Source: Bacteroidota bacterium (lineage in GTDB: Bacteria > Bacteroidota > Bacteroidia > UKL13-3). From it: a DNA stretch of 37,823 bases. The stretch lies in the NCBI GenBank assembly GCA_027482225.1, contig JAIXWD010000018.1:1-37823 (forward strand), read 5' to 3'. The notes beneath the pieces are model-generated. The model saw only the letters and a list, made by a program, of their open reading frames with translations. It was not told the DNA's origin and made no database searches. This document shows, in pieces, positions 1 through 37,823 of this stretch; position 1 is the stretch's first letter, and the number at the start of each line of letters is the position of its first letter. A program made the position numbers and the translations under genes.

Positions 1-3000
1 CCATTATTACCATTAATATTTAATTCAGAAAAGTTTAAACGAATGCGGTTGCCATTATAAGAACCAAAGGTTTGTCGCCAAAATCCATACCCATAATTTC
101 CGGTGCCGCCTGGGTCACGGATAATGGCATTACATGAATACCTAACACCACTACTTAATGCAAAGGTGTCGATAGGAGCGTGGGAGGGAACGCAAGAAAC
201 AAACGATTGCCAACCTCTTCCGTTATCGGTATTATTACTTGTAAATTTATAGGTAAGAGTACTGTCTTTACTTTTTATCGGTTCGAAGTTACTTCCTTGA
301 ATGAAAGTAGAAATCAATTGAGCTGTAGTATCAGGCCCATCATAAACAAACAAGCTATCGCCTGCTCCAAGTTGAGTTACATTTCTATTAAAAGTAAAAC
401 GCAGTTTATTACCATTAGTTGATACAAAGTTTTGTATAACATTTGAATTATGAGGATAATTTAAAGTGCTTCCGCCTGCATCAAACCAAACAGCGTTGCA
501 AGTTTGCACACTATTATTACTGTTGATGATAACAGGAATTACAGAACCAAAGCAGTTGAGATTTGCACTAAAACCGGATTGTAATGCGGCATTGGTATTT
601 CCTGCATCAAAACCGAAAGTTAAATACTCACCACTGCTCTCAATTACAGCAGGAGGAAAGTTAAAATTATTGTAAGCACCTATTAATGGTGAAGCTGTAG
701 TTGGTCCATCATAAATATTGAGCCAATGCCCGCCATTATTTCCATTAACATTAAATTGACTGTATTCAAATCTTAATCTGGCTCCTTCACTTGCTCTGAT
801 GGTTTGTTGCCAATATCCGTAACCGTAATTGCCTGTTCCACCAGGATCTAATAACACGCCATTACAAATTTGATGCATTCCGGTACGTAATGAAGTATTT
901 TCTACAACTGTCGGATTTGTCATACAACTAAAACTTGCATTCCAACCCGTACCAACATTAGCACCATCGCTTTTAAACCAAAATGTAAGCATCGAATCTT
1001 TACTCCAAATTATATCTGGTGCTGCATTTTGTATGTAATAAGCAATGAGAAAAGATGAGGTATCAGCACCATCAAATACAAATAATGTATCACCTTGAGC
1101 TAAACCGAAGGAGCTAAAATTGAATTGTAATTTTTGGTTGCTACCGCTATAAAAGGTGTGAATAATGGATTGGTTTGAACTGTAATTTTGGTTAGGACCT
1201 TCTGCATCATAAAATCCACCATTACAAGCTGTGGTACTGGTATTTGTTATTGGGTATGATGGAAAAATTATGGTTGTATCTGCCCGATTGGTATAACAAC
1301 CTGAAGCATTTAATACACTATACAAAACAATGTGCTCGCCATCACCAGCTAATCCGGGATTAAAGGATGAACCGCTTATTCCATTACCAAAAAATGTACC
1401 ACCTGTTGGAGTAGCGCTCAGGGAAATTGGTGTACTACCAGTATTTAGCGCAGGAGGTAAACTATTAAAAGTAATGTTTGGTTGAACAGCAAGGTTGTTA
1501 ATGGTAATTAGTTTTGTTGTTACAAGACTATCGCATAATCCTTGTTTAATAATGAGTTGATAATTTCCTGAATTTGCATTACTCAAATTGGCTATTAACG
1601 GTTGACGTAAAGACGAAGAAAAACCATTTGGACCATTCCACTGATAAGTTGCACCAGGTAAAAGCGGTGCATTTAATTGTAGCATGTTTCCAGTACAAGG
1701 AATGGGATTATGTATAATCAATCCATCGTTAGCAAGTGCTTGAATTTCGTTCAATGTAAGTGCACGATTGAACAACATAAAATCATCGAAAGAGGCATTT
1801 GAGAATGCATCTGCTGCCCAGTTGCTTCTTCCAATCCAACAGTTTAGGCGAGTAATAAATTTGGGAATTCCTGAGTTGGCACTTGCCGCCAATACCCCAT
1901 CAATGTATATTCTAATGGTGGTACCATCAAATTGAACGAGATAATGATTCCATTGATTTAACCTTAAACCTGGAGAATTAGTAAGCGCAAAACCTGTACT
2001 CAAACCACCAATATAAGTTTCAGCTTGTTGTCGATTTGTAGTTCCTTGAAATAAGGTTGCAGTAACATTATCGTTTGCACTGCCATTTCCGAAGTCAAAT
2101 AACCTTGCCCAATTGGTAATGCTATTTGGCCTAACCCAACAGCTTACACTAAATGGCCCATTAAACCAAACTCCCGATGGGGCGCTAGCAAAAGCACTTA
2201 CACCATTTAACTGCAGAGCTCCAACTGGGTTGCCAAATCTATCGGCACCATAACTAGCTCCACCGCTTAATGTGGCATGAGATCCATTACCTGATGAGTC
2301 AGCAGAATTGGTGTTAAATTGATACCAAAGTAATCGATTTCGTTTTAATGTTGTCCACCCATCACCTGGATTGTTAACGGTGTAGGTTTGTATACTGGTA
2401 TTGCTGGTTATTTGAGGGAAACTTGAAACAATTCTAATCCTGTAGTTAGATCCGGTTGGCACAAAATCGGGTATGGTAATATTAATGGTATCATTATTTG
2501 TGCTCAACTTTGTTCCAAGAATATATGGCTGAGAAAAATTACCGTTTTCATCGCTTAGTTGCGCTGTAAAGATGTTGCCGTTTTGTATTCCTGATCCAAA
2601 AAACATGAAAGGCAATGCGTAACTTTTTCCGGCACAAAGCTCAGTATTGTTTAAATTTAATGGTAGAATGGTTATAGACGAGGATGCACTAAGTATTTCA
2701 ATTTCTTGGTTATTCAATATTTGATTATATATCCTAAGCTCATCAATAGCGCCTCTAAAAAAGGAGTTATTTGATTGGTTGATTACATTACCTCCAATTC
2801 GGGTGTTGGTGGTATTTGTTCCAATAACATGATTTCCGTTAATCGTGCTCATTAATATACCATTAAGGTATATGCGCATTTGCGTTGAAGTGGTAGTTAT
2901 AGCTAAATGTTGCCAAGTATTGAGTGTGGAAGACAAACTAACGTTGGTGGTACCTGACGTTGGATGAAAAATACTTAATCGGTTTGGCCCAGTATAAAAA

Positions 3001-3362
3001 GCAATTTCGAATAAGTTGTCTTGGCCAAAAATGCTCATGGCATTTAGCAAGTTCGTGATGTTAAACCACATGCTAACTGTTAGTTGTGTTCTTCCATTAA
3101 GCAAAGGCGTTCCAAAATCAAGTAAGCCCTGTTCATGTTCTCCATTAAAGAATAAAGCTTGGTTTGGAATTCCTTGTCTGCTTATATTGGGATAAACTCC
3201 ACTTAATGTAGTGGTGGCATTATTGTTTTGTCCACTCACATCAATTGCATTTCCATTTAAAGGTAAATAGGCAATAATGCTATCGTTTAGGTTTACTTGG
3301 GCATTTGTAAAATTTATACCAAGTAGGATTAAAAGAACTGCGGTAATAACTTTAGGTTTCAT
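1..3362 (-). CDS. Giant secreted LamG/Ig/CUB-domain protein, C-terminus beyond the window edge
   Basis: An open frame runs from an ATG at 3362 to base 1 without a stop, giving at least 1120 residues with the C-terminus missing. Residues 1-22 form a signal peptide ending near 'TNAQ'. A LamG/concanavalin-like domain covers about 25-215 and a second about 340-540, each with 'SxxxWxR/M' style strands and an 'IDELRIYNQIL' or 'FDDFMLFNRAL' ending typical of the family. An Ig-like repeat (about 548-610, 'YQWNGPNGFSS') and a second beta domain follow. Then come four CUB-like units from about 710 onward, with 'DTLFVFDG', 'WLNIYDGP' and 'DSLFVYDGPD' motifs; the last is cut by the edge. LamG and CUB domains bind glycans or proteins, so a secreted adhesin or degradative scaffold is inferred. 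A T9SS sorting domain is expected beyond the edge but is not visible. A -7 element lies 18 bases upstream of the ATG. Confidence 0.9.
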   Translation of the reverse strand, partial: MKPKVITAVLLILLGINFTNAQVNLNDSIIAYLPLNGNAIDVSGQNNNATTTLSGVYPNISRQGIPNQALFFNGEHEQGLLDFGTPLLNGRTQLTVSMWFNITNLLNAMSIFGQDNLFEIAFYTGPNRLSIFHPTSGTTNVSLSSTLNTWQHLAITTTSTQMRIYLNGILMSTINGNHVIGTNTTNTRIGGNVINQSNNSFFRGAIDELRIYNQILNNQEIEILSASSSITILPLNLNNTELCAGKSYALPFMFFGSGIQNGNIFTAQLSDENGNFSQPYILGTKLSTNNDTINITIPDFVPTGSNYRIRIVSSFPQITSNTSIQTYTVNNPGDGWTTLKRNRLLWYQFNTNSADSSGNGSHATLSGGASYGADRFGNPVGALQLNGVSAFASAPSGVWFNGPFSVSCWVRPNSITNWARLFDFGNGSANDNVTATLFQGTTNRQQAETYIGGLSTGFALTNSPGLRLNQWNHYLVQFDGTTIRIYIDGVLAASANSGIPKFITRLNCWIGRSNWAADAFSNASFDDFMLFNRALTLNEIQALANDGLIIHNPIPCTGNMLQLNAPLLPGATYQWNGPNGFSSSLRQPLIANLSNANSGNYQLIIKQGLCDSLVTTKLITINNLAVQPNITFNSLPPALNTGSTPISLSATPTGGTFFGNGISGSSFNPGLAGDGEHIVLYSVLNASGCYTNRADTTIIFPSYPITNTSTTACNGGFYDAEGPNQNYSSNQSIIHTFYSGSNQKLQFNFSSFGLAQGDTLFVFDGADTSSFLIAYYIQNAAPDIIWSKDSMLTFWFKSDGANVGTGWNASFSCMTNPTVVENTSLRTGMHQICNGVLLDPGGTGNYGYGYWQQTIRASEGARLRFEYSQFNVNGNNGGHWLNIYDGPTTASPLIGAYNNFNFPPAVIESSGEYLTFGFDAGNTNAALQSGFSANLNCFGSVIPVIINSNNSVQTCNAVWFDAGGSTLNYPHNSNVIQNFVSTNGNKLRFTFNRNVTQLGAGDSLFVYDGPDTTAQLISTFIQGSNFEPIKSKDSTLTYKFTSNNTDNGRGWQSFVSCVPSHAPIDTFALSSGVRYSCNAIIRDPGGTGNYGYGFWRQTFGSYNGNRIRLNFSELNINGNN

Positions 3363-3380
3363 AAAAAAGTATAGAAGCCT

Positions 3381-3388
3381 CAAATATA
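3381..3388 (-). promoter_or_regulatory. Bacteroidota -7 element for the LamG/CUB gene
   Basis: On the minus strand the bases read TATATTTG, an exact match to TAnnTTTG, ending 18 bases before the ATG at 3362. No convincing TTTG -33 element is seen about 20 bases further upstream. Confidence 0.5.
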
Positions 3389-3766
3389 TATGAAATATGA
3401 AGTTTAGTTAGCGCTTTGGCTTATAAAAAATTTACATTACAAAAGTTCAGAAATAGTTAAACTTTCTGTTTTTAAATTGCATTTTTGGCCATAAATAGAA
3501 GTTATTTAAGTAGGCATAAGCTTGTTGGTTTGTGATTATGGTAATGAACCCACTATTAAAACATCAGGTATTATAAAAGGATATGGAGGTTATTAGTTTA
3601 GGTAGAAATTATAATTAACCTTGAGCGGAAAATACAGTATTAATTTTAGAATGCTGTTATAAAATTCGTTACCTCGGGTTTGTTTCTGCAAAGTTTGAAG
3701 CCGATTTACACAGTATTAAATACATATACAACCACCTTATATTGATTGGCTTAGATATTTATTTAG
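3389..3766. other. Intergenic stretch with no recognised gene
   Basis: This AT-rich stretch of about 380 bases lies between the LamG/CUB promoter and the 3' end of tRNA-Arg. Both strands are broken by frequent stops and I see no conserved coding motif. It probably holds the LamG/CUB upstream region and the tRNA 3' trailer. Confidence 0.5.
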
Positions 3767-3838
3767 TAGTCTCGACAGGAATCGAACCTGTATCAAATGT
3801 TTAGGAAACATCTATTCTATCCATTGAACTACGAGACC
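3767..3838 (-). tRNA. tRNA-Arg (anticodon CCU)
   Basis: The minus strand folds as a complete cloverleaf of 72 bases without encoded CCA. The acceptor arms are GGTCTCG and CGAGACT (seven pairs including one terminal G-U), with discriminator A. The anticodon stem is GATGT/ACATT around the loop TTCCTAA, so the anticodon is CCU, which reads AGG arginine codons. The T stem is ACAGG/CCTGT around TTCGAAT. A TAnnTTTG box lies 24 bases upstream of its first base. The 5' 29 bases of this tRNA recur at 6200-6228. Confidence 0.95.
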
Positions 3839-3861
3839 ATAAACCCTTATTAGGCTTGGGT

Positions 3862-3869
3862 CAAAGATA
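3862..3869 (-). promoter_or_regulatory. -7 element of tRNA-Arg
   Basis: The minus strand reads TATCTTTG, an exact TAnnTTTG match, about 24 bases before the mature tRNA 5' end. A related sequence, TATTTTCG, occurs upstream of the truncated tRNA copy at 6239-6246. Confidence 0.5.
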
Positions 3870-4002
3870 GCAAAGTTTTATAAAAATTGTTGATTTTGAT
3901 ACTTTACAGTTTAATTCATTGCTCAATTTTTTCAAAGTATTTTGTGAATGACAAAATGGTATCCATTTTAGTTTATTATTTTTTAAAAAACTACTTTTTA
4001 AA

Positions 4003-5322
4003 CTACCAACAATTTTGCCAAACTGTGCCATCATACACCCTTAGTTTGTTAATTAAACCATCATAATAAATATCACCTCTTGATGGTGAACTTGGTGCTT
4101 GATTTAGTGGCTCTAATCTCATCACTGATTTAATGTGTAACTTTCTTTCTGGATTTGATGTGCCAATTCCGATATTTAGTAATCCATCTGTTTCATCACC
4201 AAGAATAATAGTATGGCTATTTTTAGCAATTGCATTATTGCCAATTACTACCGAATTTGAAATAGAACTGTCTGTTACATCAGTATTATTACCTATAAAA
4301 ATATTTGAGTTTCCTGTTTGTAGTGAACGTCCAGCATCTATACCTATTGCAGTGTTTTGTTGGCCAGAAGTTAAGTTATGTAAAGAATAGCATCCAAACC
4401 CATTATTCCTATAGCCAATTGTAGCTTTACCCATAGAACCTTCTCCAACTGCTGTATTGTATGCTGCAATATTTACAGGAAAATCAAAATTGGATAATGC
4501 ATTATTACCAATAGCAATATTACTATTGCCTTTTTTATTGTTTGATAATGTCCCATGGCCAAGTGTAATGTTGTAAACAGCTTCTTCAGAATTTTGCTGA
4601 GAATTACAACCTATTGATACATTAGAAAATCCTGTTTTATTTTTAAAAAGGTTCTGAACTCCTATTGATATGTTTCCATATCCACTTGAATTTTCTGTTA
4701 ATGTATTTGTTCCAAATGCAACATTCCAATATCCCCCAGAATTAGCATCATTTATTGTATTGTATCCAATTGAAGTTATACTATTCTTAAAATCAATTAG
4801 TCCTGAATTAACACGATTAACTTTTAGTTTTAATGGAAAGGTATCTGTTGTGCCAATAAATGACTGATTGTTAAGAATACTGTTACCTGAGGTTGACCAT
4901 AAATTTGGATCTGAACATTTACTACTTACCTCAGAGAATAAAGCATAAGGCACGCTTAACAATTGACTTATTCCAACAATAGTGTAGTTGGTTCCACCAT
5001 TAGGGTCCGTTTCGGTTTTAACAAAATAGGGTCCGTTTGTCCAATTAATATTACTAAAAATACCACTAATTACAGTTCCACCTCCAATTTCAACACTAAC
5101 CAAACCATTTGCATTGGTGGTTGTGTTGTGGGTTTCGGTATAAACAGAAGTTCCTGATACAGATCCTTGCAAGATGCTGATACGCATACCTACAGATTGA
5201 TTTACTATCAAAGCATTGGATGCATTTCTGATAACAGCTTGGTAGCTCATTTTTTGAGGAGCTTGTGCCCAAATATTAATGCTTAGTAGAAGACCAGCAA
5301 TTACTGAATAAAACTTTTTCAT
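4003..5322 (-). CDS. Secreted fibre protein with YadA-head-like repeats
   Basis: This is a 439-residue protein with a signal peptide (about 1-19, ending 'NIWAQ'). Residues 20-130 form the N-terminal domain common in Bacteroidota tail-fibre-like proteins, with 'MSYQAVIRNASN' and 'LSVPYALFSE'. Residues 185-375 are a run of 'GNxNIAIGNNAL' or 'NTAVGEGSM' type repeats of about 14-28 residues, matching the left-handed beta-roll heads of YadA-like trimeric adhesins. A C-terminal segment 'IGIGTSNPERKLHIKS' leads to 'VYDGTVWQNCW'. No YadA anchor barrel and no T9SS domain is present, so how it is held at the surface is unclear. It starts 6 bases after the stop of the frameshifted T9SS gene, and the two look like one transcription unit. 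The extracellular adhesive role is inferred from the fold. Confidence 0.85.
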   Translation of the reverse strand: MKKFYSVIAGLLLSINIWAQAPQKMSYQAVIRNASNALIVNQSVGMRISILQGSVSGTSVYTETHNTTTNANGLVSVEIGGGTVISGIFSNINWTNGPYFVKTETDPNGGTNYTIVGISQLLSVPYALFSEVSSKCSDPNLWSTSGNSILNNQSFIGTTDTFPLKLKVNRVNSGLIDFKNSITSIGYNTINDANSGGYWNVAFGTNTLTENSSGYGNISIGVQNLFKNKTGFSNVSIGCNSQQNSEEAVYNITLGHGTLSNNKKGNSNIAIGNNALSNFDFPVNIAAYNTAVGEGSMGKATIGYRNNGFGCYSLHNLTSGQQNTAIGIDAGRSLQTGNSNIFIGNNTDVTDSSISNSVVIGNNAIAKNSHTIILGDETDGLLNIGIGTSNPERKLHIKSVMRLEPLNQAPSSPSRGDIYYDGLINKLRVYDGTVWQNCW

Positions 5323-5328
5323 TGGTTA

Positions 5329-5816
5329 TTATTTTTTAATGATTTTAAATGATTGTACTTTTATATTTTCTTGATTCATGATATGAACAAAATATGTTGC
5401 TGAAGCAAGCGTGGATGTATTTATCTCGGTTTGCTGTGATGTTATGGATCCGCTACTTAATAATTTACCCTGCAAATCGAAAAACTGATAATTCAACTTT
5501 TCGTTTTTATAATCAGTCATACTTAATGTTAAATTATTTACTGTAGGGTTTGGAAATACTGAAAGCGAGAAATTCAATTTTGACTCTAGTAAACCCACAT
5601 TAAAAATTTCGTATGCTTGTTGTACGCCTTGGCTTACTTTACCTGATGTGTCTGAAATGCTGGTTAAAATACCTGACCTAAGCTGTATGTAACAGAACCT
5701 CCGCTACCTGAAGCATTGCCCCCTGAAGCATTAGTTGATTGTTGGGCGTGTAATAAACTTGTACAAGCTAAACTTATAACGAATAATGTAATATTTAATG
5801 CTTTTTTTGAAAACAT
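5329..5816 (-). pseudogene. Frameshifted small T9SS type A sorting-domain protein
   Basis: Two adjacent frames join into one recognisable protein of about 162 residues. From the ATG at 5816 the first frame encodes a signal peptide (ending near 'LLHAQ'), then 'STNASGGNASGSGGS' and 'YSLGQVF', and hits a stop near 5673. The neighbouring frame continues with 'TSISDTSGKVSQGVQQAYE' and a T9SS type A domain ('LSVFPNPTVNNLTLSM' to 'IKVQSFKIIKK', stop at 5329). Adding one T after 'TTTTA' in the break restores 'GQVFYTSISD', which matches the usual 'GQVVYT' pattern of this family. It is either a single-base deletion or a sequencing error. The downstream frame alone has an apparent start at 5598, but that lacks a signal peptide. 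Confidence 0.8.
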
Positions 5817-6199
5817 AACAAAAATTTGGGGTCTTACTCTTATGGCTTTTCAGTTTACGCCTCGTTTATTTATGTTGTTTCTGAACTCAACAGTAACAGT
5901 TTTGGGTTTGAAGATTGGGGCTGCTTATGAATTGCAATTTAATGTTCTGTCTTTAAAAAAATAATCACTAGTTTTTCTTAATTGGAATCAAAGTAGTATG
6001 AGTGATTACAGCTAAAGTAAAGGTTAAAAATAGTAAGGTTTCAGAAATTTGTCAAGTACCTTTAGTTGAAATCCAACGCAGTGTTACAATTACTGCTCAA
6101 ATCACTGCTCAATTTGTGTTTTGTAACACGAATATTTCCTTGAAGATTATTGATGATATTGGGTTTCGGGGTATTGGTAGTTGTCGGTTCTTAAAAGTG
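5817..6199. other. Gene-free stretch upstream of the frameshifted T9SS gene
   Basis: No protein with recognisable motifs is visible on either strand. The short plus-strand frames here have no signal peptide, domain or upstream context. The stretch holds a 9-bp perfect inverted repeat (6081-6089 with 6121-6129) and two tandem CTGCTCAA words between its arms. It presumably carries the promoter of the minus-strand pair, which I could not locate. Confidence 0.4.
6081..6129. repeat. 9-bp perfect inverted repeat, GTGTTACAA/TTGTAACAC
   Basis: The arms at 6081-6089 and 6121-6129 are exact reverse complements separated by 31 bases. The spacer contains CTGCTCAA twice, 14 bases apart. This could be a protein-binding site or chance in AT-rich DNA. 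Confidence 0.35.
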
Positions 6200-6230
6200 A
6201 TCTATTCTATCCATTGAACTACGAGACCAT
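6200..6230 (-). repeat. Truncated tRNA-Arg copy (5' half only)
   Basis: These 31 bases are identical to 3810-3840, in the same orientation. They cover the first 29 bases of tRNA-Arg(CCU) plus two upstream bases and stop inside the anticodon stem. No 3' half follows, so this is not a functional tRNA. Weaker similarity continues upstream: CTTGGG and ATAGCAAA are shared around a -7-like box, with about 13 fewer bases between the tRNA and that box. It is therefore either a decayed duplicate gene or an attachment-site remnant. Confidence 0.85.
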
Positions 6231-6366
6231 TTCTTGGGCGAAAATAGCAAACCGATTTGGTTTATAAAATCGTTTTTTCATCTTTAGCTATAATATCAAT
6301 ACAATACTCCATAAAAGGTTAACTACCCGTATGATGTATATGTATGGAATAAACTATGTAATTACC

Positions 6367-6374
6367 TACTTTTG
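6367..6374 (+). promoter_or_regulatory. -7 element of the polysaccharide export operon
   Basis: TACTTTTG is an exact TAnnTTTG match ending 14 bases before the TTG start at 6389. This implies a very short leader. The identical octamer lies upstream of mnmH (26126-26133). Confidence 0.5.
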
Positions 6375-6388
6375 TAAAAATTTAAACA

Positions 6389-7156
6389 TTGGGAAAAACA
6401 CTGTTAAATATTGGATTTAGAAATGCCGTACTTAATTTGGCCTTGAAAACCATTAAGTTAAGGTACAAAAACTCCTTTCTTGGTATTTTTTGGAGCATGC
6501 TCAATCCGCTATTGTTTTTAATAATTTTAACGGTTGTTTTTAAGGAAATCAATCATATCGAGAACTTCTCTTTGTATGCGCTAAGTGGTTTAATATTTTG
6601 GAATTTCATCTCTGCATCTATTCTACAAGTACTCACTTCTTTTATCGATAATGCGTCTATTCTTAAATCGGTAAATTTACACCCGTTTAGTTTTCCGCTT
6701 TCTGCCATGTTTGCAGCAGTTATTAATTTGTTGCTCACGTTTATACCATTTTTCATCATTATGTTTTTTCTCCATTTTCAGTTAAATTATACCATCATTT
6801 TTGTTGTTCCGCTTATTTTAGTTACTTCAGTTTTTGTGTTGGGTTTTGGTATGATATTGGGGACTTTAAATGTGTTTTTTAGAGACATCCAATTACTTTG
6901 GAATACCATAATACCCGCATTTTTTTACTTCACACCTATAGCTTACACACCCGATTTGGTCCCTGAAAGCACACGCCACCTGCTTAAGCTTAATCCATTT
7001 TATTATTTTGTTGAGTCGTTTCATGATATTTTTTACAGGTTTAAACAACCCGATGGTTTCAATTTTTTGATATGCTCCTTATTAGCTGTTAGTGCTTTTG
7101 CCATGGGTTATACCTTATTTACCAAATATAAAAAAGGGTTTATATCTAATATATGA
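6389..7156 (+). CDS. ABC-2 type polysaccharide export permease (Wzm/TagG-like)
   Basis: The 255-residue integral membrane protein has six probable membrane helices. Near its N-terminus it carries the family hallmark 'LRYKNSFLGIFWSMLNPLLF' (about 22-42), and it has the late motif 'LNPFYYFVESFHDIFYR' (about 203-219). This is the O-antigen/teichoic acid/capsule exporter family, in which a permease dimer pairs with an ATPase to move lipid-linked glycans across the inner membrane. The start is TTG: an in-frame stop lies two codons upstream and the next ATG would delete the conserved N-terminal segment. It overlaps the ATPase gene by four bases (ATGA), which supports translational coupling. The transported glycan cannot be told from sequence. 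Confidence 0.92.
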   Translation: MGKTLLNIGFRNAVLNLALKTIKLRYKNSFLGIFWSMLNPLLFLIILTVVFKEINHIENFSLYALSGLIFWNFISASILQVLTSFIDNASILKSVNLHPFSFPLSAMFAAVINLLLTFIPFFIIMFFLHFQLNYTIIFVVPLILVTSVFVLGFGMILGTLNVFFRDIQLLWNTIIPAFFYFTPIAYTPDLVPESTRHLLKLNPFYYFVESFHDIFYRFKQPDGFNFLICSLLAVSAFAMGYTLFTKYKKGFISNI

Positions 7157-7893
7157 TAAGCGATAAGAATTTTGCAATCAGACTAACAGATGTAGATGTT
7201 TGTTTTTATGTTCGAGAAACTGGTGCAGTATCTTTTAAAGAAGTGCTTTTTAGTTTCGGTAGGCGACCTTTTTTAGATAAAAAATTTGTTCTACGTAACA
7301 TCAACCTTGAAATAAAACATGGAGAGAGTATTGCTTTGTTAGGTAAAAATGGATCGGGTAAGAGTACGCTATTAAGGGTTTTGTCAGGTATAATTGAACC
7401 TGAAAAAGGGAAGATTAAAGTAAATGGAGTGGTTGCTCCATTATTAAGTTTAGGTGTTGGATTGGAGTATGAAATGACTGGCCAAGAAAATATAAAGTTA
7501 CTTTGCGCTTTAATGGGCATGTCGCAAGCAGAAATAAAAAATTATACTCAAGAAATTATTGAGTTTTCGGAGTTAGGTGAAGCTATTAATTGGCAAGTTA
7601 AACGATACAGTACAGGCATGATGACACGCCTCGCTTTTAGCATTGCTATAATAAAGCAGCCTGATATTTTATTAATAGATGAAGTGTTATCTGTAGGTGA
7701 TGTTGGTTTTCAAAAAAAGTGTTTAAAAAAGGTAGAAGAAATTAAAGCTAAAGGTGCCACCATAGTTTTTGTTTCCCACAACTTTAATGAAGTAAAAAGC
7801 ATGTGTAGTAAGGGTGTTTTGGTTAACAATGGCACCATCGATTTTATTGGTGATATTGAAGAAGTTGGTGAACGATATTCAAAATTATTTTAG
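7153..7893 (+). CDS. ABC transporter ATPase for polysaccharide export (Wzt/TagH-like, short form)
   Basis: This 246-residue nucleotide-binding subunit has all core motifs: Walker A 'GKNGSGKST' (64-72), signature 'YSTGMMTRL' (about 152-160), Walker B 'DILLIDEVLS' with catalytic Glu177, and the switch His209 in 'FVSHN'. 'SLGVGLEYEMTGQENI' (about 99-114) is typical of polysaccharide exporters. The protein ends after the ATPase domain, so it lacks the C-terminal carbohydrate-binding domain of Wzt proteins that recognise a capped O antigen. Export coupled to synthesis is therefore more likely than export of a pre-capped chain. It is coupled to the permease by overlap and is followed after 8 bases by a glycosyltransferase gene. 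Confidence 0.93.
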   Translation: MISDKNFAIRLTDVDVCFYVRETGAVSFKEVLFSFGRRPFLDKKFVLRNINLEIKHGESIALLGKNGSGKSTLLRVLSGIIEPEKGKIKVNGVVAPLLSLGVGLEYEMTGQENIKLLCALMGMSQAEIKNYTQEIIEFSELGEAINWQVKRYSTGMMTRLAFSIAIIKQPDILLIDEVLSVGDVGFQKKCLKKVEEIKAKGATIVFVSHNFNEVKSMCSKGVLVNNGTIDFIGDIEEVGERYSKLF

Positions 7894-7901
7894 AGCAGCA
7901 A

Positions 7902-9854
7902 ATGAGAAAGAAAAACATATTGCCTAAAAATAGTTTACAAAGGGCAGAGTACACAGCACTATTAAACACCGTAAAAAATTACGAAGAGCGTATCAAGGAA
8001 ATTGAGGGCAGTTCTTATTGGAAAATGTATTTATTTTTCACAAAAACTAAACTCATTTTAACTAGTGATAGTTATTTAAAAGATTCACGTTGGCCATTCA
8101 TTCAACGACTATTTTTCTTGTTTTCAAAGCCAGGTTTATTGTTAATATACAAGTTTTTTAAGCAGCTATTTTCCATCATAATTGGGGCAGTAAATTATGT
8201 GCTTAGTATAAAAAAGGATAGTGATCATACGGGTTATAAAGCGTTTAAACAAAAGCGGTTTCCTCGTGAGGTTGATCTTGAAGCCATGGGGCAAAACATT
8301 GTTAATTTTAAACAGCAGCCGCATGTGCAAATTTTTGCCAAGGTTGATGAAGAAAATCTAATTCATCTAAATCAGTTTTTAGATGCATTACAAAACCAAG
8401 TTTATCAGCACTTTTTTGTAAGTTTTATTGTTGATGATGAGTCGGATAAAATCAATTACATCCTAAACAAAACCATTGAAAATGATTATCGTTATACAAT
8501 AATTGAAAATACCGATAAGCCCGATTTAATTTGTGATTACGCTTTATTCACCAACTTAAATTGCATCTTAAGAGAAGATTGTTTGTATGAGTTTGTGAAT
8601 GAAATTAATAAATCAGGAGATCCGCAGTTTATATACTCCGATAATGATTTTTTTGATACATTAATTCCCGATGAAACGATAACACCCTATTTTAAGCCAG
8701 ACTGGAGCCCACATACAATCTTATCTCGCAATTATATTGGTAATTTATTATTGGTAAATAAAAGCACCTACAACAAAGTGTCGCTACTGTTAAGCACAAA
8801 TTTATACGGGTTAATTTTAAATTTTACACACAATAATTCAAACATTAAACACATATCAAAAGTGCTTTACCATGAGCACAAAGAGGAAGTTACTATTGAT
8901 AAAATACATCAAAATCACATTACATTAAATCAATTTTTAAATAAGCAGTATCGAGGTGCATATGCACGTGTTTCGGATGCATCATTTGGTTGTTTTGAAC
9001 CTGTTTTTAAAATGGATACCCCATTGGTATCAATCATTATTCCATCTAAAAACAAATCAGATATTTTAGACGCTTGTCTTCAATCAATAACTTCCTTATC
9101 AACATACACTAACTTTGAAATTATTATTATTGATAATGGAAGTACAGAGAAAAGTTTTTTTAGTTCAGTTGCACAGTGGGAGTATAATTATCCGGGAGTA
9201 ATTAAAAGCTACCGTATGGATATACCTTTTAACTACTCAGTGCTTAATAATAATGCAGTTCAATTTGCAAAAGGGGAATACCTCTTGTTTTTAAACAACG
9301 ATACGCAACTTATTTCTGAAAATTTAATTGAAGAATTGGTTAAAATTGCCCAACTTGACAATGTTGGTGCTGTTGGTCCTAAGTTGCTCTATCCAAATAA
9401 TACCATACAACATGCTGGAATCGTTTTATCGCTTGATGAAACGGGATCGCATATATACTCGGGCGCACATAAAGATACAGCAGGTTATTTTAATAATGTA
9501 AACTGTTTAACCAATTATAGCGCTATTACGGGTGCTTGTATGATGATTAAAAGAGATCGGTTTATTCAAGTTGACGGTTTTGATGAACACCTTGCAGTTG
9601 ATTGCAATGATTTAGAATTGTGCTGTAAATTATTGAGCAAAGGATTTAATAACGTTTACTTACCATGGGTTAAAATGTACCATCACGAGTGCTTAACTCG
9701 TGGTAATCCGATTATAAGTAGCCAATCAATGGCCAAACAATCTTTAGAGAAACAATACTTTAAGCAAAAATGGGATGTGCTCATAAAAAATGATCCATTT
9801 TATAGTAAAAATCTTACCAAGGTTTCTAAGTATTTCGAAATAAACAACCCATAA
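7902..9854 (+). CDS. Large glycosyltransferase with two family-2-like domains
   Basis: The protein has 650 residues. The N-terminal part (about 15-45) is a short helical segment ending 'EIEGSSYWKMY', common in Bacteroidota polymer glycosyltransferases, followed by a hydrophobic stretch near 70-105. A first, diverged GT-A domain (about 130-340) holds 'YSDNDFFD' and 'YFKPDWSPHTIL', echoing the 'YSDED...FKPDWSPD' signature. A second, clear GT2 domain (about 372-610) carries 'VSIIIPSKNKSD', 'IIIIDNGSTE', the 'LFLNNDTQL' DxD-like metal site, 'GAVGPKLLYP' and 'GFDEHLAVDCNDLELCCKL'. It probably adds sugars to the exported glycan in the cytoplasm or at the inner membrane. Donor and acceptor are unknown. 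It sits one base before the next glycosyltransferase. Confidence 0.88.
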   Translation: MRKKNILPKNSLQRAEYTALLNTVKNYEERIKEIEGSSYWKMYLFFTKTKLILTSDSYLKDSRWPFIQRLFFLFSKPGLLLIYKFFKQLFSIIIGAVNYVLSIKKDSDHTGYKAFKQKRFPREVDLEAMGQNIVNFKQQPHVQIFAKVDEENLIHLNQFLDALQNQVYQHFFVSFIVDDESDKINYILNKTIENDYRYTIIENTDKPDLICDYALFTNLNCILREDCLYEFVNEINKSGDPQFIYSDNDFFDTLIPDETITPYFKPDWSPHTILSRNYIGNLLLVNKSTYNKVSLLLSTNLYGLILNFTHNNSNIKHISKVLYHEHKEEVTIDKIHQNHITLNQFLNKQYRGAYARVSDASFGCFEPVFKMDTPLVSIIIPSKNKSDILDACLQSITSLSTYTNFEIIIIDNGSTEKSFFSSVAQWEYNYPGVIKSYRMDIPFNYSVLNNNAVQFAKGEYLLFLNNDTQLISENLIEELVKIAQLDNVGAVGPKLLYPNNTIQHAGIVLSLDETGSHIYSGAHKDTAGYFNNVNCLTNYSAITGACMMIKRDRFIQVDGFDEHLAVDCNDLELCCKLLSKGFNNVYLPWVKMYHHECLTRGNPIISSQSMAKQSLEKQYFKQKWDVLIKNDPFYSKNLTKVSKYFEINNP

Positions 9855-9855
9855 T

Positions 9856-11970
9856 ATGTTAGAACAAAATATAGTATTTAGCTTTATTGTTCCAGTATAT
9901 AACACTGGTAACTTTATATACGAAACACTAGATTCGATTAACAACCAAGAGTTCGATTTAAATAAAATTGAAGTGATTGTTATTAACGATTGCTCTACAG
10001 ATGAATTAACCAATTCAATTGTTAAGCAATTGGCTGATAGCGGATCTTATAAAAATCTAAAAGTACAAATCATTCAGAACGCAACCAATAAGTGGTTAGC
10101 CGAAGTCAGGAATATAGGAGCAAGAAATGCTATCGGTAAATATTTGGTTTGTTTAGATAGCGATGACACGATAGAAAGTGATTTTTTGAAATTAAGTTTA
10201 TTAACCTTTGCTGCATATCCAACTGCTTCTTGGGTTTATCCAAGTGTGAGAAAATTTGGGTACAAAAACCAAATTGATATTGCTCCTTTTTATAGTGCAA
10301 AAAAGTTATTTCTGGAAAATTATCTAGTGGCTGTGTCTCCCGTTAAACGTGAGCTTTGGAATAGTTTAAGCGGGCAAAGAACTTTACATTTAGCTAATGG
10401 AGTTAAGTTATACGAAGATTGGGATTTTTGGCAACGAGCAGTTGGTAAAGGAGCTTATGGTGTTCCAATTAGAAAAGTCCTTTTTAATTACCGTCAAAAC
10501 ATCCGGTCATTGGTTACGCGCAGTGAGGAGGAAGGTAGCTTATCTAGTTTGTTGGCCTACAAAAAAAATTGGATTAGTTTATTTGGAATAAATAAGTCTC
10601 AACGTGCGTTTCAGCATATCAATGATAATCACACAGTAAATCTATCTTTTATTAATAGGGTGTTTCAAAAAATAACGCAACTCACCATTAAAAGGAAGTT
10701 TGCCAATATCAAATCCAAAGATTTGTTGTTGTATTTATTTTGGACTTCCAAATTTGTAGCAAACAAACTGAACCCAGAAGTAAAGTATTCCAAGGCACAC
10801 AAAATGGCCGGATTTATTGAAGGGTTTAAGTTAGATTTTGATAAATCATTTCCGATATGTGTTAATCCATCAAACCAAGTGCTTGTTACTCATTTTTGGT
10901 GGCATGTTGGAGGTGCCGAAAATATTTTGTTGAGCTACATCAAAGAGTTAAAAATTAAAAACTTAAGTATTATTGATGTTGTAATAAAAGGAGCAGATAC
11001 ATCGGGTACGTTAAGAAATGAATTTGCTAAATATACTGATGATCAATTTGCTTTAGAGGATGTTGCCCAAGGTCCATATCCAATGCTTTTAGCATTATGG
11101 GAGGTTATAAAAAACGAGAAGCCAGGTTTCATACTTAATATGAGTAATCCACTTTTATATATATTAAGCCCACTTATAAAAGCAAAGTTTCCGAATACTG
11201 TTATTTATGATTTGTTGCATTGCGAAGATTATGATGATAACGGATGGTTTGAAGCTGCTTATCAATATCAAAATTATTTAGACAAACGTATTGTAACGAG
11301 TGATTTTTGGAAAGAAGTATTGATAAAAAAATACAATGAGCGTGCTGAAAAAATTGAGGTTATTTATAACATGATTGATTATGATCGTTTTAATAATACC
11401 ACCTTTACGCGCAAACAATTACTAGATAAGTTTGGTATCGATTCAAGTAAAAGAATTATTGGTTCGTTAGGCCGTATACAATTACAAAAACGTCCTGATA
11501 TTTTTGTACGCGTGGCTGAATTGATGGAGAATGAAAACAACTATCATTTTGTTATGGCTGGTGATGGTGATATGTATGATGAATTAAAAGATAGGATTGA
11601 TAGACTTTCAAATCTTACTTACATTGGAGCAACTAAAAACCCGGAAAATGTATATCCGATGTTTGATGTGGCCGTTTTCCCAAGCAAATACGAGGGTTAC
11701 CCACTTGTAGGTATAGAGTGTGCTTATGTTAGTTTACCAATCATTGCTGCAAATATTGTTGGTTTCCGCGAGCAAATTGAAAATGGAAACATTGGTTTAT
11801 TATATGATATTGAAGGTGACGAAGAAGATGCTGACAGTATCAAAAAAATATTATTACATGAGTACGATAATTTAAAAAGCTTGGGTAAAAATGGCCCTGC
11901 ATTTGTAAATAAATATCATAACCAAGAAGTTATAAAAGCCCATATTCAAAAGGTGTTTGGGTTAAATTAG
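9856..11970 (+). CDS. Bifunctional glycosyltransferase: GT2 domain fused to GT4 domain
   Basis: The 704-residue protein joins two transferase folds. Residues 5-230 are GT2: 'SFIVPVYNTGNF', 'EVIVINDCSTD', the metal-binding 'CLDSDDT' near 100, and 'YEDWDFWQRA'. Residues about 345-704 are GT-B, GT4-like: 'HFWWHVGGAENIL', 'IIGSLGRIQLQKRPD', 'FVMAGDGDMYDEL' and the E-x7-E motif in 'SKYEGYPLVGIE'. It should therefore catalyse two sugar additions, one inverting GT-A type and one retaining GT-B type. It is the last gene of the run starting at 6389. The stop is followed by a gene-poor stretch of about 530 bases, so the operon ends here. Confidence 0.9.
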   Translation: MLEQNIVFSFIVPVYNTGNFIYETLDSINNQEFDLNKIEVIVINDCSTDELTNSIVKQLADSGSYKNLKVQIIQNATNKWLAEVRNIGARNAIGKYLVCLDSDDTIESDFLKLSLLTFAAYPTASWVYPSVRKFGYKNQIDIAPFYSAKKLFLENYLVAVSPVKRELWNSLSGQRTLHLANGVKLYEDWDFWQRAVGKGAYGVPIRKVLFNYRQNIRSLVTRSEEEGSLSSLLAYKKNWISLFGINKSQRAFQHINDNHTVNLSFINRVFQKITQLTIKRKFANIKSKDLLLYLFWTSKFVANKLNPEVKYSKAHKMAGFIEGFKLDFDKSFPICVNPSNQVLVTHFWWHVGGAENILLSYIKELKIKNLSIIDVVIKGADTSGTLRNEFAKYTDDQFALEDVAQGPYPMLLALWEVIKNEKPGFILNMSNPLLYILSPLIKAKFPNTVIYDLLHCEDYDDNGWFEAAYQYQNYLDKRIVTSDFWKEVLIKKYNERAEKIEVIYNMIDYDRFNNTTFTRKQLLDKFGIDSSKRIIGSLGRIQLQKRPDIFVRVAELMENENNYHFVMAGDGDMYDELKDRIDRLSNLTYIGATKNPENVYPMFDVAVFPSKYEGYPLVGIECAYVSLPIIAANIVGFREQIENGNIGLLYDIEGDEEDADSIKKILLHEYDNLKSLGKNGPAFVNKYHNQEVIKAHIQKVFGLN

Positions 11971-12475
11971 ATATTATAGATGCGGCATGAAATGTTTGTC
12001 GTTTTTATAATATGTTTTACTTCAAATGATTGTTATTGGTATTGATCCTGTAATTTAGTTAGCAATATTTTAGAATGCCTTATAAGATAATTACCATTGT
12101 TTTTTTTATTTTTATATTGTTCTTATTGTAACGCTCAAACAACACTTGATGATGTGGTATTGGAGCTAGATTATTTAGGATAAACCTTAAAAATGGCGAC
12201 TTAAAAAATTACCTGATAAAAGCATTTTAACTTTTTCAAATTATTTAACCATCATACCTCCGCATACCCAATTTCTGGTATTTTATTAAATATACCCAAT
12301 CATAAAAAGTAGTATAATAAGTTTAAATAGTTTATTTTTTATGTTGCCAGTTAATGGATAAAAAAACATAGCAGTATGTATATAATGGCTTCTTTAGCCG
12401 TCAGATTTAACTTTAATAATCGAGAGCTAATTTCCTAATAAACTGATTATGCAAATATTGTGAGAAAAAATGCTA
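11971..12475. other. Gene-poor stretch after the glycan operon
   Basis: This stretch of about 500 AT-rich bases has many stops in all frames. The only coding-like trace is a possible broken signal peptide at 12075-12183, listed separately. I see no tRNA, clear terminator or insertion sequence end. Confidence 0.5.
12075..12183 (+). pseudogene. Possible remnant of a secreted-protein gene
   Basis: An ATG opens 'MPYKIITIVFFIFILF', a hydrophobic stretch like a signal peptide, and stops after 18 codons. One frame over, the sequence continues as 'LYCNAQTTLDDVVLELDYLG', which looks like the cleavage region ('NAQ') and mature start of a Bacteroidota lipid- or T9SS-exported protein, before another stop. 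A slip in the T-rich tract would explain the break. Nothing recognisable follows, so at most a short relic survives. Confidence 0.3.
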
Positions 12476-12483
12476 TATATTTG
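12476..12483 (+). promoter_or_regulatory. -7 element of the Ig-repeat protein gene
   Basis: TATATTTG matches TAnnTTTG exactly and ends 21 bases before the ATG at 12505. It argues that the GTG at 12460 is not the start, because it would lie upstream of the transcript. Confidence 0.5.
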
Positions 12484-12504
12484 ATTAAACTAAAAATTGC
12501 AACT

Positions 12505-15500
12505 ATGCGTAAAATACACTACTTATCGCTGTTGGGCATGTTATTGTTAACGTTATCTGCTTATTCGCAACATAACCTACCTTATCAGCCTACAAACATT
12601 ACTGGGAACCTAAATCGTTCACAAATTAGTTGGGCATCAAGCAATGGATTGGGCAAAACAACCAGTTGCAGTTATGATACCATTAATTACACATTTAATA
12701 AGGCCACAACCTTGCAGGCCATTTCTATGAACAGTACAACGGCTAGTGCTTTTGCTCAGTGGTACTCTGCTCCTCAGGCATTGTCAGTAAGTGGGTTTGA
12801 GTTTTATGCTTGGCAATCGGCAAATATTGCAGCAACGGTTAGTGTTACTTGCCGGATTTACAATGCCAGCCCCATAGATTCTACACCATCAGGATTACCC
12901 CTTGCTTCCGTAAATGTTTCTGTTGATTCAACTTTTGGTGCAGGGCAATTAACTAGATTAAGGAAATTGGCAATTTTTTCGAGTCCAGTAAATGTTACAG
13001 GACCCTATGTAATAACCATAGAAAACTCCACAAGTACCCCTGTTTCTGTTGTAACTAATAATTGGTCTGCAACACCCCCAAATGGCCGAACAGAGTGGTT
13101 AAGTTCGCTTCGTTTTAATAATAATTTTGTTCGTTCATATAATGTAAATGTTGGTGGTATTCCTTTTAATGCCGATTTTATTATGCAACCTTTTGTTTCA
13201 GCATCAATAACTGCTGATTTTATTCCTTCAACTCTTTGCAATACAGGATTAGGTGATACCATAACATTCAACAATACATCATCTCCAATTAATTTTGATA
13301 GGATGTATAGTGTTAGGGCGTATCAAAATATTCCACAGTTTGGTTTTATGTGGAATTATGGTGATCATATGGGTTACTTTTATACTGTAAATGGAAGACG
13401 TAATTATACAAATAGAACACAGTATACTGTTACATTAATTGATACTTTAATAGGTTGGACAAGGGGGTGTAGTGATACCAAACAGAGAATAATTTTTGAA
13501 GCACCACTTCCTGCTGTTGTTTCTAGCAATACTCCAATCTGTATTGGTTCAACATTACAGCTTACATGCGATTCTGTTGCAAATGCAAGTGGTTATTATT
13601 GGACTGGTCCAAACGGTTTTACCTCTAATCAACGTAAACCTACCATTACCAATGTAGGGTTAATAAATCAAGGAAATTATAATTGTGTTGTTATCATGGG
13701 TCAGTGCACCTCTGCTGTTTCCACTACTATTGTTAATATAATAAATACGCCTATCGCATCAAACAATGGTCCTTTGTGTGCTGGTCAACAATTGGTGTTA
13801 AACGTTAATAATATACAAGGAGCCACTTATAATTGGGTTGGTCCAAATGGTTTTTCATCGTCAAGTGTAAACCCCACCAAAAATAACATGAGTGTATCCG
13901 ATTCGGGTATTTATAGTGTAACCATTACGGCACCAGGTTGTGGAATTATCGGTCCATTTCAAACCAATGTTAATGTAAAAGCACTTCCGCAAGCTCCAAC
14001 GGTTAGTTCTAATACCCCTATTTGTGTAGGTGATAATTTACAATTAAGCGCATCTTCAATTGTTGGTGCAACATATAATTGGATTGGTCCTAATGGATTT
14101 GCATCTGCTCAACAAAACCCAGTTCGAATCAATTCATCTTTGCTTTTTGCGGGTACTTATTCTGTTTCTGTTAACTTAAATGGTTGTTCTTCTGCACCCG
14201 TAAATGCAAGTGTAATTGTAAATCCTATTCCTGCAACACCTAATGTTTCATCAAATGCACCTTTGTGTGTAGGACAAACTTTAAGTTTAACGGCTACACC
14301 CGTTAATAATGCAACATACCTATGGAGTGGGCCAGCAAATTTTAGCTCAAATATGCAAAATCCTACAAGGGATAGTGTGTTACTTTTTTATTCGGGTAAT
14401 TATAGTGTAGTAGCTTCTGTAAATGGTTGTTCATCTTCACCAGGTAGTATAAATGTTCAAATATCAACCAACACACCAACTCCTGTTGTTACAAATAACG
14501 GTCCATTGTGTCCAGGTCAAACATTACAACTTAACGCAGGTTCTGTTGCTGGTGCGGCATACAGTTGGACAGGACCTAATGGATTTACAGCCAACGTTCA
14601 GAATCCAAGTGTTACAAATATAGATTCTTCAAAAGCGGGTTTATATAGTGTTACAGCAATAACTACTGGTTGTGCAATTTCTTCAGCAGGTGCTACAACG
14701 GTTATTGTTAATAACCTGCCTGCAATGCCAAATATATCATCTAATGCTCCACTTTGCGATGGAGCTAATTTACAATTAAATGCAAGTACAATTAATGGAG
14801 CCAACTATTTTTGGAATGGGCCTGATGGATTTTCATCAACTTTAAAAAACCCTATTATTAGTAACGTTAATGCCAATAAAGCTGGCCAGTACAGTGTTTA
14901 TGTTTCGGTACAAGGTTGCGGTATTTCAAATACAGCTAATTATAATGTTATTGTAAGAAGAGTTCCATCTGCACCAAGTATTAGTGGTAATGCGCCTGTT
15001 TGCTTTGGTGATACGATTCGGTTTTTAGCAAACTCTGTAACAACTGGGCCTAATAAATCTTTTGTATGGACAGGGCCTAATAATTTTGGTTCTTCTTTAA
15101 GCAATCCAGTACTACCTAATGCAAACGCTACAAATGCAGGATTATACAGTGTAAGTGTTGTTGATTCAGGATGTACTTCAGTGCAGGCTAATTATAATGT
15201 TTCTCTTAAGCCTATTCCAAATAGCCCAGTGGCAACTAATAGCGGAGATGTTTGTGAAGATGGAAATGCACAACTAAATGCAACTACAATTTCGGGTGCA
15301 AACTATCGTTGGTCTGGTCCAAACGGATACATCAGTTTTATTCAAAATCCTACCATAAATAAAATTGCTTTATTGCAGGCGGGTACTTATCGTGTTGAGG
15401 CTATTTTAAATGGTTGTTATTCTAGCCCGGCAAATACCGTAATTAATGTAAAGCCACTACCTGCTACGCCAATTGCAACCAATAGTGGTGCGGCTTGTGT

Positions 15501-16473
15501 TGGCGGTTCTGTTAACTTGTTAACTGATGCGGTGCAAGGGGCCTCATACAACTGGAAGGGGCCTAATAATTTTGTTTCTACTTTGCGTACACCAATCCTA
15601 AATAACATTAATATTAACCAATCAGGCAACTATGAAGTATCATTACTTGAACAAGGTTGTTTTTCTAAACCCGGAATTACCAATGTAGTAGTTAATCCCG
15701 TGCCAAGCACGCCAACAATTACTAGTTTGCCAGCCTCTGGTAATATTTGTTCTGGTGATAGTGTGATGCTATTTGCTTCTTTTGTATCAGGTGGCTTATA
15801 TGAATGGATTGGCCCAGCAGGCTTTGGTTCTAACATCCAAAATGTGGTGGTAAAAAACGTAACATTGGCTAATGCTGGAGACTATAATGTTAAAGTTACA
15901 AAATCAGGATGCACTTCGCTAGAAGCTACTAAAAGAATTGTGGTAAATCCTAAACCTCAAACAACTAACATATTAGGACCGATAGAAGTAAGAAGTCAAG
16001 AACTGCATAATTATTTGGTACAAAATACAAGTGGCTCTATTTATAATTGGAGTATTATTGGAGGTACACAAACTAGTGGAGGCTCAACTTCTGGTATATC
16101 TGTTACTTGGGGTAAAGCAGGCACAGGTAATTTATATGTGCAAGAAATTAATTCGTTTGGTTGTTCTGGTGCAACAAAAGAGTTAAGTATTCAAATTGGT
16201 TTTGCATCTAGCTTGCAAGAAAAAACAACATCAAATTTTAGTTTTTATCCAAATCCAGTAAACAATAAGCTATACATAGAACTCTCTAAAGCTGCACAAA
16301 AAAATGTGGTAATAAGTTGTTATAATCAACTAGGACAATTGGTTAAATCTACCACATATAATGCGGGTTTAAGTTCCCTCACTTTTGAAATGCATGACAT
16401 CATGCAAGGTGCCTATTTAATGTCTGTGCAAATAGATGATGAATTAACTTGGACCAAAGTTATTCGTAACTAA
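12505..16473 (+). CDS. Secreted T9SS protein with ten tandem Ig-like repeats
   Basis: From the ATG at 12505 the protein has 1322 residues and starts with a normal signal peptide ending 'LSAYSQ' (about 1-21). A longer frame from a GTG at 12460 would add 15 residues in front of this signal and span the promoter box, so I reject it. Residues about 22-330 form a unique beta-rich domain. Ten repeats of about 80 residues follow (about 335-1160), each with 'LCxGxxLxL', 'ATYxWxGPNGFSS', 'AGxYSVxV' and a late Gly-Cys, giving two conserved cysteines per repeat. A divergent PKD-like domain comes next. The last 85 residues are a T9SS type A domain ('FSFYPNPVNNKLYIEL' to 'WTKVIRN'). A large surface adhesin or extracellular matrix protein is inferred. 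Confidence 0.92.
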   Translation: MRKIHYLSLLGMLLLTLSAYSQHNLPYQPTNITGNLNRSQISWASSNGLGKTTSCSYDTINYTFNKATTLQAISMNSTTASAFAQWYSAPQALSVSGFEFYAWQSANIAATVSVTCRIYNASPIDSTPSGLPLASVNVSVDSTFGAGQLTRLRKLAIFSSPVNVTGPYVITIENSTSTPVSVVTNNWSATPPNGRTEWLSSLRFNNNFVRSYNVNVGGIPFNADFIMQPFVSASITADFIPSTLCNTGLGDTITFNNTSSPINFDRMYSVRAYQNIPQFGFMWNYGDHMGYFYTVNGRRNYTNRTQYTVTLIDTLIGWTRGCSDTKQRIIFEAPLPAVVSSNTPICIGSTLQLTCDSVANASGYYWTGPNGFTSNQRKPTITNVGLINQGNYNCVVIMGQCTSAVSTTIVNIINTPIASNNGPLCAGQQLVLNVNNIQGATYNWVGPNGFSSSSVNPTKNNMSVSDSGIYSVTITAPGCGIIGPFQTNVNVKALPQAPTVSSNTPICVGDNLQLSASSIVGATYNWIGPNGFASAQQNPVRINSSLLFAGTYSVSVNLNGCSSAPVNASVIVNPIPATPNVSSNAPLCVGQTLSLTATPVNNATYLWSGPANFSSNMQNPTRDSVLLFYSGNYSVVASVNGCSSSPGSINVQISTNTPTPVVTNNGPLCPGQTLQLNAGSVAGAAYSWTGPNGFTANVQNPSVTNIDSSKAGLYSVTAITTGCAISSAGATTVIVNNLPAMPNISSNAPLCDGANLQLNASTINGANYFWNGPDGFSSTLKNPIISNVNANKAGQYSVYVSVQGCGISNTANYNVIVRRVPSAPSISGNAPVCFGDTIRFLANSVTTGPNKSFVWTGPNNFGSSLSNPVLPNANATNAGLYSVSVVDSGCTSVQANYNVSLKPIPNSPVATNSGDVCEDGNAQLNATTISGANYRWSGPNGYISFIQNPTINKIALLQAGTYRVEAILNGCYSSPANTVINVKPLPATPIATNSGAACVGGSVNLLTDAVQGASYNWKGPNNFVSTLRTPILNNININQSGNYEVSLLEQGCFSKPGITNVVVNPVPSTPTITSLPASGNICSGDSVMLFASFVSGGLYEWIGPAGFGSNIQNVVVKNVTLANAGDYNVKVTKSGCTSLEATKRIVVNPKPQTTNILGPIEVRSQELHNYLVQNTSGSIYNWSIIGGTQTSGGSTSGISVTWGKAGTGNLYVQEINSFGCSGATKELSIQIGFASSLQEKTTSNFSFYPNPVNNKLYIELSKAAQKNVVISCYNQLGQLVKSTTYNAGLSSLTFEMHDIMQGAYLMSVQIDDELTWTKVIRN

Positions 16474-16483
16474 TTGTATCTTA

Positions 16484-16520
16484 AATGCCCCCAATTGGTA
16501 TCTAACTTTTTGGGGGCATT
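16484..16520 (+). terminator. Hairpin after the Ig-repeat gene
   Basis: AATGCCCCCAA (16484-16494) pairs perfectly with TTGGGGGCATT (16510-16520) across a 15-base loop, starting 10 bases after the stop codon. No T tract follows on the plus strand, so it may be a weak terminator or an mRNA 3' stabiliser. Confidence 0.6.
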
Positions 16521-16687
16521 ATAACTTGTGATAATGTGTTGGTGCAAAATAAGAACGCTAGAAATTTTAGATAAAGTTATTTCAACTGATTAAAGTAATT
16601 CAAATTTCAATACTCATAGTACTTTGATAGAAATATAAGGTAAACCTTAAGACCAAATCATTATATTATTTCAGTTTATACATTAAA

Positions 16688-16719
16688 AAAGCCTTGAATA
16701 AATTTTTATTCAAGGCTTT
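16688..16719 (-). terminator. Intrinsic terminator of tRNA-Phe
   Basis: The 15-base arms 16688-16702 and 16705-16719 are perfect reverse complements (core GCCTTGAATA). On the minus strand the hairpin is followed by TTTTTT. It lies 15 bases beyond the tRNA-Phe 3' end, so it should end that transcript. It could also act in the plus direction. Confidence 0.75.
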
Positions 16720-16734
16720 ACCTGTTTTTGTTTG

Positions 16735-16807
16735 TGGTGTGGGAGGGAATCGAACCCCCGACACAAAGATTTTCAGTCTTTTGCTCTACCGACTGAGCTA
16801 CCGCACC
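16735..16807 (-). tRNA. tRNA-Phe (anticodon GAA)
   Basis: The minus strand gives a 73-base cloverleaf without encoded CCA. The D arm is GCTC/GAGC, the anticodon stem AAAGA/TCTTT encloses CTGAAAA (anticodon GAA), and the T stem GGGGG/CCCTC encloses TTCGATT. The acceptor arms GGTGCGG and CCACACC pair at six of seven positions. The fifth pair is C-A, an unusual mismatch for a housekeeping tRNA. The discriminator is A, as expected for tRNA-Phe. Confidence 0.93.
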
Positions 16808-16941
16808 ATCTTTTGAGGAGTGCAAATGTAAAAATAAAATCTATTTGTGCAAATAATTGTTTCATTTTAAATTAAAATTCCCTACGTACCTACTCAAAAA
16901 AATGTTTTATAATTGTGCACTAAGCACAGCATGTTAACTGT

Positions 16942-18249
16942 ATGATAGCACAGATACTATTTGTAATAATTGCGGCAGTTGCCACTTATTTTTTTGTTAA
17001 AAACCTTAAAACCATCAGAAGAAACATTCTCTTAGGCAAGGATGTGGACCTAAGCGATAACAAAGCGGAGCGTTGGAAAACCATGTTAAAAGTGGCTTTT
17101 GGGCAAACCAAAATGGCGGTACGTCCGGTTCCTTTTGTATTGCATTTAATTGTTTATGTTGGTTTTGTTCTTATAAACATAGAGGTACTAGAAATTTTAA
17201 TTGATGGTGTATTCGGTTCGCATCGTGTGTTGTCTTTTCTTGGTGCTGTTTACAATTTTGCTATTGGCTTTTTCGAAATATTGGCTTTTGCTGTGTTGGT
17301 TGCTTGTGTAGTTTTTTTAACGCGCAGGTACGTGGTTAAATTAGCTCGCTTTCAGAGCCCCGAATTACAAGGTAAACCCAATAAAGATGCGGCTTACATT
17401 TTATTTGTAGAAATCATTTTAATGGCAGCTTTGTTAATCATGAATGCTTCCGACCAACTATTACAATCTCGTGGAGCCGATCATTATATCCTTGCAGGTT
17501 CGTTTCCAATTAGCAGCTGGTTATTTGCTCCAATATTTAATAACTTCTCTGATGGCACTTTGGTTTTGATTGAACGTGCTGCATGGTGGTTTCACATCAT
17601 TGGTATTTTTGCTTTTATGAATTACCTACCATTCAGCAAACACTTTCACATCATCATGGCTTTCCCTAATACGTTTTATTCAAACCTTAAAGCTAAGGGT
17701 GAGTTAAACAATATGGCCAGTGTTACACAAGAAGTAAAATTAATGTTAGACCCAAGTGCGGTAACACCTGAAGGTTATGAGCCACCAACAAGTTTTGGTG
17801 TTAAAGATGTGCAGGACCTAACATGGAAAAATTTAATGGATGCATACACCTGTACCGAGTGTGGCCGCTGCACCAGCAGTTGTCCACAAAACATAACGGG
17901 TAAGTTGTTGTCGCCACGTAAGATTGTAATGGATGTGCGCGATAGGTTAGAAGAAGTAGGTAAAAACATAGATGCTAACAGCGGCTCTTTTGTTGATGAC
18001 GGTAAAAACTTACACAGTTATGTAACTGAAGAGGAGCTATGGGCTTGTAATACTTGTAACGCTTGCGTAGAAGCTTGTCCAATTAATATTAATCCAATGG
18101 AAATGATTGTAGAAATGCGCAGGTATAAAGTGATGGAACAATCATCCGCTCCAGGTTCGTTAAACAACATGTTTAATAACTTAGAAAATAACCAAGCTCC
18201 ATGGCAGTTTAGTCCAATGGATAGGGCTAACTGGACTAAAGAAGATTAA
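16942..18249 (+). CDS. Membrane-bound HdrC-like protein with two [4Fe-4S] clusters
   Basis: This is a 435-residue protein. The N-terminal 260 residues contain about five or six membrane helices with several histidines (for example 'HLIVYVGFVLIN', 'WWFHIIGIFAFMNYLPFSKHFH'), resembling the haem-b-binding NarI/DsrM-type membrane domain. The C-terminal region has two complete CxxCxxCxxxCP motifs, 'CTECGRCTSSCP' near 303 and 'CNTCNACVEACP' near 370, as in HdrC or SdhB-type ferredoxin domains. It should pass electrons between a membrane quinone pool and a cytoplasmic partner. In related gene pairs an HdrB-like CCG-domain protein usually follows. Here the next gene is on the opposite strand and unrelated. 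The stop overlaps that gene's stop by three bases. Confidence 0.88.
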   Translation: MIAQILFVIIAAVATYFFVKNLKTIRRNILLGKDVDLSDNKAERWKTMLKVAFGQTKMAVRPVPFVLHLIVYVGFVLINIEVLEILIDGVFGSHRVLSFLGAVYNFAIGFFEILAFAVLVACVVFLTRRYVVKLARFQSPELQGKPNKDAAYILFVEIILMAALLIMNASDQLLQSRGADHYILAGSFPISSWLFAPIFNNFSDGTLVLIERAAWWFHIIGIFAFMNYLPFSKHFHIIMAFPNTFYSNLKAKGELNNMASVTQEVKLMLDPSAVTPEGYEPPTSFGVKDVQDLTWKNLMDAYTCTECGRCTSSCPQNITGKLLSPRKIVMDVRDRLEEVGKNIDANSGSFVDDGKNLHSYVTEEELWACNTCNACVEACPININPMEMIVEMRRYKVMEQSSAPGSLNNMFNNLENNQAPWQFSPMDRANWTKED

Positions 18250-19352
18250 ATCCCAGCTATACTTTTATAAGTTTTTAAACCATTCATATCGGTATACTTT
18301 AGCACATAGCTAAGTGAATGATCTAAAAAATCTTGTGAATATCCGGTTAATAAGGCACCAAAAACCTGCTTGAGTTCATCATGGTATTTCTCGTTTAAGC
18401 GGGTATGAATAAATGCTTCTGCAACGCAAGAAAAGGCGATTCGTTGTTCATTATAATCCCAAGTTTTTAAATGTATTTTGCAATAATCAAGCAATTGGTT
18501 TACTCCATTTAACAGCTTATGTTTATTGTTTTTAAGCTTTAAATAAAATAATTGGTAGGCCAAATACCTCATTCTTGGATAAATAAATAATTGATTTAAT
18601 GTTGACTCCGACAATTCTAAATAGTCATAAAGTGGCTTACTATATTTTAATGCTTGTGTATAATTGCTATTGATGAAGTAATGCCTTAGCAAGATACAAT
18701 TGCCGAAAACATAATCCTGTAGGTGTTTTCCATCTAATTCGGGATTGGTGTTTTTTAAATAGTATTCATATCCCTTTGCGTATCCATTAATTTTAAAATC
18801 GGGATCTGTACACCTTTCAAAAAAGCCTTCCCTTACCGCTTTCACATGGCTAAACTCTTTAAAAAATTTAAGGTTCGAGTTTTTATTGGTGTATAATGAA
18901 ATATAAAGTTCAAAGCCCAATTGGAGTTGTGCTTCAACATCTATATTGTTCAATTGGTCGGTGTATTCATACAGCGGCTTTAGTTGGTTTTGGTGAACAC
19001 AAATATTGATTAAACTTTTAATCGGTTTTTCTTTAATAGGAAGTTGCCCAAATGAAAACGCAAATTCTTGGTTGTTTTTGGTCCATTTTTCAAAATCATC
19101 AAAGTCCTTTTTGTTGCAAAAAACTGCAAATTTATCAAGTGTATGCAAGTAAAACTTGTGGTCGTTTTCGGGCTGATTTAAAAATCTTAAAATGGTAGAC
19201 TCTGATACACTATCTATGCCCATACGTTTCATTAATAGGGCAAGGTAACCTGCATCAGACTTAGTTCTGATGGGGAATGAGGCCATTTTAAGTACTTCTT
19301 TTTTTAATTCGTTCAGTACTAATGGCGATATGTTGTATGAGGGTTTTGGCAT
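18246..19352 (-). CDS. Unrecognised helical protein with possible N-terminal DNA-binding-like domain
   Basis: I do not recognise this 368-residue cytoplasmic protein by family. It has no signal peptide or membrane helix. Residues 1-95 contain 'SVSESTILRFLNQPEN' and 'FYLHTLDKFAVFCNKKDFDDFEKW', a layout I associate with a small helical domain found in Bacteroidota proteins, where a 'SESTLxRxF' helix and a 'LDxLAxFCGYxxFxxFE' helix look like a repressor-type fold. Residues 100-368 are Leu/Tyr-rich helices compatible with TPR-like repeats ('GYAKGYEYYLKNTNPELDG', 'RMRYLAYQLFYLKLKNNKHK'). A regulatory role is only a guess. It converges on the Fe-S gene with overlapping stop codons, and its 5' end is divergent from the operon starting at 19454. 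Confidence 0.75.
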   Translation of the reverse strand: MPKPSYNISPLVLNELKKEVLKMASFPIRTKSDAGYLALLMKRMGIDSVSESTILRFLNQPENDHKFYLHTLDKFAVFCNKKDFDDFEKWTKNNQEFAFSFGQLPIKEKPIKSLINICVHQNQLKPLYEYTDQLNNIDVEAQLQLGFELYISLYTNKNSNLKFFKEFSHVKAVREGFFERCTDPDFKINGYAKGYEYYLKNTNPELDGKHLQDYVFGNCILLRHYFINSNYTQALKYSKPLYDYLELSESTLNQLFIYPRMRYLAYQLFYLKLKNNKHKLLNGVNQLLDYCKIHLKTWDYNEQRIAFSCVAEAFIHTRLNEKYHDELKQVFGALLTGYSQDFLDHSLSYVLKYTDMNGLKTYKSIAGI

Positions 19353-19453
19353 TTTATAGATAATCCATAGCCAATATAATTAAATAAATAAGATGCCAAA
19401 TACTTGAACCAACTTGAGTTGAAAAAGACACTATGTTTTCTCCAATTTGCAAC

Positions 19454-19636
19454 ATGGCAAAATATAAATGTGATGTTGGTGACGTTAAAGCACCAGGAGG
19501 TTCTAGAAAAGATGTAATACTTGAGGCTACTGCCCCTAAGGACAGCGGTAAAATTTATGAAGAGTTAAAAAAAGATTATGTACTAAAACATGGTGGTCAA
19601 CCTCATAATTTATCAATAAAATCAGGACCATTGTAA
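19454..19636 (+). CDS. Small conserved-looking hypothetical protein
   Basis: The 60-residue product starts 'MAKYKCDVGDVKAPGGSRKD' and is followed after 10 bases by the large T9SS gene. An upstream in-frame ATG at 19433 would add seven residues ('MFSPICN'), but a TATGTTTT sequence resembling a -7 box lies there, so I prefer 19454. The sequence is charged, with a single Cys and a Gly/Pro-rich ending ('HGGQPHNLSIKSGPL'), and has no signal peptide or membrane helix. I do not recognise the family. Its short size and clean spacing to the next gene support it being real. Confidence 0.6.
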   Translation: MAKYKCDVGDVKAPGGSRKDVILEATAPKDSGKIYEELKKDYVLKHGGQPHNLSIKSGPL

Positions 19637-19646
19637 TATTTAATAT

Positions 19647-22600
19647 ATGAAAAATCTTAAAGCATTATTTGTCTTATTAATTCTTTTATCTACTAAACTT
19701 GCTATTTGTCAAACACTTCAGAATTTGACATTGCCTGTCTCTGCTGCTGGAAAGAGCCTATACTCGGTTTCATCCCAAGGTAGCAACTTATATATTGCTG
19801 GTGATGGTTGTATATTGAAGTCTGCAAATAATGGAAGTACATGGTCAGTAATTTATTCAGATAATACCAAGTTGTTTTTTGATGTAAAATTCCCTAACGC
19901 ACAAGTTGGATATGCTGTAGGCTGGGCAAAATCTGAAAATGCATTGAATAAGACTGCATTATTATATAAAACTGATGACGGAGGTATAACTTGGAGTAAC
20001 ATTTTCCAATCCACAAGAAAAGCACAAGCGTCTACTAAATTCACGGAAGGACAGATGAGGAATGGTGCAATTGATTGTTTAGATGAAAGTAGGCTTATTT
20101 GGTCTGTTGGAAGTGGGCAGTATTATTCGGTTACTGGTGGCAGAGGAAATCATGTTGTACTTGGAGGTACTCAATCATACACAGCGTTGCTTCCTAATAT
20201 TAATAAAGCCTTTTGGGGTAGTTCTGGGATCCTTGAATCCACCAAGGGTGGAGTAACAGCTGGTATGTCAGGTTATCAAGCATATGATTATTATGATTTT
20301 GACTTATTAACTCCGGACATATTCTATGCTTCAACAAATACAAACGAAATTTATAAGATTCAGGTTAATCAGACTAATACATCTTCTTATAAGATTGTAA
20401 ACGGAGCGGGTATTAATAGTCGATTTTTTGGTGTTGACTTTATTGATCTGAACATTGGATATGTTGTTGGAGATAGCGGAAAGATTTTTGAGACTATCAA
20501 TGGAGGCAATAGTTGGAGTAAAATAACCAATACAAATAGTAATCAGTTAAATGATATCCATTTTTATTCTGCAAGTGATGCAATAATAATTGGTAACAAT
20601 GGAACTCTACTTAAGCTGTCTAATAATATTGTTAACCCGAATGCTATACTATTCAACCCTAAACCTATTTATAATGAGTCAAGCTCAGAATGGCTACCTG
20701 TTGTAAATGGCGTAACTAATGACTTATATGAGGTGGAAATAAATTTTAGTTCAGTTTACATTGCAGGTGACGGCATCATATTAAAAAGTACCAATTTGGG
20801 GGCAAGCTTCAACACAGTCTATTCAAATAGTAACTATAAATTTAGGGATATAACTTTTACTAGTGCTAATAATGGTTGGGTTATTGCGTATAATATTTCT
20901 CAATCTAGGGTCGATGTTCTTAAAACAATTGATGGTGGAGCTAATTGGACTTTACAGACAAGCATCACAGGTACCTCTGCTGGAATTGTCACTGGTTTGT
21001 GTATTGAAGCTCTGAACTCGAATTTCGTACTTGCAAGCGTTGCTGTTGGTGTTAATACCAATAAAAAGTATACCACAAACGGTGGCGTAACATGGCAGAG
21101 CATCGGTGGCAACTTCACATCAGCTGCTATTTCAGACTTTATATTTTTTGGTAATAACTATAATGCAAATGGTGAACAAGGTTATGGTGCTCAAATTGTA
21201 GGAGGAGGAACTTATTTATCTACAAATATCACCACTGGAGCGGCTAACACAATAGCAGGTTGTTATACACTTACTTATCCTAATGCAGTTAAAAATTATG
21301 GAACTAATTCTATAAGCTCTGCCTCTAATCATATGTGTTTAGCAAGAGACATGGACTGGAATAATCAAACTTTTATTCTTGAAGGGTGGTTTGAAAGGAC
21401 AAAAGTGGCCAATCCTGTTTCTGCATCTGATTGGGCCTGCTACCCAACATATACCGCTGTAAATTTTTATGGAGTGAAAATGATATCGAATAGTGAGATA
21501 TGGTTAGTTGGGGAAAAGGGTACAATAATTACGACAAAAAATGGTGGAATGATAAGTCAAAGTTCTGCACCAAATCCTCAAAAGGAATGGTATGGCCACA
21601 ATACTAATAGCTATAATAATTTATTTGATATTGAAAATATAAATGACTCTATTTATATAGTTGTTGGCTCAAATGGTACAGTATTGAGAACTGTAAACGC
21701 CAATAGTGAATCCCTTGTTTCAAGCGCGCTTATTTCTACTAATTCGGTCACATCAATAACAGCAAGTGGAACTATATGTGGCGGACTGATTAGTGGTGAT
21801 GGTGGGTCCAATATCATATCAAGAGGTGTATGTTGGTCAACATCCGCTAATCCAACAACCTCAAACACTATAACAACAGATGGATCGGGAACGGGTTCAT
21901 TTATTTCAACGGTAACAAATTTACAGTCAAATACAACTTACTATCTTCGTGCATATGCAATTAATTCAACAGGCACATTTTATGGAAATCAAGTTACATT
22001 TAAAACAAACCTAGCAATTACATTACCTGTTATAACAACTAGTGCTGTAGCATCAATTACATCAAATAGTGCTATAAGTGGTGGTTTCGTGAGTAGTAAT
22101 GGAGGATCCAATGTCACATCAAGAGGGATATGTTGGTCAACATCTGCTAATCCAACAACTACTAATAGTAAAACAATAGATGGATTAGATACAGGTACTT
22201 TTATATCAAACATAACAAGTTTACAACCAAATACAACTTATTATGTGAGGGCATATGCAACAAATTCTGTAGGTACAGCATATGGTAATCAAGTTACGTT
22301 CACAACAAGTCAAGTTATTACATTACCAATTCTAACAACTAGTACTGTAACATCAATTACATCAAATAGTGCTATAAGTGGTGGTTTCGTGAGTAGCAAT
22401 GGAGGGTCTAATGTCACTTCAAGTGGGATATGTTGGTCAACATCTGCTAATCCAACAACTTCAAACAGCAAAACAACAGACGGATCGGGAACAGGTTCAT
22501 TTATTTCAACTATAATAAATTTGCAATCAAATACAACTTATTATGTAAGGGCTTATGCAACAAATGCTATCGGTACTGCTTATGGTAATGAAATAAGTTT

Positions 22601-23243
22601 TACTACAACTGGCCTAAATCCGGGCTGTGTAAATACCGTAATATGGCCTACCGCAGCAGTAACAGTTCCGCAAAGTGTAGGTCAAACCATTGAAATTACA
22701 CCTGGAAATGGAGAATTGGATTGTAACTTTGCTGGAGAGTATTCGCGAACTCAAGGATGGAAAGATGGATTGAAATATACAATTTATTCAACACGAGCTA
22801 CTGACTTTATTACCATAACAGATGACAATAACGTTGTTATTAAATCAGGTGTGCAGCCACTTGAATTTACGAATGCTGGTACTAGTGTTAAACGCATTCA
22901 TGTGAATTTAAATAGCAGCTGTGCAACCGAGGATGCTTGCAGGGATATATCTATTAAATTAAACGCTTCAACAGGGTTATCAAATTATACTTTACTAAAT
23001 GATGTACAATTATTTCCTAATCCTACATATGGATTATTATATTACCGAGGCGAAGTTCATGCGGGAGACATAATTGAAATATACTATTCGAATTGTTTAG
23101 GTCAAAGACGTCCAGTAACTTATTCAATCACTAATTTAAATACTTTAGAATTGAAATTGCCTGATGACGCATTTGGATTAATAAATATTGAAATTAAGAT
23201 TAATATGCTTTCTAATACACAGAAAGTGTTAATCATTAAATAG
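19647..23243 (+). CDS. Secreted T9SS protein: BNR/YCF48-like propeller plus three FnIII-like repeats
   Basis: The 1198-residue protein has a signal peptide (about 1-21, 'LAICQ'). Residues about 30-690 contain repeated 'LYIAGDGCILKSANNGSTW', 'YKTDDGGITW', 'FETINGGNSW' and 'LKTIDGGANW' motifs, typical of BNR/YCF48-like beta-propellers of photosystem-stability and sialidase type. No sialidase catalytic set is apparent. Residues 692-991 are three 100-residue FnIII-like units ('ICWSTSANPTTSNS', 'NTTYYVRAYATN', 'GTAYGNQVTF'). A Cys-containing beta domain follows (about 993-1110), then a T9SS type A domain ('VQLFPNPTYGLLYY' to 'TQKVLIIK'). Extracellular binding is inferred. The start lies 10 bases after the small upstream gene. 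Confidence 0.9.
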   Translation: MKNLKALFVLLILLSTKLAICQTLQNLTLPVSAAGKSLYSVSSQGSNLYIAGDGCILKSANNGSTWSVIYSDNTKLFFDVKFPNAQVGYAVGWAKSENALNKTALLYKTDDGGITWSNIFQSTRKAQASTKFTEGQMRNGAIDCLDESRLIWSVGSGQYYSVTGGRGNHVVLGGTQSYTALLPNINKAFWGSSGILESTKGGVTAGMSGYQAYDYYDFDLLTPDIFYASTNTNEIYKIQVNQTNTSSYKIVNGAGINSRFFGVDFIDLNIGYVVGDSGKIFETINGGNSWSKITNTNSNQLNDIHFYSASDAIIIGNNGTLLKLSNNIVNPNAILFNPKPIYNESSSEWLPVVNGVTNDLYEVEINFSSVYIAGDGIILKSTNLGASFNTVYSNSNYKFRDITFTSANNGWVIAYNISQSRVDVLKTIDGGANWTLQTSITGTSAGIVTGLCIEALNSNFVLASVAVGVNTNKKYTTNGGVTWQSIGGNFTSAAISDFIFFGNNYNANGEQGYGAQIVGGGTYLSTNITTGAANTIAGCYTLTYPNAVKNYGTNSISSASNHMCLARDMDWNNQTFILEGWFERTKVANPVSASDWACYPTYTAVNFYGVKMISNSEIWLVGEKGTIITTKNGGMISQSSAPNPQKEWYGHNTNSYNNLFDIENINDSIYIVVGSNGTVLRTVNANSESLVSSALISTNSVTSITASGTICGGLISGDGGSNIISRGVCWSTSANPTTSNTITTDGSGTGSFISTVTNLQSNTTYYLRAYAINSTGTFYGNQVTFKTNLAITLPVITTSAVASITSNSAISGGFVSSNGGSNVTSRGICWSTSANPTTTNSKTIDGLDTGTFISNITSLQPNTTYYVRAYATNSVGTAYGNQVTFTTSQVITLPILTTSTVTSITSNSAISGGFVSSNGGSNVTSSGICWSTSANPTTSNSKTTDGSGTGSFISTIINLQSNTTYYVRAYATNAIGTAYGNEISFTTTGLNPGCVNTVIWPTAAVTVPQSVGQTIEITPGNGELDCNFAGEYSRTQGWKDGLKYTIYSTRATDFITITDDNNVVIKSGVQPLEFTNAGTSVKRIHVNLNSSCATEDACRDISIKLNASTGLSNYTLLNDVQLFPNPTYGLLYYRGEVHAGDIIEIYYSNCLGQRRPVTYSITNLNTLELKLPDDAFGLINIEIKINMLSNTQKVLIIK
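21721..22620 (+). repeat. Three in-frame 300-bp tandem repeats (FnIII-like units)
   Basis: The units 21721-22020, 22021-22320 and 22321-22620 align with no length change: the word CATCAAT occurs at 21751, 22051 and 22351. Each encodes 100 residues. Bases 22051-22080 are identical to 22351-22380. The middle of unit 3 instead resembles unit 1. Confidence 0.9.
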
Positions 23244-23272
23244 CGCATATGCTAGAATAAAAAAATTACAAA

Positions 23273-24088
23273 ATGAGCAAGAGCGTAGCTGAATTAATTA
23301 TTAATCATATCCTGAATTTTAATGAAAATGAAATTACCAATATTTATAGACAACTTAAATTAGAAAGTCAAATTGAAGTAACGAATGTAAATTTTTTAAA
23401 GAATAGTTTTTTTGAATTCGGTCAGGTTACCACTTACAATAGTTTTCAAATCGATTTGCCATTCTGGAACTCATTTAAAGCCGGTAAGGAAACGGTTATG
23501 GTAATTGGTATGGATCCTAAGCGCTCTTCCATATCAAATAAAGTACCCAAGGATATTATATTAAATACCCCATATTCCTTGCATTGCAAGGAAGGTCGAG
23601 AGACAAAGAAAAATCAGTATTGGAGTATTTTGTCTCGTTTAATAACGGATTATAATATTTATACAACTGATTTGTATAAACTGTATTTTAACCAAATTAA
23701 CCCTCAAAACAACTCTAAATTACCAAGCAACAGAATTACCAAATACATGTCTTTAGCAATACACAAAATAATGTTAGAAGAGGAAATAGCATATGTAAAT
23801 CCATCAGCAATTATATGTTTTGGGAATGCATCAAGAAATGCTTGTGCAGGTATATTGGGCTTAAAAATAAACAAACAGATTACTAAAGACAATATAATGC
23901 GCGGATATTCTTTACAGATCAAAGATAAGATGATTAAGTTTATTGCGATACCACATCCATCAGGATTGACGAGACCTAATAATTGGGCGGATTTTTATTC
24001 TGCGAATGATGTTCTTGGAGATATTAGCCATCATGCAAGGCCTGAGGTTTTAGCTAGTCTTATCAAAGAATCGCTTAAAAATCTATAA
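23273..24088 (+). CDS. Uracil-DNA glycosylase superfamily-like protein (putative)
   Basis: This 271-residue soluble protein has three segments that resemble uracil-DNA glycosylase motifs in the right order: 'VMVIGMDPKRSS' (about 76-87, like the GxDP or GMNP water-activating loop), 'AIICFGNASRNA' (about 179-190, the central strand and loop), and 'IAIPHPSGLTR' (about 223-233, like the HPS DNA-intercalating loop). The overall length suits the fold. These are visual matches only, and substrate or even glycosylase activity is not shown. The gene lies 29 bases after the T9SS gene and one base before a run of four tiny genes. A base-excision or nucleic-acid-sensing role is possible. Confidence 0.6.
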   Translation: MSKSVAELIINHILNFNENEITNIYRQLKLESQIEVTNVNFLKNSFFEFGQVTTYNSFQIDLPFWNSFKAGKETVMVIGMDPKRSSISNKVPKDIILNTPYSLHCKEGRETKKNQYWSILSRLITDYNIYTTDLYKLYFNQINPQNNSKLPSNRITKYMSLAIHKIMLEEEIAYVNPSAIICFGNASRNACAGILGLKINKQITKDNIMRGYSLQIKDKMIKFIAIPHPSGLTRPNNWADFYSANDVLGDISHHARPEVLASLIKESLKNL

Positions 24089-24089
24089 C

Positions 24090-24260
24090 ATGTTCGGTTT
24101 TAAAGGTAAATACGGTTTCTCATTTTCTTGGAAACGATTATTAGGCATAAGTGGTTTCCGCTCTAGCGTAGCGCATAAAACTGGTGTACCTACCACTAAA
24201 GGTGGCGTAGAGCGTAAAATAGGACGATCTATTATTAGGATGTTATTTAAAAACTGGTAA
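24090..24260 (+). CDS. Small basic protein, 56 residues
   Basis: The ATG at 24090 comes one base after the stop of the UDG-like gene, and the TAA shares its last A with the ATG of the next gene (TAATG). The product is rich in Lys and Arg, with 'FSFSWKRLLGISGFRSSVA', 'KTGVPTTKGGVERKIGRSI' and an amphipathic end 'RMLFKNW'. The 'GVPTTKGGVERKIGR' segment resembles small basic proteins I have seen in Bacteroidota genomes, with no function I can name. Its exact packing between neighbours on both sides is the strongest sign that it is a real gene. Nucleic acid binding is plausible from charge alone. Confidence 0.65.
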   Translation: MFGFKGKYGFSFSWKRLLGISGFRSSVAHKTGVPTTKGGVERKIGRSIIRMLFKNW

Positions 24261-24583
24261 TGAGAACAAAGCAAAACAAAGATTACTCGCTAGCCATGGT
24301 TATCCTATACCTGATTTTTTCTTTTTTGGGTGGGTTAACGTTTAGTATTTTGGCATTACGTGCCAAAAGAAATAATAAAACTGTTTTTTGGTGGTTTCTA
24401 TTAGCGCTTATTTTCATTGGCCTTTTTGGGGTTTTATCGTATTCATTTGTTATTACCTCTGGGCCTGCAAAAGATCCAGGGTGGTATTACCTCGGGCTTT
24501 CCACTTTGGTTGCAAATGGCATAGCCTTATTTATTTTATTAGTTACACTTTTTACTAAATCATATCAAAATGGGATTAGTTAG
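24260..24583 (+). CDS. Small membrane protein with three predicted helices
   Basis: The product has 107 residues. A charged start 'MRTKQNKDYS' is followed by three hydrophobic segments (about 12-33, 43-65 and 77-99). Between the first two is the basic loop 'RAKRNNK', and the third is preceded by 'SGPAKDPGWYY'. There is no lipobox or cleavable signal. The start overlaps the previous stop by one base and the end overlaps the next gene by 14 bases, so translation of the set is probably coupled. I do not recognise the family. Confidence 0.7.
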   Translation: MRTKQNKDYSLAMVILYLIFSFLGGLTFSILALRAKRNNKTVFWWFLLALIFIGLFGVLSYSFVITSGPAKDPGWYYLGLSTLVANGIALFILLVTLFTKSYQNGIS

Positions 24584-24962
24584 AGAAATATTTGATGAAA
24601 TTATTCCTTTGCCTGATGCTAAGGTAAACCAAATTAATGCAGAAGGAAAGATCAACTCCTATCACTTTAAATTTGCTTATGCATTTTTAAATCTAGTTTT
24701 TCAAGTTATAGATTGCTTAATCATTCCTTTTTATACCCTCGTGTTGTTTATGTCACTGAAACATGGCGGTGGGTTTATGAAGATAGGCCTTTTGATAATC
24801 TTAGGTTTTTCCACCTTGTTTTCATTTTGTCAGGTTATTTATTGGTTTATAAAATCACCAGATAATTATGTTTCGTTTAAAGATAGACTGATGGGTGAAA
24901 CAACCATTGGCGCATTGATAAGTGGTTTATTTCGTGTTAAAATTTATTATTATTGGAAGTAA
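24570..24962 (+). CDS. Small membrane protein with two or three predicted helices
   Basis: The product has 130 residues. A soluble N-terminus 'MGLVREIFDEIIPLPDAKVN' leads to a double hydrophobic stretch (about 34-62) and another at about 70-95. A charged segment 'SPDNYVSFKDRLMGETT' follows and the protein ends 'VKIYYYWK'. The gene overlaps the previous one by 14 bases, and its stop shares one base with the next ATG. No family is recognised. It may form a membrane complex with its neighbours, but nothing in the sequence proves it. Confidence 0.7.
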   Translation: MGLVREIFDEIIPLPDAKVNQINAEGKINSYHFKFAYAFLNLVFQVIDCLIIPFYTLVLFMSLKHGGGFMKIGLLIILGFSTLFSFCQVIYWFIKSPDNYVSFKDRLMGETTIGALISGLFRVKIYYYWK

Positions 24963-25132
24963 TGACCCAGCCGAAAATAGATCAGCACGAGAAAAGACTG
25001 CAGCGCGACTTAGATCGTTTTAGTGTAAAATTGATTAAGGTTATTGGCGTAATAGGCGCAATAGTTGGCTTTGCCATATTAATTGCATTTTGGTATTGGG
25101 TAATAAAGATGTTGTTTAAAGTTGGCGCTTAA
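24962..25132 (+). CDS. Small single-helix membrane protein, 56 residues
   Basis: The ATG at 24962 overlaps the previous stop (TAATG). The first 20 residues are charged and probably helical ('QHEKRLQRDLDRF'). One membrane helix follows (about 24-48, 'VIGVIGAIVGFAILIAFWYW') with a short basic tail. The gene ends at 25132, its stop codon overlapping the stop of the convergent EamA-like gene. It is the last member of the packed plus-strand run that begins at 24090. Function unknown. Confidence 0.65.
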   Translation: MTQPKIDQHEKRLQRDLDRFSVKLIKVIGVIGAIVGFAILIAFWYWVIKMLFKVGA

Positions 25133-26010
25133 AGAGATGCCAACACACCACCTGAAATCATAAGAAACAAGATAATTAATTCTTTACTGTTCAGACGCTC
25201 TTTTAATACCAAATACCCATAAATTAAACGGATAAGTTTTGTAAGTAGCCCAAGCGTAACCACTACAATAACAGATAAGCTAACTAAACTTAGAGAGAAT
25301 AAGAACACAGCAATACAAAGTATAATTGCCATGATAACTGCTGTGGCCAAATGCTTTTTAACGGTAAACCAGGAAATGTCTTTTAAGTTAATGAGCACTA
25401 AAATTCCAGAACTAATCATTACACATATTTCCATTAAAAGACAAAATGGAAGTACCCCAATATTATTAATAACCAAAGGATAAAATACCACTGCCGTATC
25501 CCAAAAAAAGTGCGTGAGCACAATAGGAATAACCAAAAGCTTAAATTCGTTAAATGGTATTTGTTTTAATACTACTACTACAGTTAAACCAAATAATACA
25601 AGTGCAGCAATTTGAGTAACTGAAATTGGGGTATTATATACCCAAAAGGAAGTGAGTATGGTAAAAATAAACCCAAGATTTGCCAACGGTGCAACAAAAA
25701 CAAACTTATTTAGCTTGAGTGATGAAGTGAAAAAGTACAATCCCCAAAAACTAAAAAAACAAATAGTGACAGCCTTTGCATAAAACCCAAAATCATCAGA
25801 ATAACTCCTTTTTAAAAATTGCTGGTTTATACATTCATCATTAAAAAATTGCGCTGCTGTAATCCATATTAGGCTGAATATAGCAGTTGTTAAAATGCTT
25901 CTAATAAATATCAGTACATAGTTAGGTAGTCCTGATTTAATGGGTTTAATCCATAAAAGATCAGAAATAAAGAAAAAAAATAGAGACGCAATTCTAAATA
26001 AAACAAACAA
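25129..26010 (-). CDS. EamA/DMT-superfamily-like permease
   Basis: The 293-residue protein is almost entirely hydrophobic, with about nine or ten membrane helices in two halves. The C-terminal half ends 'GYLVLKERLNSKELIILFLMI', which matches the EamA pattern of a short basic loop with 'ERL' before the last helix. The family exports metabolites or amino acids across the inner membrane; the substrate here is unknown. The only available start is TTG at 26010: an in-frame stop lies four codons upstream and no ATG occurs in the first helices. The stop overlaps the end of the convergent small membrane gene. Confidence 0.75.
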   Translation of the reverse strand: MFVLFRIASLFFFFISDLLWIKPIKSGLPNYVLIFIRSILTTAIFSLIWITAAQFFNDECINQQFLKRSYSDDFGFYAKAVTICFFSFWGLYFFTSSLKLNKFVFVAPLANLGFIFTILTSFWVYNTPISVTQIAALVLFGLTVVVVLKQIPFNEFKLLVIPIVLTHFFWDTAVVFYPLVINNIGVLPFCLLMEICVMISSGILVLINLKDISWFTVKKHLATAVIMAIILCIAVFLFSLSLVSLSVIVVVTLGLLTKLIRLIYGYLVLKERLNSKELIILFLMISGGVLASL

Positions 26011-26125
26011 GACGAATAACTAATTATTTTAATGCAATGCTAATCCTTAACTAAAACATTTTTTGGTAGTTACTTGGAATAAAATGCAACTATATTATTT
26101 ATTCTAAAAGAGCTTTAGTATTTAG

Positions 26126-26133
26126 TACTTTTG
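26126..26133 (+). promoter_or_regulatory. -7 element of the mnmH-selD operon
   Basis: TACTTTTG matches TAnnTTTG exactly and ends 18 bases before the mnmH ATG. The same octamer precedes the polysaccharide export operon at 6367-6374. Confidence 0.55.
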
Positions 26134-26151
26134 TTTTTTATTCATAATTAA

Positions 26152-27234
26152 ATGCCCATCGAAAAAGTTGATGTACGTACATTTTTAGAACTTGCTAAAA
26201 GCAACCCTATTTTTGACGTGCGTAGCCCGAAGGAATACGCCTACGCGCATATTCCAGGTGCATTATCGCTACCTGTTTTTGATGATGAACAGCGTGCTGA
26301 AATAGGTACAACTTACAAACAAATAAGCAGACAAGACGCCATAAAAATTGGATTAAAGTATTTTGGTCCACAACTTACTACCTATATAAAAACGGTAGAG
26401 GCTGCATTAAAAAAATACCCGATTAACAATAACCAAAAAGTATTGGTGCATTGTTGGCGTGGTGGCATGCGCAGTGGTGCTATGGCATGGCTACTTGGTT
26501 TTTATGGGTTTGATGTGGTTTTGTTGGAGGGTGGTTATAAATCATACCGCAATGAAGTGCTCCAGCAGTTTGCGTTGCCGTATCATTTTTTTGTATTGGG
26601 TGGGTATACAGGAAGTGGAAAAACAGAAGTTTTACATGAGCTAAAAAAACAACGTGTATCTGTAATTGATTTAGAAGGTATTGCATGCCATAAGGGCTCC
26701 TCTTTTGGGGCTTTAGGGATGGATGAGCAACCATCACAAGAGCAGTTTGAGAATAATTTAGCTTCTCAGTTAGCGAGGTATTATTTTTTTGATGAACAAC
26801 AAAATTTCAATCAAACCAATCCAATTTGGATTGAAAATGAAAGCCAACGAATTGGGTTGTTGAATTTGCCTAAAGCTTTTTATGAAACTATTTTAGCAGG
26901 TAATCTTATTATTTTAAATATACCTTTCGAACAACGATTAGGGCATATTTTGGAACATTATGGAAAGTTTGATAGTGATAAGTTGGTTACTGCTATCATG
27001 CGTATTCAAAAACGTTTAGGTGGTCTCGACACCAAGAATGCAGTTAATTTTTTGTTGGAAGGCAATATTAGAGCTTGTTTTGATATCCTCCTGAATTACT
27101 ACGATAAACAATACCAAAAATCGGGAGAGCGGATAGGAAGGAAGTCGGTTACCATCGAATCACCTATTGTTAATCCAAAGCAAAATGCGGCATTAATTTT
27201 AAAAGAAGTAATCAACTTAAATGACAACCATTAA
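26152..27234 (+). CDS. mnmH: tRNA 2-selenouridine synthase
   Basis: The 360-residue protein matches the family length (about 364 in E. coli). Residues 1-130 form a rhodanese domain with the catalytic Cys101 in 'HCWRGGMRSG'. Residues about 144-330 form a P-loop domain with Walker A 'GGYTGSGKT' (150-158), followed by 'QPSQEQFENNLASQL' and 'PIWIENESQRIG'. The enzyme first geranylates 2-thiouridine at tRNA wobble position 34 and then replaces sulfur with selenium from selenophosphate, in Lys, Glu and Gln tRNAs. The selD gene, which makes selenophosphate, overlaps its 3' end by 14 bases, so donor and user are produced together. Confidence 0.96.
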   Translation: MPIEKVDVRTFLELAKSNPIFDVRSPKEYAYAHIPGALSLPVFDDEQRAEIGTTYKQISRQDAIKIGLKYFGPQLTTYIKTVEAALKKYPINNNQKVLVHCWRGGMRSGAMAWLLGFYGFDVVLLEGGYKSYRNEVLQQFALPYHFFVLGGYTGSGKTEVLHELKKQRVSVIDLEGIACHKGSSFGALGMDEQPSQEQFENNLASQLARYYFFDEQQNFNQTNPIWIENESQRIGLLNLPKAFYETILAGNLIILNIPFEQRLGHILEHYGKFDSDKLVTAIMRIQKRLGGLDTKNAVNFLLEGNIRACFDILLNYYDKQYQKSGERIGRKSVTIESPIVNPKQNAALILKEVINLNDNH

Positions 27235-28267
27235 ACTTACACAATATGCCAAAGGCGCTGGCTGTGGATGTAAAATATCTCCTGCAATTTTAGAAAGTAT
27301 TTTGTCTTCAAACCGAATTGTGGCTCCAGTTAATAGCAATTTACTTGTAGGTAATAGCAGTAATGATGATGCTGCAGTGTATGATTTAGGTAATGGCTCT
27401 GCGTTGATTGTTACAGCTGATTTTTTTATGCCGATTGTGGATGACGCTTTTACGTTTGGACAGGTAGCTGCGGCAAACGCCATAAGCGATGTGTATGCAA
27501 TGGGTGGCAAACCCATTACAGCAATAGCTATATTGGGTTGGCCAATTGATAAAATTCCATCAGAAGTTGCAGGACAAGTAATGGATGGAGCAAGATCAAT
27601 TTGCGAAAAGGCTGGCATTGTTATTTCTGGTGGACATACCATTGATGCTCCTGAGCCGTTTTTTGGCTTATCTGTAAATGGATTAGCTCCAATACAAAAC
27701 ATCAAACAAAATAATACAGCCCAAGATGGCGATGTCATTTTATTGAGCAAGCCTATTGGTGTTGGCATATTGGCTACCGCCCAAAAACGTGGTGCAATAT
27801 TAGAAGGTCACCAAGCTATTTTAGTTGATCAACTTACTGCATTAAATTCTTTTGGTGAATTATTGGGTAAAGAAAAATGTGTTCATGCCATGACTGATGT
27901 AACAGGCTTTGGATTGCTTGGGCATTTGGTTGAAATGAGCGAAGGAAGTAACTTAACTGCCAATATTAATTATGCATCAATACCAAAGCTTCAAGCCGCC
28001 ATTGAATTAGCAAAACAGGGAATTGTACCAGATGCAACTTATAGAAACTGGAATGCCTATAGCGAGAAAGTAAACATAGCCGCATCGGTAGATGCCATGG
28101 AGGCGTTTACACTATTACCCGACCCACAAACCAATGGTGGATTGTTAGTTTCTGTTGACAGAAATCATGTAGATGAGATTATTAATTTAGGAATGGAGCA
28201 CAATACCACATTAACAGTAATTGGCAGTTTTATTGCTAAACAAAATCCTATTTTACTTATCAGATAA
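27221..28267 (+). CDS. selD: Selenide, water dikinase (selenophosphate synthetase)
   Basis: The 348-residue enzyme makes selenophosphate from selenide and ATP. The N-terminus 'LTQYAKGAGCGCKIS' carries the active-site Cys15 (E. coli Cys17) and Lys18 (E. coli Lys20). The ATP/Mg2+-binding 'NDDAAVYD', 'VTADFFMPIVDD' and 'ANAISDVYAMGGKP' follow. 'TDVTGFGLLGHL' near 225-236 and 'LPDPQTNGGLL' near 298-308 are also diagnostic. The catalytic position is a cysteine, not selenocysteine: no in-frame TGA is present. It is translationally coupled to mnmH. No selA, selB or tRNA-Sec is in the window, so only tRNA selenation is supported here. Confidence 0.97.
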   Translation: MTTIKLTQYAKGAGCGCKISPAILESILSSNRIVAPVNSNLLVGNSSNDDAAVYDLGNGSALIVTADFFMPIVDDAFTFGQVAAANAISDVYAMGGKPITAIAILGWPIDKIPSEVAGQVMDGARSICEKAGIVISGGHTIDAPEPFFGLSVNGLAPIQNIKQNNTAQDGDVILLSKPIGVGILATAQKRGAILEGHQAILVDQLTALNSFGELLGKEKCVHAMTDVTGFGLLGHLVEMSEGSNLTANINYASIPKLQAAIELAKQGIVPDATYRNWNAYSEKVNIAASVDAMEAFTLLPDPQTNGGLLVSVDRNHVDEIINLGMEHNTTLTVIGSFIAKQNPILLIR

Positions 28268-28300
28268 ATTCAATAAATATTTTCAGATTAAGGCGTTTTA

Positions 28301-31300
28301 TTATCTGCCTTTAATTTGCCTAGCTTCATCTAAAGTAATCCGCTTGCCTTTGTAATAGGCAGATATAAATGAATCATTAAATCCTCTTGCACTTAACGCT
28401 GTGAGTGTTTTAATGCAATCGGCCTCGTTGGTAAATTGACCAGACATGATACGTACAAAATTGTTACCTATTACTTCGTACATAATATCGTTTATATTAT
28501 CAAATGCACTTGGGTTAAGCGGCTTCATGAATGCGCCAATTTGAACCGTGTATATTACTCCATTGGTATTAGTTACATCAATTTTGTCTCTTAAAAAATT
28601 ATCCAATACTTCGTCTGTTATATTAGCCTGTTCTGTATTTGATTTTAATGGAGACGTATTAGGCACATTATTATTTACAGTAGGCGCAGTGATAACGGTT
28701 GTGTTTTTACTAATGGCTGTTGTATCATTTGGTTTAACGTCACCGTTAGCGCCAAATTTCTTAACAGCTACTTTCCTTCTCTTTTCTATAATATTAAAAG
28801 TTACAAAAATACTTTCTACATCTTTGTCAATTTTAACTTGAATATTATTTTCCATCAAACGATACCTAGTACCCAAAACTTGTTCATCAAAAATTATTTT
28901 GTAATCACCATATGGTGCATAAAATACAAATGAGCCATCGTTTTCTGTTAGTGTATGAACTAACTTGCCATTTTCAGCAGAAATTTTTATCCCGCCTATT
29001 TCAGGTATCATTTCCATTTGTTGTGATAGTAAATCTCTATCAACAACAACCTTTCCATATATTTTAACCCCTTTAACAAATGGTATTGCTAAATATTCTT
29101 TGTCTATGTAATTACGAGCTATTACAATGGTATCTGAAATGTTAGGGAAGTAGTCTTTTACATCATCCAAACTAAACGCAGAAATTTCGTACATACCAGC
29201 TGGTATATTCAATAATTTTGCATCACCTTTTTGGTTGGTTAGTACATCCCAACCATTAATTCTTACAACTACATTTTCTAATAAATATTCGTCATTGTCA
29301 AATTTCTTATTGCCATTAATATCTACAAACGCTTTTATGTTTACCGAATAATAATTATTGTTCGAAAATGGATTCTTGATTCCAAATGTTTTACGTATAC
29401 CAAGATTAGCCATCACATTTTGAGAAACTGTTGTTTGGTCTTCTGATAAAACACCCGTACCGCCAGATGCCACAATCAATGATCCCGAATTATTTGTACT
29501 TGCTAAAAAATATCCAACTTGTAAACGGAATCGCCAATCATTATTGGTAAAAAAGTTTAGTTCAGGCATGTAACTAAGTGTTTGACGTTGGTTTAAGTCG
29601 TAATACGTATAGCTTAAAAATTGTTGCAAAATGAAGTGGGAGTCGCGGAATTGGTGTTGGTGATTTAAACTGATGTTAACCAATTGTGGCGAATAAAATA
29701 CATTATTACTGCTATATCCAGCTGATCCAATGTTACCATAAGAGTACCTTAAAAATCCAGATAGGACTTTATACCTCATCATCCCAAATAACTGCAAAAA
29801 GAAATAATTTCGTTCAGGACTTAAAAACATTGGTTTGCTATATCCCGCCATAACAGAACCGGAATACAACTTATTTTTCTCATATTCAAAACTACCCACA
29901 TTTAAGCTTATTCCTCTTGATCTTAATTCGTTGTTATTAATTACCGATGTATTATGAAATACTGAACCTGAAATAAAACTGCTGGCAAAAGATCGGTTTA
30001 TGGTTAATTGGTTGTTTAAATTAAAATAACTTGTGCCTATTGAGTTGTTTGGTGAAACAGAGAAATACAAAATGCGTTTATTAAAGTTGCTATTTAATTG
30101 TATACCGATTTTTTTTTCGGTATTGTAGCTCGAATTAAATGCACCTATCCAACCATCACCATTATTTAGGTAGCTAAAGTTTTTTGAAATATATGTTAAT
30201 GATGTACTGGTATTTAATTTTTTACTTTTTAAATATTGACCAGAATGTGAACCCCTAGCTATGAAACCAGTTGTGCTGTTTCCTGAATTTAAAATGTTGT
30301 TTGCAAGCATACCTCCCAAAGAAATGGAGTGGGTTTTTAGAAACGACTTGGTGGTATTTATACCCCAATTATCGGATGTATAACCGTTTGATCTATAATC
30401 TGCTTTGGAATATGCAGCATTAAGTGTAAATGTTTTTAGTGTTAATCCATAGGAAAATCCGAAACCTTCTGTATTGTTAGTACCTATAGGTGCCGTATTA
30501 AATAACCCCGGGCTTCTGGTATAAAAGGTACCAATACTATGTTTTTGGTTAATACGATAAATTGCCCCTGCTCCTTTTCCTGGTATAGGCATGGTTGCAT
30601 TGGCTTCAGGTATACCGCTTATGTTACCAAGAACTACAGTGTACTTTTTGTTGTTTATGCCAACAAAATAATTGGTATATTCTAAATAATTACTGTTGTA
30701 GTAATTTGATGTAAAAAATGTTTGAAGTTGGTAGTTTACCGAAGTACCATTCTCAAATTCGGTATTACCACGCATAAATATATTAGCCAACGGTGAACCG
30801 GTAGCTATACTATTAATATTGGCTTCTACCGTTAATGGGAAATAAGAGTAGCCGAATGGTGTAACTTTTATTTCATTTCCCAATTGAACAAAGTCTACTT
30901 TTTTATTTTTATGAATTGCTTTGTTTCCTAATGCTTTTGATTCGGTGGTTTTAATGTATATACTTTGTGTTTTTGTTTGGTCTGTTGAGGTAGGGCGGTG
31001 TGATTCTGTGTCAACAAAACGTTGGTTCCTGATTCCTTCCACACTGCTTACATTGTAGTTAAAAACGGTATCACCTCCTATTGGTAATACATAATCTACA
31101 AATTTACCTTGCACTATTTTTCCTGTGCTATCCATAACAGAAAGTGAAGACCTATAAGTTTCAATAGTCATTGATATGGGTTGGTCTTCATTGCCAACAT
31201 TAAACACACTAAAATTTAGTTTCGCCTTATTCTCTTTATTTTTAAAATATACTTTGTTGTTTTGTAAGAGGTTTATATCCCAATTACTGGTTCTGTGGCG

Positions 31301-31753
31301 AAAAGCAAAAAAACTGGATGAACCAATAAATGGTCCTGATTCATCATTAACATATACAGTTATTAAATATTTTGTATTGCCTTTAATCTTACCATTTGGA
31401 ATAATGGAAGCTGGAAGATACAACACCTCACCTCCTTTTATTTCGTAAACGCGATCAGAGAAGTTGGTCCTTTTCCATTCTGGAGGAGCAGAAACGTGAA
31501 TACGAATGTTTTTTGTTTTATCTTCTAGGTTGTACAGGATAATTGTTTTTGATATGATTTCTCCCGGTTGTATGGTTACTGTACTATCATCCATAAAAAA
31601 GGCAACCAAAGTGCCTTGTGGTCTTAATATGGGTATACCATTTATCATGGTATCCAATTGAGCGTATGCTTGATTATTGCATAGCAATATAAAAGCTAAA
31701 AGGAGCCAATTATAAAATTTCGTATGTAAATATGTCTTAATGGTTCGTGGCAT
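28301..31753 (-). CDS. Large usher-like outer-membrane barrel with NEW3-like N-terminus and SPOR-like C-terminus
   Basis: The 1150-residue protein is exported, with its signal ending near residue 31 ('NQAYAQ'). Residues 35-300 are Ig-like beta domains, the first similar to NEW3-type domains ('IQPGEIISKTIILYNLED'). Residues about 290-795 are alternating aromatic/polar strands ('SYGLTLKTFTLNAAYSKADY', 'GFLRYSYGNIGSAGYSSN'), as expected for an outer-membrane barrel. Residues about 800-870 are an SdrD/CNA-B-like domain with a calcium-like loop 'DINGNKKFDNDE'. About 895-965 is a carboxypeptidase-regulatory-like domain ('TENDGSFVFYAPYGDYKI'). A Thr/Asn-rich linker follows, then a SPOR-like domain ('YTVQIGAF', 'FVRIMSGQFTNEADC'). 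The gene starts directly after the minor subunit stop (TAAATG). An usher role is inferred from the neighbours: PapD-like chaperone and two pilin-like genes. Confidence 0.72.
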   Translation of the reverse strand: MPRTIKTYLHTKFYNWLLLAFILLCNNQAYAQLDTMINGIPILRPQGTLVAFFMDDSTVTIQPGEIISKTIILYNLEDKTKNIRIHVSAPPEWKRTNFSDRVYEIKGGEVLYLPASIIPNGKIKGNTKYLITVYVNDESGPFIGSSSFFAFRHRTSNWDINLLQNNKVYFKNKENKAKLNFSVFNVGNEDQPISMTIETYRSSLSVMDSTGKIVQGKFVDYVLPIGGDTVFNYNVSSVEGIRNQRFVDTESHRPTSTDQTKTQSIYIKTTESKALGNKAIHKNKKVDFVQLGNEIKVTPFGYSYFPLTVEANINSIATGSPLANIFMRGNTEFENGTSVNYQLQTFFTSNYYNSNYLEYTNYFVGINNKKYTVVLGNISGIPEANATMPIPGKGAGAIYRINQKHSIGTFYTRSPGLFNTAPIGTNNTEGFGFSYGLTLKTFTLNAAYSKADYRSNGYTSDNWGINTTKSFLKTHSISLGGMLANNILNSGNSTTGFIARGSHSGQYLKSKKLNTSTSLTYISKNFSYLNNGDGWIGAFNSSYNTEKKIGIQLNSNFNKRILYFSVSPNNSIGTSYFNLNNQLTINRSFASSFISGSVFHNTSVINNNELRSRGISLNVGSFEYEKNKLYSGSVMAGYSKPMFLSPERNYFFLQLFGMMRYKVLSGFLRYSYGNIGSAGYSSNNVFYSPQLVNISLNHQHQFRDSHFILQQFLSYTYYDLNQRQTLSYMPELNFFTNNDWRFRLQVGYFLASTNNSGSLIVASGGTGVLSEDQTTVSQNVMANLGIRKTFGIKNPFSNNNYYSVNIKAFVDINGNKKFDNDEYLLENVVVRINGWDVLTNQKGDAKLLNIPAGMYEISAFSLDDVKDYFPNISDTIVIARNYIDKEYLAIPFVKGVKIYGKVVVDRDLLSQQMEMIPEIGGIKISAENGKLVHTLTENDGSFVFYAPYGDYKIIFDEQVLGTRYRLMENNIQVKIDKDVESIFVTFNIIEKRRKVAVKKFGANGDVKPNDTTAISKNTTVITAPTVNNNVPNTSPLKSNTEQANITDEVLDNFLRDKIDVTNTNGVIYTVQIGAFMKPLNPSAFDNINDIMYEVIGNNFVRIMSGQFTNEADCIKTLTALSARGFNDSFISAYYKGKRITLDEARQIKGR

Positions 31754-32392
31754 TTAGTTTCCTTCGGTAATACAAAATTTTACATTTAGGCGGTAAATAC
31801 CTGGTTGAATGTTTAGTGTAGGTTGTAACCTGTAATCTATAGCAAAGCTGTATTCGCCAAAATTGTTTAAGTAACTCCCTGGTCTGTTTACATTGGTTGC
31901 AGAGCAAGTTCCACTGTTATTGCTAACACCAGGTGATTCTACAACATCTATATTATTTGCTGTTGTTGCTAAAGTTGCGTAATTGCTTCCGGTTAAACTG
32001 GTGTTACATTGGTTTCTTAACCGCATTTCTAATATGTTTACATTAGGAAATGGTGCTGTGTTCGTACCATAGGCATAAACTTGTTCCCATTCTGTTGGTA
32101 ATCCTCCGTTATTATCCATGTGTACATTTAGCCTCCATCTACAGTCAGCTAATGGTGCTACATTTTCTCCGACAATCATTTTTAGGATACTTGCACCAAA
32201 TACATTTCCTCCTGTTAAAAAATCTCCAAATGATTCAAACGTAAAGTTGATGGTTGGTTCTCCCGTTATTACACACTGAGAACCTGCACCCGTAGGGTTG
32301 CAGTTTGAAGTTAATGATACATTACAATTTGTTTGTGAGTAACATACATTACAAACAAATAGTATTATGCACAAGGATATAAACCATTTCAT
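31754..32392 (-). CDS. Minor pilin-like subunit, Cys-rich
   Basis: From the ATG at 32392 the product has 212 residues with a signal peptide ending near residue 20 ('NVCYSQ'). A longer frame from 32431 would start inside the hairpin at 32420-32453, so I reject it. The mature protein contains several cysteines, more than the major subunit. It shares a pattern with the upstream subunit: 'INFTFESFGDF...FGASILKM' near 52-70, then 'IDYRLQPTL', and a last strand 'PGIYRLNVKF'. The related subunit has 'LDFTFDEINEY...YGATILKV', 'MDYRILPNL' and 'PGVYTMYVKY'. It ends immediately before the usher-like gene. A tip or anchor subunit is inferred. Confidence 0.65.
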   Translation of the reverse strand: MKWFISLCIILFVCNVCYSQTNCNVSLTSNCNPTGAGSQCVITGEPTINFTFESFGDFLTGGNVFGASILKMIVGENVAPLADCRWRLNVHMDNNGGLPTEWEQVYAYGTNTAPFPNVNILEMRLRNQCNTSLTGSNYATLATTANNIDVVESPGVSNNSGTCSATNVNRPGSYLNNFGEYSFAIDYRLQPTLNIQPGIYRLNVKFCITEGN

Positions 32393-32419
32393 AACGGTAA
32401 AAAAACTTATATTAAAAAT

Positions 32420-32453
32420 AAACAAAGCCAAGCCGTTTGGCTTGGCTTTGTTT
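32420..32453 (-). terminator. Perfect hairpin between the two pilin-like genes
   Basis: The 15-base arms 32420-32434 and 32439-32453 are perfect reverse complements around a GTTT/AAAC loop, with core AAAGCCAAGCC. It begins 13 bases after the stop of the major subunit gene. In the direction of transcription it is followed by ATTTTTAATATAAG, a T-rich tract. It should act as a partial terminator or as an mRNA 3' stabiliser. Confidence 0.75.
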
Positions 32454-32465
32454 GTAATAAGTTGA

Positions 32466-33332
32466 TTATTGATCTTGAGCTAAAATGTATTTTACATACA
32501 TGGTGTAAACACCAGGATTTGCATAAACCGAACCATTAGCTAAAAGTCCAGATGCGCCATCTGCATTAGTTACGTATGGTGCAGTTGCATTTGTTGCATT
32601 AGTAGGAATATGAGCTGGGAAAGTAACAGGTAAATTTGGTAAAATGCGGTAATCCATTACATAACGGTAAGAGCTTGTGTTTGGATTTAATCCACCAATT
32701 AAATAGCTTCCACCAATAACAGAGCAATTAGCTACTACTCCTGTTCCACCCGCAATGTACTTTTCTGATGTACCTACTACAGCTGTAGAAGTTGGAGCAG
32801 TATATGGTGTTCCAGGAGCTGGGCAATAAACTGTGTTATTTCCTGCTGACATGGTTGATGTACCAGGGATAGTTATTGGTTGAAATGGTGCTGAATAATC
32901 ACTTGATAGTGCCACAGTATTAACGCAACCACCAGCAACTGAAGGATTAGCCGGGAACTGACGTAATTCTAGTGCTGTTAACGGAATTTCATCAACTGCT
33001 TGTGCTGAAGGTGCAGCATATTCTACAGGGTTATCCCATAAAAATGAACCTTCTTGTCCTTGTGATAAACCTGCTGCCCATAAATCGAAACTTACAGTAG
33101 AACTTACTTTTAAAATAGTGGCACCATACTTTACAATGCCTGCGTAGTATTCGTTAATTTCATCAAATGTAAAATCCAATTGATCTGGACCTTCCATTTT
33201 TAATTGAAGGATTGGTTGTAAGTCCATGGTAATGGTTACATTCTTCTCTTCTTGCAATTGAGCAAATGCCGCATGCGACACTACTATGGCTCCTAGAGCC
33301 AATAGTGCTTTTCTTAGGGGGTTGTTTTTCAT
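32466..33332 (-). CDS. Major pilin-like subunit
   Basis: The product has 288 residues with a signal peptide ending near 'HAAFAQ' (about 24). The mature chain is beta-rich and low in Cys. It opens with 'NVTITMDLQPILQLKM', then 'LDFTFDEINEY', 'YGATILKVSSTVSFDLWAAG', and closes 'MDYRILPNL' with a final strand 'PGVYTMYVKYILAQDQ'. The centre is Pro/Thr/Ala-rich and lacks recognisable motifs. The final strand ends four or five residues from the C-terminus, as in many fimbrial subunits, but no classical pilin motif is certain. Its position after the PapD-like chaperone and before a strong hairpin suggests it is the abundant structural subunit. I do not recognise a named family. Confidence 0.65.
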   Translation of the reverse strand: MKNNPLRKALLALGAIVVSHAAFAQLQEEKNVTITMDLQPILQLKMEGPDQLDFTFDEINEYYAGIVKYGATILKVSSTVSFDLWAAGLSQGQEGSFLWDNPVEYAAPSAQAVDEIPLTALELRQFPANPSVAGGCVNTVALSSDYSAPFQPITIPGTSTMSAGNNTVYCPAPGTPYTAPTSTAVVGTSEKYIAGGTGVVANCSVIGGSYLIGGLNPNTSSYRYVMDYRILPNLPVTFPAHIPTNATNATAPYVTNADGASGLLANGSVYANPGVYTMYVKYILAQDQ

Positions 33333-33354
33333 ATAATCTATTTGTTTAGATGTT

Positions 33355-34257
33355 TTATTTTTTAAGTGGATTTAGCGGTGTAATTTCAAATTCTATTTCT
33401 GCTGCATCCAATGATTCGTCACTTCCAAAATCAAGTACTACCGAACCAATGTATTTGCCCGATGGTAATTCTCCTGGAAGCTGAAACTCGAAATTGCGCT
33501 CCATCTTGGGGAATATGGTAAATTGCTTTGATGATAGTTTTGTTTTATATCCGTTATTGATGTTGGTTAATTCTATGTACATTTTTGAAAACCCTAAACC
33601 ATCACCAATATTCTTTGCACTGGCGTAAATAGTACCACGGCTGGTTATATTGTTATTAGATTGGTCGTTTGATATATATTTAAGCTTAGTTAATTCAAGC
33701 TTATTTACTTTTACATTTGGTGGGTTTTGAAACATATAAACAGCGAAACCAAAAGTAGGTATAATGCCCATAGCCATATTTTTACCATCGGCATTTTTGG
33801 GTGTGATGGCCTGTCGCTCTCTCATTTCATCAATAACTAACATAGCCCAACCTGCTCTATATGCATTAGCTGAATCCGGAACTGCTAATGTAATGGCAAT
33901 TTTTTTTGCTTCACCTGGTCTTAATTCAACAAAACTTGGCGATATGGTAATCCATTTTGATAATCCATATTCATGAAAGATGTTAGTAGGCATCTGTTTA
34001 ACAGTTCCTTTATCATTCATCTCGTAATCAGCAACACTAATTTTAAATTTTTCAGGCTTTTTGGTATCATTTGTTATGGTTACATATTTAACATCACTAT
34101 AGCCGGGTATAGTAGTAAATTTTACCATAGCAGGAGCAACTGCAACTCCCATATCTGTTATGGTATCTTTAATGATTGGTTTTGGAGTTTCTTGAGCACC
34201 AACATTAAAGCTGAAGCTAACAGAAAATAGGCAAAAAATAATGGTCAGTTTTTTCAT
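33355..34257 (-). CDS. PapD-like periplasmic pilus-assembly chaperone
   Basis: The 300-residue exported protein has a signal peptide (about 1-21, 'NVGAQ'). The mature part has two Ig-like domains. The first contains 'VKYVTITNDTKKPEKFKISV', 'KWITISPSFVELRPGEAKKI' and 'RAGWAMLVIDEMRERQ', a layout seen in PapD/FimC-like chaperones and in related Bacteroidota Ig proteins. The second carries 'YASAKNIGDGLGFSKMYIEL' and 'FQLPGELPSGKYIGSVVLDF'. PapD family chaperones bind subunits by donor strand complementation in the periplasm; that function is inferred here. It is the first gene of the four-gene set and is separated from the major subunit by 22 bases. A TACATTCG sequence upstream (minus strand, about 34275-34282) weakly resembles a -7 box. 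Confidence 0.72.
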   Translation of the reverse strand: MKKLTIIFCLFSVSFSFNVGAQETPKPIIKDTITDMGVAVAPAMVKFTTIPGYSDVKYVTITNDTKKPEKFKISVADYEMNDKGTVKQMPTNIFHEYGLSKWITISPSFVELRPGEAKKIAITLAVPDSANAYRAGWAMLVIDEMRERQAITPKNADGKNMAMGIIPTFGFAVYMFQNPPNVKVNKLELTKLKYISNDQSNNNITSRGTIYASAKNIGDGLGFSKMYIELTNINNGYKTKLSSKQFTIFPKMERNFEFQLPGELPSGKYIGSVVLDFGSDESLDAAEIEFEITPLNPLKK

Positions 34258-34410
34258 GAAAGGTGTATTGATTACGAATGTATATATTGTTAATTAAAAT
34301 AAACAAGAAAATATTATGTATATGCCTTTATTTAAATATTAGTGTTATTAAATTTAGAATTATTAATATCATGTGAGTTCGACATTGTTTAAAAGTCTTT
34401 ATTTTTAATA

Positions 34411-34435
34411 AAAAAGCCTCCATAAACATGGAGGC
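34411..34435 (-). terminator. Intrinsic terminator after the large T9SS gene
   Basis: On the minus strand GCCTCCAT and ATGGAGGC pair across a GTTT loop (34416-34435), followed by TTTTT and more T/A. It lies about 35 bases beyond the stop of the gene ending at 34471. It therefore separates that gene from the chaperone operon, which must have its own promoter. Confidence 0.8.
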
Positions 34436-34470
34436 CTTTGTAAAATTTTTATTACCATGAATATGCTTAT

Positions 34471-37400
34471 TTAGTTCTTCACAACTTTTCGTGTTACCAT
34501 CCATGCGTTGTTTTTGTCTTTTATTTGAACAATATAAACACCTTGTTCAAGTCCAGTTAAATCTAATACTTCATTTAATTTACCAAAACCATAAATAGTT
34601 TTTGTACTAACAAGTTTCATTTGTGTATCGTAAATTTTTACTTCAGCACCTCCATTTAGCACTTCCACATCCGACCAAATCTTTACATAATTTTCTGTAG
34701 GTATTGGAGCCATAAATACGTAATCGCTTACAGCACTTTGTATGGTGTTTTCTTCACTTAATTGCCTTACGCCCGAGTAGGTAAATGTATTGTCTATGTC
34801 AACTAGTTTTAATCGGTAATAATTTACTAATCCTTTAACAAATCCAGCATCAGTATAGGCGTAGTTTACTTGAGCATTGCTATTACCTTTTGCTTTTATA
34901 GTTTCTAGTTTTTTATAATTAACGTTATCTAAACTATGTTCAACTTCAAAACCTTTGCTGTTTTTTTCTGTAGCTGTTGTCCAACTCAATACTGCTTGGT
35001 TTTGGTTATTTAACGTTGCTATAAATTTACTTATAGTTACTGGTAAAGCGTTTGTATTTTCAATAATTATCCTAAACCTATTATTGCCAAATGTAGCTGC
35101 ATTACTTGAGGTGATGTTAAAATTATAAACACCATTTTGTATAATAGGTGTAACGCTATTAAGGAAATTATCTTTCAGGTAAAAGTTAACTCCAGCTGCA
35201 TTCGGTATGGTATTAAACGTAAATGTGTGTAACCCATTTGTGCCTCCGGTATAAAGTTTAATGGTATCAGTAACACTTAAGCTTAATGGCCTTGCATCTA
35301 ATGCGTGCGCAATATTATCTGTTCCAAAACTATATACATCGTTTGCGCCATTGTTCATTCGTTTAATATCATATTTATCATCCCTACTTGTAGCGTTTGC
35401 AATAAACTTTAAAACAAATTGATCGCTGTTAAACGCATCACTACGCATGGTCATTCTTAATTCATCATTGGCATTGCTGGTTTTAAACAATGAAGTAGTA
35501 GATGTAGTTGCTTTAAATGATTCATCAAAGGTTAGAACAGGAAGTGTACCAGTAGCCTTGACAAAGAATGCTTGTCCAGGATTAATTATACCATTCGCAA
35601 CTGGACCTAAACCTGAATTACTTATTGCATTGTAACTTGAATAACCGTTACTAACTGGGTCGTATATGTAAATATTAGGTTCTATTTTACTGTAAAACGT
35701 TCCAGAAAATCCTGTGTTGCCTGTCCTGTACATTGCACCCCAATCGTAGGCTGCAGCATAAGGGTTACCCAACAAATTCCAGCCATCATTAGCTAAGATA
35801 CCTGTAGAATTAAAAAATACAGGCATTAGTACGGCTTGCTGGTTTAAAGAACCTGAAACATCTAAAGTAACTTCATTTTGGGTTGTAATGGCACCTGTCA
35901 AACGTCCAGGATCTCTATCACCTCTAATAAATACGCGGTAACCTTTTCCTATTGTAAATGACATGGTGTTGTTGCTTGGTGCTGTCCAGCCTTGGTTTAA
36001 ATCTCCAGTTGCTGCTTCATTGTAATGAAAAACACTTGGCGAGTTATTACTAGTTGCATCAAAACCATTTGTTGCACCGCCTGTCCCTGTAATAAAAATA
36101 TCGTCTTGCCATTGTGATAGATTACCCGCAGCTATTGGTGAGGCTAAAAACCTCCACCTTCTTTGACTTGATGGAATGTAACGTTGCACTGTTACGCTAC
36201 CGGTTATGCTTGCATCTGGTGTCATCGCATCAACAAAAGCTGTACCTGTTGCACTTGATATAAGTGTTAAATTTCCTCCTGTTGCAAATATTCCATCTTC
36301 ACAAGTTAATCTGTCTGTTATGCTTAATGGTCCTCCTAAAGTTACGGTACCGCTATTGGTAATTTTTATACGTGCTGCAGTATTGGATGTAAATAATCCT
36401 GATGGAATAGTTTGGTTTGTAATTCCAAAGAATTCCACTTCACCAGAGGTATTGTTAATATTACCCGTACCACTTATGCCATCTCTAATTCGGAGTGTTC
36501 CACCGTTAACAAGTATAGTTTTTCCTGCTCCAATAGTTATTCCATTTGCCACCAATGTTTTTCCAGCACTAACTACTGGACTTATACCAGTTGATATATC
36601 AACAGGAGTTGATGCTGTTGGAATAGTATTACAGCTCCAGTTACCTGCATTATTTGGATCACTATCTAAAGTTCCAAGCCATGTGCCCACAGGGGTTATG
36701 GTTGCAACTGTTGCAGCAGATACTGCAGAGCTACAAGCACTCTGTATAGCTACCACAGTATAACTTCCAGCTGTAGTTGCAGTATATGTAGCACCAGTAT
36801 CAATGTCAGCACCATCTTTTTTCCATAGGTAAGTAGCACCTCCGCTTGCAGTTAACAATTGGTTAATACCCGTGCAGAAAGAAACAGTTCCACTCGGGCT
36901 AATGCTGGCAGAAGGAACACTATTCACTGTTACCACAATTGGAGTGGCAGCTGCTGCAGATGTACATCCTTTATCACTAATTGCAAACACATCATAACTA
37001 CCAGATGTTGTTACAACCAAAGGATTAGTAGTTGAGAAGTTAACCGCATCTTTCCTCCACTGATAGGTTGTTCCACCCGATGCAGTTAAACTTACATTGT
37101 CTCCATTACAGAAGGTTGTTGGTCCGCCAGGGGCTGAACCAGCAGTTGGCAATGAATTAATTGTTAAAGTTGCTATGGCAGATGTGGTATTACCGCAAGC
37201 GTTTGTTAAAACAACCGTGTAATCATCTGCATCGGTAAGGGTTAAATTTGTTAATACAAGTTCATTGCTGTTTGTTCCAACATTGGTTATACCTTTTTTC
37301 CATTGGTAACTTACCACATCAGTTGCAGTAACACTTAATGTGATGTTACCTCCAATACATCTTTCAGCAGATGCAGGTTGTGCACTAATTGCAGGTAAAG

Positions 37401-37823
37401 GATTAACTATAATTTCTTGGTGGTTTGAATTTGTTGAAGGACAAACACCATTTTTTACCACTGCCCTAAAACGGGTTGTTGCAGTTAAATTGCCAGGTAT
37501 TTCTGTTGACGTAACATTTGAAATTGTATTCCAAGTGCTAAAAGGGCTTACAGCGCTTTCCCAACTAATTACTCCACCAGTTTCTCCACTTAATGTTAAT
37601 GTACCTGGAGCAGTTCCCGTACAAATTGGTGTGCTACCACCACTTACCGAACCTCCAACTGACGCAGGTGTTACGGTAACAGTTGTGGTCGAAGAAGAAT
37701 CAGAAGCACATGTTCCATTTTTTACCACTGCTTTAAATTGAGTAGTGGCAGTTAATGCTCCAGAGGTATATGTTGCATTGGTGTTAGCAATGGTATTCCA
37801 TGAACTAAATGGCGACACCGCAC
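34471..37823 (-). CDS. Large T9SS surface protein with Ig-like repeats, N-terminus beyond the window edge
   Basis: The frame is open to the right edge, so the N-terminus is missing. The residue after the edge codon continues a repeat ('AVSPFSSWNTI', matching 'AVSPFSTWNTI' about 98 residues later), which shows that the start lies outside. At least 1117 residues are present. The N-terminal visible part has about five Ig-like units ('TLTLSGETGGVISWESA', 'CxGxNVSLTASGGTTYQWRKD', 'CSSAVSAATVATITP'). A beta-helix-like region follows (about 400-530, 'NTIPTASTPVDISTG', 'GTLRIRDGISGTGNINNTSG'), then a domain starting 'VQRYIPSSQRRWRFLASPI', common in Bacteroidota cargo proteins. Another Ig-like segment has 'AVLSWTTATEKNSKGFEVEH'. 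The C-terminus is a T9SS type A domain ('VYIVQIKDKNNAWMVTRKVV'). Surface adhesion is inferred. Confidence 0.9.
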   Translation of the reverse strand, partial: AVSPFSSWNTIANTNATYTSGALTATTQFKAVVKNGTCASDSSSTTTVTVTPASVGGSVSGGSTPICTGTAPGTLTLSGETGGVISWESAVSPFSTWNTISNVTSTEIPGNLTATTRFRAVVKNGVCPSTNSNHQEIIVNPLPAISAQPASAERCIGGNITLSVTATDVVSYQWKKGITNVGTNSNELVLTNLTLTDADDYTVVLTNACGNTTSAIATLTINSLPTAGSAPGGPTTFCNGDNVSLTASGGTTYQWRKDAVNFSTTNPLVVTTSGSYDVFAISDKGCTSAAAATPIVVTVNSVPSASISPSGTVSFCTGINQLLTASGGATYLWKKDGADIDTGATYTATTAGSYTVVAIQSACSSAVSAATVATITPVGTWLGTLDSDPNNAGNWSCNTIPTASTPVDISTGISPVVSAGKTLVANGITIGAGKTILVNGGTLRIRDGISGTGNINNTSGEVEFFGITNQTIPSGLFTSNTAARIKITNSGTVTLGGPLSITDRLTCEDGIFATGGNLTLISSATGTAFVDAMTPDASITGSVTVQRYIPSSQRRWRFLASPIAAGNLSQWQDDIFITGTGGATNGFDATSNNSPSVFHYNEAATGDLNQGWTAPSNNTMSFTIGKGYRVFIRGDRDPGRLTGAITTQNEVTLDVSGSLNQQAVLMPVFFNSTGILANDGWNLLGNPYAAAYDWGAMYRTGNTGFSGTFYSKIEPNIYIYDPVSNGYSSYNAISNSGLGPVANGIINPGQAFFVKATGTLPVLTFDESFKATTSTTSLFKTSNANDELRMTMRSDAFNSDQFVLKFIANATSRDDKYDIKRMNNGANDVYSFGTDNIAHALDARPLSLSVTDTIKLYTGGTNGLHTFTFNTIPNAAGVNFYLKDNFLNSVTPIIQNGVYNFNITSSNAATFGNNRFRIIIENTNALPVTISKFIATLNNQNQAVLSWTTATEKNSKGFEVEHSLDNVNYKKLETIKAKGNSNAQVNYAYTDAGFVKGLVNYYRLKLVDIDNTFTYSGVRQLSEENTIQSAVSDYVFMAPIPTENYVKIWSDVEVLNGGAEVKIYDTQMKLVSTKTIYGFGKLNEVLDLTGLEQGVYIVQIKDKNNAWMVTRKVVKN

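Follow-up and report, generated by a model that had tools for sequence, protein, structure and literature searches.

A probable chaperone-usher pilus operon in Bacteroidota with a pilin homologous to TLP-1 fibril proteins

Gene content of the locus

The DNA analysed here, referred to below as the window, is a stretch of 37,823 nucleotides (contig JAIXWD010000018.1, assembly GCA_027482225.1) from a Bacteroidota bacterium. Four genes on its minus strand, at 28301-34257, encode in order a chaperone, a first subunit, a second subunit and a barrel protein (Table 1), and this set occurs in a single copy in the 2.7 Mb genome. All four products bear signal peptides; export by Sec would follow, although secretion is inferred. 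The initial annotation, made from sequence alone, had described four co-directional genes encoding an exported two-Ig protein with PapD-like motifs, two subunits with similar ends, and an 1150-residue barrel-like protein. These coordinates and the strand held, as did the Ig fold of the first product, whose structural neighbours are WxLIP and PapD-type chaperones (no Pfam PapD_N match was found in the genome). The two subunits are homologous to each other (hhalign 99.1%), and a barrel is predicted at residues ~304-793 of the fourth product. The listed start of the second subunit is a TTG (31754-32431, 225 aa), but the ATG at 32392 is likelier because the part upstream of it falls within a hairpin. 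This hairpin between the subunit genes and the C-terminal SPOR domain of the barrel protein had been omitted from the annotation.

Upstream of the operon on the same strand, at 34471-37818 of the window, lies a gene for an Ig-repeat protein of 1115 aa whose tail is a sorting signal for type IX secretion; this gene adjoins the operon in two close relatives too and not in others. No match to the Bacteroidota promoter consensus was found near the operon; the sole match in the window was far off and below chance expectation.

Table 1 Features of the locus, with positions in the window.
Feature	Position	Strand	Basis
Periplasmic chaperone (predicted), two Ig-like domains and signal peptide, 300 aa	33355..34257	(-)	Foldseek and weak Pfam matches
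Subunit 1, major pilin, 288 aa including signal peptide; mature protein starts at Q25	32466..33332	(-)	TLP-1b homology and fold
Second subunit, minor, probably terminal, 212 aa from ATG	31754..32392	(-)	Homologous to pilin, no donor-strand motif
Outer-membrane usher (predicted), 1150 aa	28301..31753	(-)	Foldseek ranks 1-6 FimD
Predicted chaperone donor strand (G1-like), residues 161-177, MAMGIIPTFGFAVYMFQ, then NPP	33727..33777	(-)	Strand in model and homologue alignment
Pilin N-terminal donor-strand motif (putative), NVTITMDLQP, residues 31-40	33213..33242	(-)	Motif distribution
Terminator-like hairpin 3' of pilin gene, 15-bp stem, 4-nt loop, T-rich tail	32420..32453	(-)	Folding energy and recurrence
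Usher beta-barrel (predicted), residues ~304-793, ~26 strands, no inserted plug-sized domain	29375..30844	(-)	Secondary structure of model
Usher C-terminal SPOR domain, residues ~1051-1148	28310..28603	(-)	Profile seeded from four such tails

The major subunit shares homology with a filament protein of known structure

A phmmer search of the PDB with subunit 1 matched entries 9ikk (7e-34) and 9ikj (3e-33), each with 16 chains, and the profile search gave 2e-51. The fold search names these entries as TLP-1b (9ikk) and TLP-1a (9ikj), which we take to be the CryoSeek pond-water fibrils. The window pilin was 36% identical to TLP-1 across its entire mature length, and the folds aligned with Z 17.1–17.2 (3.6 Å, 224–225 residues). 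Homology of the pilin to a solved filament protein is shown by these computations. TLP-1 fibrils are reported to be held together by donor-strand exchange, and a 2026 review stated that the identity of such filaments from ponds could not be established. The closest operon pilins, from operons in genomes labelled Chitinophagaceae, were 55–59% identical to TLP-1b. When the exact source of TLP-1 was sought in the nearest family (87 genomes), the best identity was 59% and no identical protein appeared; the deposited TLP-1 sequences may have been read from the map.

The NVTITMDLQP motif was present in 76 of 88 subunit-1-like proteins and in none of 70 subunit-2 proteins. Together with the homology to a filament protein, this computed distribution fits missing-strand subunits with an N-terminal extension, with strand exchange inferred and contacts not inspected. 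The motif was coil, not strand, in a model of the pilin in tandem with the chaperone.

The second subunit and the intergenic hairpin

The second subunit also showed weak homology to TLP-1 (2e-5). It is likely the terminal (tip) subunit since it lacks the donor-strand motif and since, in four to six loci, a 440–460 aa protein with extra sequence takes its place; the tip position remains an inference. In a variant of this reading, which we consider less likely, it would sit at the base or act as a terminator, as FimI or PapH do. In favor of the variant, its gene adjoins the usher gene (median gap ~6 bases), and a missing donor strand suits either end, depending on the direction of growth. Against it, the extra sequence of the 440–460 aa replacement is as expected of an adhesin.

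The hairpin after the pilin stop codon has an MFE of −24.7 kcal/mol (z −9.5). Terminator-like hairpins were found at the pilin/second-subunit junction in 50 of 65 loci, compared with 0/62 and 2/66 at the other two junctions, and z was below −2 at the former in 63 of 65 loci. The hairpin and its recurrence are thus computed results, and its role is inferred: it would let the pilin be made in large amounts and the usher in small ones.

The two-Ig protein has a predicted PapD-type fold

The chaperone structure was taken from an artificial tandem, obtained by translating the adjacent chaperone and pilin genes of L026, a near-identical genome, with read-through (code 6), and modelled with 110 aligned rows (pLDDT 77, pTM 0.81). 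The model comprised two Ig-like domains in the chaperone part, and we regard the protein as an Ig-fold protein with a predicted PapD-type fold. Foldseek with the tandem returned TLP-1 for the pilin part and then, for the chaperone, WxLIP (1e-13), followed by CfaA (7e-10), CsuC (2e-9), Caf1M and FimC. The VIA alignments gave Z 11.9 with WxLIP (7.5 Å, 230 aligned) and Z 11.2 with CfaA (4.3 Å, 198 aligned).

Sequence matches were weak throughout. Among 13 chaperone homologues, Pfam matched WxLIP_PGBD in 11 and fn3_5 in all 13, all weakly, and PapD_N in one (5e-4). Neither PapD_N nor Usher of Pfam gave a sequence match in the window's own genome, and hhalign of the chaperone profile against E. coli K-12 FimC was not significant. 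NCBIfam matches to S-layer-like proteins were weak. The chaperone profile also matched synaptotagmin C2, which was judged to be chance.

The G1-like segment forms one 17-residue strand in the model (139–155 in the tandem), with alternating hydrophobic residues and an invariant Q-x-P at its end in 57 homologues. The classical carboxylate anchor, a conserved Arg and Lys on strands A1 and G1, was sought in the chaperone homologues and no conserved basic residue was found there; archaic chaperones likewise lack the A1/G1 Arg-Lys pair (PMC4654587). Donor-strand complementation of the pilin by the chaperone is possible on the basis of the predicted model, which suggests and does not show it. The tandem is an artificial single chain in which linker proximity may aid docking, and its contacts were not inspected.

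An alternative is that the barrel exports subunits that polymerise without chaperone-usher strand exchange, like archaeal threads, and that the Ig protein is a WxLIP-like surface scaffold. In its favor, WxLIP outscores every chaperone-usher chaperone as a fold match, and usher-free donor-strand filaments are known in the archaeal threads (PMC9715654). However, most of the ranks just below WxLIP go to chaperone-usher chaperones, the chaperone gene travels with a usher-fold barrel, and conservation extends to the G1-like strand. We consider this alternative very unlikely.

The barrel protein resembles ushers in fold

The usher model was of middling quality (pLDDT 73.8, pTM 0.49). Its layout comprised Ig-like domains (50–240), a barrel of ~26 strands, two beta domains, a linker and the SPOR domain. 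The secondary structure of the model, a prediction only, contained no plug domain and no loop longer than ~20 residues within the barrel. The ushers of chaperone-usher systems have, by contrast, a 24-strand plugged barrel.

Foldseek placed FimD at ranks 1–6 (3e-13 to 7e-11) and PapC at 9e-9, with TonB-dependent receptors only lower, and the TM-scores to FimD were low (0.27/0.40). VIA with the barrel alone placed MtrB first (Z 20.6, 5.2 Å, 441 residues), followed closely by porins and TonB-dependent receptors, which scored about as well as ushers. The VIA alignments with FimD and PapC reached through the C-terminal beta domains (301–989, Z 14–15.7). With moderate confidence, the barrel and C-terminal beta domains are predicted to form an outer-membrane usher fold.

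Sequence comparison gave no such match. PDB searches with the usher, as single sequence and as profile, returned nothing, and none of 296 genomes of the phylum exceeded the Pfam Usher cut-off, with no match in the window's genome. The SPOR profile matched nine of 68 ushers, and Pfam SPOR two of 13 usher homologues.

It could also be argued that the barrel serves as a transporter or a different type of secretion channel, with the subunits belonging to the cell wall or an S-layer and forming no pilus. The barrel-only VIA result, the SPOR tail and the weak S-layer-like matches of the chaperone favor this explanation. Against it stand the top Foldseek ranks of FimD and PapC, the alignments continuing through the C-terminal beta domains, and the homology of a subunit to a filament protein, and we regard it as very unlikely.

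Conservation and distribution of the operon

Scanning genome contigs with the pilin yielded 80 loci before removal of recognised duplicates, of which a single one, in a Chlorobiota MAG, was not labelled Bacteroidota. The order chaperone, pilin, second subunit, usher was found in 50 of about 80 non-duplicate loci (recognised duplicates removed). The remaining loci were rearranged (chaperone after usher, pilin first, or duplicated pilin) or cut by contig ends. Of the 73 loci that contain the usher, 68 also carry chaperone and pilin. Both gene content and order recur in many loci of Bacteroidota at usher identities down to ~19–30%, so the locus is not a chance arrangement; this much is shown by computation.

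In 41 related genomes, usher and chaperone searches matched the same genomes, barring cut contigs and one distant case, and the operon was found in 16 of 64 genomes of the order. In the usher tree, the window grouped with one genome of the same genus and one from another family (SH-aLRT 97–100), separate from the other operons of its genus. This placement is consistent with horizontal transfer or old paralogy, both of which are only possibilities. At E ≤ 1e-20, the usher profile matched three of 296 genomes of the phylum, with two candidates scored per genome, and on this search its distribution looks patchy, with few occurrences in well-studied lineages. Cultured carriers include strains of Wenyingzhuangia heitensis and W. 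aestuarii (L081 and L087), making the system directly testable.

A gene resembling FKBP-type prolyl isomerases was observed between usher and chaperone at L103:13631-15325, L106:10136-11695, L113:4540-6090 and L117:8299-9864; its cluster covers 11 loci, several of them close to the TLP-1-like branch. Very divergent relatives were seen in two further genomes (L126:4131-8640 and L127:4664-10349), with ushers of 918–948 aa, a chaperone, and short subunits barely recognised by the pilin profile.

A second usher-like system in the phylum

Three genomes of another family gave Pfam Usher matches below the cut-off (E 1.9e-5 and 3.2e-4). Two loci were inspected, and in both a chaperone and small subunits adjoin the usher-like gene. 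One of them matched the window-family profiles in hhalign (chaperone 95.0%, usher 91.9%). Since this system weakly resembles both Pfam Usher and the window family, we lean towards the window family being a divergent branch of one superfamily, with common descent with known ushers favored.

The second system was recorded at L144:5391-10392 and L145:4598-10778, with usher-like proteins of 994–1171 aa and weak Pfam Usher matches, and one of these ushers had a strong SPOR match in three stretches (5.5e-23).

Proposed assembly pathway

Because fold, gene content and pilin homology agree, we conclude that the four genes most probably make a surface pilus through the chaperone-usher pathway and represent a divergent, Bacteroidota-centred branch of it. 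Its assembly, the strand exchange and the presence of fibres on cells are inferences. By Pfam the membership fails, and the plug and the classical anchor are missing.

The chaperone-usher logic that the initial annotation had proposed for a pilus or surface fibre is supported. Results that would have refuted it (no Ig-fold chaperone, no missing-strand subunits, a barrel clearly of another family, no conserved gene order) were each sought and none was found, the evidence on missing-strand subunits being the homology of subunit 1 to a solved filament protein. The gene order is conserved in other Bacteroidota, and a clear TonB-dependent receptor barrel was not borne out, with FimD and PapC the best Foldseek matches. 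The suggested profile comparison of the usher with E. coli K-12 FimD was not significant in hhalign, and the match to FimD and PapC lies in the fold instead. That the usher was independently elaborated, as also claimed, is not established; the second system favors a divergent branch of one superfamily.

In the proposed pathway, Sec would export all four products. In the periplasm, the two-Ig chaperone would lend its long G1-like strand to the incomplete subunit fold, and chaperone-subunit complexes would go to the usher, a putative outer-membrane barrel of ~26 strands with Ig-like domains before it and two small beta domains behind. Its SPOR domain may anchor it to peptidoglycan. At the pore, the NVTITMDLQP strand of the incoming pilin would displace the chaperone strand in the pilin already in the fibre, and this exchange would yield a TLP-1-like helical fibre. 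The second subunit, without a donor strand, would probably be terminal (tip).

Comparison with known systems

The window pilin is homologous to the TLP-1a and TLP-1b proteins over its entire mature length and has the same fold (Z 17). For TLP-1 the fibre alone is known, whereas its maker and assembly genes are not. Unidentified environmental fibrils can thereby be tied to a gene and a host group, and to machinery that probably assembles them. In the open-access literature searched, we found no paper tying chaperone-usher pili to Bacteroidota or naming the source of TLP-1.

Type V (FimA/Mfa1) pili of Bacteroidales are Bacteroidota pili that use donor-strand exchange; they are lipoprotein-derived and protease-matured, and are not known to use a chaperone or usher. 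By contrast, the window pilin and others of its type have a signal peptide ending in A-Q and no lipobox Cys.

With the archaic and alternative chaperone-usher pathways (Csu, CFA/I) the window system shares a two-Ig chaperone with a donor strand, subunits, and a usher-fold barrel with C-terminal beta domains, all in one cluster. It differs from them in the absence of a Pfam-level match, a larger pilin, ~26 predicted strands without a plug, and a SPOR tail on some of the ushers (9/68). Published occurrences of the archaic kind lie in Proteobacteria, Cyanobacteria and Deinococcus-Thermus (PMC4654587), and the present operon would extend chaperone-usher pili to a phylum outside their published range.

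In the WxL/WxLIP clusters of Gram-positive bacteria, a two-Ig protein of the same fold is encoded beside two WxL proteins, and an AlphaFold2 prediction has WxLIP inserting a hairpin strand into WxL (PMC10599100). These clusters differ in having no outer membrane or usher, and WxLIP has a transmembrane helix. A WxL domain has two W-x-L motifs. Both window subunits contain one W-x-L motif, with the Trp present in 54 of 62 pilins and all 70 second subunits (one motif scored), and no Pfam WxL domain was found in the window subunits. A bolder reading, which is no more than possible, is that the TLP-1 pond fibrils come from this type of operon, that it defines a class of plug-less ~26-strand ushers, and that, with WxL/WxLIP, it points to one old chaperone-subunit pair common to systems with and without an outer membrane. 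A barrel that is wider and plug-less would be a new case of usher gating.
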